Source: Pararhodobacter aggregans (GTDB lineage: Bacteria > Pseudomonadota > Alphaproteobacteria > Rhodobacterales > Rhodobacteraceae). Taken from it: a stretch of DNA of 64,000 bases. Shown here piece after piece: positions 1 to 64,000 of this stretch. Location of the stretch: contig NZ_QDDR01000002.1 in the NCBI RefSeq assembly GCF_003075525.1, forward strand, positions 1 to 64,000, read 5' to 3'. The translations under genes and the position numbers were made by a program. The notes beneath the pieces were generated by a model. The model was not told where the DNA came from and made no database searches. It worked only from the letters and a program-made list of their open reading frames with translations. The first letter of the stretch is position 1; each line of letters opens with the position of its first letter.

Positions 1-89
1 TCGGCCGTATCCTCGACAACTTCGAGCGCCTCGCCAAAAAATGGGCCCCAAAGCCGCGCAAACCAAAAGCCGCACCCAGAAGCCTCTGA
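1..89 (+). CDS. C-terminal end of an unidentified protein (starts outside window)
   Basis: From base 3 a frame of 28 codons stays open to a TGA at 87-89. The visible tail is rich in Lys, Arg and Pro (KPRKPK close to the end), as in many basic C-termini, but I do not recognise the family. The stop is directly adjacent to the stop of the opposite-strand DUF1194 gene at 90, with no spacer. Because that neighbour appears truncated, the abutment may be a rearrangement or insertion boundary, and this could be the end of a mobile-element protein; nothing in 28 residues proves it. Confidence 0.4.
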   Translation, partial: GRILDNFERLAKKWAPKPRKPKAAPRSL

Positions 90-587
90 TCAATATAGCA
101 CGGCTGCGGCCTTCGGCGGATGCTTACCGCGCTGGGGCTCGTCGCCCTGATTGTTCTGCCCGTCCCCCGCCATGTCGAGCGTGTACCACAGGCAGTCGGG
201 CGCGCGGTCCATCAGCGCCCGGGCGTAGCTGAGCGCGCTGCCCACCGCGGTCAGGCCCTGGGCCTGTCGCTGATGGACCAGCACCTGTTGCGCCAGCCGG
301 TCGATGGCGGCGGGACTGTCGAGGATCGCCCAATCGGCCACCAGCAGCTGCTCGCGCGCGCCCGCCCATTCGAAGACCGCCATGGCGACGGGCGCGCTGC
401 CCTCCAGGATCAGGTCCCGGATCTCGGGGTCGAAGAGCGCGGCGAGGATGCCGTCGATCTGCAGCCGGTAATCCTGCGCATCGACCGAGCGCGAGACGTC
501 AAAACCCAGCGCCAGCGCCAGGCGGCAGGCGCGGGCGGGATGGGCGGCGAAAGCGACCGCCACCAGCAGGGTCACGCGCAGCAGCAT
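90..587 (-). CDS. DUF1194 (VWA-like) exported protein, probably C-terminally truncated
   Basis: A protein of 165 residues starting at the ATG at 587, chosen because it opens a signal peptide (MLLRVTLLVAVAFAAHPARA). After it comes a VWA-type metal-site motif, DVSRS, and later MAGDGQNNQG, which matches the SGDGxNN segment of DUF1194 proteins. Family members usually continue for roughly 60-70 more residues after that segment; here the frame ends within about 16 residues in an unrelated basic tail (GKHPPKAAAVLY). I infer a 3' truncation, making the protein probably non-functional. DUF1194 proteins are periplasmic and of unknown function. The breakpoint lies near bases 90-120, exactly where the other gene ends. 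Confidence 0.65.
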   Translation of the reverse strand: MLLRVTLLVAVAFAAHPARACRLALALGFDVSRSVDAQDYRLQIDGILAALFDPEIRDLILEGSAPVAMAVFEWAGAREQLLVADWAILDSPAAIDRLAQQVLVHQRQAQGLTAVGSALSYARALMDRAPDCLWYTLDMAGDGQNNQGDEPQRGKHPPKAAAVLY

Positions 588-693
588 CGGCCCATTCTGC
601 CACGGCGGGTGCGCCTCTGTCTCGGGCGATACGGGCGGCGGGTGATCTGATAAACTGCGGGCTGCGTATCCGACCCACAGCCAGGAGGTTCCC

Positions 694-1086
694 ATGCGCC
701 AGACCCTGCTTCTGCCCCTGTTCCTGAGCCTTGCCGGACCCGCCCTCGGGCAATCCGCGACCGAGGTCATCGACGCCCAGATCGAGGCCCTGCGCCAGGG
801 CGACTACGAGACCGCCTTCACCTTCGCCGCGCCCGCCCTGCACGCGATCTTCGGCACCCCCGGCAATTTCGGCCGCATGATCGAGCAGGGGTATCCGATG
901 GTGCTGGACCCGGCCGAGGTACGCTACCTCGACCATGGCGAGCGGGCCGGGTTCGAGGTTCAGAACGTCCTGATCGAGGACCGGACGGGCGCGGTCTTCC
1001 TGCTGGAATACCTGTTCATCGGCGAGGGGCCGACGCGGCGCATCGCCGGAGTGCGGCTCTTGCCCGAGACCGGCGTCGGGGTCTGA
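694..1086 (+). CDS. DUF4864 domain exported protein
   Basis: A protein of 130 residues with a clear signal peptide (MRQTLLLPLFLSLAGPALGQ, cleavage after about residue 19-20). The mature part resembles DUF4864: an early helix around AIEALRQGDYETAFTFAAP-like sequence (here IDAQIEALRQGDYETAF), a central MIEQGYPMV segment and a final VRLLPETGVGV. The start is fixed by a strong ribosome binding site, AGGAGG, ending about 6 bases before the ATG. DUF4864 is a small NTF2-like periplasmic fold of unknown role common in Rhodobacterales. It is divergently placed from the truncated DUF1194 gene, so the 588-693 gap must hold its promoter, although I see no clear -35/-10 pair. Confidence 0.8.
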   Translation: MRQTLLLPLFLSLAGPALGQSATEVIDAQIEALRQGDYETAFTFAAPALHAIFGTPGNFGRMIEQGYPMVLDPAEVRYLDHGERAGFEVQNVLIEDRTGAVFLLEYLFIGEGPTRRIAGVRLLPETGVGV

Positions 1087-1213
1087 CAGCAGCCGCGCCT
1101 TCGGCAACGCGCGCTCGCCTCAAGGCGCCTTAAGCCCCGCTTGATACCCCCTGTGACCGACAGGCCGCGTCCCTTGCGGCCCGCGCGTCGAGGTTTCAAG
1201 ACAGGGGTCTGAC

Positions 1214-3505
1214 ATGAACAAGGCAGTGACCGAGGGGCTGATCCTGATGCCGCCGCCCTTCGCCGACGGGTTGAGCGTCTGGTCGAGTGGTGACGGCACG
1301 CCGGGCTCGGCGACCTATGACGGGGCACCGAACGCGGCCTATGTGCCGTCGGACCCCGATTTCGAGGGCTGTCTGGAACTGCTGAAGACCCAGAGCACGC
1401 AGAAACTGCGCTGGAAGGGCAATACGCCGGTCATCAACGGCCTCTATCTGCGGGTCTCGGCGCGGGTGAAGGCGATGTCGGGGGCGCTGCCCTCGGTGCG
1501 GATCGCGGGTTTTGCCGCGACGGCGGGCGACGGGGCGGTGCCCGGCGCGGTGGTGAGCGGGCCGAGCACCGCGCTCACCACCTATGGCCAGGTGGTCGAG
1601 GTCAGCGCCATCATCGCCACCGCCAGCCGCACCGGCGTCGCCATGAACTGGGCCGGGGCGCATCACGGCCATGTCGGGCTGGACCTGACCGGGGCCAATG
1701 GCGGCGTGGTGCGGATCGACGACATCAGCGTCGAGGACGTGACCAGCTACTGGCTGCGCGACATGATGGATTGGGTCGATGTGCGGGATTACGGCGCCAT
1801 CGGCAACGGCTCGACCGACGATTACGCCGCCTTCGTCGCCGCCAGCAACGCGGCCGAGGCCTCGGGCCGGTCTCTGCTGGTGTCGGAGGGGAATTACTAC
1901 ATCGGCCAGACGCTGACCATCGAGGCGCCGGTGCGCTTTCAGGGGCATCTGAGCATGCCGGGCGGCGCCCGGCTGCAACTGTCCAAGAGCTTCGACTTCC
2001 CGACCTATGCCGCGGCCTTCAATTCCGAGGGGCTGGGGCTGCGCAAGGGGCTCGAGGCGCTGTTTTGGTACACCGACCACGACACCTTCGACCTGAAGGG
2101 CCGCCGCATCCTGCTCGATGCTCCCATCGACCTGGCCGAGACGACCGGCCTGACCTCCTATGCCATCCGGCGCGTGCTGAAGAACGGGTTAATCGAGGCC
2201 AACGAGACCTCGGCCTGGAACACGGTCACCGTGACCTCGCAGGCGACCTATTCGACCAGCCAGTCCTATGTGCTGACCGGCGTGACCAATGTCGCCAACA
2301 TCCCCGTCGGATCGCGGGTCGAGGGGGCGGGCGTCGGGCGCGAGATCTATGTCCGCTCGCGCAATGTCTCGGCCCAGACCCTGCAGCTGAGCCAGCCGCT
2401 TTATGACGCGGTCGGCACCCAGACCTTCACCTTCCGCCGCTTCCAGTACATTCTGGACATGTCGGGCTTCGGCACGCTGGAGCGGTTCGAGATCGACTCG
2501 GTCGAGTTCCAGTGCAAGGGCATCTGTTCCACCCTGAACCTGTCCACCGACGGGCCGATCTTCACGCTGCGCAATTGCACCTTCAACCGGCCCAAGGACA
2601 AGGCGATCACCTCGATCGACCGCGGCTGTCAGGGCATGCTGGTGGACAATTGCATCTTCCTGTCGGCCGAATCCCCCGACCGCTCGCAGGACCGGACCTC
2701 GATCGCGCTGAACGTCAACGCCAATGACGTGAAGCTGCGCTCGAACCTGGTGCAGCGCTTTGCCAAATTCGCAGTGATGGGCGGCGGCTATCACCTGATC
2801 GAGGGCAACCACTTCTATCACGGCGACAACGAATCGAACGCGGTGCGCCAGTCGGGGCTGGTCTTCGCCGCGCCGAACACCGTGTCGACCTTCACCGGCA
2901 ATTACGTCGACAACACCTTCATCGAGCATACCAACGAATACGATTCCACCCCGAACTGGAGCGGCGAATACAGTTTCGGCGGGCTCAGCATCACCTCGAA
3001 CGTGTTTCTCGTGTCGAACGTGATCTCCAGCTTCCGCTTCGTCGTGGTGAAGCCCTATGGCACGGGGCACTTCCTGTCGGGGCAGGTGGTGACCGGCAAT
3101 GTGTTCCGCGCGGTCAATGCCTCGCCCACCCGGCCCGATGCGGTCAATACCTCGATTGCCGACCTCGATTACTCGCGGTTCCGCAACGTGGTCTGGCAGG
3201 AGAACACCTATAACGGCATCACCATCCAGCCCGAAAGCCCGATGACCCTGCGCTACAACCAGAGCTCGGCGGCGGCCAACTGGACCATCGGCACGGATGG
3301 CCGGCTGCCCTTCGACGGCTGGGCCCGCACCGTCAGCGCCCTGGTGATGGAGGGGCAGCCCAATTCGGCGACCAACGAGGTGCGCACGGCGATGCCCTAT
3401 GTGATGATCCAGCAGGGCAGCAACAAGAACGAGGTGCGCCTGACCTGGCCCAGCGCCACCCGGGGGCGGGCGGTGGTGACGATCCGGGTCGACAACCCGC
3501 TCTGA
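1214..3505 (+). CDS. Pectate-lyase-superfamily right-handed beta-helix protein
   Basis: A protein of 763 residues. Around residues 185-235 it carries the Pectate_lyase_3 / GH28-related entry motif, VRDYGAIGNGSTDDYAAF, followed by many short Asn/Gly-rich repeats (for example ILKNGL, LRNCTF, LVDNCIF, LRSNLV, IEGNHF, FTGNYV) typical of coils of a parallel beta-helix. There is no signal peptide, and the first 150 residues look like a beta-sandwich attachment domain. Such architecture is seen in phage tail spikes, surface polysaccharide lyases and the GhsB head-spike of the Rhodobacter gene transfer agent; by analogy it may bind or cut a capsule polysaccharide. No other phage or GTA genes are nearby, so the role is inference. 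It is followed directly by a strong terminator. Confidence 0.75.
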   Translation: MNKAVTEGLILMPPPFADGLSVWSSGDGTPGSATYDGAPNAAYVPSDPDFEGCLELLKTQSTQKLRWKGNTPVINGLYLRVSARVKAMSGALPSVRIAGFAATAGDGAVPGAVVSGPSTALTTYGQVVEVSAIIATASRTGVAMNWAGAHHGHVGLDLTGANGGVVRIDDISVEDVTSYWLRDMMDWVDVRDYGAIGNGSTDDYAAFVAASNAAEASGRSLLVSEGNYYIGQTLTIEAPVRFQGHLSMPGGARLQLSKSFDFPTYAAAFNSEGLGLRKGLEALFWYTDHDTFDLKGRRILLDAPIDLAETTGLTSYAIRRVLKNGLIEANETSAWNTVTVTSQATYSTSQSYVLTGVTNVANIPVGSRVEGAGVGREIYVRSRNVSAQTLQLSQPLYDAVGTQTFTFRRFQYILDMSGFGTLERFEIDSVEFQCKGICSTLNLSTDGPIFTLRNCTFNRPKDKAITSIDRGCQGMLVDNCIFLSAESPDRSQDRTSIALNVNANDVKLRSNLVQRFAKFAVMGGGYHLIEGNHFYHGDNESNAVRQSGLVFAAPNTVSTFTGNYVDNTFIEHTNEYDSTPNWSGEYSFGGLSITSNVFLVSNVISSFRFVVVKPYGTGHFLSGQVVTGNVFRAVNASPTRPDAVNTSIADLDYSRFRNVVWQENTYNGITIQPESPMTLRYNQSSAAANWTIGTDGRLPFDGWARTVSALVMEGQPNSATNEVRTAMPYVMIQQGSNKNEVRLTWPSATRGRAVVTIRVDNPL

Positions 3506-3531
3506 CCCCTTCCTTCCCGTTGCGCGACAGG

Positions 3532-3560
3532 CGCCGGCATCCCCAGGATGCCGGCGTTTT
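3532..3560 (+). terminator. Rho-independent terminator after the beta-helix gene
   Basis: A perfect 9-bp stem (CGCCGGCAT at 3532-3540 with ATGCCGGCG at 3548-3556) with a 7-base loop is followed immediately by TTTT. It begins 27 bases after the stop of the beta-helix gene. Confidence 0.85.
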
Positions 3561-3962
3561 GCGTTGGCGCTAGCGGGGCAAACGCGCCCGAGGCGAATCA
3601 CCCGAGCTGCGAGCGCTCACGATTTTGCCGCGCCGCGGCGGCGCGCGATGCCGCCTTGCGGCGGGTCCGCGCGGTTCCGGGACCGGGCGCGGCGCGGGGT
3701 GCCCGGCGAGCGTGACCTCGCGTCATGGCGTTGACTTTTCCGTGACCCGCAGGCGGCTGAAAAACATGGCGGAATTGTGGCCCCCTCGGCGTGTGTTTAC
3801 AGATTGCCCGAATAACCGGTGAAGAAATTTACAAAAAACTCGTTGAGAAAAAAAGAGTTACACAAAAATTGACCCCTGGAGTATGCTGTCCGTGGATGGA
3901 GGAGGTGCATTCCCTGACGACGCGGTTCGCGGTCGGGAATGCCTCATGGCAGGAGGATTGCG
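3561..3962 (+). other. Gene-free leader upstream of acs with an AT-rich tract
   Basis: About 400 bases with no convincing gene. Most is GC-rich, but 3790-3870 is unusually AT-rich for this genome (runs such as GAAATTTACAAAAAACTCG), which marks it as the probable promoter and regulator region of acs. TTGACT (3731) and TTGACC (3869) are present, but I find no good -10 at the right spacing, so I do not call a promoter. The acs ribosome binding site AGGAGG lies at 3951-3956. Confidence 0.5.
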
Positions 3963-5927
3963 ATGTCGGATCTGGCTCAAACCGGGGTCTACCCAGCGTC
4001 GGCGGAGTTCGTCGCCAAGGCGCATGTGGACGCCAAGGCTTATGACGAGATGTATGCCGCCTCGATCAAGAACCCCGAGGCCTTCTGGGCCGAGCACGGC
4101 AAGCGCATCGACTGGATCCGCCCTTATACCAAGGTCAAGAACTCGACCTTTGACTACGGCAAGGTCGACATCAAATGGTTCGAGGACGGCACGCTGAACG
4201 TCTCGGCCAATTGCATCGACCGCCATGTCGCGGCGCGGGGCAACCAGACGGCGATCATCTTCGAACCCGATGATCCCCTGTCGCACGAGGCCCAGCACAT
4301 CACCTATGCGCAGCTGCTGGAACAGACCAGCCGCATGGCCAATGTGCTGAAAGCCAATGGCATCGGCAAGGGCGACCGGGTGGTCCTCTATCTGCCGATG
4401 ATCCCGGAAGCGGCCTATGCCATGCTGGCCTGCGCCCGGATCGGCGCCATCCATTCCGTGGTCTTCGCCGGCTTCTCGCCCGACGCGCTGGCCAACCGGA
4501 TCAACGATTCCGAGGCGAAAGCCGTCATCACCGCCGATTTCGCCCCCCGGGGCGGGCGCAAGACGCCGCTCAAGTCGAACACCGACAAGGCGCTGTTTGA
4601 TTGCTCGGAAAAGGTGAAGTGCTTCGTCGTCAAGCATACCGGCGACCAGACCACCTGGATCGCCGACCGCGACGTCGACATGAAGGCCGAGATGGCAGCG
4701 GCCAGCCCCTATTGCCCCTATGCCGAGATGAACGCCGAGGATCCGCTGTTCATCCTCTATACCTCGGGCTCGACCGGGCGGCCGAAGGGCGTGGTGCATA
4801 CCTCGGGCGGGTATCTGGTCTATGCCTCGATGACCCAGCAGATCACCTTCGACTACCATGACGGCGATGTCTTCTGGTGCACGGCGGATGTGGGCTGGGT
4901 GACCGGCCACAGCTACATCATCTACGGCCCGCTGGCCAATGGCGCCACCACGGTCATGTTCGAGGGCGTGCCGACCTACCCGGATGCGGGCCGGTTCTGG
5001 GCGGTCTGCGAAAAGCACAAGGTCAACCAGTTCTACACCGCGCCGACCGCGATCCGCGCGCTGATGGGGCAGGGGCCGGAATGGGTCGAGAAATACGACC
5101 TGTCGTCGCTGAAACTGCTGGGTTCGGTCGGCGAGCCGATCAACCCCGAGGCCTGGAACTGGTACAACACCCATGTCGGCAAGGGCAAATGCCCGATCGT
5201 CGACACCTTCTGGCAGACCGAGACCGGCGGCCACATGCTGACGCCCCTGCCCGGCGCGATCCCCACCAAGCCGGGCTCGGCCACCAAGCCCTTCTTCGGC
5301 GTGCAGCCGGTGATCCTCGACCCCGCCACGGCCGAGATCAAGTCCGAGACCGCGACCGACGGGGTGCTGTGCATCGCCGACAGCTGGCCGGGGCAGATGC
5401 GCACCCTCTGGGGCGATCACGAGCGCTTCCAGGAAGCCTATTTCGCCCAGTACCGCGGCTATTACTTCACCGGCGACGGCTGTCGCCGGGACGAGGACGG
5501 GTATTACTGGATCACCGGGCGCGTCGATGACGTCATCAACGTCTCGGGCCACCGGATGGGCACGGCCGAGGTTGAAAGCGCGCTGGTCGCCCATGAGAAG
5601 GTCGCCGAGGCCGCCGTGGTCGGCTACCCGCACGCGATCAAGGGGCAGGGCATCTATGCCTATGTCACGCTGATGAACGATGTCGAACCCTCGGATGCGC
5701 TGCGCAAGGAGCTGGTCGCCTGGGTCCGCACCGAGATCGGGCCTATCGCCAGCCCCGACCTGATCCAATGGGCCCCCGGCCTGCCCAAGACCCGCTCGGG
5801 CAAGATCATGCGCCGCATCCTGCGCAAGATCGCCGAGAATGATTACGGCGCGCTGGGCGACACCTCGACGCTGGCCGACCCTTCGGTCGTGGACGAGCTG
5901 ATCGAGAACCGGATGAACCGCGCATGA
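3963..5927 (+). CDS. acs: Acetate--CoA ligase (acetyl-CoA synthetase)
   Basis: Cytoplasmic enzyme converting acetate, ATP and CoA to acetyl-CoA. The 654-residue length fits the family. Visible motifs in order: the P-loop-like [11 protein letters not shown] (about residues 265-275), [25 protein letters not shown], the hinge and ADP-binding segment YYFTGDG with [13 protein letters not shown], and the C-terminal TRSGKIMRR, whose Lys614 is the residue acetylated to switch the enzyme off in this family. I chose the ATG at 3963 rather than the in-frame ATG at 3939 because AGGAGG sits 6 bases upstream. It overlaps the adenylate kinase region, whose product recycles the AMP made here, and is followed by a symporter pair that could import the substrate. 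Confidence 0.97.
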
Positions 5928-5944
5928 CGGGGGCGAGCGAGACC

Positions 5945-6613
5945 ATGACCCAGGCCGCCGTCCTGATCCTGCTGGGCCCGCCCGGCGCGGGCAAGGGCAC
6001 GCAAGCCCGCATGCTGGAAGAGAAATTCGGGCTGGTGCAGCTGTCCACGGGCGACCTGCTGCGCGCCGCGGTCGCGGCCGGGACCGGGGCCGGGCGTGCG
6101 GCGAAGTCGGTGATGGAGGCGGGAGGCCTCGTGTCCGACGAGATCGTGCTGGCGATCCTGAAGGACCGCATGGCCGAGCCCGACACCGCCCGGGGCGTGA
6201 TCCTGGACGGTTTCCCCCGCACCCCCGGTCAGGCCGAGGCGCTCGATGCGCTTCTGGCCGGGCAGGGGCTGAAGATCTCGGCCGCGATCTCGATGGAGGT
6301 TGACGACGCGGCCATGGTGACCCGGGTTTCGGGCCGCTACACCTGCGCCCAATGCGGCGAGGGCTATCACGACAGCTTCAAGCAACCGGCGGTCGCCGGG
6401 TGCTGCGACAAATGCGGCGGCACGGATTTCAAACGCCGGGCCGACGACAACGCCGAGACGGTGGGGGCCAGGCTGACGGCCTACCACGCCTCGACGGCGC
6501 CGCTCATCGCCTATTACGAGACGCGCGGAGTGCTGCGGACGGTCGATGGCATGGGAGCCATCGACACGATCGCGGCCGAGCTTGGCGCCATCGTCGGGCA
6601 GGTGACGGCCTGA
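5945..6613 (+). CDS. adk: Adenylate kinase, zinc-LID type
   Basis: Catalyses ATP + AMP = 2 ADP. It has the P-loop GPPGAGKGTQ near the N-terminus, the AMP-binding LSTGDLLR, the DGFPRTPGQAE segment, and a LID carrying YTCAQC and later CDKC, the four-cysteine zinc site of long bacterial adenylate kinases. The last part includes RADDNAETVGARLTAY. The ATG at 5945 gives 222 residues, starting just before the first strand as usual; an ATG at 5924 overlapping the acs stop (ATGA) would add 7 residues and cannot be excluded. Placed directly after acs, it fits removal of AMP from acetate activation and is probably co-transcribed. Confidence 0.93.
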   Translation: MTQAAVLILLGPPGAGKGTQARMLEEKFGLVQLSTGDLLRAAVAAGTGAGRAAKSVMEAGGLVSDEIVLAILKDRMAEPDTARGVILDGFPRTPGQAEALDALLAGQGLKISAAISMEVDDAAMVTRVSGRYTCAQCGEGYHDSFKQPAVAGCCDKCGGTDFKRRADDNAETVGARLTAYHASTAPLIAYYETRGVLRTVDGMGAIDTIAAELGAIVGQVTA

Positions 6614-6617
6614 CCGT

Positions 6618-6645
6618 CGCCGCCCCGCAGGACGGAGGGGCGGCG
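6618..6645 (+). terminator. GC-rich stem-loop between adk and the symporter operon
   Basis: CGCCGCCCC (6618-6626) pairs perfectly with GGGGCGGCG (6637-6645) across a 10-base loop, starting 5 bases after the adk stop. No T-run follows, so it could be a weak or Rho-assisted terminator or an mRNA-stabilising hairpin that uncouples adk from the next genes. Confidence 0.45.
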
Positions 6646-6710
6646 GAGGGTGAAAGAGGCGGGCGTCCCGTGCCGGGGCGTCTGCAGGAGGAAAAACCGG
6701 GAGGACAATC

Positions 6711-6965
6711 ATGTCTGACAAATCGGCCAGTGCCTACTGGGCGGCGAATATCCGGCTCATCACCATTTGCCTGGTGATCTGGGCCGTCGTCTCCTTCGGC
6801 TTCGGCATTCTGCTTCGCCCGCTGCTCTCGGGCATCGCCATCGGCGGTACGGATCTCGGCTTCTGGTTCGCCCAGCAAGGCTCGATCCTGACCTTCATCG
6901 TGCTGATCTTCTTCTATGCCGCGCGGATGAACGCCATCGACCGCGACTTCGGCGTGAACGAATAA
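6711..6965 (+). CDS. DUF4212 small subunit of a sodium:solute symporter
   Basis: An 84-residue membrane protein with two hydrophobic segments (about 15-38 and 50-72) around a Gly-rich loop, ending in MNAIDRDFGVNE, the hallmark of the DUF4212 family. It lies 18 bases before a sodium/solute symporter gene, the arrangement seen for DUF4212 partners across Proteobacteria; it is analogous to YjcH beside the E. coli acetate permease ActP. Good Shine-Dalgarno sequences (GGAGG) precede the ATG. Its likely role is an accessory subunit of the symporter for short-chain monocarboxylate uptake. Confidence 0.9.
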   Translation: MSDKSASAYWAANIRLITICLVIWAVVSFGFGILLRPLLSGIAIGGTDLGFWFAQQGSILTFIVLIFFYAARMNAIDRDFGVNE

Positions 6966-6983
6966 CCGGGAGCCAGGGGACAG

Positions 6984-8747
6984 ATGGATCAATTTACCCT
7001 TAACCTGATCGTGGTGGGCGCCTCGTTCGCCCTCTACATCGGGATCGCGATCTGGGCCCGTGCCGGGTCCACGTCGGAATTCTACGCCGCCAACCGCGGC
7101 GTGCATCCCGTGCTGAACGGCATGGCCACCGCCGCCGACTGGATGTCGGCCGCGTCCTTCATCTCGATGGCCGGCATCATCGCCTTCGTCGGCTACGACA
7201 ACTCCACCTATCTGATGGGCTGGACCGGCGGCTATGTGCTGCTGGCGCTGCTGCTTGCGCCCTATCTGCGCAAGTTCGGCCGCTTCACCGTGCCGGACTT
7301 CATCGGTGACCGTTTCTACAGCCAGACCGCCCGGATCGTGGCGGTGATCGCTCTGCTCGTCATCTCGATCACCTATGTGATCGGCCAGATGGCCGGCGCC
7401 GGCGTCGCCTTCTCGCGCTTCCTTGAAGTGTCGAGCTCGACGGGCCTGTGGATCGCCTCGGCGGTGGTCTTCTGCTACGCCGTTCTCGGCGGCATGAAGG
7501 GCATCACCTATACCCAGGTTGCCCAGTATTGCGTGCTGATCGTCGCCTACACCATCCCGGCGATCTTCATCTCGCTGCAACTGACCGGCAGCTTCCTGCC
7601 GCAGATCGGCCTCTTCAGCAACGATGCCTCGGGCGCGCCGCTGCTGGCCAATCTGGACGGTCTGCTGACCGACCTGGGCTTCCGCACCTATACCGAGCAC
7701 CACGCCAACACGCTCGACATGGTGCTGTTCACCATGGCGCTGATGATCGGCACCGCGGGTCTGCCGCATGTCATCATCCGCTTCTTCACCGTGCCGAAAG
7801 TGTCCGATGCCCGCGCCTCGGCCGGCTGGGCGCTGGTGTTCATCGCGCTGCTTTACACCGTGGCCCCGGCCGTCGGTGCCATGGCGCGCCTCAACATCAT
7901 CAACACCATCTATCCCAACGGTATCGACGGCACGCCCCTGGCCTATGCCGACCAGCCGCAGTGGATGACCAACTGGGAAAACACCGGTCTGCTGGCCTTC
8001 GAGGACAAGAACGGCGACGGCCTGATCCAGTACTACAACGACGCCAACGCCCCGGCGATCGCCGCTGAATCGGGCTGGGCCGGGAACGAGATGACCACCT
8101 TCAACCGTGACATCCTCGTGCTGGCCAACCCGGAAATCGCCGGTCTGCCGGGCTGGGTCATCGCCCTGATCGCCGCGGGCGGTCTGGCCGCTGCCCTCTC
8201 GACCGCGGCGGGTCTGCTGCTGGCCATCTCCTCGGCCGTGTCGCATGACCTCATCAAGTCGGTGCTCAACCCGGGTATCTCGGAAAAGGGCGAGATGCTG
8301 GCCGCGCGGATCTCGATGGCCATCGCCATCCTGATCGCCACGATCCTCGGTCTGAACCCCCCGGGCTTCGCCGCCCAGGTGGTCGCCATCGCCTTCGGTC
8401 TGGCCGCAGCCTCGCTGTTCCCGACCATCATGATGGGCATCTTCTCGAAGTCGATGAACTCGACGGGCGCCGTGGCGGGCATGCTGACCGGTCTGGTCGT
8501 GGAGATGGTCTACATCTTCACCTACCTCGGCTGGTTCTTCATCCCCGGCACCAACACCCTGCCGAACACCGCCGACAACTGGCTCTTCGGGATCCAGCCG
8601 GCCTCGTTCGGTGTGGTTGCCGCGATCCTGAACTTCATCGTCGCCTATGTCGTGCTCGCCATGACCAAACCGGCGCCGAAGGAAATCCAGGAGCTGGTGG
8701 AATCGATCCGCGTGCCGCGCGGCGCCGGTGCGGCCCAGTCGCACTGA
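6984..8747 (+). CDS. Sodium:solute symporter (SSF family, VC_2705-like)
   Basis: A 587-residue inner-membrane carrier with about 13 predicted hydrophobic helices. Family marks include NGMATAADWMSAASF in the second helix, GYVLLALLLAPYLRKFG, the IGQMAGAG segment and the late AALSTAAGLLLAISSAVSHD, which matches the sodium-binding helix of SSF acetate/solute permeases. An insertion of about 60 residues around 310-370 (with DKNGDGLIQYYNDAN, an EF-hand-like acidic loop facing outside) is typical of the VC_2705 branch. With DUF4212 upstream and acs nearby, uptake of acetate or a related acid such as propionate or pyruvate is the best guess. Downstream genes form a signalling module known to travel with this transporter type. 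Confidence 0.92.
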   Translation: MDQFTLNLIVVGASFALYIGIAIWARAGSTSEFYAANRGVHPVLNGMATAADWMSAASFISMAGIIAFVGYDNSTYLMGWTGGYVLLALLLAPYLRKFGRFTVPDFIGDRFYSQTARIVAVIALLVISITYVIGQMAGAGVAFSRFLEVSSSTGLWIASAVVFCYAVLGGMKGITYTQVAQYCVLIVAYTIPAIFISLQLTGSFLPQIGLFSNDASGAPLLANLDGLLTDLGFRTYTEHHANTLDMVLFTMALMIGTAGLPHVIIRFFTVPKVSDARASAGWALVFIALLYTVAPAVGAMARLNIINTIYPNGIDGTPLAYADQPQWMTNWENTGLLAFEDKNGDGLIQYYNDANAPAIAAESGWAGNEMTTFNRDILVLANPEIAGLPGWVIALIAAGGLAAALSTAAGLLLAISSAVSHDLIKSVLNPGISEKGEMLAARISMAIAILIATILGLNPPGFAAQVVAIAFGLAAASLFPTIMMGIFSKSMNSTGAVAGMLTGLVVEMVYIFTYLGWFFIPGTNTLPNTADNWLFGIQPASFGVVAAILNFIVAYVVLAMTKPAPKEIQELVESIRVPRGAGAAQSH

Positions 8748-8762
8748 GCCCTGCCTGAACCC

Positions 8763-8787
8763 GGAGGGGCGCCACGCGCGCCCCTCC
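8763..8787 (+). terminator. Stem-loop after the symporter gene
   Basis: GGAGGGGCG (8763-8771) and CGCCCCTCC (8779-8787) form a perfect 9-bp stem with a 7-base loop, 16 bases after the symporter stop. No T-run follows; it may lower read-through into the signalling genes or protect the transporter mRNA. Confidence 0.45.
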
Positions 8788-8814
8788 ACCCCCCTCCGAT
8801 CCCGGGAAATGCCG

Positions 8815-10638
8815 ATGGAAACGCAGATCGAGACGATCCTCGCCTTCCTCGAGACCGTGCATCCCTATGACAGCCTGCCGCAGGACGAGATGGCGCGGGT
8901 CGCCGCCTCCTTCGGCCGCAGGGAATACTTCGCCGGTGACGAGATCTATGCCGCGGGCGAACCGCTCAAGGGCCTCTATCTGATCAAGCGCGGCTCGGTC
9001 GAGGTCACCGACCGCAACGGCGTCACCGTCTCGATCCTGGGCCCGCGCAATTCCTTCGGCGAGCGGGGCCTCCTGCGCGACGGGCTGGCGGTGACCACGG
9101 CCACGGCGGTCGAGCCCTCGGTCGTGCTGGTCCTGCCCGAGGTCTGCTGGCGCCAGCTGATCGCCACGGTCCCCGCCTTCGAGCGGTTCTTCAGCCGCAA
9201 CCGCTCGGCCGAGACGCGGGGCAACGACCTGTCGACGCTGAAGGTCGCCGACCTCATGGCCCGCGCGCCGGTCACCCTGCCGCCCGAGGCCAGCGTGACC
9301 GAGGCCGCCCGCCTGATGCGCGAGCGGCATGTGAGTTCCGTGGCCGTGACGCGGGACGAGCTGCTGCTGGGCCTCGTCACCACGCGCGACCTGACGGAAA
9401 AGGTGCTGGCCGAGGAATTGCCGGGCGCCACGCCGCTGAGCGCGGTGATGACCCCCGATCCGCTGTCGCTCAGCCCCGATGCGCTGGGCTCGGACATCCT
9501 GCACACGATGCTGGAACGCCGGATCGGCCATCTGCCGGTGGTGCAGGACGGCCGCCTGAAAGGCATGGTCACCCAGACCGACCTCACCCGCTTTCAGGCG
9601 GTCAGTTCCGCCCAGCTGGTCCGTGATGCCGCGACCGGCGAGACGCCCGAGGAAATGGCCGCCGTCACCGCCCGCATCCCGCAATTGCTGGTGCAGCTGG
9701 TCGCCGCCAACAGCGCGCATGAGGTGGTGACGCGGCTCATCACCGACGTGGCCGATACCGTGACGCGGCGGCTGCTGAAACTGGCCGAGGCGCAGCTGGG
9801 CCCGCCGCCGGTGCCCTATGTCTGGCTCGCCTGCGGCAGCCAGGGCCGGCAGGAACAGACCGGGGTGTCGGATCAGGACAATTGCCTGATCCTCGACGAT
9901 GCCGTGACGGCGGACGACATGGCCTATTTCCGGGCGCTCGCGCGCTATGTCTCGGACGGGCTGAACCTCGCGGGCTATGTCTATTGCCCCGGCGACATGA
10001 TGGCCACGGCCGAGCGCTGGTGCCAGCCCAAGGCGGTCTGGCGGCGCTATTTCCGCGGCTGGATCGACACGCCCAGCCCCGAGGCGCAGATGCTGGCCTC
10101 GGTCATGTTCGACCTGCGGCCGATCGGCGGCACCGTCGCGCTGTTCCGCGACCTGCAGGAAGAGACGCTGCATCTGGCCGCGAAGAACTCGATCTTCGTC
10201 GCGCACATGATCTCGAATTCGTTGAAGCACCAGCCGCCGCTGGGCCTGCTCAGGGGCTTCGCCACGATCCGCTCGGGCGAGCACAAGAACCACATCGACA
10301 TGAAGCACAACGGCGTCGTGCCTGTCACGGATATTGCCCGGGTCTATGCGCTGCGGGGCGAGCTGACCGAGGTCAACACCCGCGCCCGGATCGAGGCGGC
10401 CGAGGCGGTCGGCGTCGTCTCGGTCTCGGGCGCGCGCGACCTGATCGAGGCGTATGACCTGATCGCCCGCCTCAGGCTGGAAAACCAGGCGGCGCTGGTC
10501 AAGGCGGGGCGCAAGCCCGACAATTTCCTCGCGCCCTCGGATCTGTCGGATTTCGAGCGCAGCCACCTGCGGGACGCCTTCGTGGTGATCCGCACCATGC
10601 AATCGGCGCTGGGCCAGCGCAGCGGGGTTCTGGGATGA
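8815..10638 (+). CDS. cNMP-binding / CBS pair / DUF294 nucleotidyltransferase-like signalling protein
   Basis: A soluble 607-residue regulator. Domains in order: a cyclic-nucleotide-binding-like beta-roll (about 15-120, with GDEIYAAGEPLKGLYLIKRG), two CBS domains (about 142-262, binding adenine nucleotides in this family), then a DUF294 putative nucleotidyltransferase with GSQGR at 341-345 and the acidic pair D353/D355 (SDQDN), and DUF294_C. This resembles GlnD/KtrE-like N-terminal nucleotidyltransferases. In Pseudomonas a homologous protein sits between the acetate-type symporter and an exonuclease gene, so the linkage here is conserved. I chose the ATG at 8815 because GGGAA lies 6 bases upstream; an ATG at 8809 is possible. 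It may sense energy charge and modify a partner, but the target is unknown. Confidence 0.85.
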   Translation: METQIETILAFLETVHPYDSLPQDEMARVAASFGRREYFAGDEIYAAGEPLKGLYLIKRGSVEVTDRNGVTVSILGPRNSFGERGLLRDGLAVTTATAVEPSVVLVLPEVCWRQLIATVPAFERFFSRNRSAETRGNDLSTLKVADLMARAPVTLPPEASVTEAARLMRERHVSSVAVTRDELLLGLVTTRDLTEKVLAEELPGATPLSAVMTPDPLSLSPDALGSDILHTMLERRIGHLPVVQDGRLKGMVTQTDLTRFQAVSSAQLVRDAATGETPEEMAAVTARIPQLLVQLVAANSAHEVVTRLITDVADTVTRRLLKLAEAQLGPPPVPYVWLACGSQGRQEQTGVSDQDNCLILDDAVTADDMAYFRALARYVSDGLNLAGYVYCPGDMMATAERWCQPKAVWRRYFRGWIDTPSPEAQMLASVMFDLRPIGGTVALFRDLQEETLHLAAKNSIFVAHMISNSLKHQPPLGLLRGFATIRSGEHKNHIDMKHNGVVPVTDIARVYALRGELTEVNTRARIEAAEAVGVVSVSGARDLIEAYDLIARLRLENQAALVKAGRKPDNFLAPSDLSDFERSHLRDAFVVIRTMQSALGQRSGVLG

Positions 10639-10656
10639 CAAGAGAAGGGACGCGCG

Positions 10657-11211
10657 ATGCTGCTTGATCTGATCGGGGCGCTGGCCGCCGGACTGGGCCT
10701 TCTGGGGCTGGTCCTGCTGGTCAACCGCGTGCTCCTGCGCGGCCGTATCGGGCGCTGGATCTATCCGGCGACGGTGGCGCTGGGCATGGTCAGCTACACG
10801 GTCTGGGCCGAATACACTTGGGCCGACCGCACCATCGCCGCCATGCCGCAGCTGGAACTGGCGCGCGAAAGCGGCTCGCCCGCCTTCTACCGGCCCTGGA
10901 GCTATGTCTTCCCGCGCACCACGCGGATGATCGCCATCGACCGTTCGCAGACCCGCACCCATCCCGAACAGCCCGGGCTGGTGATGACCCGCGTCGTGCT
11001 GATCGGCCGGTGGGAGCCGGTGCGCGCGGTAACCGTGGTCTACGATTGCCGGGCGCCCGCCCGGGCCGATCTGGTCGAGGGCGTGAGCCTCAATGCCGAT
11101 GGCACGCTGGAGGGGGCGACCTGGGTGCCGGTCGAGGCCGATGACCCGGTGCTGGCCGCTGCCTGCGCGGCTCAGGAGGAGGGGAGCGATGAACCAGCCA
11201 ACGGAGCCTAA
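10657..11211 (+). CDS. Conserved membrane protein of unknown function in the signalling module
   Basis: A 184-residue protein with two N-terminal membrane segments (about 4-25 and 37-54) followed by a 125-residue domain presumably on the outer face. I do not recognise a named family. The soluble part begins YTWADRTIAAMPQLELAR and carries YRPWSYVFPRTTR; it is hydrophilic with no obvious catalytic motif. It starts 18 bases after the CBS/DUF294 gene and overlaps the response regulator start by 23 bases, so it is translated as part of that operon. A role as membrane anchor or sensor for the module is an inference from position only. Confidence 0.7.
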   Translation: MLLDLIGALAAGLGLLGLVLLVNRVLLRGRIGRWIYPATVALGMVSYTVWAEYTWADRTIAAMPQLELARESGSPAFYRPWSYVFPRTTRMIAIDRSQTRTHPEQPGLVMTRVVLIGRWEPVRAVTVVYDCRAPARADLVEGVSLNADGTLEGATWVPVEADDPVLAAACAAQEEGSDEPANGA

Positions 11212-11629
11212 GCGCATCCTTGTCGTCGAGGACGAGGACAATATCGCCGTCGCGCTGGATTACCTGATGACGCGCGAGGGCTACAGCCAGCAGCGCATCG
11301 CCACCGGCGCCGGTGCGGTCGAGCTGATCCGCGAGACGCGGCCGGATCTGGTGCTGCTCGATGTGATGCTGCCCGAGGTCTCGGGCTATGAGATCTGCCA
11401 GAACGTGCGGCTCGACCCCGCGCTGAACGGGGTGAAGATCCTGATGATGACCGCCCGCGGCTCGGCGATGGAGCGGCGCAAGGGGCTGGCGATGGGCGCC
11501 GATGGCTTCATCTCGAAACCCTTTGAGTTGAAGGCTTTGCGGGCCGAAGTTCGCCGAATCCTGGCCGGGGAGCCGGCCGATGACAGTCCCGATGCCAGCC
11601 GCGCGCCCGGTGAGGCGCGGCATGCTTGA
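11189..11629 (+). CDS. Stand-alone response regulator receiver protein
   Basis: A 146-residue CheY-like receiver without an output domain. The acidic pocket is EDEDN near residue 15, the phospho-acceptor Asp lies in LVLLDVMLPEVSGYEIC, the Thr in MMTARG, and the conserved Lys in FISKPFELKAL. The ATG at 11189 has AGGAGG about 10 bases upstream and lies inside the end of the preceding gene. Its 3' end overlaps the sensor-exonuclease gene by about 50 bases, suggesting translational coupling. A normal partner kinase is not visible here: the next protein has a kinase-like region lacking the phospho-His. Confidence 0.9.
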   Translation: MNQPTEPKRILVVEDEDNIAVALDYLMTREGYSQQRIATGAGAVELIRETRPDLVLLDVMLPEVSGYEICQNVRLDPALNGVKILMMTARGSAMERRKGLAMGADGFISKPFELKALRAEVRRILAGEPADDSPDASRAPGEARHA

Positions 11630-13700
11630 CCGGCTGAGCCTGCGCCTGCGGATCCTGTTGTTCTTCGCGCTGCTGGCCGGTGGCGCGCTGCTCGCCATGG
11701 CGGCGGGGCTTGCCGTCGCCGGGCGCCACGGCGGGCTCACGCCCGAGGCGGTGCAGGGCGCGCTGGTGGCGGGTTTCGCGATCCTCGGGCTGGTGGTCTG
11801 GGTCTGGTTCCTCTTCGATCACAACGTCGCCCGGGCCATCGACACGCTGGCCGCGGCGATCCGCGCCCGGGCCCATGCCGGGATCGAACGCGACCTGGCG
11901 GCCGAGGCGAAGGCGGCGCGCTACCTCGGCGATCTGGCCCCCGCGGCCGAGGCCGTGACCCGCTCGCTGGTCGAGACGCGCAATGCGCTGGCCGAGAGCG
12001 TGGCGCGGGAAACCACACGGCTTGCCGCCGAGAAATCGCGGCTGGAGACGCTGCTCGCCGATGTGCCGGTCGCCGTGCTGCTCTGTTCGGCCGAGCATCA
12101 GCTGGCGTTCTACAACGGGCAGGCGGTGGATATTCTGGGCGGCGGCACCGCGCCGGGGCTGGACCGCAACCTCTTGGATTACCTGCGCGAGGGGCCGATC
12201 CGCCATGCCTATGACCGGCTGGCCGGGGCGGGGGACCCGGATGCGGCCTCGGACCTTCTGTGCGCCACGGTCACCGGGGCGCGGCTGCTGGCGGGGCGGA
12301 TGCGGGTGCTCCGGCGGCGGGAGGAGGGCGTGGCGCCCGGCTATGTGCTGACCCTGCGCGACGTGACCGCCGATATCGCCGCCCATACCAGCCGCGACGC
12401 GCTCTTGTCCGAGGTCTTCGACCGGGTGCGGCGTCCGGCGGCCAATCTGCAGACGGTGATCGGCGTGCTGTCGGAACTGGAGGGGGCCGAGGACGCGCCC
12501 GACCTGTCGGCGGCCATGCGGGCCGAGATCGAGGCGCTGACGCTGGCCATCACCGAGCTGGGCGCGCGTTATGACGCGATCCAGACCGATTGGCGGCCGC
12601 TGATGAACACCCGCTCGGGCGATCTGCTCGACGGGTTGAAGGGGCGGTTTCAGGCCGATGGTTTCAGCCTTGAGACAGAGAGCCTGGACCTGATCCTGCA
12701 GGTCGACGGGTTCGAGATCGTGGCTTTCTGGGCCTGGCTGGCGGGCCGGATCGCGGGCGAAGGGCTGGCAACCGCCTTCCGCATCGTCATCGAGGAAGAG
12801 GACGGGCCCGGCGCCGTCATGCGGCTGTGCTGGCAGGGTGAGCCCTTGTCGGTGGGGCGGCTCGACGGCTGGCTGCCGGGCGCCATGGGCCGCGATACCG
12901 GCGAGTTGACGGCGCGGGCGGTGCTGCAGACCCACGGGACCGAGGCCTGGCCCGAGGCGGGCGAGGGCTGCAACGCCGTGGTGATGCCGATCCGCTCGGT
13001 CCGCCGCGCCGGGCGTCGGGTGGCGCCGCTGAGCCGCAAGGTGGTTTATGACTTCGACCTGCTGTCCAAGGCTCGCAATGCCGCGGTGGCCGACACAAGG
13101 CTCGAAGACCTGACGCTTGTGGTGTTCGACACCGAGACGACGGGCCTCAGCCCCTCGTCCGACGCGGTGGTGCAGATCGCCGCCGTCCGGCTGGTCAACG
13201 GCAAGCGGGTGGAAAGCGAGGTCTTCGACACGCTGGTCGACCCGGGCCGCCCGATCCCGCCCGCCTCCACCGATGTGCACGGGATCACCGATTCCATGGT
13301 GGTCGGCGCCCCGGATATCGCCGAGGCCGGGCGGCGGTTCCACAAATTCGCCGAGGGCGCGGTGCTGGTCGCCCATAACGCGCCCTTCGACATGGAATTC
13401 CTGCGCCGGCAGGAGGGGGCGATCGGCAAGGTCTTCGACCATCCCATTCTGGACACGGTGCTGCTGTCGGCGGTGGTCTATGGCCAGCTGGAACAGCATT
13501 CGCTCGATGCGCTGACCGCCCGGCTGGGCATCACCATCCCCGAGGAGGCGCGCCACACCGCCATCGGCGACACCATTGCCACGGCTGACGCCTTCCTCAA
13601 GCTGGTGCCGATGCTGAAGGCGCGGGGGCTCACCACCTTCGGTCAGGTGGTGGCCGAGGTCCGCAAGCACGGGCGGCTCCTGAAGGATCTGAACGGCTAG
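11580..13700 (+). CDS. Membrane pseudo-histidine kinase fused to a DnaQ-type 3'-5' exonuclease
   Basis: A 706-residue protein. Residues 24-47 and 61-79 are membrane helices; 82-155 is a HAMP-like/helical linker; 155-265 is a PAS-like sensor; 265-335 resembles a histidine-kinase dimerisation domain, but the usual SHELRTPL box reads FDRVRRPA, without the His; 345-475 resembles a degraded ATPase domain. Residues 512-680 are a DEDDh exonuclease with D517/E519 (DTETTG), D604 (HNAPFD), H659 and D664 (HTAIGD), so the nuclease looks intact. In Pseudomonas a shorter exonuclease gene accompanies the same symporter/CBS genes. GGGGAG lies about 7 bases before the ATG at 11580; a start at 11622 is also possible. 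The stop overlaps the opposite malonyl-CoA decarboxylase stop by 2 bases. Confidence 0.85.
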   Translation: MTVPMPAARPVRRGMLDRLSLRLRILLFFALLAGGALLAMAAGLAVAGRHGGLTPEAVQGALVAGFAILGLVVWVWFLFDHNVARAIDTLAAAIRARAHAGIERDLAAEAKAARYLGDLAPAAEAVTRSLVETRNALAESVARETTRLAAEKSRLETLLADVPVAVLLCSAEHQLAFYNGQAVDILGGGTAPGLDRNLLDYLREGPIRHAYDRLAGAGDPDAASDLLCATVTGARLLAGRMRVLRRREEGVAPGYVLTLRDVTADIAAHTSRDALLSEVFDRVRRPAANLQTVIGVLSELEGAEDAPDLSAAMRAEIEALTLAITELGARYDAIQTDWRPLMNTRSGDLLDGLKGRFQADGFSLETESLDLILQVDGFEIVAFWAWLAGRIAGEGLATAFRIVIEEEDGPGAVMRLCWQGEPLSVGRLDGWLPGAMGRDTGELTARAVLQTHGTEAWPEAGEGCNAVVMPIRSVRRAGRRVAPLSRKVVYDFDLLSKARNAAVADTRLEDLTLVVFDTETTGLSPSSDAVVQIAAVRLVNGKRVESEVFDTLVDPGRPIPPASTDVHGITDSMVVGAPDIAEAGRRFHKFAEGAVLVAHNAPFDMEFLRRQEGAIGKVFDHPILDTVLLSAVVYGQLEQHSLDALTARLGITIPEEARHTAIGDTIATADAFLKLVPMLKARGLTTFGQVVAEVRKHGRLLKDLNG

Positions 13701-15043
13701 CCCGGCAGCGCCTTGCGCAGCGCGTCCGAGGCGGCGATGGTCCCGGCCTCGGCAAAGCCCTCGTGATTGCGCTCGATCTCGTTCGGGGCATAGAGGTAGT
13801 TCACCATCAGCCCCTGCGATTGCCGCAGGCCATTCTCCGACAGGTCGCCCAGCGGGTTCAGCCGCTCCAGCCGCGCGCCATTGCCCAGATGGAAGCGCGC
13901 CACCGGATCGACCGGCCGGCCGCGCCGGTCGCGGGCCTTGAGGAAATAGAGCGCGGCGGCGGGGATCAGCGCGGCCTTGGCCCGGGCGGCGGCCTCAGAA
14001 TCCTGGTGCCAGAGGGGCTGTTCGAGCACAGTCAGCGCCTCCCTCAGCGGCGCGGCCAGCAAGCCCTGATCGCCCGCCTTGCGCTCGGCCGCCAGCCAGC
14101 GGGCGAAGCCGGGCACGGGCGAGAGGGTGACGAAGTTGCGGATGCCGGGCAGGGCCTCGCGCAGCACCTCCACCACCTGCTTGATGAGGAAATTGCCGAA
14201 GGACACGCCCGCCAGCCCGCGCTGGGTGTTCGAGATCGAATAGAAGACCGCGGTCGTCGCCTCCTCGGCCGGGATCGGCTGGCGGGAAAGGTCCAGCAGC
14301 GGGCCGACGGCGCCCGGGATCTCGCGGGTCAGCGCCACCTCGACGAAGATCAGAGGCTCGTCCACCAGCTGCGGGTGGAAGAAGGCAAAGCAGCGCCGGT
14401 CCGTGGGTTGCAGGCGGTTGCGCAGGTCGTCCCAGTTCTGGATCTGGTGCACGGCCTCGTAACGGATGATCTTTTCCAGGATGCTGGCCGGGGTGTTCCA
14501 GTCGATCTGGCGTAGCGTCAGGAAGCCGCGGTTGAACCACGAGCCGAAGAGATGGGCGAAATCCTCGTCCACCGGGCGCAGGGCCGGGGTCTCGGGCAGG
14601 GCGCCCAGCAGATCCTCGCGCATGCCGACCAGCGCCGCGGTGCCACCCGGCGCCAGGTTGATGCGGCGGAACAGTTCCTGCCGCCGGGGTTCGGCGGCGG
14701 CGTGCAGCCCCTCCAGCGCCGCGGGCTCGCCGGCCTGCAGCGCGGCGACGGCGCGGGCCACGCCCTCGGCATCCGGGCCATACCGCTCGGCCAGCAGCAG
14801 CAGGAAGGCGTGGCGCTCGGCCATCGGCGCGGCGCCATAGGCGCGCACCAGAGAGCGGGCCAGCGCCACGCCCGAGGCCTCGCCCCGCCGCGACAGAAGC
14901 AGATCGGCCAATTGCACCAGATCCGGCGCGCTGACCGGCCCCTCGGGATTGCGCCATCCGATCAGCGCCCGGCCGCGTTCGCTCATCGCGTCCAGAAGAT
15001 CGCCCAGGAAAGCCGGGCGTTCGGGCAGAAAGACCTTGATCAC
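13697..15043 (-). CDS. Malonyl-CoA decarboxylase
   Basis: Converts malonyl-CoA to acetyl-CoA and CO2. The 448-residue product matches bacterial family length. Recognisable parts: an N-terminal helical bundle (SERGRALIGWRNPEGPVSA), then the GNAT-like catalytic domain with FHPQLVDEPLIFVEVAL, YSISNTQRGLAGVSFGNF, TLSPVPGFARWL and late FHLGNGARLERLNPLGD. I start it at the GTG at 15043, which has AGAGG upstream and begins VIKVFLPERPAFLGDLL; no ATG is suitably placed. It is divergent from a TAXI-TRAP operon, sharing the 15044-15215 region, which suggests that the transporter brings in a substrate (malonate is one guess) whose breakdown passes through malonyl-CoA. Product acetyl-CoA is shared with acs. 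Confidence 0.93.
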   Translation of the reverse strand: MIKVFLPERPAFLGDLLDAMSERGRALIGWRNPEGPVSAPDLVQLADLLLSRRGEASGVALARSLVRAYGAAPMAERHAFLLLLAERYGPDAEGVARAVAALQAGEPAALEGLHAAAEPRRQELFRRINLAPGGTAALVGMREDLLGALPETPALRPVDEDFAHLFGSWFNRGFLTLRQIDWNTPASILEKIIRYEAVHQIQNWDDLRNRLQPTDRRCFAFFHPQLVDEPLIFVEVALTREIPGAVGPLLDLSRQPIPAEEATTAVFYSISNTQRGLAGVSFGNFLIKQVVEVLREALPGIRNFVTLSPVPGFARWLAAERKAGDQGLLAAPLREALTVLEQPLWHQDSEAAARAKAALIPAAALYFLKARDRRGRPVDPVARFHLGNGARLERLNPLGDLSENGLRQSQGLMVNYLYAPNEIERNHEGFAEAGTIAASDALRKALPG

Positions 15044-15126
15044 GGTGAGCCTCTGACATCGGGCACCGACCGGGGCGGTGCGGGTGGTTCGGGCCCTCGC
15101 CGACGCAACGCGAGGCCCGGGGTTTC

Positions 15127-15184
15127 TTGACAAGTCGCTGCTGCGACCTTGTTTCAAGGTTGCCTCTTTGACCGGTTCGGTCAA
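15127..15184 (+). promoter_or_regulatory. Promoter/operator region of the first TAXI-TRAP operon
   Basis: TTGACA (15127-15132) is a good -35, with a weak TGTTTC at 17 bases as -10. Downstream is a 7-bp inverted repeat, TTGACCG-GTT-CGGTCAA (15168-15184), between promoter and ribosome binding site, a natural position for a repressor operator. The regulator is not identified. Confidence 0.5.
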
Positions 15185-15215
15185 GGATGGGTCCATAAAA
15201 AAGGGAGGTACCATA

Positions 15216-16187
15216 ATGTTCCATTCGTACCGGCTTTCGGCCGCCATGTTCGCCATTGCGCTGGGGACCGCTGTCCCGGCCATGGCGCAGACCCAGCTGT
15301 CCATCGCCACCGGCGGCACCGGCGGGGTCTATTACCCGATGGGCGGCGGCCTGGCCGAGATCATCAACAACCGCATCGACGGCTATTCGGCGACCGCCGA
15401 AGTCACCGGCGCCTCGGTCGAGAATATGGGTCTGATCGCCACGGGCGACGCGGATCTGGCCATCGCGCTGGCCGATACGGTCGAGCAGGCCTATTCCGGC
15501 ACCGGCCGGTTCGAGGGCCAGCAACTGCCGATGGTGCGGGGCCTGGCTTCGATGTACGCCAACATGGTGCAGATCGTGGCGCTGGACAGTTCGGGTGTGA
15601 CCTCGCTTTCCGATCTGCGCGGGCGCCGGGTATCGGTCGGCGCGCCGGGGTCGGGCACCGAGGTGAACGCCGAACAGATCCTCACCGCTAACGGCATCAG
15701 CTATGACGATATCGACGAGCAGCGGCTGAACTTCAACGAGACCGCCGATGCGTTGGCCAATGGCGATATCGACGTCGGCTTCTGGTCGGTCGGCGCGCCG
15801 ACCTCGTCGATCCTGAACCTCGCCACCACGCAGTCGATCCATGTGATCCCGCTGACCGAGGACGAGATGACCGCGGCCATCGGCGCCAACCCAGTCTTCG
15901 CCCGCACCCAGCTGGCGGGCGGCACCTATACCGGCGTGGACGAGGCCGTCGCCGTGGTCGGCGTGCCCAACGTGCTGGTGGTGTCCGCCGAGATGGACGA
16001 CGATCTGGCCTATGCGATCACCAAGGCCATGTTCGAGAACATCGCCGACCTGCAGGCCGTCCACCCGGCCGCGAACGAGACCACGGTCGAGTTCACGCTG
16101 AACGCGACGCCGGTGCCGCTGCACCCCGGCGCGATCCGCTATTTCGAGGAGATCGGCGCCACCATCCCGGACCGCCTGCGTCCGTGA
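15216..16187 (+). CDS. TAXI-family TRAP transporter substrate-binding protein (system 1)
   Basis: A 323-residue periplasmic receptor. The signal peptide ends AVPAMAQ near residue 25. The mature protein starts LSIATGGTGGVYYPMGGGLA, the classic TAXI entry motif, and contains IATGDADLAIALADT and VSVGAPGSGTEVNAEQIL, where the ligand-binding loop sits. GGGAGG lies 7 bases before the ATG at 15216. The stop overlaps the GTG start of the DUF1850 gene (GTGA), and the fused permease follows, giving the standard SBP-DUF1850-permease set. The ligand is unknown; TAXI proteins with known ligands bind small carboxylates such as glutamate. Divergence from malonyl-CoA decarboxylase points to a dicarboxylate. 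Confidence 0.93.
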   Translation: MFHSYRLSAAMFAIALGTAVPAMAQTQLSIATGGTGGVYYPMGGGLAEIINNRIDGYSATAEVTGASVENMGLIATGDADLAIALADTVEQAYSGTGRFEGQQLPMVRGLASMYANMVQIVALDSSGVTSLSDLRGRRVSVGAPGSGTEVNAEQILTANGISYDDIDEQRLNFNETADALANGDIDVGFWSVGAPTSSILNLATTQSIHVIPLTEDEMTAAIGANPVFARTQLAGGTYTGVDEAVAVVGVPNVLVVSAEMDDDLAYAITKAMFENIADLQAVHPAANETTVEFTLNATPVPLHPGAIRYFEEIGATIPDRLRP

Positions 16188-16660
16188 GCCGTGGATCCCG
16201 AGGGCGGCCCGTCGTGGCCGCCCTTCTTCTCTGCCTCGTGCCGGGTTACGCCCCGGCCGCCGAGATCCGCGTGAGCCTTGCCGATAGCGGCGAGGTTCTG
16301 GCCCGGCTGCCCATCGAGGAGGGCGGGCGCTGGAGCGTGCTCTGGCACCACTCCGTCGATGGCTACGAGGTCGAGGACGTCTACGAGGACCGCGACGGCA
16401 TCATGCTGCTGGTGCGCTCGCATCTGCCCGATTTCGGCGCGGGGCTGGGGCATATCCCGGGCCGCGGGCGCCAGACCTCGGACGGCGCGGGCGGCTACTG
16501 GATCGAGGATATCGACGAGCCGGTGCCGGGCAATGCCTATGTCCTGCGCCCCGGGCGCGCCGCGGTGAACCACCGGCTGCGCACCGAGGCTGACGAAATC
16601 TCGCTGACCGCGCTCGCCGAACACCGGCGGGTCCGCATCGCCCTAATTCCCGACCCCTGA
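16184..16660 (+). CDS. DUF1850 protein, TRAP-associated
   Basis: A 158-residue protein with a signal-like N-terminus (VVAALLLCLVPGYAPAAE). DUF1850 marks seen include VLWHHSVDGYEVEDVYE, corresponding to the family HSV..P..E segment, and a DFGAGLGHIPGRG stretch. It starts with GTG overlapping the previous stop, so it is translationally coupled. DUF1850 genes sit between TAXI receptors and fused TRAP permeases in many bacteria and are thought to be an extra small component of these transporters, but their function is not established. It is followed after 17 bases by the permease. Confidence 0.85.
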   Translation: MSRGSRGRPVVAALLLCLVPGYAPAAEIRVSLADSGEVLARLPIEEGGRWSVLWHHSVDGYEVEDVYEDRDGIMLLVRSHLPDFGAGLGHIPGRGRQTSDGAGGYWIEDIDEPVPGNAYVLRPGRAAVNHRLRTEADEISLTALAEHRRVRIALIPDP

Positions 16661-16677
16661 CATCCCGGAGCCGGACC

Positions 16678-18654
16678 ATGGCCGACACGCTGGAAGAGAT
16701 CACCCGCCCGGCGCTGCCCCAGCGCCCCTCGATCCTGCGCCTCATCACCGTCATCGGTGTGGCGCTCTCGCTGTTCCAGCTCTGGGCGGCGGGGGTGCAG
16801 CCCCTGGGGCTGTTCTTCCAGCGACCCATCCATCTGGGCTTCATCCTGGTCCTGTGTTTCCTGATCCACCCGGTCTTCGGCCCCTACCGGCCGCGGGGCG
16901 CGCTGGGCTGGGCCATCGACGCGCCGCTGATCGCGGGGGGCGTGCTGGTCGGCTTCTGGGTGCCGATGAACATCGATACCATCGCCAATGCCATCTTCCC
17001 GCGTTCCATCGACGTGACGGTGGGGGTCATCACCGTGCTGCTGGTGCTGGAGGCGGCGCGGCGCGCGGTCGGGCTGGGGATGACGGTGATCGCGGCCTTT
17101 TTCCTGGCCTATGCCTTTGCCGGACGGCGCGGCGCGTTGCCCTGGGCGGGCGACTGGCTGCCGGGGATCCTGAACCACCGTGGCTATTCCTTCGACCGGG
17201 TGGCGAGCCAGATGACGCTGGGGGCGGAGGGCATCTTCGGCCTGCCGCTGGGCGTGGCGGCTACCTTCATTTTCGTCTTCGTCCTGTTCGGCGCGGTGCT
17301 GGAAGTGACCGGCGCGGGCAAATTCTTTATCGACCTCGCCTATGCCACCACCGGCCGCCAGCGGGGCGGCCCGGCCAAGGCGGCGGTCGTGGCCTCGGCC
17401 GGCATGGGCTCGATCTCGGGCTCGGCCATCGCCAATGTCGTGACGACCGGCGCCTTCACCATCCCGCTGATGAAGCGCCTCGGCTACCGCCCGGCGCAGG
17501 CGGGGGGGATCGAGGCCGCGGCCTCGACCGGCGGGCAGATCATGCCGCCGCTGATGGGGGCGGGGGCGTTCCTGATGAGCGAGTTTACCCAGGTCCCCTA
17601 TATCGAGATCGTCATGGTCTCGATCTTCCCGGCGATCCTCTATTTCGGGGCGATCTACCTGCTTGTGCATATCGCCGCGGTGAAGCTGGGCATGCAGGGG
17701 ATGCCGGCGAGCGAGCTGCCCCGGGTCCGCAGCGTGCTGGCCGAGGGCTGGCATTTCCTCTTGCCGCTGGTGGCGCTGGTGGCGCTGCTGGTCGCGGGCT
17801 ATTCGCCGATGCGGGTCGGCTTCTACGCCACGCTGTCGATTGCCGCGGCCGCCATCGCGCGGGCGCTCTGGACCTATCTGGCCAACGGGCCGACCTGGGC
17901 CGAGATGAAGCGGCTGCTCTGGTCGGGGCTCATGCAGACCATCCAGGCGCTGGAACTCGGCGCGCGCAATGCGGTGACGGTTTCGGTCGCCTGCGCGGTG
18001 GCGGGGATCATCGTCGGCGTGGTCGGGCTGACCGGCCTCGGCCTCAAGTTCAGCGCCATGATGCTGGCGCTGAGCCAGGGCAACCTGTTGATCGCGCTGT
18101 TCCTCGTCGTCATCGCCAGCCTGATCCTGGGCATGGGCCTGCCGGTGACCGCGGCCTATATCGTGCTCATCATCCTGGTCGGCCCGGCGCTGCACAACGA
18201 ATTCGGCGTGCCGCTGCTGATCGCCCATCTGGTCGTCTTCTGGTATTCGCAGGATTCGAACGTGACGCCACCCGTGGCCCTGGCAGGCTTCGCCGGTGCC
18301 GCTATCGCCGGGTCGAAACCGATGGAGACCAGCCTGCAGGCGTGGAAATTCGCCAAGGGCCTCTATCTGATCCCGCTGTTCATGGTCTACAACGAGCCGA
18401 TCATCATGGGCGGCCCGGTGCCGCTGGTGCTGTGGAACGGGTTCATCGTCATCGTCGCGCTGGTGGCTTTCGCCGCGGTGCTGGAGGGGTTCCTCTGGGG
18501 GCCGATGCCGCTCTGGATGCGGCTGGCGCTGGTGCCGGCCATCGTCGGCGTCTTCTGGCCGTCGATTGCCGTCGAAGCGGTGGGCACGGCGGTGATCGTC
18601 GTTCTGCTGGCGATGAACAGACAGGCATCGCGCAGCGCGGTGACGCCTGCCTGA
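16678..18654 (+). CDS. TRAP transporter fused permease (DctQM type, system 1)
   Basis: A 658-residue membrane protein combining the small 4-helix and large 12-helix TRAP subunits. Helices occur throughout; diagnostic segments are GSISGSAIANVVTTGAFTIP, ASTGGQIMPPLMGAGAFL, GMGLPVTAAYIVLIIL and NVTPPVALAGFAGAAIAG, which correspond to the sodium/substrate path of DctM. CGGAG lies just upstream of the ATG. It follows the TAXI receptor and DUF1850 genes on the same strand with short gaps. Energised by sodium or proton gradients, it would move the ligand of its receptor inward. No DctQ gene is separate, as expected for TAXI systems. Confidence 0.93.
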   Translation: MADTLEEITRPALPQRPSILRLITVIGVALSLFQLWAAGVQPLGLFFQRPIHLGFILVLCFLIHPVFGPYRPRGALGWAIDAPLIAGGVLVGFWVPMNIDTIANAIFPRSIDVTVGVITVLLVLEAARRAVGLGMTVIAAFFLAYAFAGRRGALPWAGDWLPGILNHRGYSFDRVASQMTLGAEGIFGLPLGVAATFIFVFVLFGAVLEVTGAGKFFIDLAYATTGRQRGGPAKAAVVASAGMGSISGSAIANVVTTGAFTIPLMKRLGYRPAQAGGIEAAASTGGQIMPPLMGAGAFLMSEFTQVPYIEIVMVSIFPAILYFGAIYLLVHIAAVKLGMQGMPASELPRVRSVLAEGWHFLLPLVALVALLVAGYSPMRVGFYATLSIAAAAIARALWTYLANGPTWAEMKRLLWSGLMQTIQALELGARNAVTVSVACAVAGIIVGVVGLTGLGLKFSAMMLALSQGNLLIALFLVVIASLILGMGLPVTAAYIVLIILVGPALHNEFGVPLLIAHLVVFWYSQDSNVTPPVALAGFAGAAIAGSKPMETSLQAWKFAKGLYLIPLFMVYNEPIIMGGPVPLVLWNGFIVIVALVAFAAVLEGFLWGPMPLWMRLALVPAIVGVFWPSIAVEAVGTAVIVVLLAMNRQASRSAVTPA

Positions 18655-18739
18655 GCCGGGCGGCCGGTCGGGGCTTGGAGCCAGCGGCAGAGGCGCCTAG
18701 TGTGCCGCGCGACTCGCTCCGACCCCGAAAGGCCCGCCC

Positions 18740-19729
18740 ATGCCGCTGATGTCCCGCCTGAAACGCTTCGGGATCGACCCGTATCTGATGCTGCTTTTCG
18801 CGACGGTGCTGGGCGCGGCGCTGGTGCCCGCGCATGACCGGGTGGCCGAGGTGCTGGACGGCGTGTCCTATTGGGCGGTGGCGCTGCTGTTCTTCCTCTA
18901 TGGCGCCAAGCTCTCGACCGCCTCGATCATCGCCGGGGTGACCAATTGGCGGCTGCAACTGGGCGTGCTGGCCACGACCTTTCTGGTCTTCCCGCTGCTG
19001 GGGATCGGCATGGCGGCGCTGACGGCGCCGCTGCTGGGCGCGGCTTTCGCGGCGGGGCTGATCTATGTCGGCTGCTTGCCGTCGACGATCCAGAGCGCGG
19101 TGGCCTTCACGGCGCTGGCGCGCGGGAACGTGGCGGGGGCGGTCTGCGCCGCCTCGATCTCGAACCTGATCGGCGTGGTGCTGGCGCCCTTGCTGGTCTC
19201 TTTGCTGATGACCACCGGCGGGCCGGTCAGCATCAACCCCGATGCGGTCTGGAAGATCGCGCAACAGATCCTCTTGCCCTTCTTCATCGGCCAGCTGGCG
19301 CGGCCGCTGCTGATCGGCTTTCTCGACCGCTACAAATCCACCGTCACGCTCTATGACCGGGGGGTGATCCTGCTGATCGTCTACGTCGCCTTCAGCGCCG
19401 GTGTCAGTGGCGGCACCTTCGCCAGTGCCGGACCCTGGGTGCTGGCGGCGCTGGCCGGGGTGATGGCGCTGATGCTGGCGCTGGCCTTCGGCGCGACGAT
19501 CCTGCTGGGCCGGGGGGCGGGGCTGGACCGCGCCGACCGGGCGACGCTGCTCTTCTGCGGCTCGACCAAGTCGCTGGCGACGGGGCTGCCGATGGCCGGG
19601 ATCCTGTTCGTCGGGCAGGATGTGGCGGCGATCCTCTTGCCGCTGATGCTCTATCACCTGATCCAGCTGGTCACCTGCGCACTGATCTCGCAGCGCATGG
19701 CGGCGGCCCCCGAAGGCGCCGCCGCCTGA
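18740..19729 (+). CDS. Bile acid:sodium symporter family protein (YfeH-like)
   Basis: A 329-residue, ten-helix inner-membrane carrier of the BASS superfamily. The family marks are LYGAKLSTASIIAGVTNWRL, GCLPSTIQSAVAFTALARGN and ASISNLIGVVLAP, corresponding to the crossover helices that bind sodium in bacterial BASS structures, plus FCGSTKSLATGLPMAG near the end. This subgroup, like YfeH, is not known to carry bile acids; organic anions are plausible. It lies 85 bases after the TAXI system 1 permease and converges with the system 2 permease, with only 4 bases between stops. Whether it belongs to the upstream operon is uncertain. Confidence 0.88.
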   Translation: MPLMSRLKRFGIDPYLMLLFATVLGAALVPAHDRVAEVLDGVSYWAVALLFFLYGAKLSTASIIAGVTNWRLQLGVLATTFLVFPLLGIGMAALTAPLLGAAFAAGLIYVGCLPSTIQSAVAFTALARGNVAGAVCAASISNLIGVVLAPLLVSLLMTTGGPVSINPDAVWKIAQQILLPFFIGQLARPLLIGFLDRYKSTVTLYDRGVILLIVYVAFSAGVSGGTFASAGPWVLAALAGVMALMLALAFGATILLGRGAGLDRADRATLLFCGSTKSLATGLPMAGILFVGQDVAAILLPLMLYHLIQLVTCALISQRMAAAPEGAAA

Positions 19730-19733
19730 GGTT

Positions 19734-22070
19734 TCAGGCCAGCGCCGGCGCCCCGCGCCCGTGCCACCAGAGCAGCAGCGCCGTGGCGCCGATCGCGGGC
19801 AGGGCGACCATTGGCCAGCTGGTGACGATCAGCACCGCCAGCAGTAGCCTGAGCGCCATCTCGGGCAGGGACAGCGCCCGCCGGTCGAATTGCGCCAGCA
19901 CGCTGCCCAGGAGGTAGAGCGCCAGCGCGATCCGGGCGCAGAGCCAGGCCAGCGTCGGCCCGTGGATGCCCCCGTCATAGCCCGGCAGCAGCGCGCCGGT
20001 GGCCGAGTTCGGGTCGATCAGCGCCGGCTGGATCAGCAGAAGTTCGGGGTAGAAGGCAAAGACGAAGGGGATCACGAACATCACGATCCCCGAGCGCACC
20101 GCCGAGATCCCGGTCATCATCGGATCGGCCTTGGTGATCGAGGCGGCGGCGAAAGCGGCGATGGCCACCGGCGGCGTGATGGCCGAGGCCACGGCGAAGT
20201 AGAAGATGAACATATGCGCCGTGAACTTGGCGATGCCGAGCCCCGCCAGCAGCGGCCCCATCAGAAGTGCCACGTTGAGATAGGCGGGCACCGTCGGCAT
20301 CCCCATGCCCAAGAGGATCGCCAGCAGCATGGTCACCAGCAGCGCGGCGAACAGGAACACCCGGTTGTGGCCGATGCTGCCGCCGAAATCGGCCAGCAGA
20401 TAGGTCGCATCGCGGGCGATGTAGCTGGAGAGGCCGGTCAGGTTCAGGCAGAAGTCGATGACCGAGACGGCGAGGAACATCAGGTACAGCGTGGCGACCA
20501 GCACGCCCGCTTCGGACAGGGCGGTGACCAGACGGCCGGGCTGGCGGCGGATCTCGGGGTCGATGAAGAACAGCACCATCAGCAGCGCCGCCGCCCACCA
20601 GCCGGCCGAGCCCGCATCCCCGGCCGAGTTGCGTACCAGTTCGAAGAACCAGGGCAGATGCTCGATGCGGCAATTGTTGCCGTTCCAGCTGGCCACGGTG
20701 CCGAAGAAGGCGGTGATCGGGCCGCAGCCGATGGCGTCCTTGGGCGTGATGAGCAGGAACAGGATCAGCCCGACCGGGGCGAAGATCATCACTAGATTGG
20801 CATAGTCGCGGCGGGTGAGGCGCATGTCCTCGGTCACCTCGCCCTGGGCCTGGATGCCCTGCTTGCGGGCCTGGAACACCACCGAGATGAAGAGCGCGCC
20901 GAAATAGGCCACCGCCGGGATCACCGCGGCGATGATGACCTGCGAATAGGGCACGGCGGTCATCGTCGCCAGCACGAAGGCGGCGACGCCCATCACCGGC
21001 GGCATGATCTGCCCGCCGGACGAGGCCGCGGCCTCGACCCCGCCGGCGAAGACCTTGCTGAAGCCCCGGCGCAGCATCATCGGGATGGTCAGGACGCCGG
21101 TGGACAGCACATTGACCACCGGCCCGCCCGAGATCGTGCCGAAAAGCGCCGAGGAGACGATGGCGGCATGCGCCGGTCCGCCCCGCAGGCGCCGCGTGGC
21201 GAGGAAGGCGAGCTTGATGAGGGCTTGCCCCCCGGCCGAGACCCCGAACAGGTTGCCCAGCACGATATAGGGAAAGACCGTGTTCAGAAGGATGTTCATG
21301 AACTGGCCCAGCAGCCCCTGGGCATTGTTGACCAGCACGTCCTTGACGTTGGGCCGCCCGTCCCAGAGCGTCCGCGGCTCGCCCCCCAGCAGGGTGACCA
21401 GATAGCGGTTGTGATCGGGGCCCGAGAAGTACCAGACCGCGATGGTAATCATCGTATAGGCGGTGATGGCGATGGCGACGGCGACCAGCGGCAGGCCCCA
21501 GACCCGGATGTTATAGGCCAGGAAGGTGCTGACACCGAGGCCCACCACCAGAAAGATCCAGACGCCGAGGTTCTGCACGCATTCGGGATCCTCGACCGAG
21601 GTCGGCACCGGCAGGCCCATCATCGTGGCGAATTCGACCTCGCGCTCCAGCGCCCGGGCGATGAGGCGGGCGCGTTCGCCGGTGAACTGGTCGATCAGGC
21701 AGACCGAGTCGATCTCGATCAGGTAGGAGAGGGCGACGGTGACGGCCATGACCAGCAGCGCCGCGTCCATGAAGAGGCCAAAGGCCCTGAGCCGCGCGCC
21801 CCGGTCGCGGTAATGGCGCCATTGCGAATGGCGGCCGACGACGATGACCATCATGACGATGAAGGCCAGCGGGAACAGGTATTCGTAGCTGAACCGCCGG
21901 ATCGGCAGGCCCTCGATCCCGGTAACGGCATTGACCAGATCCTGCAGCCCGGGGATGGCGGGCATGCTGTTGAGCATGCCCAGACACACCAGCAGGAAGC
22001 CCAGGATCAGGGCCAGCCGCATGCCCAGATCCCGGGGCGGGGCGGCGGTTTCGTCGGTCGGGTCGGCCAT
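19734..22070 (-). CDS. TRAP transporter fused permease (system 2)
   Basis: A 778-residue fused DctQM-type permease, longer than system 1 because of two extra polar loops: one near the N-terminus (about 105-150, with DSVCLIDQFTGERAR) and one late insertion with GCGPITAFFGTVASWNGNNC before an added helix. Core motifs are GTISGGPVVNVLSTGVLTIP, ASSGGQIMPPVMGVAAFV, GMGMPTVPAYLNVALLMG and SAITPPVAIAAFAAA. I place the start at the ATG at 22070 (MADPTDETAAPP), which has GAGG upstream. It is downstream of a TAXI receptor gene on the same strand, separated by a strong stem-loop. The ligand is unknown. Confidence 0.92.
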   Translation of the reverse strand: MADPTDETAAPPRDLGMRLALILGFLLVCLGMLNSMPAIPGLQDLVNAVTGIEGLPIRRFSYEYLFPLAFIVMMVIVVGRHSQWRHYRDRGARLRAFGLFMDAALLVMAVTVALSYLIEIDSVCLIDQFTGERARLIARALEREVEFATMMGLPVPTSVEDPECVQNLGVWIFLVVGLGVSTFLAYNIRVWGLPLVAVAIAITAYTMITIAVWYFSGPDHNRYLVTLLGGEPRTLWDGRPNVKDVLVNNAQGLLGQFMNILLNTVFPYIVLGNLFGVSAGGQALIKLAFLATRRLRGGPAHAAIVSSALFGTISGGPVVNVLSTGVLTIPMMLRRGFSKVFAGGVEAAASSGGQIMPPVMGVAAFVLATMTAVPYSQVIIAAVIPAVAYFGALFISVVFQARKQGIQAQGEVTEDMRLTRRDYANLVMIFAPVGLILFLLITPKDAIGCGPITAFFGTVASWNGNNCRIEHLPWFFELVRNSAGDAGSAGWWAAALLMVLFFIDPEIRRQPGRLVTALSEAGVLVATLYLMFLAVSVIDFCLNLTGLSSYIARDATYLLADFGGSIGHNRVFLFAALLVTMLLAILLGMGMPTVPAYLNVALLMGPLLAGLGIAKFTAHMFIFYFAVASAITPPVAIAAFAAASITKADPMMTGISAVRSGIVMFVIPFVFAFYPELLLIQPALIDPNSATGALLPGYDGGIHGPTLAWLCARIALALYLLGSVLAQFDRRALSLPEMALRLLLAVLIVTSWPMVALPAIGATALLLWWHGRGAPALA

Positions 22071-22098
22071 CGCGCGATCCTCAAGAAGATGGGAGGCT

Positions 22099-22125
22099 CC
22101 CCGGCGGCGCCAGGCACCGCCGGGG
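22099..22125 (-). terminator. Stem-loop between TAXI receptor and permease genes
   Basis: CCCCGGCGG (22099-22107) pairs perfectly with CCGCCGGGG (22117-22125) across a 9-base loop, directly after the receptor gene and before the permease. With no T-run it is more likely an mRNA-processing or 3'-protecting hairpin that favours receptor over permease production. Confidence 0.5.
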
Positions 22126-22148
22126 CAGGGCAAGGGAGGGGCGTGCGG

Positions 22149-23201
22149 TTATTCGGGACGCGCGCAATCGGGCACGGTATAGCCGTGATCCTCCCAGGCG
22201 CGGATCGCGCCGGGGTGGTAGCGCAGCTGGTTGTTGCCGCAAAAGCCCGAGCGCACCGGGTCCAGATCGCCATGGTTGGCGCTGGGCGCCTGCGGCGCCG
22301 AGGCGCGCAGCTCGTCCAGTGTCTCGATATGCGCCGAGGTCAGGTCATAGGCCAGCTGTTCGTCCATGGCGGCGTTCACCACGGTGGCAAAGGCCGTGCC
22401 CATGCCACGCAGGATCCCGTCCTCCGAGCCCAGCAGATGCACGTGATCGTCATAGCCGAAGTCGGCGAAATTCCATTCGATCGGGATATTGCCCGGCACC
22501 TGGAAGATGCGCTGGAAGGCCTCGCTCTCGAAGACGTCCTGCGGCACCGAGACGATGTTCACGTCGCCCGCCGCCTGCATCAGGATGATCCGGTCCGACG
22601 GATGGTTGGTCGGAAAGACGAAGGCATCGACCGAGCCGTCGGTCATCATGGCGTTGATCTGGCCCCAATTGGCCTGAAAGCCGGTGTAATCGGGTCCGTC
22701 CTCCATCCCGGTGGCCAGCGTCACCGCCTGACGGGCATTGGTCAGCGCCGCGCCCCGGGGCGGGCCGTTGAAGACCGTGTGCCCGCGCAGATCCTCCCAG
22801 CTTTCGATACCGCTGCTGGTCAGGCTGTAGACGTTGAAGGCGCCCGCGTTGAAAGGATAGAGCGCGCGGAGCCTCGAGGCGACCTCGGCCCCGTTCTCGA
22901 CCGAGGAATAGGGCCCCATGCCGCGCGACAGCATGAAGGGCAGGATCATCGGCGATTCCGAGATGTCCATGCGCCCCTCGGCCACGTCGAGGACCGTGTT
23001 GGTCAGGGTCTGGCCATCGGCCACCTGCAGGGAGGCGACGCCGCGCTGGCCCGCAACCCGGGCCAGGTGATGGGTGGTGACATGCACCATGCTGCCGGGG
23101 CTGGCGGTGGCCATGGTCAGGTTGACCTGCGCACCGGCAGCCCCCGCCGCCAGCGTGACGACCAGGGCCAGCGCCGTCGATTTCAGGAACGAATGCGTCA
23201 T
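22149..23201 (-). CDS. TAXI-family TRAP transporter substrate-binding protein (system 2)
   Basis: A 350-residue periplasmic receptor. Signal peptide: about residues 1-24, ending AAGAAGAQ. The mature part starts VNLTMATASPGSMVHVTT, a variant of the TAXI entry where the usual GGTGGVYYP is replaced by SPGSMVH; later come LDVAEGRMDISESPMI, LRGHTVFNGPPRGAAL and a Cys pair near the end (FCGNNQ and PDCARPE) that could form a disulfide. It is thus a divergent TAXI member with a likely different ligand. I chose the ATG at 23201 after GGGAGAGAG. The same-strand sulfatase lies 66 bases upstream, so sulfatase-receptor-permease may be one operon. Confidence 0.85.
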   Translation of the reverse strand: MTHSFLKSTALALVVTLAAGAAGAQVNLTMATASPGSMVHVTTHHLARVAGQRGVASLQVADGQTLTNTVLDVAEGRMDISESPMILPFMLSRGMGPYSSVENGAEVASRLRALYPFNAGAFNVYSLTSSGIESWEDLRGHTVFNGPPRGAALTNARQAVTLATGMEDGPDYTGFQANWGQINAMMTDGSVDAFVFPTNHPSDRIILMQAAGDVNIVSVPQDVFESEAFQRIFQVPGNIPIEWNFADFGYDDHVHLLGSEDGILRGMGTAFATVVNAAMDEQLAYDLTSAHIETLDELRASAPQAPSANHGDLDPVRSGFCGNNQLRYHPGAIRAWEDHGYTVPDCARPE

Positions 23202-23267
23202 TCTCTCTCTCCCTTGATGGTAACCACCGCCGCACCCCTCCTCAGGCACGGTGGCGGGGTCCTGCGA

Positions 23268-24956
23268 TCAGGTAGTGCTCTGGTTCTTCACGATGTCCTG
23301 CCAGGGCTGCGCCTTGCGGCCCCGGTATTTCACGACCCTCTCGGGGTCGGCCTCGGATTCGGCGTAGATGCCGGTCGCCACGCCCCGCCGCCCGATCTTG
23401 GCGCTGATCGCGGCCAGGTCGCGGCGCGACTTGGTGATCCGCTGGTCGCAGCGGCGGAACCAGGCGTGGAGATGGCCGTACATCTCCTCGCGGATCCCGG
23501 CGTGTTCGGGGCTGTCGCCCAGATCGTGCTGCTCCTCGGGGTCATTCTCCAGATCGAAGAGCATCGGCCGGAAGCCGCCCTCGAAATGCATCAGCTTCCA
23601 GCGCTTCGAGGCCGCCATGAAGCAGCGCGCATCCTCGACCGAGACGCCCAGCCGCCCCCTGAGCGGCGTCGCCGAATAATCGTATTCGCAGATCGCGATC
23701 TGGCGCGGCTGCTCGGTCCTCTCGCCATGCAGGATGGGCAGCAGCGAATGGCCCTCGGCGATATGGCCTATCTCCTCGGGGTCGCCCCCGGCCACGGCGT
23801 AGAAGGTCGGCACCACGTCGATCTGTTCGACCAGCGCGTCCGAAACCGTGCCCCGGGTGGCGTCGGCCTCGGGCGAGGGGTCATAGACGATCAGCGGCAC
23901 CCGGGTCGAGGCGTCGAAGAAGAAGCTCTTCTCGCCCAGCCAGTGATCGCCCAGGAAATCGCCATGGTCCGAGGTCAGCACGATCATCGTGTCCGCCATC
24001 CTCCCGGTCCGCTCCAGCCAGTCGAGCAGCACGCCGATCTGGTCGTCGATCTGCTTGACGAGGCCCATATAGGCGCCCAGCACCGCCTCGCGCACCTCGG
24101 TCCGGGCGAAGGTCAGGCTCACCGGATTGGTCATCGCCGCCTTCAGCACCGGATGCGCGGCGTCGAATTCGGCCTGGGTCCGGTTCACCGGCAGGAAATC
24201 GGCGGGCCCGTACATCCCGGCATAGGGCTCGGGCGCGATATAGGGCCAATGCGGCTTGATAAGGCTCAGATGGCAGCACCAGGGCCCCTCGGCCTGCTCC
24301 ATGAATTCCATGCCGCGGCGCATCATGTAGGGGGTCTCGCTGTCCTCTTCGGCGATATTGGCGGGGCGGGGGCTGTTTTCCATGAACCAGCCCGACAGCA
24401 CATTGCCCTCGGCGTCGATGGCCGAATTGGCGTGGTCGTGCCAGGGGTTGTCGCCGCCATAGCCCTTGGCGCGCAGATAGGCGTTATAGGCCTGCGCCCC
24501 GTTCGGATCATAAAGCCCGTCCGGCCCCTCGGGGCGCATGCCGTCGTCGCGTTCCCAGACGTCGAAGCCGCATTCGGCCACCCGGTCGCCGATGGTCGTG
24601 CCGCGGGACAGGCCCAGACGCTCCATCCCCTCGGTATCGGCCGCCATATGCGTCTTGCCGACCAGCCAGCAGCTCATCCCCGCCTTGCGCAGATGGTCGC
24701 CCATGGTCGGCTCGCCCACCCTGAGCGGGATGTTGTTCCAGCCCGCCCCATGGCTGTTCACATAGCGCCCGGTATAAGTCGACATGCGCGAGGCGCCGCA
24801 GATCGGCGCCTGGATATAGGCCCGGTCGAAGCGCACGCCCTTGGCGGCCAGCCGGTCGATATGCGGCGTCTTCAGATGCGGATGGCCATAGCAGGACAGG
24901 TAATCCCGCCTCAGCTGGTCGAACATGATGAACAGAACGTTTTTGGCTCTCGCCAT
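23268..24956 (-). CDS. Sulfatase-family hydrolase (sulfatase / phosphonate monoester hydrolase type)
   Basis: A 562-residue cytoplasmic hydrolase of the alkaline-phosphatase superfamily; no signal peptide is visible. It begins with the metal-binding strand FIMFDQLRRDYLSCYG (D13, with Q14 where many sulfatases have a second Asp). The modification site reads C53-G-A-S-R57: the formylglycine Cys and Arg are there but Ala replaces the usual Pro. Further sites are VGKTHM (Lys/His), SDHGDFLGDH (metal-binding) and WCCHLSLIKPHWPY. The substrate may be a sulfate ester or phosphonate/phosphate diester brought in by the adjacent TAXI system 2. The LysR gene 130 bases upstream on the same strand may regulate it. 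Confidence 0.88.
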   Translation of the reverse strand: MARAKNVLFIMFDQLRRDYLSCYGHPHLKTPHIDRLAAKGVRFDRAYIQAPICGASRMSTYTGRYVNSHGAGWNNIPLRVGEPTMGDHLRKAGMSCWLVGKTHMAADTEGMERLGLSRGTTIGDRVAECGFDVWERDDGMRPEGPDGLYDPNGAQAYNAYLRAKGYGGDNPWHDHANSAIDAEGNVLSGWFMENSPRPANIAEEDSETPYMMRRGMEFMEQAEGPWCCHLSLIKPHWPYIAPEPYAGMYGPADFLPVNRTQAEFDAAHPVLKAAMTNPVSLTFARTEVREAVLGAYMGLVKQIDDQIGVLLDWLERTGRMADTMIVLTSDHGDFLGDHWLGEKSFFFDASTRVPLIVYDPSPEADATRGTVSDALVEQIDVVPTFYAVAGGDPEEIGHIAEGHSLLPILHGERTEQPRQIAICEYDYSATPLRGRLGVSVEDARCFMAASKRWKLMHFEGGFRPMLFDLENDPEEQHDLGDSPEHAGIREEMYGHLHAWFRRCDQRITKSRRDLAAISAKIGRRGVATGIYAESEADPERVVKYRGRKAQPWQDIVKNQSTT

Positions 24957-25049
24957 CCGCAGCGCCTCCCGTCGTCGAGGCAGCCGCCCGCCTCACGCGC
25001 CGCGCACCCCTCTCTCCCGGGGCCCAGACTGCGGCGCGGGGCGGCGTTT

Positions 25050-25066
25050 GGGAAATAGAAATTCCC
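25050..25066 (-). promoter_or_regulatory. Candidate operator upstream of the sulfatase
   Basis: GGGAA-ATAGAAA-TTCCC, a 5-bp inverted repeat with an AT-rich centre, in the 130-base gap between the LysR gene and the sulfatase gene. Its placement about 95 bases before the sulfatase start suits a LysR activator site, but that is only positional reasoning. Confidence 0.3.
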
Positions 25067-25086
25067 GCCGCATCATATCAGCATCG

Positions 25087-25998
25087 TTATGGGTAGAGCT
25101 CGCGCGCCTTCTGGCGGAACAGATCGAACAGCGCCCGCACCATCGGCGAATGCCGCGTGCCCGAGCGATAGGTCACGCCGACCGAGCCGATCAGCTCATC
25201 GACATTGAGGTCGAGGCGGACGAATTCGCCGCTCTCCAGCTCGGGCCGGACGATGCTGAGCGACAGGCAGGCGATGCCATCCGTCAGCCGCACCATCGAG
25301 CGCGAGAATTCGTAGGACGAGGATTCCAGCAACCGCCGGAACCGCGGCCGCCCGTGCTTCATCAGGAATTTGTCGATCTCGGTCCAGATGATCGCCTTGG
25401 CCTCGGGGCCGATCACCAGATACTCGTCGATGTCTTCCAGGGTCAGGCCGCGCCGCCCGGCCAGCGGATGCCCGGCTCGGGCGCTGAAGATGATGGGTTC
25501 GGAAAAGAGCTGCTCATAGGACAGGCCGCCCAGCGCCTTGGGATCCAGCAGCCGCCCGACGGCGAAGTCGATCTCGCCTTCATGCAACCGCCCCACCGCC
25601 TCGGAATAGGAGCGCGCCTCGGTCACCACATGCACCTCGGGATAGGCCTCGACAAAGGCGCAGACCGCCTGCACGCCCAGCAGACGGGTGATGGCCGGTG
25701 CCATCGCCACCCGCACCACCTGTCGTTCGGGCACGCCCCGGGCCCGGGCGATGCCCTCGTCGATCATCGACATCGGCCCCGCCACGCTTTGATAGAAGTC
25801 GAGCCCGGCGGGCGTCAGCATCATCCCCTGCGGCGTGCGGTGAAAGAGCGGCTTGCCCAGATCCGCCTCCAGCTCGCTCAGGCTGCGCGAGAGGGCGGGC
25901 TGCACGGTATGCAGCGCCTCGGCGGCCCGCGTCATCGACTTGGTGCGGGCGATCTCCAGAAAATGCCGCAGATGGCGCAGCCTGACCCGATGATCCAT
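25087..25998 (-). CDS. LysR-family transcriptional regulator
   Basis: A 303-residue DNA-binding regulator. The N-terminal winged helix-turn-helix reads LRHFLEIARTKSMTRAAEAL then TVQPALSRSLSELEADLGKP and FHRTPQGMMLTPAG. The effector domain follows from about residue 90 (VVRVAMAPAITRLLG, with a late SGTRHSPMVRALFDLF). The N-terminus, starting MDHRVRLRHLRHFLEIAR, resembles PcaQ-type regulators of aromatic and related acids. I start it at the ATG at 25998 because GGGAGGGAG lies just upstream; an in-frame ATG at 26022 is less well supported. It is the likely regulator of the sulfatase/TAXI genes downstream on the same strand. Confidence 0.9.
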   Translation of the reverse strand: MDHRVRLRHLRHFLEIARTKSMTRAAEALHTVQPALSRSLSELEADLGKPLFHRTPQGMMLTPAGLDFYQSVAGPMSMIDEGIARARGVPERQVVRVAMAPAITRLLGVQAVCAFVEAYPEVHVVTEARSYSEAVGRLHEGEIDFAVGRLLDPKALGGLSYEQLFSEPIIFSARAGHPLAGRRGLTLEDIDEYLVIGPEAKAIIWTEIDKFLMKHGRPRFRRLLESSSYEFSRSMVRLTDGIACLSLSIVRPELESGEFVRLDLNVDELIGSVGVTYRSGTRHSPMVRALFDLFRQKARELYP

Positions 25999-26092
25999 GC
26001 TCCCTCCCAGCGGTTCCGCCATGCGCTTTTGCTATGCACAGACAGGGGCGGCAGTCTACAGAGCCGCGCCCCGACCGCAACCCGGCCTGTCC

Positions 26093-26207
26093 CATCTTTG
26101 TTCTGAAAATATCCTCGGGGGTTTCCAAAGGGGGTGGAAAACCCCCTTTGGCAGGGGGCGCGGGGGGCGGCGCCCCCCGCCACACGGCGCCGCGGAACGC
26201 GGCGCCG
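26093..26207. repeat. Dispersed palindromic intergenic element, copy A
   Basis: Contains the AT-rich end CATCTTTGTTCTGAAAATAT followed by CCTCGGGGGTTT, an 11-bp stem (26125-26135 with 26141-26151, CCAAAGGGGGT), a G-rich spacer and a second hairpin, plus a perfect 10-bp stem CGGCGCCGCG-GAA-CGCGGCGCCG at 26185-26207. It sits downstream of metA and upstream of the LysR gene. The same design recurs at 33.3, 33.4, 37.0, 40.5 and 63.2 kb. Confidence 0.8.
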
Positions 26208-26262
26208 CTGGTCGCCCGACGAGCCCGCGGCAGCGGGGGAGGAGGGCGAAACCCCTCCCGCC

Positions 26263-27183
26263 TCAGGAAGTGCCGATCTCCGCCATGTCGAAGGGCGTGG
26301 TCTGGTAGATCTCGTTGATCCAATTGCCGTAAAGCAGATGCGCATGGCTGCGCCAGCGGTTGGTCGGCGGGCGGGTCGGGTCGTTCTCGGGGTAATAGTT
26401 CACCGGCACGTTGATGGTTTTGCCCGCTTCCACGTCGCGGTCGTATTCTTCCTTCAGCGTGCCCGAGTCATACTCGAAATGGTTGAAGATATAGAGCGCG
26501 CGATGGCCCGCATCCTCGACCAGCGCCGGGCCGGTTTCCGGGCTGTCGAGCAGGATCTCCAGCCCGGGGCTGGCCTTGATCTCGTCGCGTCTGAGTTCGG
26601 TCCAGCGGCTGACCGGCATCACCAGATCGTCCGAGAAGCCGCGCAGATAGGGCGAGGCCGGGGCGCAATTGCTGTGCCGGATGCAGCCGAAGGCCTTGGC
26701 GTCGAGGCTGTGTTTCGGCACGCCGTGGAAATGGTTGATCATCGCCATACCCCCCCAGCAGACGCCGAAGGTGGAATGGACGTTGGTCTGGGTCCAGTCG
26801 AAGACCTCGCAGAGCTCGTCCCAATAGGTCACCTCCTCGAAGGGCAGGTGCTCGATGGGGGCGCCGGTGATGATGAGGCCGTCGAATTTCTCGTCCTTCA
26901 CCTCCTGGAAGGGTTTGTAGAACTCTTCCATGTGCTCGGCGGCGGTGTTCTTGGTCTGATGCTCGGACATGCGGATCAGGCGGAAGTCGATCTGCAGGGG
27001 CGTTGCGCCGATCAGCCGGGCGAACTGGTTCTCGGTCTGGATCTTCTTCGGCATCAGGTTGAGAAGGCCGATCTTGATCTGGCGGATGTCCTGTCGGGCG
27101 GCGCGGGTGTCCGACATGACCATGACGCCCTCGCGCGAGAGGACGTCATAGGCGGGCAGGTTGGCGGGCAGGGTGATGGGCAT
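26263..27183 (-). CDS. metA: Homoserine O-acyltransferase MetA, predicted acetyl-CoA type
   Basis: First committed step of methionine synthesis: acylation of the homoserine hydroxyl. The 306 residues align without gaps to the well-known numbering: nucleophile C142 in GVCWGGMA, with H235 and E237 in NHFEYDS. Position 111, reported to set acyl-donor choice (Gly in the succinyl-CoA-using E. coli enzyme, Glu in acetyl-CoA users), is Glu here (GAPIEHLPF), so I predict O-acetylhomoserine as product although the family name is homoserine O-succinyltransferase. The start at 27183 (MPITLPANL) was chosen over upstream codons because of alignment to the family start. A hairpin separates it from the upstream P-loop gene. 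No SAM riboswitch is visible in the short leader. Confidence 0.95.
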
Positions 27184-27208
27184 CGGAAAAATCCGTCGAA
27201 TTTTCAGC

Positions 27209-27244
27209 AGAAAGGCGGCCCGGGATGTCCCGGTCAGGCCGCCT
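27209..27244 (-). terminator. Terminator-like hairpin between the P-loop gene and metA
   Basis: On the minus strand AGGCGGCC pairs with GGCCGCCT (plus-strand arms 27237-27244 and 27213-27220), with a nested CCGGGAC/GTCCCGG-like inner stem, then TTTCTG. The stem includes the stop codon of the P-loop gene. It could stop or attenuate transcription before metA. Confidence 0.55.
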
Positions 27245-28127
27245 GCGAGGCGCGCTTGTCCAGTGCCGCGCCGATCAGCTCCCGGAAGTCCCCGGGAGTC
27301 TGGACGCGGGCGATCTCGTCGGCGGCGACCCTGAGCCCCCAATTGGCTGCCATCGCCGCGTAGCGGGGCTGGCGATGTGCCAGCGCGCGGGCGTAGGTCC
27401 AGCGCACGAAGGCGTCCGGGTCCACCGCCCCGGGCATTCGGCCCGTTTCGCTCAGATAGGCGTGCCAGCACTCCAGCAGGAACTCCGGCCGGTAATACAT
27501 CGGCTTCGGTGCCTTGTCGAAGCGGCGGATCAGGTCGGCGGTATGCGCCTCCGACCCTTCGATCCAGACCATCAGCGCGTGGCGCGAGAGCACGCTCAGC
27601 ACCGGGTCGGTGCGGCTGTCGGGGTTCACCACCTCGCAGATCGAGCCACCGGAATCGCAGACGAAATTGTCATAGCCATAAAGGTCATGCGCGCGGTCGA
27701 TGAAATGCGGCGTGTCCAGCAGCGCGGCGATCTCGGCCTCGCGGTGCTGGTTCTGGCGGTGGCGGTATTCGTCGAAGGGCAGGCCCCCCAGCGCCGGATC
27801 GCCCGGTTTGCCCAGATAGGTGCTCAGCGGCGCCAGATTGTCGAAGGTGATGTTCGACGCGATGCGCACCGAATCCGACAGCAGCAATTCGCGCAACAGC
27901 GGAACCTTCATCGCCTCGCGCTTGAAATTGTCGGCGATGGCCTCGCCCATGTAGCGGGTGCCGATCCGGTAATCGATCGAGTAATGGAACCAGCCGCCGT
28001 CCCGCAGGATCGAGGAGATCCGCGTCTTGCCCAGACCCGACATGCCGAACAGCAGCACGCGTTTGCGGGCTGCATCCATCCATTCGGCGCGGGTCTCGTA
28101 GATCATCGGAGTATTCTCGGCGGCCAT
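27234..28127 (-). CDS. P-loop ATPase/kinase-like protein of unknown function
   Basis: A 297-residue soluble protein. The Walker A motif is clear: [14 protein letters not shown], with K34/T35. A possible Walker B or acidic motif is [15 protein letters not shown]. It also has [14 protein letters not shown] and an aromatic segment [17 protein letters not shown]. Proteins like this are annotated only as ATPase in Rhodobacterales, and I know of no assigned function. It is on the metA strand immediately upstream, with a hairpin between. The start at 28127 has AGAGG upstream; an internal ATG at 28106 is possible. The 19-base gap to the penicillin-acylase-family gene suggests these three could be transcribed together. 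Confidence 0.75.
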
Positions 28128-28146
28128 GGGCCTCTATATGCCCCTG

Positions 28147-30636
28147 TCATTGCCGGGGTTCAAGGCGGGTGATCCCGACGCCGCCCGCGCGGGCCAGATC
28201 GGGGTCCAGCGTCATCGGGATATATTCGCCCCGCCGCCACAGGACGCCGAGGTCGTCGTAATGGCGGCTGAGCGGGTGCCCGCTCTCGCCGGTCGAGATG
28301 ATGAACACGCTCGCCTCGGGGTCGGCCATGTCATAGACGCCGCGATAGCCCGCGCCGTGGACGTTGAGGAACGGTTCGCGCGTGCCGGGCGGCCCGCCGG
28401 CGGTACGGCCGCGCATCAGCGTGTGATCCCCGCCCGAGGTCGATTGCCGGATGTTCACGAAATGCCGCAGGATCGGCACATCGCCCAGCACCGGATGGTC
28501 ATGCGTCGCCTGATGCGCGTCGCCCCAGCGCCAGCTTTCGATGGCCGGGCCATAGGTCCGCGTGAGGTCCAGCAGCGCCGCGTCCATTGCCGTGCGGGCG
28601 ATGTCGACGCAGGTTTCCACCACCGCCGATTGCACCACGTCGCACCAGACCCCGGCGCCATCGGTGTTGCGGAACACCCGTTCCAGGAATTCGGGCTCCA
28701 TATGCGTGAACATGTCGACCGAGGGGCCGAGCTCGTCGCGGATCAGCCGGAATTGCAGCTCGCGCATCCAGGCGGCATAGATCAGCGGTTCGGGCAGATG
28801 CTCGGACATCTCGCCGTTCCAGTCGGCGAGGAGTTGCAGGGCCAGTTGCCGCTGCGATTCGGAGGTGCCGGGCTGGGCGGGCTCGCCCTGGAACCAGAGT
28901 TCGGCGCCGACCAGCGGCAGCAGCAGGCGTGCGGCCTGGCTGACGGTATCGAGCTGCGCCTCGATGAAGCTTTCGCGGGTATGGACCGAGCGCTGGCGCA
29001 TCAGCCGCACCCAGCGCTGGATGCGTACCGTATCGCCCCAGTTGAAGCTGACATGCAGCGGGAAGGGCCGGTCGAGCGGCTTGTTGTTGGTATTGCCCAA
29101 GAGCCCGGTCTCGGGATCGACGAAACGCGGGTTCGATTCGTAGGGGAAGAACCCGTCCCAGCGCGCCGCCGGATCGGCGCCCGGGGCGGGCATCATGCCG
29201 CGCGTCGGGCTGGCGGCATCGCGCCGGGGCATGCGGCCGATCATCTGCATGGCGATATGCTCGCGGTCGATCAGCGTCAGGTTCTGCGCCGGGGCGACGT
29301 ATCGCTCCATCGTGGCGATGGCCTCGTCCACATTCTGCGCCCGCATCAGCCCGATGGCCGCGCTCAACGAGGTGTCGTCGCCCGCCAGCGCCGTCCAGGA
29401 CAGCGCCGCGACATGGCCGGGAGGCGTGACCGCGGCCAGCGAGTAATGCGTACCGGGCAGGATCGGGCCGTTTTCCGACCAGCGCAGGGTGATGGTCACC
29501 GGGTCGCTGTCGGCCACGGTGATGATCGAGCGCCGGGTCTCGAACGCCGTCCAGCCGTCCGGCGTGCGGTATTCCTGCGGGTTCTCGGGGTTCAATTCCT
29601 CAAGGAACAGGTCCTGATCGTCCAGATAGGCGGTGGTCAGGCCCCAGCCCAGGGCCTCGGACCGGCCGACCAGCACCACCGGGATCCCGGGGATCGTGCC
29701 GCCGGTGACCGCGCCCGAGGTCAGGTCCAGTCGCGCCAGATACCAGATCGACGGCGCGGCGAAGGGCAGGTGCGGGTCATTGGCCAAAAGCGTCCCGCCG
29801 TTGGCCGATCTGAGCACCCCCGCCGCCCAGGCGTTCGAGGCGCCCGCCATCTCGATGGAATTGAAGGGCGAAAGCGCCTCGCCCGGGGCCTCTCCGGGGA
29901 CCGAGGGGGCCATGGCCAGCTGCGTATCGGTGAGGCCCGGGAAGAGGCTGGCGAAATCGGGCAGCGCCGCCATCCCGGCCGAGGGATCGCCGGGCATCAG
30001 ATCGACCGTCCGCTCCTCGCCGATCAGCGCGGAAAGGCGGGCGCGGCGGACCTCGTTCTCCAGATGGCCGGACAGCTGCACCGCCATCAGCTTGACGATG
30101 GCGATGGAATCCGCGGGCTGCCAGAGGCCGATCTCACCGGGGAACAGGAAATATTCCGGCGCGCCGCGGCCCAGCGCGCGCTCGTTCACCAGGTTGATCC
30201 AGGCATTGACGCCGCGGGCATAGGCATCGAGCGCATTCAGCGTGTCGTTGTCCTGCACCGCCACCGATTCCTGCGCCAGCGTGTAAAGGTCGAGGCGCCG
30301 CATCAGCTCGTCGGTCCTGACCGTCCGCTCGCCGAAGACCTCGCTCAGGCGCCCCTGCACGGTGCGGCGCAGGATGGTCATCTGCCAGAGCCGGTCCTGG
30401 GCATGGGCAAAGCCCAGGCCAAAGAACACATCCGCATCCGTCGGGCCGAAAACATGCGGCACCGCCCAGGTGTTCCGCGCGATCTCGACCGTGCCCGAGA
30501 CGCCGCGCACCTGCCAGGTGGCGTCATAATCGGGCAGCGAGCGCGACAGGAAATAATAGACGCCGACGACGACCACGACCGACAGGACCACCAGCGCCGT
30601 GGCGATCCGCAGAAGCCAGCGGAAGAGGGTGAGCAT
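28147..30636 (-). CDS. Penicillin acylase family (Ntn) amidohydrolase
   Basis: An 829-residue precursor with an N-terminal membrane anchor or signal (about 9-30, IATALVVLSVVVVVGVYYF). It has the usual order of this family: alpha-chain region with FGLGFAHAQDRLWQM, a spacer, then GASNAWAAG, where S267 would become the N-terminal nucleophile of the beta chain after self-cleavage. Later are LANDPHLPF and LGNTNNKPLD. Known relatives cut the amide of beta-lactams or N-acyl-homoserine lactones, so quorum-signal degradation or periplasmic amide scavenging are both possible. It is divergent from the oxidoreductase gene at 30735, with a 98-base shared control region containing TTGACC at 30656. Confidence 0.9.
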   Translation of the reverse strand: MLTLFRWLLRIATALVVLSVVVVVGVYYFLSRSLPDYDATWQVRGVSGTVEIARNTWAVPHVFGPTDADVFFGLGFAHAQDRLWQMTILRRTVQGRLSEVFGERTVRTDELMRRLDLYTLAQESVAVQDNDTLNALDAYARGVNAWINLVNERALGRGAPEYFLFPGEIGLWQPADSIAIVKLMAVQLSGHLENEVRRARLSALIGEERTVDLMPGDPSAGMAALPDFASLFPGLTDTQLAMAPSVPGEAPGEALSPFNSIEMAGASNAWAAGVLRSANGGTLLANDPHLPFAAPSIWYLARLDLTSGAVTGGTIPGIPVVLVGRSEALGWGLTTAYLDDQDLFLEELNPENPQEYRTPDGWTAFETRRSIITVADSDPVTITLRWSENGPILPGTHYSLAAVTPPGHVAALSWTALAGDDTSLSAAIGLMRAQNVDEAIATMERYVAPAQNLTLIDREHIAMQMIGRMPRRDAASPTRGMMPAPGADPAARWDGFFPYESNPRFVDPETGLLGNTNNKPLDRPFPLHVSFNWGDTVRIQRWVRLMRQRSVHTRESFIEAQLDTVSQAARLLLPLVGAELWFQGEPAQPGTSESQRQLALQLLADWNGEMSEHLPEPLIYAAWMRELQFRLIRDELGPSVDMFTHMEPEFLERVFRNTDGAGVWCDVVQSAVVETCVDIARTAMDAALLDLTRTYGPAIESWRWGDAHQATHDHPVLGDVPILRHFVNIRQSTSGGDHTLMRGRTAGGPPGTREPFLNVHGAGYRGVYDMADPEASVFIISTGESGHPLSRHYDDLGVLWRRGEYIPMTLDPDLARAGGVGITRLEPRQ

Positions 30637-30734
30637 GGCGGGGAGCCTCGTCGTGTTGACCTCGGATGCAGGTTCGTTTCCTATGACCTCGGGCGCGCAA
30701 GCGCAATTCAAACCAGCGGCAGCGAGGGGACGAC

Positions 30735-31607
30735 ATGGCCAAGGTGGCATTTCTGGGCTTGGGGGTCATGGGCGCCCCGATGGCGGGACATCTGGTCAAG
30801 GCGGGGCATGAGGTGACCGTCTACAACCGCACCTTCGCCAAGGCCGAGGCCTGGGTCGCGACCCATGGCGGCCGGGCCGCCAAGACCCCGCGCGAGGCGG
30901 CCGGGGGCCAGGATTTCGTCATGGCCTGCGTCGGCAACGACGCCGATCTGGCCGGGGTCTGCCGGGGCGACGACGGCGCCTTTGCCGGCATGGGCAAGGG
31001 CGCGATCTTCGTTGATCACACCACCGTCTCCTCGGGCATCACCCTGGCCCTGTCGGCCGAGGCCGCCGCGCTGGGGCTGGGCTTTGTCGATGCGCCGGTT
31101 TCGGGCGGGCAGGCGGGGGCCGAGAACGGGGTCCTCTCGATCATGTGCGGCGGGACCGAGGCCGATTACACCGCCGCCGAGCCGGTGATGCAGGCCTACG
31201 GCCGTACGGTGAAGCGGCTGGGCGAGTCGGGCGCGGGCCAGATCGCCAAGATGATGAACCAGATCTGCATCGCCGGGCTGGTGCAGGGCCTCTCCGAAGC
31301 GTTGCGCTTTGGCGAGAAGGCCGGGATGGACGGCAAGGCGGTGGTCGAGGTCATCTCGGGCGGCGCGGCGGGGTCCTGGCAGATGAACAACCGCCATGCG
31401 ACGATGCTGGACGGCAAATTCGACTACGGCTTCGCGGTGGACTGGATGCGCAAGGATCTGGGCATCTGCCTGCAGACCGCCGATGAAATCGGCGCGCCGC
31501 TGCCGATGACCGCGCTCGTCGACCAGTTCTACAAGGACGTGCAGCAGATGGGCGGCGGGCGCTGGGACACGTCCTCGCTGATCGAGCGGCTGCGGAGGCT
31601 CTCGTGA
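30735..31607 (+). CDS. NAD(P)-dependent beta-hydroxyacid dehydrogenase
   Basis: A 290-residue cytoplasmic oxidoreductase of the 3-hydroxyisobutyrate/6-phosphogluconate dehydrogenase superfamily. It starts with the dinucleotide fold [17 protein letters not shown]; the substrate-binding signature is [16 protein letters not shown]; the catalytic Lys is in GQIAKMMNQ. The sequence VYNRT after strand 2 suggests NADP preference (Arg after Asn), which is inference. Candidate substrates are tartronate semialdehyde, 3-hydroxyisobutyrate or glyoxylate. Its stop overlaps the GTG start of adenine deaminase (GTGA), so the two are coupled, although no shared pathway is obvious. CGAGGGG lies upstream of the ATG. 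Confidence 0.9.
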
Positions 31608-33295
31608 GCCTGGAGACCCGCATCGCCCAGGGCAGGGGGGACGAACCCGCCGACCTCGTGCTGAAGGGCGGCGTTGTCTGGGACATGGTGACGGGGGCGA
31701 AGATCCCCGGCGACGTCGCCATCTGCGGTGACCGGATCGTCGGCATCGGCGCGGAATACACGGGCAAGCGCGAGGTCGATGTGACCGGCAAGCTGCTGGT
31801 CCCCGGCTTCATCGACACGCATCTGCATATCGAAAGCTCCTGCATCACCCCCTATGAATTCGACCGCTGCGTGCTGCCGCGCGGCGTGACGACGGCGATC
31901 TGCGACCCGCACGAGATCGCCAATGTCTGCGGTCTGACCGGCATCCGCTATTTTCTGGAGGCCTCGGCGCGCACGGTCATGGACATCCGCGTGAACCTGT
32001 CCTCCTGCGTGCCGTCGACGCATATGGAGACCTCGGGCGCGGTGCTGGAAGCCGCGGATCTGGCGCCGCTGGCCGACCACCCCCGGGTCATCGGCCTCGC
32101 GGAATTCATGAACTACCCGGGCGTGATCCACCGCGATCCGGGCTGCATGGCGAAGCTCAGGGCCTTCGAGGGGCGGCATATCGACGGCCATTCGCCCTTG
32201 CTGCGCGGCAAGGACCTGAACGCCTATATTTCGGCGGGCATCCGGACGGAGCATGAGAGCACCTCGGCCGCGGAAGCCACCGAGAAGCTGCAGAAGGGCA
32301 TGCGGGTGCTGATCCGCGAGGGCTCCGTCAGCAAGGATCTCGAAGCGCTGGCCGAGATCCTGACCCCGGTGACCTCGGCCTATCTGTGCCTCTGCACCGA
32401 CGACCGGAACCCGCTGGATATCGCCGAACACGGCCACCTCGACTACATGATCCGCCGCCTGATCGAGAAGGGCTGCGATCCGCTCTCGGTTTACCGCGCG
32501 GCGTCGCTCAGCGCTGCCGAGGCCTTCGGGCTGAAGGACCGCGGCCAGATCGCCCCGGGCAAGCGCGCCGATATCGTCGTGCTGGACGACCCGGCCCAAT
32601 GCCGCGCCGAGATGGTGTTCTGCGGCGGCGTTCTGGCCTCGGACGAGGCCTTCGCCGCCCGGGAGATCATCGCGCCGGTGGCCCGCGCCTCGGTCCACGT
32701 CCCGCCCCTGAGCGTCGAAAGCTTCCGCTACGCCTCGAACAACCCCGAGACGCCGGTGATCGGGATCTGGCCCGGCAAGATCCTGACCGAACACCTGCGG
32801 CTGACGGTGCCGGCGACGGATGGCGACAAGCGGCCCGATCCCTCGCAGGACCTGGCCCGGATCACGGTGATCGAGCGGCACGGCAAGAACGGCAACATCG
32901 CCAACGGCTTCGTGCGGGGCTTCGCCCTGAAACGCGGCGCGATTGCCTCGACCGTCTGCCACGACCACCACAACATCGCCGTGGTGGGGGCCGACTACGC
33001 CGACATGAAGCTGGCGGCCGAACGGCTGGGCCAGATCGAGGGCGGGTTCGTCGTGGTCGAGGGCGGGAAGGTGCTGGCGGAACTGGCCCTGCCGGTGGCA
33101 GGGCTGATGTCGCTGGAACCCTTCGAGCACGTCCGCGACCGGCTGGTCGAGCTGCGCCAGGCCGCGCGGTCGCTGGGGGTCGAGCTGGAGGAGCCCTTCC
33201 TGCAACTCGCCTTCGTGGCGCTGCCGGTGATCCCGCATCTGAAGATCACCGATTTCGGCCTGGTCGATGTGGACCGGTTCGAGGTGATCGGCTGA
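31604..33295 (+). CDS. ade: Adenine deaminase
   Basis: Converts adenine to hypoxanthine and ammonia for purine salvage. The 563-residue product is typical of amidohydrolase-type Ade. Visible marks: [20 protein letters not shown], which provides metal ligands; [25 protein letters not shown]; and late [20 protein letters not shown]. It begins with GTG overlapping the dehydrogenase stop, and [12 protein letters not shown] as N-terminus agrees with the family start. A back-to-back pair of intergenic repeat elements follows and separates it from the convergent metal-binding protein gene. Confidence 0.94.
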
Positions 33296-33300
33296 CGGAG

Positions 33301-33410
33301 CCCGCGGCGCGGGGCCCCATTGAGGGCCCCCGCGCCGCGCGGGGGGCCGTCTGCCCCCCGCCGGGCTCGTGCCGAGCCCGCCCCCCGAGGATATTTGCAG
33401 AACAAAGAAG
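33301..33410. repeat. Dispersed intergenic element, copy B1
   Basis: Two GC-rich hairpin-forming blocks after the adenine deaminase stop end in CCCCCCGAGG then ATATTTGCAGAACAAAGAAG, the reverse complement of the AT-rich end of copy A. It is oriented as the 3' end of adenine deaminase. Confidence 0.7.
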
Positions 33411-33500
33411 GGCATCTTCGTTCCTCAACTATCCACGGGGTTTCCAAAGGGGGGCGTGCCCCCCTTTGGGCAGGGGGTCCGGGGGACGGCAGTCCCCCGG
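33411..33500. repeat. Dispersed intergenic element, copy B2
   Basis: A second copy facing B1. It has a diverged AT-rich end (CATCTTCGTTCCTCAACTAT), CCACGGGGTTT, a 11-12-bp stem CCAAAGGGGGG/CCCCCCTTTGG (33444-33469), and a GGGGGACGGCAGTCCCCC hairpin. It forms the 3' flank of the minus-strand metal-binding protein gene. Confidence 0.75.
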
Positions 33501-33506
33501 TTTGGC

Positions 33507-34415
33507 CTACGGCAATACCTCGCCCGGCACGGGCGGCACATTGCCCCCCAGCGCCTCGGTGATGGTCGTCACATTGGCCACGATCATCCCGGGCCAGGTC
33601 TCGGCCCCCGATCCCGCCTCGCCCAGGGCGTCGGAATAGAGCGAGCCGCCGATTTCGAGCCTGTGGCCTTTTGAAGCCGCCGCCTCGACCAGGGCGCGGA
33701 CGGCGCGGGGGTTGAGCGTGGTCTCGATGAAGGCTGCGGGCACCTGCCGGGCGGCGGCGAGGTCGGCGGTGGCGTCGATGTCGGCGATGGAGGGTTCGCT
33801 TTCCGTGGAAATCCCCTGGATCGCCGCATTCTCCAGCCCGTAGCGGTGCGAGAAATACTGGAAGGCGTCATGCGCGGTCAGCAGGATCCGCTGTTCGGCC
33901 GGGATCGAATCCAGCGCCTCGGCCGCCCAGGAATCGAGCGCCGCCGCCCGCGCCATCTCGGCGTCGCGGCCCCGGGCGATGCTGTCGGCGCACTCGGGTG
34001 CCATCGCGGTCAGCACCTCGGCCAGCGCCGGAAAGGTCGTGGCCCAGAGCGCGGGGTCCATCCAGATATGCGGATCGGGCGCCTCGCCATGGGTGAGGAG
34101 CCTGTCCTCCGGGACGCTGGCGCCCAGAACCGCCGCGCCGACCCGTTCCAGCACCGAGCCGAGCCGCCCCTCCAGCCCCAGCCCCAGCGCGACGATCCGG
34201 TCGGCCTCGCGCAATCTGGCGATGTCGGAGGGCCGCGCCTGATAGAGATGCGGGTCGAGGCCGGGGCCGATCAGCACCTCGACCCGGACGCAGTCGCCCG
34301 CCATCCGCTGCGCCGGGTCACCGATCATGCCGATCGTCGCCAGCAGCACTGGCTGCGCCGCCGCGGGGGTGGCGAGGCCGAGGGCAAGGGTGAGGGCAGC
34401 AAGGCCAGTGCGCAT
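33507..34415 (-). CDS. Metal ABC transporter substrate-binding protein (Mn/Fe/Zn, TroA/SitA type)
   Basis: A 302-residue periplasmic receptor. Signal peptide ends near ATPAAAQ. The cluster A-I metal site is readable: His in GPGLDPHLYQARPSD, His in APDPHIWMDPALW, Glu in GISTESEPSIADID and Asp in GGSLYSDALG. The long His-rich loop of zinc-specific ZnuA proteins is absent, which favours manganese or iron, but zinc remains possible. The start at 34415 lies just downstream of the promoter at 34441-34469 and has GGAGA upstream. No ATPase or permease gene is adjacent, so it is an orphan receptor here and must work with transporter parts encoded elsewhere. Confidence 0.9.
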   Translation of the reverse strand: MRTGLAALTLALGLATPAAAQPVLLATIGMIGDPAQRMAGDCVRVEVLIGPGLDPHLYQARPSDIARLREADRIVALGLGLEGRLGSVLERVGAAVLGASVPEDRLLTHGEAPDPHIWMDPALWATTFPALAEVLTAMAPECADSIARGRDAEMARAAALDSWAAEALDSIPAEQRILLTAHDAFQYFSHRYGLENAAIQGISTESEPSIADIDATADLAAARQVPAAFIETTLNPRAVRALVEAAASKGHRLEIGGSLYSDALGEAGSGAETWPGMIVANVTTITEALGGNVPPVPGEVLP

Positions 34416-34440
34416 GGGATTCTCCGTTGATGTCGAGGAG

Positions 34441-34469
34441 AATGTAGTCGAGGCTACATTCTGTGTCAA
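34441..34469 (-). promoter_or_regulatory. Sigma-70-type promoter with overlapping metal-type operator
   Basis: On the minus strand TTGACA (34469-34464), a 17-base spacer and TACATT (34446-34441) make a near-consensus promoter. The inverted repeat AATGTAG-N6-CTACATT (34441-34460) covers the spacer and -10, so a bound repressor would block polymerase. A metal-sensing repressor such as MntR/TroR or a Fur relative is likely given the gene controlled. Confidence 0.75.
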
Positions 34470-34589
34470 CGTCTACAAATGAGCCGCGCTCCCTCCGCCT
34501 GATCGGAGAATCCGATCAATTCGGCTCAGAGAGGCGAATTGCTCTGGGCCCGCCGCTGCGCTCAAATGGAGGGCAAGCGGAGGCGGGTC

Positions 34590-37010
34590 ATGGTCGAAAC
34601 AGCGCGTGTGGTCATCATCGGGGGCGGGGCGGTCGGGGCCTCGGCGCTCTACCATCTGGCGCTCAGGGGCTGGACCGATTGTCTGCTTCTGGAACGCAAC
34701 GAGCTGACCGCGGGCTCGACCTGGCACGCGGCGGGCAATGTGCCGACCTTCTCGTCCTCCTGGTCGATCATGAACATGCAGCGCTATTCGGCGGGGCTTT
34801 ACCGGGGCCTCGGCGCGGCGGTCGATTACCCGATGAACTACCACGTCACCGGCTCCGTGCGCCTCGGTCACAGCGACGAGCGGATGCGCGAATTCCAGAA
34901 GGTGGTCGGCATGGGTCGCACCCAGGGGATGGATCTGGAGACGCTTTCGCCCGGTGAGATCCGCGCCAAATACCCGTTCCTGGAACTCCATGACCTCAAG
35001 GGCGCGCTCTACGATCCCTATGACGGCGATATCGACCCGGCGCAGCTGACCCAGGCGCTGGCCGCGGGCGCCCGCCAGCTGGGCGCGCGGATCGAGCGGT
35101 TCCGGCCGGTCACCGGCGCCCGGCGCGAGCAGGGCGAATGGGTGCTGGAGACGCCGAAGGGCGAGGTGCGCTGCGAATTCGTGGTGAACGCGGGCGGCTA
35201 TTACGCCGGGCGCGTCGGCGCGATGTTCGGCCGCCGCGTGCCGATGATGGTGATGAGCCACCAGTACCTGCTGTTCGACACGATCCCCGAGCTGGAGCAA
35301 TGGACGAAGGAAAGCGGCCGCAAGCTGCCGCTTCTGCGCGATGTCGACAGTTCCTATTACCTCCGGCAGGAGAAGATGGGCTTCAACCTCGGCCCCTACG
35401 AGAACCCTTGCCGGGCCCATTGGGCCAGTCCCGACGACCCGATGCCCGAGGATTTCAGCTTCCAGCTCTATCCCGACGATCTGGAGCGGCTGGAATGGCA
35501 TATCAACGACGCTATGGCCCGGGTGCCGCTCCTGGAAAAGGCCAACCTCCAGAAGGTCATCAACGGCCCGATCCCCTACACGCCCGATGGCAATCCCCTG
35601 ATCGGCCCGATGCCGGGCGTGCCCAATGCGTTTGAGGCCTGCGTCTTCACCTTCGGCATCTGCCAGGCGGGCGGTGCGGGCAAGGTGTTGGCCGAATGGG
35701 TGACCGAGGGCGGCACGGAATGGGACATGTGGTCCTGCGACCCGCGCCGCTTCACCGGCTGGGAGGATTCCGACTATTGTGTCGCCAAGGGGATGGAGGT
35801 CTATGGCCACGAATACGCCATCCATTTCCCGATGGCGCGCTGGCCCGCTGCGTCCGACCGCAAGCTCTCGCCGGTCCATGACCGGCTGAAGGCGCTGGGC
35901 GCGCAATTCGCCCCCTACAACGGCTGGGAACGGGCGGAATATTTCGCGCAGCCCGGCGATGACACGTCGTGGCAGGCGACGCAGACCTTCCGCCGCGACG
36001 GCCCCTGGCAGGCGCGCATCCGGGCGGAATGCGAGGCGGTGCGCGACGGTTGCGGCGTACTGGACCTGCCCGGCTTCACCCGGCTCCGGCTCGCCGGTCC
36101 CGGGGCGCGGGCGCATCTCGACAGTCTCACCGCCTCGCGCATTCCGGCGCCGGGGCGCACCGGCCTCCTCTATTTCGCCGACGACCGCGGGCGGATCGTC
36201 ACCGAAATGACGGCGCTGCCCTTCAGCGACGAGGATATCGGCGTGATCACGGCGGCCGTGGCGCAAAGCCACGACGCGGATCTCTTGCGCCGGAACCTGC
36301 CCGAGGGCGTGGTGCTGGAAGACTGGTCCGACAAGATCCATTGCTTCATCGTCACCGGCCCGACAGCGCGCGAGATCCTCGCCCCGATCACCCAAGGCGA
36401 CCTGTCGCTGCCCTGGCTCTCGGTCCAGTATCAGGCGAAGGTCGCGGGCAAGGACGTGGCGCTGATCCGCGTCTCCTTCGCCGGAGAACTGGGGTGGGAG
36501 GTGCATTGCGACCGCGCCGATGCGCCCACGATCTACGACGCGATCCTCGCGCAAGGGGCGGTGCCCTTCGGCATGAAGGCCCTGAATTCGCTCAGGATCG
36601 AGAAGGGCTACCGGGCCTGGAAGGGCGACCTCTCCACCGATTATTCGCTGCTGGAGGGCGGGCTCGACCGCTTCATCGACTGGTCGAAGGACTTCCCCGG
36701 CAAGCCCGCGCTGGAACGCGAGCGCCAGCAGGGCCCGGCCAAAGCCTTCACCATGCTCACCGTCGACGCCCCCGATTTCGACCCGCCCTACATGGCCAAT
36801 GTCTGGGCCGGCGACCGGATCGTCGGCGAGGTCACCTCGGCCGCCTGGGGCTACCGGACCGGCGCCTGCGTGGCGCTGGCCACCCTGCGCCGCGAATACA
36901 TCGCCCCCGGCACCGCCCTTGAGGTCGAAATCTACGGCAGCCGCTACAAGGCGCGGGTAGAAGGGGCGGGTCCGCTCTGGGACGCGTCGAATGAAAGGCT
37001 CCGCTCATGA
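34590..37010 (+). CDS. FAD/GcvT-type oxidoreductase, dimethylglycine/sarcosine dehydrogenase-like (1)
   Basis: An 806-residue two-part enzyme. Residues 5-400 form a D-amino-acid-oxidase-type FAD domain with [19 protein letters not shown] and the GSTWHAAG motif, whose H46 is the covalent FAD attachment site in dimethylglycine and sarcosine dehydrogenases. Residues 440-800 form a GcvT-like domain that binds THF to capture the formaldehyde unit (SFAGELGWEVHCDR, NSLRIEKGYRAW). Expected reaction: oxidative demethylation of an N-methylated glycine to give methylene-THF. GGAGG precedes the ATG at 34590. The last codons overlap the homocysteine methyltransferase start (ATGA). Compared with the paralogue at 38041 it has GNVPTFSSSW after the FAD motif, so its substrate may differ. 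Confidence 0.9.
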   Translation: MVETARVVIIGGGAVGASALYHLALRGWTDCLLLERNELTAGSTWHAAGNVPTFSSSWSIMNMQRYSAGLYRGLGAAVDYPMNYHVTGSVRLGHSDERMREFQKVVGMGRTQGMDLETLSPGEIRAKYPFLELHDLKGALYDPYDGDIDPAQLTQALAAGARQLGARIERFRPVTGARREQGEWVLETPKGEVRCEFVVNAGGYYAGRVGAMFGRRVPMMVMSHQYLLFDTIPELEQWTKESGRKLPLLRDVDSSYYLRQEKMGFNLGPYENPCRAHWASPDDPMPEDFSFQLYPDDLERLEWHINDAMARVPLLEKANLQKVINGPIPYTPDGNPLIGPMPGVPNAFEACVFTFGICQAGGAGKVLAEWVTEGGTEWDMWSCDPRRFTGWEDSDYCVAKGMEVYGHEYAIHFPMARWPAASDRKLSPVHDRLKALGAQFAPYNGWERAEYFAQPGDDTSWQATQTFRRDGPWQARIRAECEAVRDGCGVLDLPGFTRLRLAGPGARAHLDSLTASRIPAPGRTGLLYFADDRGRIVTEMTALPFSDEDIGVITAAVAQSHDADLLRRNLPEGVVLEDWSDKIHCFIVTGPTAREILAPITQGDLSLPWLSVQYQAKVAGKDVALIRVSFAGELGWEVHCDRADAPTIYDAILAQGAVPFGMKALNSLRIEKGYRAWKGDLSTDYSLLEGGLDRFIDWSKDFPGKPALERERQQGPAKAFTMLTVDAPDFDPPYMANVWAGDRIVGEVTSAAWGYRTGACVALATLRREYIAPGTALEVEIYGSRYKARVEGAGPLWDASNERLRS

Positions 37011-38032
37011 TCACTTTGCCCGAAATACGCACGGGGGTTTCCAAAGGGGGAGTGTACTCCCCCTTTGGCGAGGGGGGCCCGGGGGGGCGAGCAGCCCCCC
37101 CGTCTTCCGATGACTCAGGGCGAGCAGCCCCCCCGCCTTCCGAGATTACCCTCCTCGACGGCGGCATGGGCCAGGAACTGATCCACCGCGCCGGCGACCA
37201 GCCGACGCCGCTCTGGGCCACGCGGGTCATGATCGACCATCCGGGCATGGTGCAGGCCGTGCATGACGATTACTTCGCCGCCGGTGCCAGCCTCGCCACC
37301 ACCAACACCTACGCCCTGCACCACGACCGGTTCCTGAAATTCGGCCTCGACCACCGCTTCCTCGACTTCTACGAGGCCGCGCTGTCCGAGGCCGAAGCGG
37401 CCCGCGCCAAGGCAGCCAGGGGCCTGCTTGCCGGTTCCATGGGCCCGCTCGTCGCCTCCTACCGGCCGGAAACCCTGCCGCCGCACCCCGAGGCCGTGGC
37501 GAAATACGCCGAGGTGGCGGCCATCATGGCGCCCCGCGTGGACCTGTTGATCGGGGAAACCGTGGCGTCCCTCGACCATGCCCGGTCGCTGATCGAGGGC
37601 GCAAAGCAAGGCGCGCCGGACACACCGCTCTGGCTGTCGGTGACGGTCGAGGATCGCGACGGGACCCTCCTGCGCTCGGGCGAAAACCTCGCCGACCTCG
37701 CGCCGCTGCTCAAGGGCGTGGACGCGGTGCTGGCCAATTGCTCGGCGCCCGAGGCGATGGATCAGGCTATGCCGCTGCTCAGATCCTTCGGCAAGCCCTT
37801 CGGCGCCTATGCCAACGGCTTCCAGCAGATCACCTCGGATTTCCTCAAGGACAATGCCACGGTCGACGCGCTGAGCAACCGCCCGGAACTGACCCCCGAA
37901 CGCTATGCCGATTTCGCCATGGGCTGGGTCGGGCAGGGCGCCACGCTGGTCGGCGGCTGCTGCGAGACGGGGCCCGCCCATATCGCCGAACTCGCCCGCC
38001 GCTTACGTGCGGCCGGCCACCCAATCCGCTGA
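37007..38032 (+). CDS. Homocysteine S-methyltransferase domain protein with repeat-derived N-terminus
   Basis: Predicted to methylate homocysteine to methionine. The zinc site is readable as C245 (LANCSAP) and C318/C319 (GGCCETGP). Conserved starts are [13 protein letters not shown] and [13 protein letters not shown]. The 341-residue frame begins at an ATG overlapping the previous stop (ATGA), but its first 46 residues are the in-frame translation of a dispersed intergenic repeat, low-complexity Gly/Pro/Ala (for example [11 protein letters not shown]). The fold begins at about I47, and no usual start codon lies just before it (next ATG at residue 54 would remove the first strand). So an extended protein, or rare-codon initiation near 37145, is implied. 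It could be the homocysteine part of a split methionine synthase or a betaine-homocysteine enzyme. Confidence 0.88.
37012..37102. repeat. Dispersed intergenic element, copy C, inside a coding frame
   Basis: CACTTTGCCCGAAATAC, then ACGGGGGTTT and a 13-bp stem CCAAAGGGGGAGT (37041-37053)/ACTCCCCCTTTGG (37056-37068) with a 2-base loop, then G-rich and C-rich blocks. It lies within the translated 5' end of the homocysteine methyltransferase gene. A 33-base unit starting GGGCGAGCAGCCCCCCCG occurs in tandem at 37085-37117 and 37118-37150. Confidence 0.8.
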
Positions 38033-38040
38033 GGTCCCAG

Positions 38041-40458
38041 ATGCTGCCCAGCCACGCGCGCGTTGTCATCATCGGGGGCGGGGTCTCCGGCTGCTCGGTT
38101 GCCTATCATCTGGCCAAGGCCGGATGGACCGACATCGTGCTTCTGGAGCGTAAGCAACTGACCAGCGGCACCACCTGGCACGCGGCGGGGCTGATCGGCC
38201 AGCTGCGCGGCTCGCGCAACATGACCCGGCTCGCGCGCTATTCGGCGGATCTTTACGTGAAGCTGGAAGCCGAAACCGGGATCGCCACGGGGATGCGCCA
38301 GACCGGCTCCATCTCCGTGGCGCTGACCGAGGCGCGGCGGGAGGAACTCTATCGTCAGGCGGCGCTGGCCCGGGCCTTCGACGTGGACGTGACCGAGATC
38401 AGCCCCTCCGAGGTCAAGGCGATGTACCCGCATCTGAACGTGGGCGACGTGGTGGGGGCGGTGCATCTGCCCCTGGACGGCCAATGCGACCCGGCGAACA
38501 TCGCCATGGCGCTGGCCAAGGGTGCGCGGATGCGCGGCGCGCAGATCCATGAGGGCGTCAAGGTCACGCGCGTGCTGGACGACGGTGCCCGGGTCACGGG
38601 CGTCGCCTATGAGGGGCCGGAGGGCCCCGGCACCATCGCCTGCGAGCATGTGGTGAATTGCGGCGGCATGTGGGGCCGGGATCTGGCCGCGCAATCGGGC
38701 GTCACGCTGCCCCTGCACGCGGCGGAACATTTCTATCTGGTGACCGAACCGATCGAGGGGCTAGGCCGGCTGCCCGTCCTGCGCGTCCCCGACGAATGCG
38801 CCTATTACAAGGAGGACGCCGGCAAGATGATGCTCGGCGCCTTCGAACCCAAGGCCAAGCCCTGGGGCATGGGCGGCATCCCCGAGGATTTCTGCTTCGA
38901 CAGCCTGCCCGAGGATTTCGAGCATTTCGAGCCGATCCTGGCGCAGGCCATGAACCGGATGCCGCTGTTCCAGAATGCCGGTATCCACACCTTCTTCAAC
39001 GGGCCCGAGAGTTTCACCCCCGATGACCGCTATTACCTGGGCCCCGCGCCTGAGCTAGGGAATTACTGGGTCGCGGCGGGGTATAATTCCGTAGGCATCG
39101 TCTCCTCGGGCGGCGCGGGCATGGCGCTGGCCGCCTGGATGACCGAGGGCGAGGCGCCTTTTGACCTCTGGGAGGTCGATATCCGCCGCGCCCAGCCCTT
39201 CCAGAAGAACCGCCGCTATCTGAGGGAGCGGGTGACGGAGACGCTGGGCCTGCTTTACGCCGATCACTTTCCGTTCCGGCAGGTGGTCACCTCGCGGGGC
39301 GTCCGCCGCTCGCCCCTGCACGAGGCGCTGAAGGCGCGGGGCGCGGTGTTCGGGGAAGTTGCGGGTTGGGAACGCGCGAACTGGTTCGCCGCCCCGGGGC
39401 AAGAGCGCGAATACCGCTATGCCTGGGGGCGGCAGAACTGGTTCGGGAACCAGAGGGCCGAGCATCTGGCCGTCCGCAACGCCGTGGGTCTGTTCGACAT
39501 GACCTCGTTCGGCAAGATACGGGTCGAGGGGCGGGATGCCTGCGCCTTCCTGCAACGCGTCTGCGCCAACGACATGGACGTGGCGCCGGGGCGGATCGTC
39601 TACACGCAGATGCTGAACGCGCGGGGCGGGATCGAGAGCGATCTGACGGTGACGCGGCTCACGGACACCGCCTTCCTGCTGGTGGTGCCGGGGGCGACGC
39701 TGCAACGGGATCTGGCCTGGCTCAGGCGGCATCTGGGTGAGGCTTTCGCAGTGGTGACGGATGTCACGGCGGGCGAGGCGGTGCTGTGCCTGATGGGGCC
39801 CAAGGCGCGTGAGGCGCTGGCCGGGATCACGCCCGCCGCGCTCGATAACGCGGCTTTCCCCTATGGCACGGCGCAGGAGATCGAGCTGGGCATGGGCCTC
39901 GGCCGCGCGCATCGGGTTTCCTATGTGGGCGAGCTGGGCTGGGAGCTTTATGTGCCAACCGATCAGGCGGCGCATGTCTTCGAAAGCCTGATGGAGGCCG
40001 CGCCCGGGATCACCCTCTGCGGGCTGCACGCGCTGGACAGCTGTCGGATCGAGAAGGGCTTCCGCCACTGGGGCCATGACATCACCGACGAGGATCATGT
40101 GCTGGAAGCGGGCCTCGGCTTTGCGGTGAAGCCCGAAAAGGGCGATTTCATCGGCCGCGACGCGGTCCTTCGCAAGCGCGAGGCGGGGCTTGAGCGGCGG
40201 ATGGTCCAGTTCCTGCTGCAGGACCCCGAAGCCATGGCCTGGCACAACGAGCCGATCTGGTGCGATGGCGCGATCGTCGGCACCGTCACCTCGGGCAATT
40301 ACGGCCATAGCCTCGGGGGCTCCGTGGCGATGGGCTATGTGCCGGTGGAAGGCGGTTTCGACGGCGTGTTCGAGATCGACGTGGCGGGGCGGCGGGTGCC
40401 TGCCCGGGCCTCGCTGAGCCCGATGTATGACCCGAAGGCGTTGCGCGTTCGGATGTGA
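38041..40458 (+). CDS. FAD/GcvT-type dimethylglycine dehydrogenase-like oxidoreductase (2)
   Basis: An 805-residue paralogue of the enzyme at 34590. The FAD domain has [20 protein letters not shown] and [10 protein letters not shown] with H47 as the covalent FAD site, and [20 protein letters not shown], which matches dimethylglycine dehydrogenases more closely than copy 1. The C-terminal GcvT-like domain includes [29 protein letters not shown] and [16 protein letters not shown]. Expected role: N-demethylation of dimethylglycine (or sarcosine) with transfer of C1 to THF. I start it at 38041 (GAGG upstream) rather than at frames reaching back into the previous gene. It is 8 bases after the homocysteine methyltransferase and 97 bases before MttB, with a repeat element between. 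Confidence 0.93.
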
Positions 40459-40464
40459 CGAAGG

Positions 40465-40551
40465 CCGGGGGGCTGCCGCCCCCCGGACCCCCTGCCCAGA
40501 GGGGGGAGCACGCTCCCCCCTCTGGACACCCCCCGTGGATATTTGGAGAAC
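40465..40551. repeat. Dispersed intergenic element, copy D
   Basis: After the dehydrogenase stop: hairpin CCGGGGGGC-TGCC-GCCCCCCGG (40465-40486), then a perfect 14-bp stem CCAGAGGGGGGAGC/GCTCCCCCCTCTGG (40496-40525) with a 2-base loop, then CCCCCCGTGG and ATATTTGGAGAACAAAG. The GGAG of the last block also serves as ribosome binding site of the MttB-family gene that starts at 40556. Confidence 0.85.
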
Positions 40552-40555
40552 AAAG

Positions 40556-42103
40556 ATGGACGAGGAAGTCTGTGCTCCGGTGAAGGCGCGGCGGAGCGGG
40601 GGGCGGGGCGCGCGGGTCGCCCTGCGCTCGGCGCCGCTGGAAGAGGGCAAGCGGCCGGTCAGGGCGGGCCTGCCGGGCGGGCAATATGCGCCGCTGAGCG
40701 AGGCGGCCGTGCTGCGCATCCATCAGGCGGCGCTGGAGGCGCTGGAGGTGGTGGGGCTGGCCAATGCGCCCGCCTCGGGCATCGAGGCTATGACCCGCGC
40801 CGGGGCGGTGCTGGGGGAGGACGGGCGGCTTCGCTATCCCCGCGCGCTGGTCGAGGACATGCTGGCCAAGGCGGCGCGGGGGATCACCCTGCATGGCCGC
40901 GACCCGAGGCACGATCTGCATCTGGAGGGCACGCGGGTGCATTACGGCACGGCGGGGGCGGCGGTGCATGTGGTCGATCTGGAGACCCTGGATTACCGCG
41001 AGTCGACCGCGCAGGACCTGCATGACGCGGCGCGCATCGTCCATCATCTGGACAATGTGCATTTCTTCCAGCGGATCTGCGTCTGTCGCGATGTGACCGA
41101 CAATTTCGACATGGATATCAACACGCTCTACGGCGCGCTGGCGGGGACGACCAAGCATGTCGGCACCTCGTTCAGCGACCCGTCGCATGTGGCGGGGTGT
41201 TTCGACCTGCTGCACCTGGTGGCGGGGGGCGAGGAGGCCTGGCGCGCCCGGCCTTTCGTCAGCAATTCCAATTGCTTCGTCGTGCCGCCGATGAAATTCG
41301 CCGAGGAAAGCTGCATCACCATGGAGGCCTGCATCCGGGCGGGCATGCCGGTGCTGCTGCTGTCAGCGGGGCAGGCGGGCGCCACCAGCCCCGCGCCCAT
41401 CGCGGCGACCATCGTGCAGGCGGTGGCGGAGTGTCTGGCGGGCGTGGTCTATGTGAACGCGATCGCGCCCGGGCATCCGGCGATCTTCGGCACCTGGCCC
41501 TTTGTCAGCGATCTCAGGACCGGCGCCATGTCGGGCGGCAGCGCCGAACAGGCCCTGCTGACCGCCGGCTGCGCGCAGATGCACCGTTTCTATGGCCTGC
41601 CGGGCGGCGCGGCGAGCGGCATCTCGGACAGCAAGCTGCCGGACATGCAGGCGGGCTGGGAGCAGGGGATCACCAACGTCCTGGCCGGGCTCGCCGGGCT
41701 GAACCTGTGCTACGAGGCGGTGGGGATGCATGCCTCGCTGCTGGGATTCAGCTTTGAATCGCTGGTGCTGGGCGATGATCTGCTGGGGCAGGCCCTGCGC
41801 TGCGTGCGGGGCATCGACGTGACCGAGGATTCCGTCAGCCTCGAGGTGATGAAGGAGGTCTGTCTGGGCGGAGCGGGCCATTACCTCGGCTCCGATCAGA
41901 CGCTGAAGCTGATGCAGACCGAATACATCTATCCGGCGCTGGGCAACCGGATGAGCCCCAAGGAATGGAACGAGGCCGGGCGGCCCCTGCTGCTGGACGC
42001 GGCGCAGAAGCGGGTCGCGGACCTGCTGGCCCAGGCGCCCAGCCAGATCGACCCGGCCACGGATCTGGCGATCCGCAGCCGGTTCAACATTCACTTCCGC
42101 TGA
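40556..42103 (+). CDS. Trimethylamine methyltransferase (MttB) family protein, non-pyrrolysine type
   Basis: A 515-residue corrinoid-dependent methyltransferase of the MttB superfamily. There is no in-frame TAG, so it lacks pyrrolysine and belongs with the large group that includes glycine betaine (MtgB) and proline betaine demethylases. Recognisable segments are FVSNSNCFVVPPMKFAEESC, LLSAGQAGATSPAPIAATIV, AIFGTWPFVSDLRTGAMSGG and YLGSDQTLKLMQTEYIYP. It would move a methyl group from a quaternary amine to a corrinoid protein, which is not encoded in this window. The neighbouring dimethylglycine dehydrogenases make a betaine-type substrate attractive. The start at 40556 follows GGAG in the tail of the repeat element; an upstream extension through the repeat is rejected. 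Confidence 0.92.
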   Translation: MDEEVCAPVKARRSGGRGARVALRSAPLEEGKRPVRAGLPGGQYAPLSEAAVLRIHQAALEALEVVGLANAPASGIEAMTRAGAVLGEDGRLRYPRALVEDMLAKAARGITLHGRDPRHDLHLEGTRVHYGTAGAAVHVVDLETLDYRESTAQDLHDAARIVHHLDNVHFFQRICVCRDVTDNFDMDINTLYGALAGTTKHVGTSFSDPSHVAGCFDLLHLVAGGEEAWRARPFVSNSNCFVVPPMKFAEESCITMEACIRAGMPVLLLSAGQAGATSPAPIAATIVQAVAECLAGVVYVNAIAPGHPAIFGTWPFVSDLRTGAMSGGSAEQALLTAGCAQMHRFYGLPGGAASGISDSKLPDMQAGWEQGITNVLAGLAGLNLCYEAVGMHASLLGFSFESLVLGDDLLGQALRCVRGIDVTEDSVSLEVMKEVCLGGAGHYLGSDQTLKLMQTEYIYPALGNRMSPKEWNEAGRPLLLDAAQKRVADLLAQAPSQIDPATDLAIRSRFNIHFR

Positions 42104-42106
42104 GCC

Positions 42107-42517
42107 TCAGCGCGAGATCAGCACCGAGCATTGCGCGTGGCGCACCACGCGGGCGGCGGTCGAGCCGATGAAGTAATCGCTCAAGCCCGGGCGGTGCGAG
42201 GCGATCATGATGAGATCGGCGCCGGTATCGTCGGCGCATTGCAGGATCTGGCTGGCCGGGGCGCCGGTGCGGATCTCGGACTGGACATCGGCGCTGACGC
42301 CATCGGCCAGAAGGCCCAGCTCGACCCTTGCCTCGGCCTGGCGGCGGTCGTTCAGGTCGCGGGGCAGTTCGGCGGCGATATAGCTCGGCACATCTTCCAG
42401 AACGTGCAGCAGCCGGATCACGCCGCCCGCATCCAGCAGTTGAACGGCCTTGTCGATCAGGGCCTTGCCGGCTTCGCCATGGCTGAGGTCGACGGCGACG
42501 ATGATGTGTTTGTACAT
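42107..42517 (-). CDS. Universal stress protein (UspA family)
   Basis: A 136-residue soluble protein beginning MYKHIIVAVDLSHGEAGKAL, the UspA opening strand with the conserved Asp. The C-terminal nucleotide-binding segment reads IASHRPGLSDYFIGSTAARV, close to the G-2X-G-9X-G(S/T) motif but with Pro-Gly in place of the first Gly pair, like UspF/UspG-type proteins. It ends CSVLIS, typical. GGAGAGA lies 6 bases before the ATG. An FNR-like site and -10 upstream (42546-42586) suggest induction under low oxygen. It converges with the MttB gene with 3 bases between stops. Confidence 0.93.
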   Translation of the reverse strand: MYKHIIVAVDLSHGEAGKALIDKAVQLLDAGGVIRLLHVLEDVPSYIAAELPRDLNDRRQAEARVELGLLADGVSADVQSEIRTGAPASQILQCADDTGADLIMIASHRPGLSDYFIGSTAARVVRHAQCSVLISR

Positions 42518-42545
42518 GGTCTTCTCTCCAGTTCGCGTAGGGTGA

Positions 42546-42586
42546 AGATAGGGCCGAGGATCGCCCCCGGACATGATCTGGGTCAA
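42546..42586 (-). promoter_or_regulatory. FNR/FnrL-type activator site and -10 for the universal stress gene
   Basis: On the minus strand TTGACCCAGATCAT (42586-42573) matches the FNR consensus TTGAT-N4-ATCAA at 8 of 10 half-site positions. CTATCT at 42551-42546 is a good -10, placing the site centre about 41 bases before the expected transcription start, the classical position for FNR activation. Confidence 0.65.
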
Positions 42587-43194
42587 GGTCTTGCCAGTCT
42601 CGCGCCCCGGGCGAGGGCACGGGCGATCCCCAGAAGCACCAGTCCGGCCAGCGCGAAGCCGAGGCAGAGCCCGGCGATGTTCAGCGCGATGCGCGTGGCA
42701 CCGAACCGGCCGACATCGAGGAAGAAATAGGGATAGATGCCGTCGATCTGGCCCCTGAGCAGCGCATAGAGGCAATAGCCCGCGGGCCAGATCAGCCAGC
42801 GCGGCACATCGGCCAGCGTCAGGGCCCGCCCGCCCCAGCCCAGCCACCAGAGCACGGCGAAGAGCGGCGTCAGCGTGTGCAGCCAGAGATCGGCCCAGAA
42901 GGTCAGCCCGGTCAGCGGCACCTCGGGCGCCAGCAGCAGGTGGAAGACGATCCCGACCATGCCGATCGACAGCACGACCCCCGCCATCCAGCCGTCGCCC
43001 GGGTTCCGGCCAAGCGCGACGAGGGCGAAGCTGACGAAGACCAGCGCATTGGTCAGGATGGTGAAGAACCGTCCAAGCGCCCAGAGGCGCAGCAGCGGGT
43101 CGGCCAGCCCCTCGGTCGCGCCGCTGGCGAGGAATTGCAGGACCAGCCCGCACAGGGCGGCCAGGGCGACGAGGGCGGCGAGATTTCGGGACAT
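42583..43194 (-). CDS. Pr6Pr family integral membrane protein
   Basis: A 203-residue protein with about six membrane helices. It matches the Pr6Pr (FAR-17a/AIG1-like) pattern: an early FTILTNALVFVSFALVALG, LHTLTPLFAVLWWLGW with the conserved His-Thr-Leu-x-Pro, and YCLYALLRGQIDGIYPYFFLDV. The biochemical role in bacteria is not established; distant eukaryotic relatives (AIG1/ADTRP) hydrolyse fatty acid esters using conserved Thr and His. GGAGG precedes the ATG at 43194. Its 3' end overlaps the FNR-like box of the universal stress gene, and it is divergent from the LysE-type gene. Confidence 0.85.
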   Translation of the reverse strand: MSRNLAALVALAALCGLVLQFLASGATEGLADPLLRLWALGRFFTILTNALVFVSFALVALGRNPGDGWMAGVVLSIGMVGIVFHLLLAPEVPLTGLTFWADLWLHTLTPLFAVLWWLGWGGRALTLADVPRWLIWPAGYCLYALLRGQIDGIYPYFFLDVGRFGATRIALNIAGLCLGFALAGLVLLGIARALARGARLARP

Positions 43195-43265
43195 GACACC
43201 TCCGGGTTGAAAGGGCAGGATACAAGGGCCGCGAAAGATGTCACGCGGCTTGGCGGGGGTTCGGC

Positions 43266-43880
43266 ATGGACATGTTGTCGGTTTCGGTTTTCGCGCTGGC
43301 GCTTCTGCTGGCGGCGGGCACGCCCGGTCCTTCGATCGCGGCGCTGGTGGCGCGGGTGCTGTCGCGCGGCTGGCGCGAGGTGATGCCCTTCGTGCTGGCC
43401 ATGTGGCTGGGCGAGCTGATCTGGCTGCTGACGGCGCTGGCGGGGCTGGCGACGCTGGCGCAGGCGTTTCACTGGCTGTTTGCCGGGCTGAAATGGCTGG
43501 GCGTGGCCTATCTGCTCTGGCTCGCCTGGAGCATGTGGCGCGCGCCGGGCGACGGCGGCGAGGCGGAATTGCCGCGCCGGGGATCGGCCTGGTCGATGTT
43601 CGGGGCGGGGATGGCGGTGACGCTGGGCAATCCCAAGATCATGCTGTTCTATCTGGCGCTCTTGCCGACGCTGCTGGACACGCGGGCCCTGGGCTGGGGC
43701 GAGGCCGGGCTTCTGGCGCTGGTCACGCTGGCGGTGCTGGCGGTGGCGGATCTGGGCTGGATCCTGCTGGCGCAGCATGCCCGCAGGCTCCTCAGGACGC
43801 CGCGCGCGATCCGCCTGTCCCGGCGGCTGAGTGCGCTGGTCATGGGCGGCGCGGCGGCAGCGATTGCCGCAAAGGCGTGA
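43266..43880 (+). CDS. LysE/RhtB-family translocator
   Basis: A 204-residue inner-membrane exporter with about six helices. Marks are LAAGTPGPSIAALVARVLSR (the conserved PGP near the first helix), LKWLGVAYLLWLAWSMWR and TLGNPKIMLFYLALLP (the NPK motif). Relatives export amino acids such as lysine, threonine or homoserine lactone, or related amines. The substrate cannot be read from sequence, but proximity to methionine and homoserine metabolism is worth noting. Divergent from the Pr6Pr gene by 71 bases. Confidence 0.88.
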   Translation: MDMLSVSVFALALLLAAGTPGPSIAALVARVLSRGWREVMPFVLAMWLGELIWLLTALAGLATLAQAFHWLFAGLKWLGVAYLLWLAWSMWRAPGDGGEAELPRRGSAWSMFGAGMAVTLGNPKIMLFYLALLPTLLDTRALGWGEAGLLALVTLAVLAVADLGWILLAQHARRLLRTPRAIRLSRRLSALVMGGAAAAIAAKA

Positions 43881-43966
43881 TGCCGCCGATTTTCCGCCCC
43901 GAAGGTTGATCGGCCGGGCGGCGGCTCTCTATGGTGGCGCTGACAGGGACCAAAGGGGAATCGCCG

Positions 43967-44416
43967 ATGCGGCTTATCGCGGCGGCCATCATCGGGACGG
44001 GGCTTGGCGGCGCGGCCTTCGCCGAATGCGCGCTGCCGGAACCCAGCGCCCCGGCCAGCGGCTGGCAGGTGATCGAGGGCGAGGATTTCGCCTTCACCGC
44101 TGAAAACCCGGCCTTCCCCGGTCTCACGGTCGAACTGACGATGGACGCGCCGGTCATCCCCGAGGTGCTGGATTTCGTGCAACTCGACCGCTACGGCGGG
44201 CGGGTGGCGCTGCTGCAGTATTTCTCGGGCGATCCGGGGACCTCGGCGCTGGTGACGATGGTCAGGAATGCGGTCATCGACCTCGGCACCGGGCAGACGC
44301 TGGCCACGCCCCTCTATTCCGCCGATTGCGAGCAGATCGCCTGGACCTGGTTCCCCAACCATGTCGAGGTCGCCGACGCCGCGATGATCGAACGGATCAC
44401 GCTGCCCCTGGACTGA
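43967..44416 (+). CDS. Exported protein of unknown function
   Basis: A 149-residue protein with a signal peptide (MRLIAAAIIGTGLGGAAFAE). I do not recognise the family. The mature part has a Cys at the start (CALPEPS) and one near the end (SADCEQIAW), a possible disulfide, and mainly beta-type sequence (FAFTAENPAFPGLTVELTM, VTMVRNAVIDLG). The ATG at 43967 has AGGGGAA 6 bases upstream. It lies alone between the LysE-type gene and a convergent small membrane protein gene. Confidence 0.7.
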   Translation: MRLIAAAIIGTGLGGAAFAECALPEPSAPASGWQVIEGEDFAFTAENPAFPGLTVELTMDAPVIPEVLDFVQLDRYGGRVALLQYFSGDPGTSALVTMVRNAVIDLGTGQTLATPLYSADCEQIAWTWFPNHVEVADAAMIERITLPLD

Positions 44417-44420
44417 GGCC

Positions 44421-44564
44421 TCAGCCGAAGGCCCGGCCGATCAGGCCGATCAGCCGCAGGATCTGCCCCAGAAGCCGCGCGACCTCGGGGCTGGCATAGG
44501 CCAGCACCAGGACCGCGACGACCACGAGGATGACGACAAGCCAGACCTTCGCCCGCTGCGACAT
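44421..44564 (-). CDS. Small single-pass membrane protein
   Basis: A 47-residue product starting MSQRAKVWLVVILVVVAVLV, with one hydrophobic helix at about 7-25, then YASPEVARLLGQILRLIGLI, which looks amphipathic. The basic N-terminus predicts the C-terminus outside. No family is known to me. The strong terminator at 44604-44633 lies just upstream, so it has its own transcript or arises by read-through. The coding call rests on composition and position; ribosome binding is weak (GGGTG). Confidence 0.45.
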   Translation of the reverse strand: MSQRAKVWLVVILVVVAVLVLAYASPEVARLLGQILRLIGLIGRAFG

Positions 44565-44603
44565 GGGGACACCCGTTGCTCTGCGCCCAGCGATGTTGCC
44601 ACG

Positions 44604-44633
44604 AAAAAGGGCGGCCGTCACGGGCCGCCCTTT
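44604..44633 (-). terminator. Rho-independent terminator after the pterin methyltransferase gene
   Basis: An 11-bp perfect stem, AAAGGGCGGCC (44606-44616) with GGCCGCCCTTT (44623-44633), 6-base loop. Read on the minus strand it ends in a run of five T. It lies 20 bases after the stop of the methyltransferase gene. Confidence 0.9.
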
Positions 44634-44653
44634 GGTCGTCGGGGAGGCGCGGC

Positions 44654-45634
44654 TCAGCCCCGGGCGCGGCGTCCGCCCCGGCGGCCCGAGGATGCGGCCG
44701 AGGCCGCGGCCGAGGCTTCGGCGAAGGTGGCGCCCGCCTGCATCGCTTCCAGCACCTTGGCCAGACGGATCCATTCGCCGCCGTTCGAATCGTGGTCCAT
44801 CAGCAGGTTGGCGGCGCGGATCGCCTCCATCTCCTGATGGCGGACCGGGTTCATGATCGCCGAGGTCATGCCCGCGCCGATGGCCATGGGCAGGAAGGCG
44901 CCGTTGATGCCGTGACGGTTGGGCAGGCCGAACGAGATGTTCGAGGCGCCGCAGGTGGTGTTGACGCCCAGTTCCTCGCGCAGGCGCTTGACCAGCGCGA
45001 AGACCTGCCGCCCGGCCGAGGCCATGGCGCCCACCGGCATCACCAGCGGGTCGACCACGATGTCATGGGCGGGGATGCCGAAATCGGCGGCGCGCTCGAC
45101 GATCTTCTTGGCCACGGCGAAGCGGACGTCGGGGTCCTGCGAGATGCCGGTGTCGTCGTTCGAGATGGCGACCACCGGGACGTTGTATTTCTTGACCAGC
45201 GGCAGGACCAGTTCCAGACGCTCTTCCTCGCCGGTGACCGAGTTCAGCAGCGGCCGGCCCTGCGCGGCTTTCAGCCCTTCCTCCAGCGCGCCGGGGACCG
45301 AGCTGTCGATGCAGAGCGGCACATCGGTGATGGCCTGAATGCGCTCGATCAGCGCCTTCATCAGCGGCGGTTCGACGAAGTTGTTGTCGGCATACCGCGG
45401 GTCTTCGGCCATCTTGTTGGTGAAGACGGCGCCCGAGTTCACATCGAGCACGGTCGCGCCGCAGATCACCTGCTCCAGCGCGTCCCTCTCGACGGTCGAG
45501 AAATCGCCCATCTCCAGCTCGGCCGCCAGTTTCTTGCGGCCGGTCGGATTGATGCGCTCGCCGATCACGCAGAAGGGCTCGTCAAAGCCGATAATCACGG
45601 TCTTGGTGGCGGATTCGAGGACGGTACGGGTCAT
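44654..45634 (-). CDS. Pterin-binding (methyl-THF) cobalamin methyltransferase
   Basis: A 326-residue TIM-barrel protein matching the pterin-binding module of methionine synthase and MtvA/AcsE-type proteins. Visible: FCVIGERINPTGRKKLAAEL, ATVLDVNSGA, PLCIDSSVPGALEEGL, LLNSVTGEEERLE, VAISNDDTGI and TCGASNISFGLPNRHGIN. It should transfer methyl between methyl-THF and a corrinoid protein. Roseobacter-group bacteria are known to use a methionine synthase split into separate homocysteine, B12 and pterin proteins; this and the gene at 37007 could be two of them. The last 25 residues are an Ala/Arg/Gly-rich basic tail. AAGGAG lies before the ATG; the start overlaps the HAD gene stop (ATGA). Confidence 0.93.
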   Translation of the reverse strand: MTRTVLESATKTVIIGFDEPFCVIGERINPTGRKKLAAELEMGDFSTVERDALEQVICGATVLDVNSGAVFTNKMAEDPRYADNNFVEPPLMKALIERIQAITDVPLCIDSSVPGALEEGLKAAQGRPLLNSVTGEEERLELVLPLVKKYNVPVVAISNDDTGISQDPDVRFAVAKKIVERAADFGIPAHDIVVDPLVMPVGAMASAGRQVFALVKRLREELGVNTTCGASNISFGLPNRHGINGAFLPMAIGAGMTSAIMNPVRHQEMEAIRAANLLMDHDSNGGEWIRLAKVLEAMQAGATFAEASAAASAASSGRRGGRRARG

Positions 45635-46305
45635 GAGGAAACTCCTTCTAGGCGCGTGAGGGCATCCTCGAGCGCGGGATCGGTGAAATCGGCGAGGGTG
45701 AGGCGGGCGCCCGCGGCCCTGAGCCCGGCATCGTCCAGCGTCGAGCGCAGGCCGATGACAAAGGCCCCGGCGTCCGAGGCGGACCGGATGCCCGAGGGGC
45801 TGTCCTCGAAGGCGATGCAATCGGCGGGCGCGACGCCCAGACGGTCCATGGCGGACAGGTAGGGATCGGGGAAGGGTTTGCCCCGGGCGCAGGTCTCGCC
45901 GCTGATGACCACGGCGAAACGGTCCCGCAGGCCGATGGCGGCCAGCATCGCCTCGGCGTTGAGCGGGTTGGCATTGGTCACCACGGCCAGCCCCAGCCCG
46001 GCGTTTTCGGCGCGGTCCAGCAGTCGCCCCAGACCCCGGGTTGCGGGAAAGGGGCGGGGCAGGCGGCGGCGGAACTCGGCTTCCTTGATGTCGGACAGGC
46101 CATGGGGATCGGCCTCGTCCGGCAGGAATTCGCGGAAGACGTCCGAGTTCAGGCGCCCCAGAACGTGGCGGTCATAAAAGGCCTGGTCGATGGCAATTCC
46201 CCGCGCCGCCATCAGCTCGCGGTAGATGGCGAAATGGATCGGATCGGTATGCAGCATCGTGCCGTCCAGATCGAACAGCAGCGCGGCGCGCGGCGCGGGG
46301 CTCAT
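45631..46305 (-). CDS. HAD-family phosphatase (beta-phosphoglucomutase/Gph type)
   Basis: A 224-residue hydrolase. Motif I LLFDLDGTMLHTDP supplies the Asp nucleophile; motif II is AVVTNAN; motif III Lys in CARGKPFPDPY; motif IV AFEDSPSGIRSA. An inserted helical cap follows motif I (subfamily IA). The substrate is unknown; phosphoglycolate or sugar phosphates are typical. It is coupled to the pterin methyltransferase through a 4-base overlap, which suggests a repair or housekeeping task in the same pathway, but no evidence fixes this. Confidence 0.88.
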   Translation of the reverse strand: MSPAPRAALLFDLDGTMLHTDPIHFAIYRELMAARGIAIDQAFYDRHVLGRLNSDVFREFLPDEADPHGLSDIKEAEFRRRLPRPFPATRGLGRLLDRAENAGLGLAVVTNANPLNAEAMLAAIGLRDRFAVVISGETCARGKPFPDPYLSAMDRLGVAPADCIAFEDSPSGIRSASDAGAFVIGLRSTLDDAGLRAAGARLTLADFTDPALEDALTRLEGVSS

Positions 46306-46414
46306 GCGCGGCCCCCGGTTGCCGGGTGCGCGACACGGTTGCGCGCAATGCCGACCACCGGAACCCCGGTTGCCGATACGCCGGCCAACGGGGTCTGGCG
46401 GTCACCGCAGGTGG

Positions 46415-46822
46415 TCAGCCGATGCGCTGGCAGGCCGTCTCGACCGGGCCACCCCCGCCGGGCGGCTGGAACAAGGCGTACATGTTGTTCGGGTCGCCAA
46501 TCCACGCCGGGTGAATCGAAAAGGTCGCGACATTGCCCGGGATCACCTGCATGTGCACGAAGGTCTGGCCCGGCATCGAATTGTCCGGCCCGACCGCCCA
46601 GCGGCCCGGCCCCCGGATCTGATAGAAGGCCGAGGTTCCGTTCAGGATATAGGTTCCCTCGGCATAGAGGCTCTGATCGGGGGCCAGTTGCACCGTCATG
46701 TCGATGCTGGCGGGTTGCGAATTCATGACACAGCGCCAGACCCCCACGATGGGCAGACCCTGGGCGGATGCGCTCAGCGGAACGCTGGCCAGAACGGCCG
46801 CGGAAAGAAGGAAACGGACCAT
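46415..46822 (-). CDS. Exported protein of unknown function
   Basis: A 135-residue protein. Signal peptide MVRFLLSAAVLASVPLSASA ends near residue 20. The mature part is beta-rich: IVGVWRCVMNSQPASIDMTV, then EGTYILNGTSAFYQIRGPGR, HMQVIPGNVATFSIHP, and a final VETACQRIG, so two Cys (WRC and TAC) could pair. It resembles small lipocalin-like or NPCBM-free beta proteins but I assign no family. It lies between the HAD gene and the MetF-like gene on the same strand; the 109-base gap to the HAD gene contains GC-rich inverted repeats. Confidence 0.7.
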   Translation of the reverse strand: MVRFLLSAAVLASVPLSASAQGLPIVGVWRCVMNSQPASIDMTVQLAPDQSLYAEGTYILNGTSAFYQIRGPGRWAVGPDNSMPGQTFVHMQVIPGNVATFSIHPAWIGDPNNMYALFQPPGGGGPVETACQRIG

Positions 46823-46914
46823 CGCAGAAACCTTTTTTGAAAATGAGCAGGGGGAAAGGGTAACCGATCCCCGCGTCATTCACATCAAAGCTGTGTGATG
46901 CCGTTTCCATCGAT

Positions 46915-47820
46915 TCAGGCTGCCTGCGCCGGGCGCTGGCCGTTGCGCTGGGTCCAGTCGGCGTTGGTCTTGATCCCGCCCAGCGGGAAGAAATGCACCG
47001 CCTCGATGCCGAAATCGGGGTTCGCCGCCTTGTGCTCGGCCAGTTCGGTGACGAACTCGTCGGGCTCGTAGGGCAGGAGCAGCTTGGTCACGTCCATGGC
47101 CCGCTTCTGCAGGACCTTCAGCGAGGGGCCGACGCCGCAGGCGATGGCGAACTTGATCAGCGTCTGCAGCTTGGCGGGACCGGCGACGCCGATATGCACC
47201 GGCAGGTCGATGCCGTTGGCCTTGAGGTTGTTGACCCAGTCGATGACCGGCTTCGCCTCGAAGCAGAATTGCGTGGCCATGGCCATTTTCGCATCGGTGC
47301 GCTCGGAGAACGCCTGTTTCCAGCGCGCCGCTTCCATCACCATCCGGTCCGAGCCATCGGGGTCGATGTCCTTGTTGCCCTCGGGGTGACCGGCGACATG
47401 CAGCCGCTCGAACCCGTCGAAGGCACCCGATTCCAAGAGCTGCATGGACGAGTGGAACTCGCCCTTCTGCTGCTGCGGGTTGCCGGCCAGGATCAGGCCC
47501 TGTTTCACCCCGGCCTCGCCCTGATAGCGCGCGACCCACTCCGTCAGCATCGCCTTGTCGGCGATGATCCGCGCCGGGAAATGCGGCATCGGCTCATAGC
47601 CTTCGCCGCGCAGGCGGCGGGCGGTGGCGACCATCTCCTCGATCGGCGTGCCGTCGATATGGGCGATGTAGACCCGGGTGCCCTGGGGCAGAAGGGCGCG
47701 GAAATCCTCGATCTTCTCGGCGGTGCGGGGCATCACCTCGATCGAGAAGCCATCCAGGAAGGGGGCGACCGCGGCCGAGCCGGTGGCACCGGATTTGCGG
47801 GCGAAGGGGAAGAGGGCCAT
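46915..47820 (-). CDS. Methylenetetrahydrofolate reductase-like protein
   Basis: A 301-residue TIM-barrel protein of the MetF superfamily, probably reducing methylene-THF to methyl-THF with FAD. Marks include FSIEVMPRTAEKIEDF (the Glu at the MetF active site near the start), GEGYEPMPHFPAR (MetF has a similar PHL segment), LILAGNP, LHVAGHPEGNKDIDP and MATQFCFEAKPVIDW, followed by VHIGVAGPA. These match MetF in order but are divergent, as in the Rhodobacterales branch. The ATG at 47820 follows GGGAGA. It starts 10 bases after the virulence-factor-domain gene, so both form an operon. Its product would feed the pterin methyltransferase. Confidence 0.88.
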   Translation of the reverse strand: MALFPFARKSGATGSAAVAPFLDGFSIEVMPRTAEKIEDFRALLPQGTRVYIAHIDGTPIEEMVATARRLRGEGYEPMPHFPARIIADKAMLTEWVARYQGEAGVKQGLILAGNPQQQKGEFHSSMQLLESGAFDGFERLHVAGHPEGNKDIDPDGSDRMVMEAARWKQAFSERTDAKMAMATQFCFEAKPVIDWVNNLKANGIDLPVHIGVAGPAKLQTLIKFAIACGVGPSLKVLQKRAMDVTKLLLPYEPDEFVTELAEHKAANPDFGIEAVHFFPLGGIKTNADWTQRNGQRPAQAA

Positions 47821-47830
47821 GGAAATCTCC

Positions 47831-48151
47831 CTATGCGCGCCGGTCCCAACCATCGTTGGCGATCAGCGCCTTGATCCTGTCGGTGTCGTATTCCGCTTCC
47901 AGCCGAAGGGCCTCGGCGCGGGCGACCTGTTCCTGTTCGCCAGCGACATCATAGGGGTCGGCTTTGCGCCATTCCGCCAGATAGGAATCGCTGTCCCGGG
48001 CGCCGATCTTCATGGCGCAGCGGTCGATGGCCTGCTCAAAGCGTTCGGGCAGTTGCACCTTGGCGCCGCGCCGTCCCTTGCCGACGATGACCTGGGCGGG
48101 AATGTCGCGCCAGAAGACGATGGTGACGGGCTGAAGGGTTGCGTCAGACAT
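47831..48151 (-). CDS. Virulence factor domain protein linked to MetF
   Basis: A 106-residue soluble protein that matches the small family named virulence factor (Pfam Virulence_fact): VTIVFWRDIPAQVIVGKGRR near the start, then KVQLPERFEQAID and AEWRKADPYDVAG. The family name comes from early genetic work and says little about function. In Rhodobacterales the gene commonly precedes a MetF-like gene, as here with a 10-base gap, which points to one-carbon metabolism rather than virulence. A cofactor or folate-related role is inference only. Confidence 0.85.
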   Translation of the reverse strand: MSDATLQPVTIVFWRDIPAQVIVGKGRRGAKVQLPERFEQAIDRCAMKIGARDSDSYLAEWRKADPYDVAGEQEQVARAEALRLEAEYDTDRIKALIANDGWDRRA

Positions 48152-48298
48152 GGGGGCTCCTCGGGGGCTGGACCCCCCATTCCTCGCCGCTTACGGGGCC
48201 TGCCGCCGTGCCGTTTCCGACCGCGCCGCGCCAGGATGCGACGCGGCCTTGATAACAGCTGCGCCCGGGGCGCGGCCAGCCGCCCGGACATGAAAAAT

Positions 48299-48317
48299 CC
48301 TCACCAACATGGTGAGG
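48299..48317. repeat. Short inverted repeat in the 48152-48375 gap
   Basis: CCTCACC-AACAT-GGTGAGG, a 7-bp perfect inverted repeat upstream of the virulence-factor/MetF operon, about 150 bases from its start. It could be an operator or a small hairpin. Confidence 0.4.
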
Positions 48318-48325
48318 CGCAAAGG

Positions 48326-48352
48326 AAAACCCGCCCCGGTGAGGGGGCGGGT
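48326..48352 (-). terminator. Rho-independent terminator after the outer-membrane protein gene
   Basis: On the minus strand ACCCGCCCC-CTCACC-GGGGCGGGT is followed by TTT. It starts about 24 bases after the stop of the barrel gene at 48376. Confidence 0.85.
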
Positions 48353-48375
48353 CGTTAGGTCGGGCAAGCCGTCGA

Positions 48376-49023
48376 TCAGAAGCGGCGGATGACCGAGAAG
48401 CGCAGGATCGAGGTGTCGCCGTTGGTGGCGATGCCGTTGATCTGCTCGTCACCGTAGAAATAGTGCTCCAGATCGCCGCGCATGGTCCAGGCGCCGCTGC
48501 CGATGGCCTGTTCATAGCCGACGCCCAGCATCGCGCCCGAATAGACGGCCGAGCCGCCACCCAGCGTGCCCGCGGCGCCGCGCTCGTCACGGCCGTAGCC
48601 CACGGTCATGAACATCAGCGAGCGGTCCATGGCATAGCCGACGCGGCCGCGGATCGAGGCCTGGTTCTCGACATCGCTGCTGCAGGTGTTGCCCGGGGCG
48701 CCACAATCGTTGCTGCCCGACCGCTGCGAGAAGTCGGCGACGACTTCGCCACCGAACACGAGGTTGCCGCTCTGCCAGTTGTAGCCGGCGATGCCGCTCA
48801 GACCCCAGCCATCGGCATCCGGATAGGACGGAATGGCACCGTTGGTGTCGTATTGGGCGCGGCCATAGGTGATGCCGAGACCGGCATAGGCACCGCTCCA
48901 GTCATAACCCGAGGAGACGGGAACGGTGACCGGGGGGACATAGGGTTGCGGGGCGACGGGGCCCGAGGCAAGCGCGCTGGTCGCGACGAGGCCAAGGGCG
49001 GCGGCGGCGATAATGGTTTTCAT
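48376..49023 (-). CDS. Small outer-membrane beta-barrel protein (porin-like family)
   Basis: A 215-residue protein with signal peptide (MKTIIAAAALGLVATSALAS) and eight-strand OmpW/OmpA-barrel character: YDWSGAYAGLGITYG, GWGLSGIAGYNWQSGNLVFG, VENQASIRGRVGYAMDRSLM and a final RFSVIRRF, whose terminal Phe is the outer-membrane assembly signal. A Cys pair (NDCGAPGNTCSS) may form a loop disulfide. Start at 49023 after GGAGACC. Its paralogue at 49244 shares layout (GYAG..G, NW.SG.LV.G, VENA..RGR.G.AMDR). Such barrels are abundant surface proteins in Rhizobiales and Rhodobacterales, with unclear function. Confidence 0.85.
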   Translation of the reverse strand: MKTIIAAAALGLVATSALASGPVAPQPYVPPVTVPVSSGYDWSGAYAGLGITYGRAQYDTNGAIPSYPDADGWGLSGIAGYNWQSGNLVFGGEVVADFSQRSGSNDCGAPGNTCSSDVENQASIRGRVGYAMDRSLMFMTVGYGRDERGAAGTLGGGSAVYSGAMLGVGYEQAIGSGAWTMRGDLEHYFYGDEQINGIATNGDTSILRFSVIRRF

Positions 49024-49174
49024 TGTGGTCTCCACGAAGTCGTTTCCACTGTTTGTCCCGACTTGAGCCGGGATCCTGCTTGTTAACGTCCGAGGCTGCG
49101 AAAGGTTCCGCCTGGCTTCCGGACATTTCCCTGACGAACGCGTGTTTCCTTGGTCACGCTCGATCAAGATACGG

Positions 49175-49235
49175 GTGAGGACAGCAGAAGTTTCACCAGC
49201 CCTCGGTGTCGAGGGATCGTCGGGGCTGTCCTCAC
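49175..49235 (-). other. Structured element between the two barrel genes
   Basis: An 11-bp perfect outer stem, GTGAGGACAGC (49175-49185) with GCTGTCCTCAC (49225-49235), encloses a 6-bp hairpin CCCTCG-GTGT-CGAGGG (49200-49215). It begins 8 bases after the stop of the gene at 49244, so it may act as a 3' end structure or terminator, although no T-run follows. Confidence 0.5.
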
Positions 49236-49243
49236 AGGGTTAC

Positions 49244-49945
49244 TCAGAACCGGAAATTCGCCCCCAGGCGGATCCGGCCATAGGATACATCGGTGTAGCA
49301 ATCGGTCCCGCAACTGGCGGGAATCTCGAGCCGGCCGAGGTCGGTGAACAGGTATTCGGCGCTGAGCGAGAAGGAATCCGTCACCGCATGCTCGACGCCC
49401 AGGCCCGCGGTCCAGCCGTTCAGCCGGTCCGATCCCAGCGTGGCGCCGCCGGTGAAATTGGCCCGCGCCTCGCCGGTCGCAAGACCCGCGGTGGCGTAGA
49501 ACAGCGTCCGGTCCATGGCCCAGCCGATGCGGCCGCGAAGCGCCATCGCGTTCTCGACATAGGTCTCGCAGCTGCCGCCGGGGCAGCCGAAGGTCAGGCT
49601 TTGGGACGAGCTGGCGTTGATCTCGCCGCCGGTGTAGTCCAGCGCCCCGCCATAGACCAGCGTGCCGCTCTGCACGTCGTAGCCGCCGGTCAGGCCCCAG
49701 GTGGTGCCGTCCCAGTTGCCGGGGATCGATTCGGCGCCGATGCTGCGTTCGGCCCAGTTGTTTTCGCCCAGGGGCGTGCCCAGCCGGACCCCGGCATAAC
49801 CGCCGGTCCAGTTGTAGCTGCTGTAGGGCGCGATCACGCTGCCCGTCGTGATGCTTGCCTGAGGCGCGACAGGCCCCGTGGCAAGGGCCGCCGAACCGGT
49901 CAGGGCAAGCGCCGCGGCAAGCGCGGCAATGCCAGATCTGTTCAT
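49244..49945 (-). CDS. Small outer-membrane beta-barrel protein, paralogue 2
   Basis: A 233-residue protein with signal peptide ending AALATG, then YNWTGGYAGVRLGTPLG, WGLTGGYDVQSGTLVYGGAL, TYVENAMALRGRIGWAMDRT and a final GRIRLGANFRF with terminal Phe, all as in OMP_b-brl/Omp25-31-like barrels. Two Cys-containing loops (FGCPGGSCET and ASCGTDCYTD) suggest surface disulfides. It is a paralogue of the gene at 48376 on the same strand, separated by a 220-base gap with a folded element, so the pair probably arose by tandem duplication and now has separate control. Confidence 0.87.
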   Translation of the reverse strand: MNRSGIAALAAALALTGSAALATGPVAPQASITTGSVIAPYSSYNWTGGYAGVRLGTPLGENNWAERSIGAESIPGNWDGTTWGLTGGYDVQSGTLVYGGALDYTGGEINASSSQSLTFGCPGGSCETYVENAMALRGRIGWAMDRTLFYATAGLATGEARANFTGGATLGSDRLNGWTAGLGVEHAVTDSFSLSAEYLFTDLGRLEIPASCGTDCYTDVSYGRIRLGANFRF

Positions 49946-50182
49946 CGTCGTCTCCAGTCTCAGGGCGTCTCGCGCCCCTTCCTTGAGGGGCTCCCTGTTT
50001 GGTCTGCCGTTATTTTGGGCTTCCGGCGGGGAGGTTCAAATCACAAGCCCGCGTTTTTCGAGTGACCCGGCCGCGACCGGCGGATTTCCGCGGGGTCCGC
50101 GCGCCTGCTTCCGGCCGGAACGCGCTTGCGCGCGCAGCGGGCGGTCTTTAGGGTAGAGGGCAACACGAAATGGAGGGCGGCC

Positions 50183-51340
50183 ATGACGCCCGAGCGTCCC
50201 GCAGGCGCGGCGGCGCATCCGACTCCGAAATCGTCGAGGCCACCCAAACGGGGTCGGACTCCGGCCGGAAAAGAGCCGAAGCGCCAGTCAGGTCCCGAGG
50301 ACGGGGGGCTTTATGCTGCCCTCGACCTGGGGACAAATTCCTGTCGCATGCTGATTGCGCGTCCCAACGGCGCGCAATTCGAAGTCATTGACAGTTTTTC
50401 CCGCGCCGTCGAGCTGGGAACCGGGCTGGAAAGCACGGGCCGGCTGGGTCATGTGCCCATGGCCCGCACCGTGCAGGCACTCAGGATCTGCCGCCGCAAG
50501 CTGGACGACCACGCGGTGATCCGCATGCGGCTGGTGGCGACCGAGGCCTGCCGCCGCGCGCGCAATTCGGCCGAGTTCATCCGCAAGATCCAGCGCGAGA
50601 CCGGCCTCAGGCTGGAGATCATCCCGGCCGAGGAGGAGGCGCGGCTCGCCATGATCTCCTGCGCGCCGCTGGTCGCGCCCGAGACCGAGCAGCTGCTGGT
50701 CATCGACATCGGCGGGGGCTCCACCGAACTGGTCTGGATCGACCTCGCCGCCGTCACGCCCGAGGAACGGCGCCGCGCCATCCTTGCCGTCAAGCTGGGG
50801 CTGCGCAGCCAGGTGCAGGCGCCGCAGTTGCCGGGTCAGGCGCGGGTGGTCGACTGGATCAGCGTGCCGCTGGGTGTCGCCACGCTGCGCGAGCAATTCA
50901 ACGATGTCGAGGACGACGCCGCCCGGTTCGCGCTGATGTCCTGGCATTTCGAGGAACAGCTCCACGATTTCTCTCCCTACCAGAACCCCGCCCCGCGCGA
51001 CGGGTTCCAGATCATCGGCACCTCGGGCACCGTGACCACGGTCGCGGCGTCCTATCTCGGCCTCAAGCGCTATGACCGCAACAAGGTCGACGGGCTGACC
51101 ATGACCTCGGCGCAGATCGACAAGGTGATCCGCGATTATCTGGCGCTGGGCCCCGAGGGGCGGCGCACCGATCCCCGCATCGGGCGCGAGCGGCATGGCC
51201 TGATCATGTCGGGCGCGGCGATCCTGCAGGCGCTGATGCGGGTCTGGCCCACCGACGTGATGTCGGTCGCCGACCGCGGGTTGCGCGAGGGGCTGCTCTA
51301 TGCGCAGATGACCCACGACGGCGTCTTGGCCGGATTGTAA
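50183..51340 (+). CDS. Ppx/GppA-family phosphatase
   Basis: A 385-residue member of the exopolyphosphatase/pppGpp phosphohydrolase family. After a Pro/Lys-rich N-terminal tail of about 40 residues comes the actin-like ATPase fold: [58 protein letters not shown] and [12 protein letters not shown]. It lacks the long C-terminal HD-like domain of E. coli Ppx/GppA, as do most alphaproteobacterial short forms. Substrate: polyphosphate or pppGpp, not decidable here. GGAGG sits 6 bases before the ATG at 50183. The pairing with rlmE 26 bases downstream suggests one operon and is common in alphaproteobacteria. Confidence 0.92.
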
Positions 51341-51366
51341 AACGGGCTTCTCTGAAAGGTTTCAAC

Positions 51367-52116
51367 ATGGCGAACGAGGGCGGCAAGAACACCTCGGGCC
51401 GCGGTCAGCGCGAGCTCAAGGTCAAGGTCAAGACGGCGAAGGGACGGAAACTCTCGTCCACGCGCTGGCTGGAACGGCAGCTCAACGACCCCTATGTCGC
51501 CCGCGCGCGGCGCGAGGGGTTCCGGGGCCGCGCGGCCTTCAAGATCGTGGAACTCGACGACAAGTTCCGCTTTCTGGTGCCGGGCGCCCGGGTGGTCGAT
51601 CTGGGCTGCGCGCCGGGCGGCTGGCTGCAGGTGGCGGTCGACCGCATCAACGCGCTGGGCGCCAAGTCGGGCAAGCGGCAGGGCACCGTTCTGGGCGTCG
51701 ACCTGCAGGAGGTCGAGCCGCTGGCCGGGGCCGAGGTCCATGTCCTCGATTTCATGGCCGATGGCGCCGACGATCAGGTCAAGGCCTGGCTGGGGGGGCA
51801 GGCGGATGTGGTGATGTCCGACATGGCCGCGGCATCCTCGGGCCACAAGCAGACCGATCACCTGCGGATCATGGCGCTGTGTGAACACGCGGCCTGGTTC
51901 GCCTTCGACGTGCTGGCGCCGGGCGGGACGTTTGTCGCCAAGGTGCTGGCCGGTGGGGCCGAGGGCGAGTTGCAGGGCCTGCTGAAGCAGCGTTTCACCA
52001 AGGTCCATAACGTGAAGCCACCCGCAAGCCGCTCGGATTCCTCGGAAAAATACGTGGTCGCCATGGGCTATCGCGGTGCGCCCGAGGAACGGGCTGCGGA
52101 TGAGGACGACGCGTAG
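51367..52116 (+). CDS. rlmE: 23S rRNA (uridine-2552-2'-O)-methyltransferase RlmE
   Basis: Methylates U2552 in the ribosomal A-loop using SAM. The 249 residues include a basic N-terminal tail ([20 protein letters not shown]), then [19 protein letters not shown] and the FtsJ fold. The catalytic tetrad is K59 (GRAAFK), D152 (VVMSDMA), K192 (TFVAKVL) and E227 (SSEKYVVA); SAM motif [14 protein letters not shown]. It starts 26 bases after the Ppx/GppA gene with AAGG upstream. Its stop is 3 bases from the stop of the convergent LysR gene. Confidence 0.95.
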
Positions 52117-52119
52117 CCG

Positions 52120-53016
52120 CTAACCCGCCAGCCGCCGCAGCGCGCCCAGCAGCAGATCGGCGCTGGGCGGAAGCAGGCCCCGGCGGCGGCGGTAGATCTT
52201 GAAGCTGCGCCGCCAGTCGAGGTGCGGCACCCTGACCGGGGCCACCTGTCCCTGTGCCAGATCGCCCAGCAGCACCGGCTCGGGCATCCAGCAGGCCAGA
52301 TCCCCCGCCAGCACCGCCGCCCGGATCACCGCCGTCGAGCGCGATTGCAGCACCGGCAGGCCGGGCTCCAGCCGCTGATCGTGGAACCGCCGCATCCATT
52401 CGCGGGTGATCGGCGTGGCCTGCGGCGGCATCGCCCAGTCGAGGGCGGCGGCCTCGGCAAGGCTCAGGTCGCGCCCGGCCGCCGGATGCCCGGCCCGGAC
52501 ATAGACCCGCACCTCGTCGTGGAAACTCTCCTCGGCGGCCAGCCGGATCTCGTCATCCAGCGCCGAATCCGGCAGCACGGCCAGATCGACGGTCCCGGTC
52601 TTCAGCCCCTCGACCAGCCGGTCCTCCAGTTCTTCGGTGACGCTGAAGGCGACCTCCGGGTGGCTTTGGCGCAGCAGCGTCAGCGCCTCGACCAGCAGCC
52701 CGCCCGCGACCGAGCCGACGCCACCGATCCTGACCAGCCCGCGCCCGGCGCCGCGCATCTGGCGGATCAGTTCCTCGGCCTGCGCGGATTCGGACACCAT
52801 CAGTTCCGCATAAGGCAGCAGCGCCGCGCCATAGGGCGTGGGTTCCACCCCCCGCGTCGTGCGTTCGAAGAGAGGCGCGGCAAGCTGCGCCTCCAGCCGG
52901 TTCAGCGCCCGGGTCACGGCGGGCTGCGCCATGTTCAGCGCCTTCGCCGCCCGGCCGATGGAGCGGCTCTGCGCGCAGGCAAGCAGGATACGGGCGTCGC
53001 GGACATCGAAAGCCAT
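52120..53016 (-). CDS. LysR-family regulator of the decarboxylase/TRAP block
   Basis: A 298-residue regulator. The DNA-binding domain reads RDARILLACAQSRSIGRAAK, ALNMAQPAVTRALNRLEAQL and FERTTRGVEPTPYGAAL; the effector domain follows with VRIGGVGSVAGGLLVEALTL and a late VIRAAVLAGDLACWM. It resembles CatM/GalR-like activators of aromatic and acid catabolism. I start it at the ATG at 53016. It is divergent from the decarboxylase-dehydrogenase fusion gene, sharing 104 bases, the usual LysR activator arrangement; that gap is AT-rich for this genome (TATGACTTTTGAACAAACTT). Confidence 0.9.
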   Translation of the reverse strand: MAFDVRDARILLACAQSRSIGRAAKALNMAQPAVTRALNRLEAQLAAPLFERTTRGVEPTPYGAALLPYAELMVSESAQAEELIRQMRGAGRGLVRIGGVGSVAGGLLVEALTLLRQSHPEVAFSVTEELEDRLVEGLKTGTVDLAVLPDSALDDEIRLAAEESFHDEVRVYVRAGHPAAGRDLSLAEAAALDWAMPPQATPITREWMRRFHDQRLEPGLPVLQSRSTAVIRAAVLAGDLACWMPEPVLLGDLAQGQVAPVRVPHLDWRRSFKIYRRRRGLLPPSADLLLGALRRLAG

Positions 53017-53120
53017 AACGAAAGAGTATGACTTTTGAACAAACTTGGCAATTCTGTCGCAGGGGCGAATCGTGCCAGATTGGCCTTTCCGCGGTTCCCC
53101 GATCCGCGAGGGAGGCTTTG

Positions 53121-56100
53121 ATGAACGACCAATCGCGTCCGGCACAGCAGGGCGTCCGCAGCGCTGTCGAAACCGTGGCCGAGGCCAGCTTCGCGCTGCT
53201 CCGGCGGCACGGGATCGACAAGATCTTCGGCAACCCGGGCTCGACCGAACTGCCGATGTTCGTGAACCTGCCCGGGGATTTCACCTATGTGCTGGGCTTG
53301 CAGGAATCCGTGGCGGTCGGCATGGCCGATGCCCATGCCCAGATCACCGGCAACGCGGCCTTCGTGAACCTGCATTCCGCCGCGGGGCTGGGGCATGCGA
53401 TGGGCAACCTCTACACGGCGATGAAGAACCGCACGCCGCTGATCGTGACCACCGGCCAGCAGACCCGCGCCCTGCTGCCGGGCGAGCCGTTTCTGGGCAA
53501 CGAGGCGCCCGAGACGATGCCCGCCCCCTGCGTCAAATGGGCGACCCAGCCGGCAAGGGCCGAGGATGTGCCGCGCGCGCTGGAACAGGCCTATTGGCGG
53601 GCGATGCAGGCGCCCCGGGGGCCGGTGCTGGTCTCGGTGCCGCTGGACGACTGGTCCCGCCCCGCCGCGCCCATCGAGCCGCGCGAGGTCTCGCTGCGGC
53701 TCGGCGCCGACACCGAGGCGCTGGAGCGGGTGGCCGAGGGGCTGGAGGCGGCGCGGCAGGTGGCGCTGGTGGTCGGCCCCGGCGTCGACCGGGATGGCGC
53801 CTGGGATCCCGTCATCGCGCTGGCCGAGAAACTGGCAGCGCCGGTCTGGGTCAGCCCGATGTCGCCGCGCTGTTCCTTCCCCGAGACCCACCCGCTGTTC
53901 GCAGGCTTCCTGCCCGCCGTGCAGCCGGCGATTTCCGACCGTCTGGCGCCCGCCGATGCGGTGCTGGTCCTCGGCGCCCCGGTCTTCACCTATCATTTCC
54001 CGGGCCTGCCCGAGCATGTCCGCCCCGGCACCCGGCTCTACCAGATCACCGACGACCCGGCGCAGGCGGCGGGCGCGGCGATCGGCCTGTCGCTGGTCGC
54101 CGATTGCGGCACGGCGGCGGCCTTCCTGACCGACCGCTGCACCGCCCGCGAGTTGCCCGCCCGCCCGATGCGCGAGATCCCGGGCGTGGCCCAACCCGTG
54201 ACCATCACCAACGAATGGTTCATGCAGGTCCTCAGCGACCTGCGCGACCCCGACAGCATCGTGGTCGAGGAAGCCCCCAGCGCCCGCGACGCGCTGCACG
54301 ATTACTTTCCCATCGACCGGCCCGGGGGCTTCTTCGCCACGGCCTCGGGCGGGCTGGGCTTTGGGCTTCCGGCGGCGGTGGGCGCGGCACTGACCGGGCA
54401 GGACCGGGCTGTCGTTGCGATCATGGGCGATGGATCGAGCCTCTATTCCATTCAGGCGCTCTGGTCGGCGGCGGAGCATGACGCCGACCTCTGCATCCTG
54501 GTCCTGAACAACGGCGGCTATGCCGCGCTGAAGGGCATCGCCGAAAAGACGCAGGCGCGCGACGTGGCGGGCGTGGCGATCAACCACCTCGATTTCGTGC
54601 AGATCGCCCGGGCGCAGGGCGTGCCCGCCGAGCGCTGCGCCGACCCCGCCGCCTTGCCCGGCGCGATCCGCGAGATGCTGGCGCGCAAAGGTCCGCGCCT
54701 TCTGGAAGTGATGATCGGGCCGCAGCCCGAAACCGAGACAGCTCAACGGGAGGAAGAGCCCATGAACGTGATGACCAATACCGCCCCGGCGGCCCAGACC
54801 ACCGGCGCGGGCCGCCTGAAGGCGCCCGAGAAATTCTTCATCAACGGCGAATGGGTCGAGCCCCTGTCGCGCGCCAGCCTCGAGGTCGTCTCGCCGATGA
54901 CCGAGGAGGTGATCCTCAGCTACCCCGAGGCCGGGACCGCCGATATCGACCGCGCCGTCGCCGCCGCGCGCCATGCCTTCGACGAGGGCCCCTGGCCGCG
55001 CCTGTCGCCGACCGAGCGCGCCCGCTACCTGCGCAAGATCGCCCGCAACATCGAAGACCGGATGGACGATATCGTCGCGGCCTGGGTGGCGCAGGTCGGC
55101 GTGCCGGTGATGCTGGCCAGGAAACTGGCGCCACAGAACGCGCAGCTTTTCGACTTCTACGCCGACATGATCGAAAGCTATCCCTTCATCGACCACCGCA
55201 AGCGCGCCGATGGCGGCATCACGCGGGTGGTGAAGGAGCCGGTCGGCGTGACCGCCGCAATCTCGCCCTGGAACGCGCCGATGGTGCTGCTGACCTACAA
55301 GATCGCGGCCGGGCTGGCGGCGGGCTGCACCTTTGTCGCCAAACCCTCGCCCGAGACGCCGCTGGAAGCCTATATCATGGCCGAATGCATCGAGAAGGCG
55401 GGGCTGCCGGCCGGGGTCTTCAACCTGGTGCCCGCCGGGCGCGAGGTGGGCGATTATCTGATCCGCCGCCCGGATATCGACAAGGTGGCCTTCACTGGCT
55501 CGACCGCCGCGGGCAAGCATATCGCCGGGGTCTGCGCCGAGCGTCTGGCGCGGGTGTCGCTGGAGCTGGGTGGCAAATCGGCCGCCGTGCTGCTGCCTGA
55601 CGCCGATTTCCAGAAGGCGCTGATGCCGCTGCTGATCTACTCGATGCCGATCACCGGGCAGGTCTGCTTCTCGCTGACCCGCATCCTGGTGCCCGAGGCG
55701 CGCAAGCAGGAGTTCCTGGATCTGTTCGTCCCGGCCGTACAATCGCTGAAACTGGGCGATCCCTCCGATCCCTCCACCCAGATGGGCCCCCTGACCATGG
55801 CCCGCCAGCGCGAGCGGGTCGAGGGCTACATCAAGGCCGGGATCGAAGGGGGCGCGCGGGTGCTTTGCGGGGGCAAGCGGCCCGCGGGGATGGACAAGGG
55901 CTTCTTCATCGAGCCCACGGTCTTTACCGACGTCACCCCTGGCATGAAGATCTTCCAGGAGGAGATCTTCGGCCCGGTCGTCTCGGTCATCGGCTACCGG
56001 GACGAGGAGGACGCGGCGCGCAAGGCCAATGACTCGGTCTATGGGCTGGCGGGCGCCATCTTCTCGCAGGACCCGGAAAAGGCCTATGCCTTTGCCCGGC

Positions 56101-56249
56101 GGATGCGGGCGGGGAACATGTCGGTCAATTCGATGATCGTTGACATCACCATGCCCTTCGGCGGCTTCAAGCAATCGGGGCAGGGGCGCGAGGGTGGCAT
56201 CGAGGGGTTGGAGAACTACCTCGAAACCAAGTCGATCCACATGGGGTAA
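53121..56249 (+). CDS. Benzoylformate decarboxylase-aldehyde dehydrogenase fusion protein
   Basis: A 1042-residue fusion. Residues 1-535 closely resemble Pseudomonas benzoylformate decarboxylase, with S41 (GNPGSTELP), E62 (LQES), H85 (NLHSAAG) and H292 (APVFTYHF) matching its S26, E47, H70 and H281, plus the TPP/Mg motif MGDGSS with NNGGY. Residues 560-1042 are a full aldehyde dehydrogenase with E815 (LELGGKS) and nucleophile C849 (GQVCFS), 34 apart as usual. Together: 2-oxoacid -> aldehyde -> acid. The linker (about 536-560) contains GGGAGG and an ATG at 54762, an apparent relic or working start for a separate dehydrogenase. GGGAGG precedes the main ATG at 53121. A strong terminator follows. 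Confidence 0.93.
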   Translation: MNDQSRPAQQGVRSAVETVAEASFALLRRHGIDKIFGNPGSTELPMFVNLPGDFTYVLGLQESVAVGMADAHAQITGNAAFVNLHSAAGLGHAMGNLYTAMKNRTPLIVTTGQQTRALLPGEPFLGNEAPETMPAPCVKWATQPARAEDVPRALEQAYWRAMQAPRGPVLVSVPLDDWSRPAAPIEPREVSLRLGADTEALERVAEGLEAARQVALVVGPGVDRDGAWDPVIALAEKLAAPVWVSPMSPRCSFPETHPLFAGFLPAVQPAISDRLAPADAVLVLGAPVFTYHFPGLPEHVRPGTRLYQITDDPAQAAGAAIGLSLVADCGTAAAFLTDRCTARELPARPMREIPGVAQPVTITNEWFMQVLSDLRDPDSIVVEEAPSARDALHDYFPIDRPGGFFATASGGLGFGLPAAVGAALTGQDRAVVAIMGDGSSLYSIQALWSAAEHDADLCILVLNNGGYAALKGIAEKTQARDVAGVAINHLDFVQIARAQGVPAERCADPAALPGAIREMLARKGPRLLEVMIGPQPETETAQREEEPMNVMTNTAPAAQTTGAGRLKAPEKFFINGEWVEPLSRASLEVVSPMTEEVILSYPEAGTADIDRAVAAARHAFDEGPWPRLSPTERARYLRKIARNIEDRMDDIVAAWVAQVGVPVMLARKLAPQNAQLFDFYADMIESYPFIDHRKRADGGITRVVKEPVGVTAAISPWNAPMVLLTYKIAAGLAAGCTFVAKPSPETPLEAYIMAECIEKAGLPAGVFNLVPAGREVGDYLIRRPDIDKVAFTGSTAAGKHIAGVCAERLARVSLELGGKSAAVLLPDADFQKALMPLLIYSMPITGQVCFSLTRILVPEARKQEFLDLFVPAVQSLKLGDPSDPSTQMGPLTMARQRERVEGYIKAGIEGGARVLCGGKRPAGMDKGFFIEPTVFTDVTPGMKIFQEEIFGPVVSVIGYRDEEDAARKANDSVYGLAGAIFSQDPEKAYAFARRMRAGNMSVNSMIVDITMPFGGFKQSGQGREGGIEGLENYLETKSIHMG

Positions 56250-56274
56250 TCCGCGGGTTGGGAGCGGAGAAGGG

Positions 56275-56304
56275 AACGGCCCGGGGATCACCCGGGCCGT
56301 TTCT
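56275..56304. terminator. Terminator between the fusion gene and the convergent DUF3237 gene
   Basis: ACGGCCCGGG (56276-56285) pairs perfectly with CCCGGGCCGT (56291-56300) over a 5-base loop; TTCTCGTT follows on the plus strand. It sits between convergent genes and could end transcripts in both directions. Confidence 0.75.
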
Positions 56305-56328
56305 CGTTCCTCCGACGGGGGCCGGGGG

Positions 56329-56781
56329 TCAGACGACCTCCCAGATCCCGATCTCGACCGAACTGGCGAAACGGGCCCCGGTGCCGACAAAGACCGTCCG
56401 GTTGACCCAGGCATAGCGTGGATCGCCGGTGTGCAGGCGGGGCTGGGTGCGCATGTAGTATTCCGCCGGGTCCACGGCCTCGCCCTTGGCCACGCGGGCC
56501 AGAACCTCGGCCGGGCCGTGGCGATAGCCGAAGTTGCGGATGTCGATCAGGGCGCCGTCATGCGTCTCGATGGCGTAGCGGGTGTCCAGTTCGGCATGGC
56601 CCGGGTAGATCGTCTGCCAATCGGCGCCGAGGTTCAGCACCTTGCCCTCGATCCGCCCGGTCACCGTGCCGCCGATGATCGGGATGATCCGCCAGCTCAG
56701 CCCGTCGGCCGCGCCCTTTTCCAGCGGCGGGGCCAGAGCGCAGCGGATCTCGCAAACGGGGCGGAGCGCGGGGGTCTGCAT
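56329..56781 (-). CDS. DUF3237 domain protein
   Basis: A 150-residue protein matching DUF3237: RIIPIIGGTVTGRIEGKVLN near the start, GADWQTIYPGHAELDTRYAI, then IDIRNFGYRHGP and a final YAWVNRTVFVGTGARFASSVEIGIWEV. The family is a small beta-barrel of unknown function that often sits in catabolic clusters for aromatic and other organic acids. The ATG at 56781 overlaps the DctM stop (TGATG) and has GAGG upstream, so it is the last gene of the DctP-Q-M-DUF3237 operon. A structural or binding role is inferred, not shown. Confidence 0.88.
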   Translation of the reverse strand: MQTPALRPVCEIRCALAPPLEKGAADGLSWRIIPIIGGTVTGRIEGKVLNLGADWQTIYPGHAELDTRYAIETHDGALIDIRNFGYRHGPAEVLARVAKGEAVDPAEYYMRTQPRLHTGDPRYAWVNRTVFVGTGARFASSVEIGIWEVV

Positions 56782-58073
56782 CACATCGTCCTCGGCAGCC
56801 AGAGCACGATGGCCGGGAAGGCCACCAGAATGCCCAGCCGCAGCACATCGGCGGCGATGAAGGGCAGCACGCCGCGGAAGATGACGGGCAGTTTCACTTC
56901 CTTGGCTATCATGTTGATGACATAGACGTTTATCCCGACGGGCGGCGTAATCAACCCCAGTTCCGCGGTCATCACGATGATGATGCCGAACCAGATCGGG
57001 TCAAAGCCCAGATGCACGATCACCGGATAGACGATCGGCACCATCAGGATGATCATCGCCATGGAATCAAGGATGCAGCCGGCGATGATGAACACCAGCA
57101 GGATCAGCGCCAGCGTGCCCATCGGCCCGAAATCGAGCGCCACCAGCCAGGCGGTCAGCTTCTGCGGCGATTGGGTGATGGCCAGAAAATAGCCGAACAG
57201 CATCGCCCCGATCAGCACGGTATAGACCGAGACCGAGGTTCTGAGCGCCTCGGTCAGGCTGTCGACGATCTGGCGGAAATTGAGCCGCCCGCGGACGATG
57301 CCCACGACCATGGTCAGCGTGGCGCCGATGGCCGAGGCCTCGGTCGGCGTGGCGACACCCCAGTAGATCGAGCCGATCACCATGACGAAAAGCAGCACCA
57401 CGGCCCAGATCCCGGCCAGCGAGCGCATCGCCTCACGCAGGCTGAAGGGGGTGCCGGGCGGCAGGGACTTGCGGTGCCCGATGAGCAGCGCCGCCATGTA
57501 CATGGCGATGGCCAGAAGCCCCGGCACGATCCCGGCGATGAAGAGTTTGCCGACGTCGGTTTCGGTGATGTAGGCATAGACCACCATGACGACCGAGGGC
57601 GGGATCAGGATGCCCAGCGTGCCGCCCGCGGCGATGACGCCGGTCGCCGCATCCTCGCGATAGCCATAGCGGCGCATCTCAGGGAGCGCGATCTTGGTCA
57701 TCGTCGCGGCGGTGGCGACTGAGGATCCGCAGATCGCCGCGAACCCGCCGCAGGCGGCGATGGTCGACAGGCCCAGGCCCCCCTTGAAGGGGCCGAGCCA
57801 GGCGTTGCCCGCCTTGAACAACTCCTTGCTGATGCCTGAATTCGTGGCGAAAATCCCCATCAGGATGAAGAAGCTGACCAGCGTCAGGTTGAAATCGGTA
57901 ATCACCCGGATGGGCGAGGTGGCGAGCAGGTTCAGCGCCGGGTTGATGCCGCGGATCGCGGCGAAGCCGAAGACGCCGACCAAGCCCATGGCGATGCCGA
58001 TCGGCACCCGGAGCGCCATCATGCCGAAAAGCGCGAGGAAGCCGACGAGGGCGATAAGGTCAGGGGTCGTCAT
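56781..58073 (-). CDS. TRAP transporter large permease (DctM)
   Basis: A 430-residue inner-membrane protein with about 12 helices, the large subunit of a classical TRAP system. Diagnostic segments: FFILMGIFATNSGISKELF, GLSTIAACGGFAAICGSSVA, GTLGILIPPSVVMVVYAYIT, GATLTMVVGIVRGRL and LGLITPPVGINVYVINMIA. It lies 1 base after the small-permease stop and overlaps the DUF3237 start, so translation is coupled throughout. With the receptor at 58661 it would import a carboxylate by a sodium gradient. Confidence 0.95.
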   Translation of the reverse strand: MTTPDLIALVGFLALFGMMALRVPIGIAMGLVGVFGFAAIRGINPALNLLATSPIRVITDFNLTLVSFFILMGIFATNSGISKELFKAGNAWLGPFKGGLGLSTIAACGGFAAICGSSVATAATMTKIALPEMRRYGYREDAATGVIAAGGTLGILIPPSVVMVVYAYITETDVGKLFIAGIVPGLLAIAMYMAALLIGHRKSLPPGTPFSLREAMRSLAGIWAVVLLFVMVIGSIYWGVATPTEASAIGATLTMVVGIVRGRLNFRQIVDSLTEALRTSVSVYTVLIGAMLFGYFLAITQSPQKLTAWLVALDFGPMGTLALILLVFIIAGCILDSMAMIILMVPIVYPVIVHLGFDPIWFGIIIVMTAELGLITPPVGINVYVINMIAKEVKLPVIFRGVLPFIAADVLRLGILVAFPAIVLWLPRTM

Positions 58074-58074
58074 G

Positions 58075-58587
58075 TCAGTCCAGCTTCTGCGCGGCTTCGC
58101 GCTCGAATTCGGGGGTCGCCTTGCCCGAGGCCAGCAGGAACAGGCGCACGGTGACGGTGAAGATGCTGATCGCGGTCCCGGCCCAGATCAGCGCCATCAG
58201 GGGCCAGACCGGCAGGCGCAGATCGAAGGTCGATTCGTTCGAGCGCATGGCGCTGTCGACGCGGCCGAACATCTTCCAGGCCAGCAGCACGACAAAGAGC
58301 AGCAGCACCGCCCAGGCCAGGAACTCGACCCAGCGGCGGGCGCGTTCGGGCATCATCTCGACGAAGAGGTCGACGGTGATATGGCCGCCGCGATAGCCGA
58401 CCGAGGCAAAGCCCCACATGATGCAGGCGCCGATCAGCAGGCGCGAGACGTCGAAACTGTCGGGAACCGGGGTGGTCAGCGCATAGCGGCCGATGGCCGA
58501 GACGACGATGAGGATCGTGCACAGGCCGAGCAGCAGCCCGGCCAGCATTTCCACGATCTGGCAGAAACGTTCCAGGATCTTGACCAA
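58075..58587 (-). CDS. TRAP transporter small permease (DctQ)
   Basis: A 170-residue protein with four helices (about 13-35, 46-65, 84-106, 127-151). The DctQ signature region is SFDVSRLLIGACIMWGFASVGYRGGHITVD, with the usual Arg-Gly-Gly-His before a short amphipathic helix (VEMMPERARRWVEF). It is 1 base upstream of dctM and 73 bases downstream of the receptor gene, from which it is separated by a stem-loop. Forms the permease complex with DctM. Confidence 0.93.
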   Translation of the reverse strand: MVKILERFCQIVEMLAGLLLGLCTILIVVSAIGRYALTTPVPDSFDVSRLLIGACIMWGFASVGYRGGHITVDLFVEMMPERARRWVEFLAWAVLLLFVVLLAWKMFGRVDSAMRSNESTFDLRLPVWPLMALIWAGTAISIFTVTVRLFLLASGKATPEFEREAAQKLD

Positions 58588-58616
58588 GGCGAGGGTCCGT
58601 CTGTCAGAAGGAAGGC

Positions 58617-58637
58617 CCGGGCGGTCCCGCCGCCCGG
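58617..58637 (-). terminator. Stem-loop between TRAP receptor and small permease genes
   Basis: CCGGGCGG (58617-58624) and CCGCCCGG (58630-58637) form an 8-bp stem with a 5-base loop after the receptor stop. It lacks a T-run, and parallels the hairpin of the TAXI system 2, so it may give higher receptor expression. Confidence 0.5.
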
Positions 58638-58660
58638 TGCCGATAGGGGATCAGGGCCGG

Positions 58661-59689
58661 TTACTGGCCATAGAGCCCGTCATAGCGGGCCAGCGCATCG
58701 CGCAGGCCTTGCAGCATCGCCTCGCCGTCGCGGCCCTGCGAGGCCATCAGCGCCAGCCATTCCGCGGTCAGCGGCTCGGCCGCGGCCTGCCACAGCGCCA
58801 CCTGTTCGGCGTTGGGCGTGTGCATCGTATGCGCGGGATCGGCAGCGATCGAGGCGCGGCCCGCGGCCTCGGCCCCGGCCCAGCCGGTCGACATGGTCTC
58901 GGCCGCTTCGGGCGAGCAATGGTTCGTCATGATGGTGCGCAGATCCTCGGGCATGCCGTCGATCATGCCGCGGTTCATGACGAAACCGTTGATCGAGGCA
59001 TAGAAGGGCATGTCGAGGTGATGCGTGACCAGCGTGTCGGCGCCGAAGATATAGAGCGATTGCCAGGGCGACTGGGTGATGTCGGCGGTGCCGTTCGACA
59101 GCACCTCGCGCATCGCCGGCGCCGGCACCTGGACCGAGGCCCCGCCCAGTAGGTTGACGAAGCGCGCCTCGGTGGCGTTGGCCGGGCGCACGGTGCGGCC
59201 GCGCACATCCTCGGGCACCAGGATCGGCTCCTTGCCGTGCATCGTGCCCGGGTCATGGGTCAGCGCCATGCAGAAATAGACATCGCCCATTTCCATGTCG
59301 TCATAGCCGCCCTGCTGATACCATTCGGTCAGCCCGCGCACCGCGCCCGTCGCGTTGGCGAAGAGGAACGGCAGTTCCGCGGCAGCGAGGATCGGGAAGC
59401 GGCCCGGCTGATAGCCCGGGTTGATGAAGGCGATGTCGGCGATCCCGTCGCGGGCCATGTCGTAATGGTCGGCCGCGGCGCCCAGCTGCTGGGCGGGATA
59501 GACGGTGAAGGTGATGCGGCCCCCCGATTCCTCGGTGATCGACTGCATCCAGGGCTCCATCCCCAGGACTTGCAGCGGGTGGGTGGCGGGCACCCAATGG
59601 GCGAGGCTGAGGTTGTATTCCTGCGCGGTGGCGGTGTGGCCAAGGCACAGGGCGACGGCCGTGGCGGCTGCCAAGGTTCTGACGGTCAT
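58661..59689 (-). CDS. TRAP transporter substrate-binding protein (DctP)
   Basis: A 342-residue periplasmic receptor. Signal peptide is about residues 1-22 (ending HTATAQ). Mature: YNLSLAHWVPATHPLQV, then DGIADIAFINPGYQPGRFP, and the typical ligand-binding VRGRTVRPANATEARFV, whose Arg would hold a carboxylate as in DctP family structures, followed by EVLSNGTADITQSPWQSL. GGAGGAGAAG precedes the ATG at 59689. It is the first gene of the DctPQM-DUF3237 operon and is divergent from the second TPP enzyme; the 428-base gap carries candidate operators. Ligand: probably an aromatic or hydroxy acid, by inference from neighbours. Confidence 0.93.
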   Translation of the reverse strand: MTVRTLAAATAVALCLGHTATAQEYNLSLAHWVPATHPLQVLGMEPWMQSITEESGGRITFTVYPAQQLGAAADHYDMARDGIADIAFINPGYQPGRFPILAAAELPFLFANATGAVRGLTEWYQQGGYDDMEMGDVYFCMALTHDPGTMHGKEPILVPEDVRGRTVRPANATEARFVNLLGGASVQVPAPAMREVLSNGTADITQSPWQSLYIFGADTLVTHHLDMPFYASINGFVMNRGMIDGMPEDLRTIMTNHCSPEAAETMSTGWAGAEAAGRASIAADPAHTMHTPNAEQVALWQAAAEPLTAEWLALMASQGRDGEAMLQGLRDALARYDGLYGQ

Positions 59690-59754
59690 TCTTCTCCTCC
59701 CTGTGAAGTCCTGACTGCCGCCGCGGAGTCCGCAGGGGCAGGGCTTCTGCAAAT

Positions 59755-59764
59755 ATGTGTACAT
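59755..59764. promoter_or_regulatory. GntR-like half-palindromic site near the TRAP operon
   Basis: ATGTGTACAT, matching the TNGTNNACNA-like core used by FadR/FCD-type GntR regulators, 66 bases upstream of dctP. Near-identical to the site at the other end of the region. Confidence 0.4.
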
Positions 59765-60091
59765 GCCGGGGGGATTCGGACAAGCAATTTCTGGATTATC
59801 AAATGACATCGGATGGCGGAGCCGCCCGGACTTCCGCTGCGGTGCGGCATTTCCCGCCCGGGACCGGCGGCGTACCGCTCCGCGCCCCATCCGGCCGAAT
59901 CGCCTGGCATCACCCGCTTTTTTGACGGGATTTCAAGGCCGATTCCGCCCCGGTTTTTCCCGGCAGTCGGGGCGCTTTTCATGTCAGGGCGCCGAACATG
60001 CCTCGGTTGCGCCCGATTTCCGCCGCGAAGCCCCCGCAGGGTCGCACTCGCCCGTTGCACTGCCCGGAAGGGTCGGGCAGTCTCGCAAGCA

Positions 60092-60101
60092 ATGTATACA
60101 T
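60092..60101. promoter_or_regulatory. GntR-like palindrome at the TPP-enzyme start
   Basis: ATGTATACAT, a perfect 10-bp palindrome 17 bases before the ATG at 60118 and directly before the ribosome binding site GGGAGGGG. The position favours a repressor that blocks transcription or early elongation. Confidence 0.5.
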
Positions 60102-60117
60102 CCAGGGAGGGGTGGCC

Positions 60118-61773
60118 ATGAAAGTCGGGGATGCAATCGCCGAGATCCTGCGGCGCGAAGGCGTCGAGATGGTGATCGGTTACCCGGTCAACCATGTGCT
60201 GGAATATGCCGCCATCGCCAATATCCGGCCGATCATCGTCCGTCAGGAGCGCACCGGCGCCCATATGGCCGATGCGATCAGCCGCATGACCAGCGGCGAG
60301 AAGATCGGCGTCTTCGTCATGCAATCGGGACCCGGGGCCGAGAATACCTATGGCGCCATCGCCCAGGCCTATGCGGAATCGGTGCCGCTCTTGGTCATGC
60401 CGGGTGGCTATCACCGGCGGCTTGCCCATGTCTCGCCGAATTACAATTCCACCATTTCCATGCGCGACATCACCAAATCGGCCGAGCCGATCAACGATGC
60501 GCGCGAGATCCCGGCCATCATGCGCCGCGCCTTCTCGCGGCTGAAGAACGGCCGTGGCGGTCCGGTGCTGGTCGAGATCCCGAACGACATCTGGGGCGAC
60601 GAGGTGCCGGAACCCCTGACTTACAAACCCGTCCTGCGCACCCGGTTCGGGCCCGATCCGGCGGCGGTGGTCGAGGCGGTCTCGCTGCTCGCGAGCGCCA
60701 AACGCCCGGTGATCTACGCCGGGCAGGGTGTGCATTACGCCAAGGCCTGGCCGCAGCTGAAGGCGCTGGCCGAGCGGCTCTCGATCCCGGTCTGCACCTC
60801 GCTGGAAGGGAAAAGCGCCTTCCCCGAGGATCACAGGCTGGCGCTGGGCTCGGGCGGGGCGGCGCTGCCGCTGACGGTGCGGCATTTCCTCGACAACGCG
60901 GACGTCATCTTCGGCATCGGCTGCTCCTTCACCGAGACCGCCTTCGGAGTGGAGATGCCGCTGGGCAAACGGGTGATCCACGCCACGCTGGACCCCGATC
61001 ACGTCAACAAGGACCTGGAGGCCGAGGTGGCGCTGATCGGCGACGCCGCCCTCACGCTGGACGCGGTTCTGGCCGAGATCGAGGGCCGGCGCCTGCCCAG
61101 GCCCGATCCGCAGGCGGTCGCCGACGAGATCCAGCGCATCCGCGCGCAATGGATGAAGAAATGGATGGTCAAGCTGCGCTCGGACGAGGCGCCGTTCCGG
61201 CCCTACCGGGTGCTGTGGGACCTTCAGCAGACGGTCGATGTGGCGAACACGATCATCACCCATGACGCGGGCTCGCCGCGCGACCAGCTGTCGCCTTTCT
61301 GGGTGTCCACCACGCCGCTCAGCTACATCGGCTGGGGCAAGTCCACGCAGCTGGGCTACGGGCTGGGGCTGGCGATGGGCGCGAAACTCGCCTGCCCGGA
61401 CAAGCTCTGCATCAACGTCTGGGGCGATGCGGCGATCGGCTTCACCGGCATGGATTTCGAGACGGCGGTGAGGGAGCGCATCCCGATCCTGTCGATCCTT
61501 CTGAACAACCATTCCATGGCCATGGAATTGCCGATCATGCCCGTCTCGACCGAGAAATACCGCTCGACCGACATCGGCGGCGATTACGCGGCCTTTGCCC
61601 GGGCGATGGGCGGCTATGGCGAGCGGATCACCGACGTGTCCGAGATCATCCCCGCCATCAGGCGCGGCATCGCCGCGACCGAAGCCGGGCAGCCCGCGCT
61701 GCTGGAATTCATCACCTGTCAGGAGATCGAATCGTCCAAATATCCCCGCGGCTCGGGGAACCTCTACCCGTGA
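60118..61773 (+). CDS. Thiamine pyrophosphate-requiring enzyme (acetolactate synthase/2-oxoacid decarboxylase family)
   Basis: A 551-residue three-domain TPP enzyme. PYR domain: MKVGDAIAEILRREGVEMVI with the catalytic Glu in RQERTGAHMADA; middle domain VIYAGQGVHYAKAWPQLKAL; PP domain with the diphosphate/Mg site VWGDAAIGFTGMDFETAV and LLNNHSM. It lacks obvious FAD-binding extras, so it may decarboxylate or carboligate 2-oxoacids. It differs clearly from the benzoylformate-type half of the fusion (no matching HSAAG His), so the two should act on different substrates or steps. GGGAGGGG precedes the ATG. Its stop overlaps the GTG start of the FAD oxidase gene (GTGA). Confidence 0.9.
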   Translation: MKVGDAIAEILRREGVEMVIGYPVNHVLEYAAIANIRPIIVRQERTGAHMADAISRMTSGEKIGVFVMQSGPGAENTYGAIAQAYAESVPLLVMPGGYHRRLAHVSPNYNSTISMRDITKSAEPINDAREIPAIMRRAFSRLKNGRGGPVLVEIPNDIWGDEVPEPLTYKPVLRTRFGPDPAAVVEAVSLLASAKRPVIYAGQGVHYAKAWPQLKALAERLSIPVCTSLEGKSAFPEDHRLALGSGGAALPLTVRHFLDNADVIFGIGCSFTETAFGVEMPLGKRVIHATLDPDHVNKDLEAEVALIGDAALTLDAVLAEIEGRRLPRPDPQAVADEIQRIRAQWMKKWMVKLRSDEAPFRPYRVLWDLQQTVDVANTIITHDAGSPRDQLSPFWVSTTPLSYIGWGKSTQLGYGLGLAMGAKLACPDKLCINVWGDAAIGFTGMDFETAVRERIPILSILLNNHSMAMELPIMPVSTEKYRSTDIGGDYAAFARAMGGYGERITDVSEIIPAIRRGIAATEAGQPALLEFITCQEIESSKYPRGSGNLYP

Positions 61774-63146
61774 GCGTCGAGACTGTGATCACCGGCCTGC
61801 GGTCCCTGCTGGGGGACCGCCTCGCCACCTCGAACGCGGTGCGCGACCATCACAGCCACGACAGTTCCTGGCATCCGGCCGCGCTGCCGGATGCCGTGGC
61901 CTTCCCCCGGACCGAGGCCGAGGTGCAGGCAATCGTCCGCCTCTGCGCCGAGCATGACGTGGCGGTCATCCCCTTCGGCGCGGGTTCCTCGATGGAGGGG
62001 CACACGATCCCGACCCGCGGCGGCATCACCATCGACATGCGCGACATGAACAAGGTGCTGGAAATCCGGCCCGAGGATGGGCTGGCCGTGGTGCAGGCGG
62101 GCGTCACCCGCAAGCAGCTGAACACCGAACTCAGGGCCACGGGCCTCATGTTCTCGGTCGATCCCGGGGCCGATGCCTCGCTCGGTGGCATGGCCTCGAC
62201 CCGGGGCTCGGGCACCATGGCCTACCGCTATGGCACGATGCGCGACAATGTGCTGGCGCTGAGGGTGGTGACGGCGGACGGGCAAGTGGTCAGGACCGGC
62301 AGCCGGGCGCGGAAATCCTCGACCGGCTATGACCTCACGCATCTTTTCGTCGGCGCCGAGGGGACGCTGGGCGTCATCACCGAGCTGACCGTGCGGCTGC
62401 ATCCGATCCCCGAGGCGGTGTCGTCGGCCATCTGCGCCTTCCCCGATGCGCAAAGCGCCGTCGCCTGCGTGATCGAGGCCGTGCAATACGGCCTGCCGAT
62501 GGCGCGGGTCGAGTTCCTGGACGAGGTGGCGGTCTCGAACGTCAATTCCTATTCCGGGCTGACGCTCAGGGTCGCGCCGACGCTCCTCTTCGAGTTCCAC
62601 GGGACCGAGGCCTGGGCGGCCGAACAGGCGCAGATCGTCGAAAGCCTGGCCGAGGGCCATGGCGGGGCCGATTTCGTCTGGACCGCGGATGCCGAGGAAC
62701 GCGGGCGCCTCTGGCAGGCGCGCCACGACCTCTATTGGGCGACCAAGGCCCGGCGGCCGGGGTGCGAGCTTTATACCGGCGACATCTGCGTGCCGATCTC
62801 GGAACTGGCGGGTCAGATCGAGGCGGCGCGGGCGGATATCGAGGCGAGTTTCCTGGAAGGGCAGATCATCGGCCATGTCGGCGACGGCAATTACCACGCC
62901 GGTTATCTGGTGATGCGCGACAGTCCCGAGGAGATGGCCGAAGCGGCGCGGCTGGCCGAAAGGCTGGTCGAACGGGCCTTGCAGGTCGGGGGGACGGCCA
63001 GCGGCGAGCATGGGATAGGCCTTGCCAAGCTGAAATACCTGCGGGCCGAGCATGGCGATGCGGCGGTCGAGCTGATGAAGACGCTGAAGCGGGCGATGGA
63101 TCCCAAGGGCATCCTGAACCCCGGCAAGCTCGGCCAGGCAGGCTAG
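61770..63146 (+). CDS. FAD-linked D-2-hydroxyacid dehydrogenase (LDHD/GlcD-like)
   Basis: A 458-residue flavoenzyme of the VAO superfamily. FAD-binding segments: VIPFGAGSSMEGHTIPTRGG, FSVDPGADASLGGMASTRG, RYGTMRDNVLALRVV and FVGAEGTLGVITELT. C-terminal metal/substrate motif GHVGDGNYHAG and EHGIGLAKLKYL. Order and wording match human LDHD-type D-lactate dehydrogenase closely, so it should oxidise a D-2-hydroxyacid to a 2-oxoacid and pass electrons to a carrier such as cytochrome c or quinone. Being coupled to a TPP enzyme, its 2-oxoacid product is the likely substrate of that enzyme. It starts with GTG overlapping the previous stop. Confidence 0.93.
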   Translation: MSVETVITGLRSLLGDRLATSNAVRDHHSHDSSWHPAALPDAVAFPRTEAEVQAIVRLCAEHDVAVIPFGAGSSMEGHTIPTRGGITIDMRDMNKVLEIRPEDGLAVVQAGVTRKQLNTELRATGLMFSVDPGADASLGGMASTRGSGTMAYRYGTMRDNVLALRVVTADGQVVRTGSRARKSSTGYDLTHLFVGAEGTLGVITELTVRLHPIPEAVSSAICAFPDAQSAVACVIEAVQYGLPMARVEFLDEVAVSNVNSYSGLTLRVAPTLLFEFHGTEAWAAEQAQIVESLAEGHGGADFVWTADAEERGRLWQARHDLYWATKARRPGCELYTGDICVPISELAGQIEAARADIEASFLEGQIIGHVGDGNYHAGYLVMRDSPEEMAEAARLAERLVERALQVGGTASGEHGIGLAKLKYLRAEHGDAAVELMKTLKRAMDPKGILNPGKLGQAG

Positions 63147-63159
63147 GGCGCGGCGCAGG

Positions 63160-63218
63160 GGTTTCCCAAGGGGACCTGCGGGTCCCCTTGGGCGGGGGGC
63201 CGGGGGGCTGGCCCCCCG
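63160..63218. repeat. Dispersed intergenic element, copy E
   Basis: GGTTT, then a 12-bp stem CCCAAGGGGACC (63165-63176)/GGTCCCCTTGGG (63181-63192), then a 9-bp stem CGGGGGGCC (63193-63201)/GGCCCCCCG (63210-63218). It lacks the AT-rich end of the other copies and lies between convergent genes. Confidence 0.75.
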
Positions 63219-63225
63219 CACCCGC

Positions 63226-63609
63226 TCATTCCCCCTTCGCCGCTTCGGCTTTCCGGGCCGCCTCGGCCTTCCCCGCCAGCTCCTCAAGCACCGCCGCCCG
63301 GCCGAAAGCCTTCGCCGCCGCCGGTTTCTGCCGCATCCAGTCCACGGTCACCATGGCCAGCTGCTGGTTCAGCCGCCGGCTCTGCGCCTCGGACCAGCGG
63401 CGATGGGCGAGGCGCGCGCCGACCAGCGCCGGGTCGCTGACCGCCTCGCCCGGATCGAGCGGCGCCTCGACCGCCTTCAGGGTCTGCAACGCCCCCTGCA
63501 ACCGGGCGCGGGACTGCGCCACGGCGGCCAGTTTCGCCAGCTCCGCCTCGCGCTTCAGCGCCGCCAGGGCCGCCAGCCGTGCCAGAGCCTCGGCCCGCTT
63601 GCGGTCCAT
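63226..63609 (-). CDS. Coiled-coil protein downstream of flhB
   Basis: A 127-residue, Ala/Arg/Lys-rich protein predicted to be almost all helix: MDRKRAEALARLAALAALKR, then LQGALQTLKAVEAPL and a final charged EELAGKAEAARKAEAAKGE. No signal or membrane part is visible. It overlaps the flhB stop (ATGA), so it is coupled to the flagellar export gene. Position and shape recall FliJ-like export chaperones or other small flagellar helical proteins of Rhodobacterales, but I see no diagnostic motif, so the function is open. Confidence 0.65.
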   Translation of the reverse strand: MDRKRAEALARLAALAALKREAELAKLAAVAQSRARLQGALQTLKAVEAPLDPGEAVSDPALVGARLAHRRWSEAQSRRLNQQLAMVTVDWMRQKPAAAKAFGRAAVLEELAGKAEAARKAEAAKGE

Positions 63610-64000
63610 CAGCGCCGTCCCTGCTGGCGGGCGCGCATCCGCATCGCCTCGGCGAAGCGGATGGCGGCGGCGACGGCGGCGTAATGCTCGGGCGCAATCT
63701 CGGCCCCCAGCTTGACGCTGGCATAGAGCGCGCGCGCCGTGGGCGGGTCGGAATGGATCGGCACGCCGGCCTCCGCCGCCGCCTCGCGGATCCGGGCTGC
63801 CACCTCGTCCACGCCCTTGGCGACGCAGACCGGCGCCCCCTCGACCCCCGGCGCCCATTTCAGCGCCACGGCGTAATGGGTGGGGTTGACGATCACCACC
63901 GCCGCCTTCGGCACATCGGCCATCATCTGGCTGGTGGCATAGGCCTGGGCGCGCTGGCGCCGGGCGCTTTTCAGATGCGGGTCGCCTTCGGATTGCTTGT
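63609..64000 (-). CDS. flhB: Flagellar export protein FlhB, C-terminal part (start outside window)
   Basis: The visible 129 or so residues are the cytoplasmic domain of FlhB. The self-cleavage motif NPTH is present in VVIVNPTHYAVALKW, followed by VCVAKGVDEVAARIREAA and PPTARALYASVKLGAEI, typical of the switch domain that changes export specificity from hook to filament. Upstream residues KQSEGDPHLKSARRQRAQAY correspond to the linker after the membrane part. The gene continues beyond the right edge. It indicates a flagellar operon on the minus strand. Confidence 0.93.
   Translation of the reverse strand, partial: KQSEGDPHLKSARRQRAQAYATSQMMADVPKAAVVIVNPTHYAVALKWAPGVEGAPVCVAKGVDEVAARIREAAAEAGVPIHSDPPTARALYASVKLGAEIAPEHYAAVAAAIRFAEAMRMRARQQGRR

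Follow-up and report, generated by a model that had tools for sequence, protein, structure and literature searches.

A fused decarboxylase–aldehyde dehydrogenase shared by two orders of Alphaproteobacteria, with a predicted inner start at its joint

Introduction

Why should a single reading frame of Pararhodobacter aggregans encode two complete enzymes and hold, at their joint, what looks like a ribosome-binding site followed by a start codon? The question arises at one gene of the window (the whole stretch of 64,000 nucleotides analysed here), which a first-pass annotation described as a benzoylformate-type decarboxylase fused to an aldehyde dehydrogenase (ALDH) and tentatively ascribed to the recent disappearance of a stop codon between the two. 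A decarboxylase–ALDH fusion was not found in the accessible text of the open-access PMC literature. The reading that we consider fairly probable is that of an old, conserved bifunctional enzyme belonging to a catabolic gene cluster, with an inner start that would make free dehydrogenase.

Results and discussion

One frame with two complete enzymes

The frame, which ends with TAA at 56247–56249 and has no stop at the joint, encodes both a complete ThDP decarboxylase of the benzoylformate decarboxylase (BFD) family and a complete ALDH (Table 1). The TPP_enzyme_N, TPP_enzyme_M and TPP_enzyme_C domains of Pfam lie inside residues 18–530, and the first half passes the cut-off of PRK07092 (benzoylformate decarboxylase). 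Masses of 111.5 kDa for the full-length chain and 53.6 kDa for a product starting at M548 were computed. Both halves are under purifying selection (dN/dS of approximately 0.11 and 0.05, respectively, against L048, the copy in genome G304). The same fused frame is present at 96% identity in G304 and also in Pararhodobacter zhoushanensis ZQ420 (L049), and this repetition shows that it did not arise from an assembly error in a single genome. An assembly or base-calling error hiding a stop was rejected, and we give it practically no credence, since the joint is equally open in many other loci (besides G304 and L049, in L015, L051–L053, L056–L066, L132, L133 and L140–L153). The fusion proposed from the window is thus confirmed by the open frame of 1042 residues, both domain sets and the relatives, with no hidden stop at the joint.

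Table 1. Features of the fused gene and its neighbourhood (positions in the window).
Feature	Position	Strand	Details
Divergent LysR regulator	52120..53016	-	Best NCBIfam match PcaQ, below cut-off; homologue in 18/19 loci
Own-start Shine–Dalgarno GGGAGG (for ATG 53121)	53110..53115	+	Duplex energy -11.2
Fused gene, ThDP 2-oxoacid decarboxylase (BFD family) + aldehyde dehydrogenase	53121..56249	+	1042 aa, 111.5 kDa
Decarboxylase part, residues 18–532	53172..54716	+	NCBIfam PRK07092, 671 bits, cut-off 493
Linker, residues 533–570	54717..54830	+	Length and sequence variable except EE...MN core
Inner Shine–Dalgarno GGGAGG, GGAGG core 8 nt before ATG	54748..54753	+	Duplex energy -10.3
Inner frame from ATG 54762, dehydrogenase alone, predicted second product	54762..56249	+	495 aa, 53.6 kDa
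Aldehyde dehydrogenase domain PF00171, residues 578–1039	54852..56237	+	Profile 1–461 of 461
DUF3237 protein	56329..56784	-	Homologue in 13/19 loci
TRAP transporter DctM	56781..58073	-	Homologue in 15/19 loci
TRAP transporter DctQ	58075..58587	-	Homologue in 15/19 loci
TRAP transporter DctP	58661..59890	-	Homologue in 15/19 loci; upper end given for the longest ORF, probably beyond the true start
Second ThDP enzyme	59998..61773	+	NCBIfam PRK06154, 855 bits, cut-off 607
FAD-linked oxidase, GlcD type (2-hydroxyacid oxidase candidate)	61770..63146	+	Below GlcD cut-off

Active sites and substrate

Both halves have complete active sites, as had been noted from the sequence. The ALDH half carries N718 (PWNAP), E815 (ELGGK) and C849 (GQVC), which we take to be the catalytic Asn, Glu and Cys. 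In the alignment, Ser26, Glu28, Glu47 (presumably a catalytic residue as well), His70 and His281 of Pseudomonas putida BFD correspond to S41, E43, E62, H85 and H292, and these five positions are kept in all 27 BFD rows aligned. Ser26, Glu28, His70 and His281 are described as catalytic in the accessible text of PMC6028569, which also reports that Phe464 contacts the substrate. This last position is Ile473 in the window protein; among the 12 fused rows it is Ile in all but L053 (Met), and it is Ile and Phe, respectively, in the split relatives L050 and L055 (see below), and Phe in all 13 standalone rows, picked from many fetched. Because Phe464 is replaced by Ile in nearly the whole clade, benzoylformate is doubtful as the substrate. 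The label of benzoylformate-type decarboxylase holds as regards the family score and the catalytic residues but is questionable as regards the substrate: the first half would work like a BFD on a 2-oxoacid of uncertain identity. The ALDH half fell below the cut-offs of the named equivalogs (HpaE, BADH, StyD and others) among the best 25 of 42 NCBIfam families, HpaE being the closest of these (429 bits against a cut-off of 638).

A probable old fusion with apparent later splits

The fusion is common to two orders of Alphaproteobacteria, Rhodobacterales and Hyphomicrobiales, with carriers in Pararhodobacter, Pseudoruegeria, Oricola, Aminobacter and Neorhizobium and with decarboxylase-half identities among fused relatives down to 58%. 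Among the 19 closest loci in the genome scan (L048–L066), 16 are fused and two are split; in the remaining one (L054) the frame reads through the joint, where its contig ends. The gene is carried by 14 of 57 genomes of a Neorhizobium-type genus (g336) and is fused in all 14. In the tree, 22 rows (21 of them different) form one clade (100/100) against ten standalone rows, with two split rows inside it; the frameshifted L015 was left out of the BFD tree, and the alignment leaves out L068, L069 and L123 (a single stop within the range matched) and, by choice, L045, L021, L012 and L003. A clade of the fused rows alone was rejected (p-AU 0.005 on BFD and 6e-20 on the two halves together).

Relatives in which two genes meet at this joint, which the first-pass annotation had regarded as counting against a fusion, do exist (L050 and L055), but they nest within the fused clade. 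Both retain the start signal. L050, which is 67% and 78% identical to the window in the two halves, has a TAG ending 15 nt past the decarboxylase match, followed by the signal and an ATG in the same frame. Such an arrangement would suit a recent fusion by stop loss with the start signal as a relic. However, L050 groups (100/99) with fused L051 and fused Pararhodobacter rows, and the fusion recurs at 58–63% identity in other genera and another order. On the spread of fused relatives across two orders and the tree position of the split rows we reject a recent origin, which appears very improbable. From their nesting, L050 and L055 look like later splits, although one of the two may be an error because the Chelativorans locus L055 comes from a MAG with a stated coverage of 3-fold.

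The outgroups being split, the history needs at least three changes, and the shortest one is an old fusion followed by two splits. The converse, a translationally coupled operon whose two genes fused independently several times, with the separate genes of L050 and L055 ancestral, is in our judgement unlikely. It would fit the retention of the same start signal in both split relatives, the poorly resolved basal branch order of the fused clade and the frequency of separate neighbour genes in the wider family, an ALDH lying behind the BFD in 35 of the 59 standalone loci with room for one. Against it, many parallel fusions would be needed rather than three changes, and the ALDH neighbouring standalone BFDs are distant (31–58% identity).

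In searches further afield, one scan of viral contigs gave 68 pattern matches and no confirmed relatives. In a plasmid collection, 57 records matched over 80% of the query at a single place, each at less than 60% identity; H2 and H26, two among the matches listed, are separate genes. A candidate second fusion in the genome of the window (G000:C7, open frame 1252) was rejected, as the ORFs of L135 contain a ThDP enzyme unjoined to an ALDH.

A probable start signal at the joint

The GGGAGG and ATG pointed out earlier at the joint are present, and a Shine–Dalgarno sequence with ATG is retained there in most lineages, which supports their reading as a start signal. This Shine–Dalgarno is the strongest ahead of any of the 31 in-frame ATGs of the window gene, and the joint ATG has the strongest one in 18 of 19 ORFs scored (L066 and L133 being identical in sequence and L132 left out) and in all 14 loci of a second set (six new sequences; eight share their coding sequence with loci already scored). 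Among the 12 aligned fused rows, which are non-independent (three Pararhodobacter-type, four Neorhizobium-type), the inner ATG is present in all and the Shine–Dalgarno reaches -9 or lower in ten, compared with none in each of the eight remaining Met columns that are conserved in 11 or more rows. Where kept, the inner signal (-9.1 to -11.9) is about as strong as the genes' own (-9.3 to -11.6 in 14 loci with the true start taken, the L063 value being unused). The mark of a dual start, a conserved ribosome-binding site and start codon within the frame, was thus found, although the signal is weak in L065 (-4.3, fifth among 21) and in loci of the Aminobacter type (-5.9 in L066/L133 and -6.0 in L153). 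With the signal lost or weakened in two of approximately nine lineages, it is not essential everywhere.

The fusion might instead work as a single chain and yield one product only, the Shine–Dalgarno-like sequence then being incidental to a linker rich in Glu in genes of high GC content, or a pause site that gives the first half time to fold ahead of synthesis of the second; we hold this to be a possible though less favoured explanation. Consistent with it, equally strong signals arise in a sizeable fraction of synonymous recodings in eight of ten distinct rows outside the Neorhizobium type (window, 0.60; L048, 0.53; L051, 0.38; L052, 0.19; L054, 0.28; L065, 0.29; L066, 0.79; and, less so, L049, 0.11), and in the window's own lineage the linker amino acids alone could explain the signal. 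Moreover, a Glu pair elsewhere (EEIFGP, A2 columns 954–956) gives a similar match without an ATG, and the two lineages with a lost or weakened signal remain fused. Other observations speak against a single product: Met-Asn is conserved in every one of the 12 rows while the linker varies elsewhere, the core-to-ATG spacing stays at 8–9 nt in 18 of 21 loci despite varying linker length, none of 310 other in-frame ATGs of the aligned rows has such a match, and a pause site requires no ATG. Only L053 (0.02) and most Neorhizobium-type rows (0.002–0.12) exceed the synonymous expectation. In the latter type, the five codons ahead of the ATG show no synonymous change among 14 distinct sequences, a modest conservation equalled by 4–8% of the gene's windows. 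Judged by these controls, and within the limits of the recoding test, the inner start exceeds chance, and a second product of 53.6 kDa is likely. No sigma-70 consensus promoter was found on the plus strand between 52900 and 56500 (one lies on the other strand) in a search for this type.

Gene cluster and proposed pathway

The fusion mostly sits in one conserved gene cluster (Table 1). The nineteenth locus as regards LysR is L065, whose contig begins close by. A ThDP enzyme is also found near the fusion in L051 and L052, and the BLAST group of the GlcD-type oxidase is represented in 10 of 19 loci, with several members truncated where the locus ends (the members in L051 and L058 were checked by Pfam). 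In the mdl operon, mandelate racemase and FMN-type S-mandelate dehydrogenase genes lie beside mdlC/mdlD; both were absent among the eight neighbours here (LysR, DUF3237, three TRAP parts, ThDP enzyme, FAD-linked oxidase and FtsJ).

As a bifunctional enzyme of such a cluster, the fusion may act on a 2-hydroxyacid or 2-oxoacid imported by the TRAP transporter, the GlcD-type oxidase supplying the 2-oxoacid. The first half would decarboxylate this to an aldehyde, and the tethered second half would oxidise the aldehyde to the acid, keeping free aldehyde low. Ribosomes starting also at ATG 54762 would yield free dehydrogenase; this could enter the dehydrogenase oligomer and increase the amount of dehydrogenase relative to decarboxylase. 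We see about even chances that selection keeps the inner ribosome-binding site for this purpose, giving the 111-kDa double enzyme and the free 53.6-kDa dehydrogenase in a set ratio, with free subunits completing or capping oligomers of a chain whose halves must each oligomerise, and with the joint as a hinge on which the locus could turn from fused gene to operon and back. Since the start signal stayed, a later split at the joint would be possible without loss of the second enzyme; L050 would be an example and L055 perhaps another. The tethered pair would offer a natural system in which to test aldehyde channelling, and a biocatalysis part for turning 2-oxoacids into acids, and fused and split forms with the same start signal in one clade make the exchange between operon and fusion gene directly testable.

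Relation to known systems

MdlC–MdlD of P. putida and BzfA–BzfC of Pseudomonas sp. LLC-1 carry out the same two consecutive reactions, according to the accessible text of PMC7760541, and share with the window a BFD-family decarboxylase with its catalytic residues kept and, in the bzf cluster, a LysR regulator. These systems have separate genes, an MFS transporter and a porin (PMC7760541), whereas the window has both enzymes in one chain and, beside them, genes for a TRAP transporter, a DUF3237 protein and an oxidase of GlcD type; it also differs in the Ile for Phe464 and in an ALDH half below all cut-offs among those best 25 of 42 families. AdhE, for which channelling is reported, and BdhE likewise fuse an ALDH to an enzyme sharing its aldehyde, but the partner is an alcohol dehydrogenase, the order is ALDH–ADH and the accessible text does not mention an inner start (PMC12454647). 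An inner start that lets one frame yield two proteins, as proposed here, is described for archaeal type I-B Cas11b (PMC11899642) and mycobacteriophage Ms6 lysA (PMC3111421); unlike in the accessible descriptions of these, the predicted inner product would be the whole second enzyme of a fusion. Finally, the neighbouring DUF3237 gene shares its Pfam family with PinX, PhcF and PhcG, decarboxylases of lignan and phenylcoumaran catabolism in the accessible text of PMC12607616, a likeness by family of a neighbour gene only that hints at plant-aromatic substrates.

The fused gene and its two halves

The fused gene is a stop-free open frame in which alignment places the catalytic residues of both halves; with the Pfam domains of each half (table below), this bears out the first-pass annotation in joining a decarboxylase and an aldehyde dehydrogenase (ALDH) in one chain. 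The first half matches the NCBIfam benzoylformate decarboxylase (BFD) family at 671 bits (cut-off 493), and the second is a general ALDH, falling under the cut-offs of the best 25 of 42 named NCBIfam families. In favour of 53121 as the start are its strong Shine-Dalgarno and an N-terminal Met-Asn common to 13 of 14 aligned clade decarboxylase rows (the fourteenth, L063, was aligned starting at a later ATG). The 1159-codon antisense open frame is in all likelihood an artefact of GC-rich codon usage. Gene fusions that join enzymes of successive steps are known, as are inner starts; no description of a decarboxylase-ALDH fusion was found in the open-access papers searched.

Features of the fused gene, its surroundings and related loci
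Feature	Position	Strand	Remark
Fused gene	53121-56249	+	1042 residues
Three ThDP-enzyme domains	within residues 18-530		Pfam
Full ALDH domain	residues 578-1039		Pfam
Ile473 codon	54537-54539		equivalent to Phe464
Inner Shine-Dalgarno	54748-54753		GGGAGG
Inner ATG	54762		joint
Antisense frame	52935-56414	-	1159 codons
Second ThDP enzyme	59998-61773		NCBIfam PRK06154; adjoins TRAP genes and GlcD-type oxidase
ThDP-enzyme/ALDH pair, own genome	G000:C4:263681-266728		two genes
ThDP-enzyme/ALDH pair, own genome	G000:C5:235753-238865		
ThDP-enzyme/ALDH pair, own genome	G000:C12:133090-136974		
Frameshifted copy, G310:C1	L015 527-2157		
Standalone decarboxylase	L106 6001-8302		

Distribution

A GTDB genome scan with a three-row alignment returned at least 80 loci. 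In the 19 nearest (L048-L066) the decarboxylase matches at ≥58% and an ALDH at ≥70% lies directly behind, except in L054, where the contig ends; 16 are fused, two are split into separate genes and L054 reads through the joint, the linker between the halves. Of the split loci, L050 (Mesobaculum littorinae) has a TAG ending 15 nt past the decarboxylase match, and L055 (Chelativorans, MAG) a TGA, one base, then ATG. The other 61 loci (L067-L127; decarboxylase ≤53%) include 59 with room to look behind the decarboxylase; 35 have an ALDH there (31-58%), and in no case does the decarboxylase frame run into it. The L106 decarboxylase frame runs about 500 nt further, and only the last ALDH part matches behind it, perhaps a decayed neighbour.

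Named clade members belong to Rhodobacterales and Hyphomicrobiales. Among the matches listed, three of 18 genomes of the own genus carry the gene: the own genome, G304 (96%, fused; coding sequence identical to L048) and G310 (85% over the second piece), which is fused at the joint and frameshifted within the decarboxylase half. The gene is rare at strict cut-offs, with the best 3-4 candidates scored per genome: 1/295 family genomes at 1e-100, 1/385 of the class at 1e-170, and 4/297 at 1e-170 in the family of G565 (identical to L061). One of these four, G944, has a 569-codon frame that seems to be a contig-end copy, the same as L054. The genus of G565, called Neorhizobium-type because several of its copies of the fused gene are identical to Neorhizobium records, carries the gene in 14 of 57 genomes, all with frames of 1035-1111 codons and therefore fused. 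Two further genera have it in 2/6 genomes (one fused, the other the short frame of G944) and 2/8 (both fused); L066 and L133 are likewise identical in coding sequence.

One old fusion or several

This is a genuine, ancient and conserved fusion. In the decarboxylase tree 22 clade rows group at 100/100 against ten standalone rows, split L050 clusters with fused L051 and fused Pararhodobacter-type rows (100/99), and split L055 adjoins fused L052 (96/89). The first-pass annotation had proposed a recent fusion by stop loss, which does not fit a fusion spanning both orders with split copies grouping with fused rows; separate genes at this joint, which it took as evidence against its reading, do occur in two relatives, but both group among fused rows. 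Constraining the fused rows as one group was rejected (p-AU 0.005; 6e-20 with both halves combined), and the tree with outgroups scored as split needs three changes. Branch order near the clade's base is poorly settled, and L055 is placed less firmly in the tree of both halves combined (81/53), so several separate fusions are less likely but conceivable. Four standalone ALDH paralogues from the own genus (71-73%) form a separate group (100/99), and the own-genome standalone paralogue begins without the MNV motif.

A predicted inner start at the joint

The linker is variable: its dN/dS is about 0.65, compared with 0.11 and 0.05 for the two halves (window compared with L048; based on few codons), and it has indels of up to nine residues. 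Met-Asn at the joint is invariant (12/12 aligned rows), and two columns ahead of it are Glu in 11/12 rows each. The DNA here reads as a Shine-Dalgarno plus ATG, with a duplex energy (lower is stronger) at or below the strong-match threshold of -9 in 19 of 21 clade loci (17/19 fused or reading through, 2/2 split) and a core-to-ATG spacing of 8-9 nt in 18/21. Compared with the sites ahead of all other in-frame ATGs, the joint ranks first in 18 of the 19 ORFs scored, and likewise in all 14 loci of a second set, of which eight repeat L056-L060 and L062-L064 and six are new sequences. The joint also has the strongest median energy among 996 alignment columns; none of 310 other in-frame ATGs in the aligned rows reaches -9, nor does any row at eight control Met columns (kept in ≥11/12 rows, first 30 columns left out). 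Where kept, the inner signal about equals the gene's own start signal (-10.3 versus -11.2 in the window).

Some synonymous recodings are as strong as the actual sequence, their share being 0.60 (window), 0.53 (L048), 0.11 (L049), 0.38 (L051), 0.19 (L052), 0.02 (L053), 0.28 (L054), 0.29 (L065), 0.79 (L066) and 0.002-0.12 (nine Neorhizobium-type rows). Much of the signal therefore comes from the linker amino acids, and the argument depends on the conserved Glu-Glu...Met-Asn and on its spacing. Across 14 distinct Neorhizobium-type sequences the five codons ahead of the ATG show zero synonymous changes, but 4-8% of windows along the gene show equal conservation. By our grouping, the strong signal is kept in seven of nine fused lineages, but it is weak in L065 and the Aminobacter type (L066/L133, L153); the start signal noticed at first pass is kept in most of the clade. 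That one gene gives two products is a prediction, and conservation speaks for it in most lineages but not in all of them. In the G310 copy the frameshift breaks the decarboxylase half, and the joint and dehydrogenase half remain open; the dehydrogenase could be made from the inner start, or the frameshift may be a sequencing error. Unbroken copies are known, such as L049 (Pararhodobacter zhoushanensis ZQ420).

Gene cluster and substrate

The cluster is conserved across the 19 loci, with LysR in 18, TRAP genes in 15, DUF3237 in 13, an FAD-linked oxidase group in 10 and a second ThDP enzyme in some; absences are not firm, as some neighbour ORFs are cut by locus ends. Neighbours were grouped by blastp at 1e-15 from ORFs of ≥110 codons, only examples being named by Pfam. 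In L051 and L052, too, the surroundings of the fusion include a ThDP enzyme and an ORF of the oxidase group; no GlcD-type oxidase occurs in G565 among the listed ORFs of the 5.6 kb past its TRAP genes. Pairing of a ThDP enzyme with an ALDH is a recurrent theme, and the own genome holds three more neighbour pairs, with both gene orders represented.

The GlcD-type oxidase, decarboxylase and ALDH together suggest a route in which a 2-hydroxyacid would pass through 2-oxoacid and aldehyde to the acid. The DUF3237 family contains PinX, a decarboxylase for lignin-derived compounds, and PhcF and PhcG, decarboxylases of such compounds placed there by reported similarity (PMC12607616); by analogy, this neighbour hints at plant aromatics as substrates. 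Phe464 contacts the substrate in the Pseudomonas putida enzyme (PMC6028569). At the equivalent position (Ile473 in the window's gene) 11 of the 12 fused rows have Ile and the other, L053, has Met; L055 and all 13 standalone rows compared have Phe. Ile in nearly the whole clade predicts an altered substrate range, and plain benzoylformate is a doubtful substrate because Ile473 replaces Phe464; the benzoylformate-type label given earlier fits the family score and catalytic residues, but not this position. ALDHs are oligomeric. In the P. putida decarboxylase His70 and His281 are supplied by different monomers (PMC6028569), so the fused chain should oligomerise via its first half.
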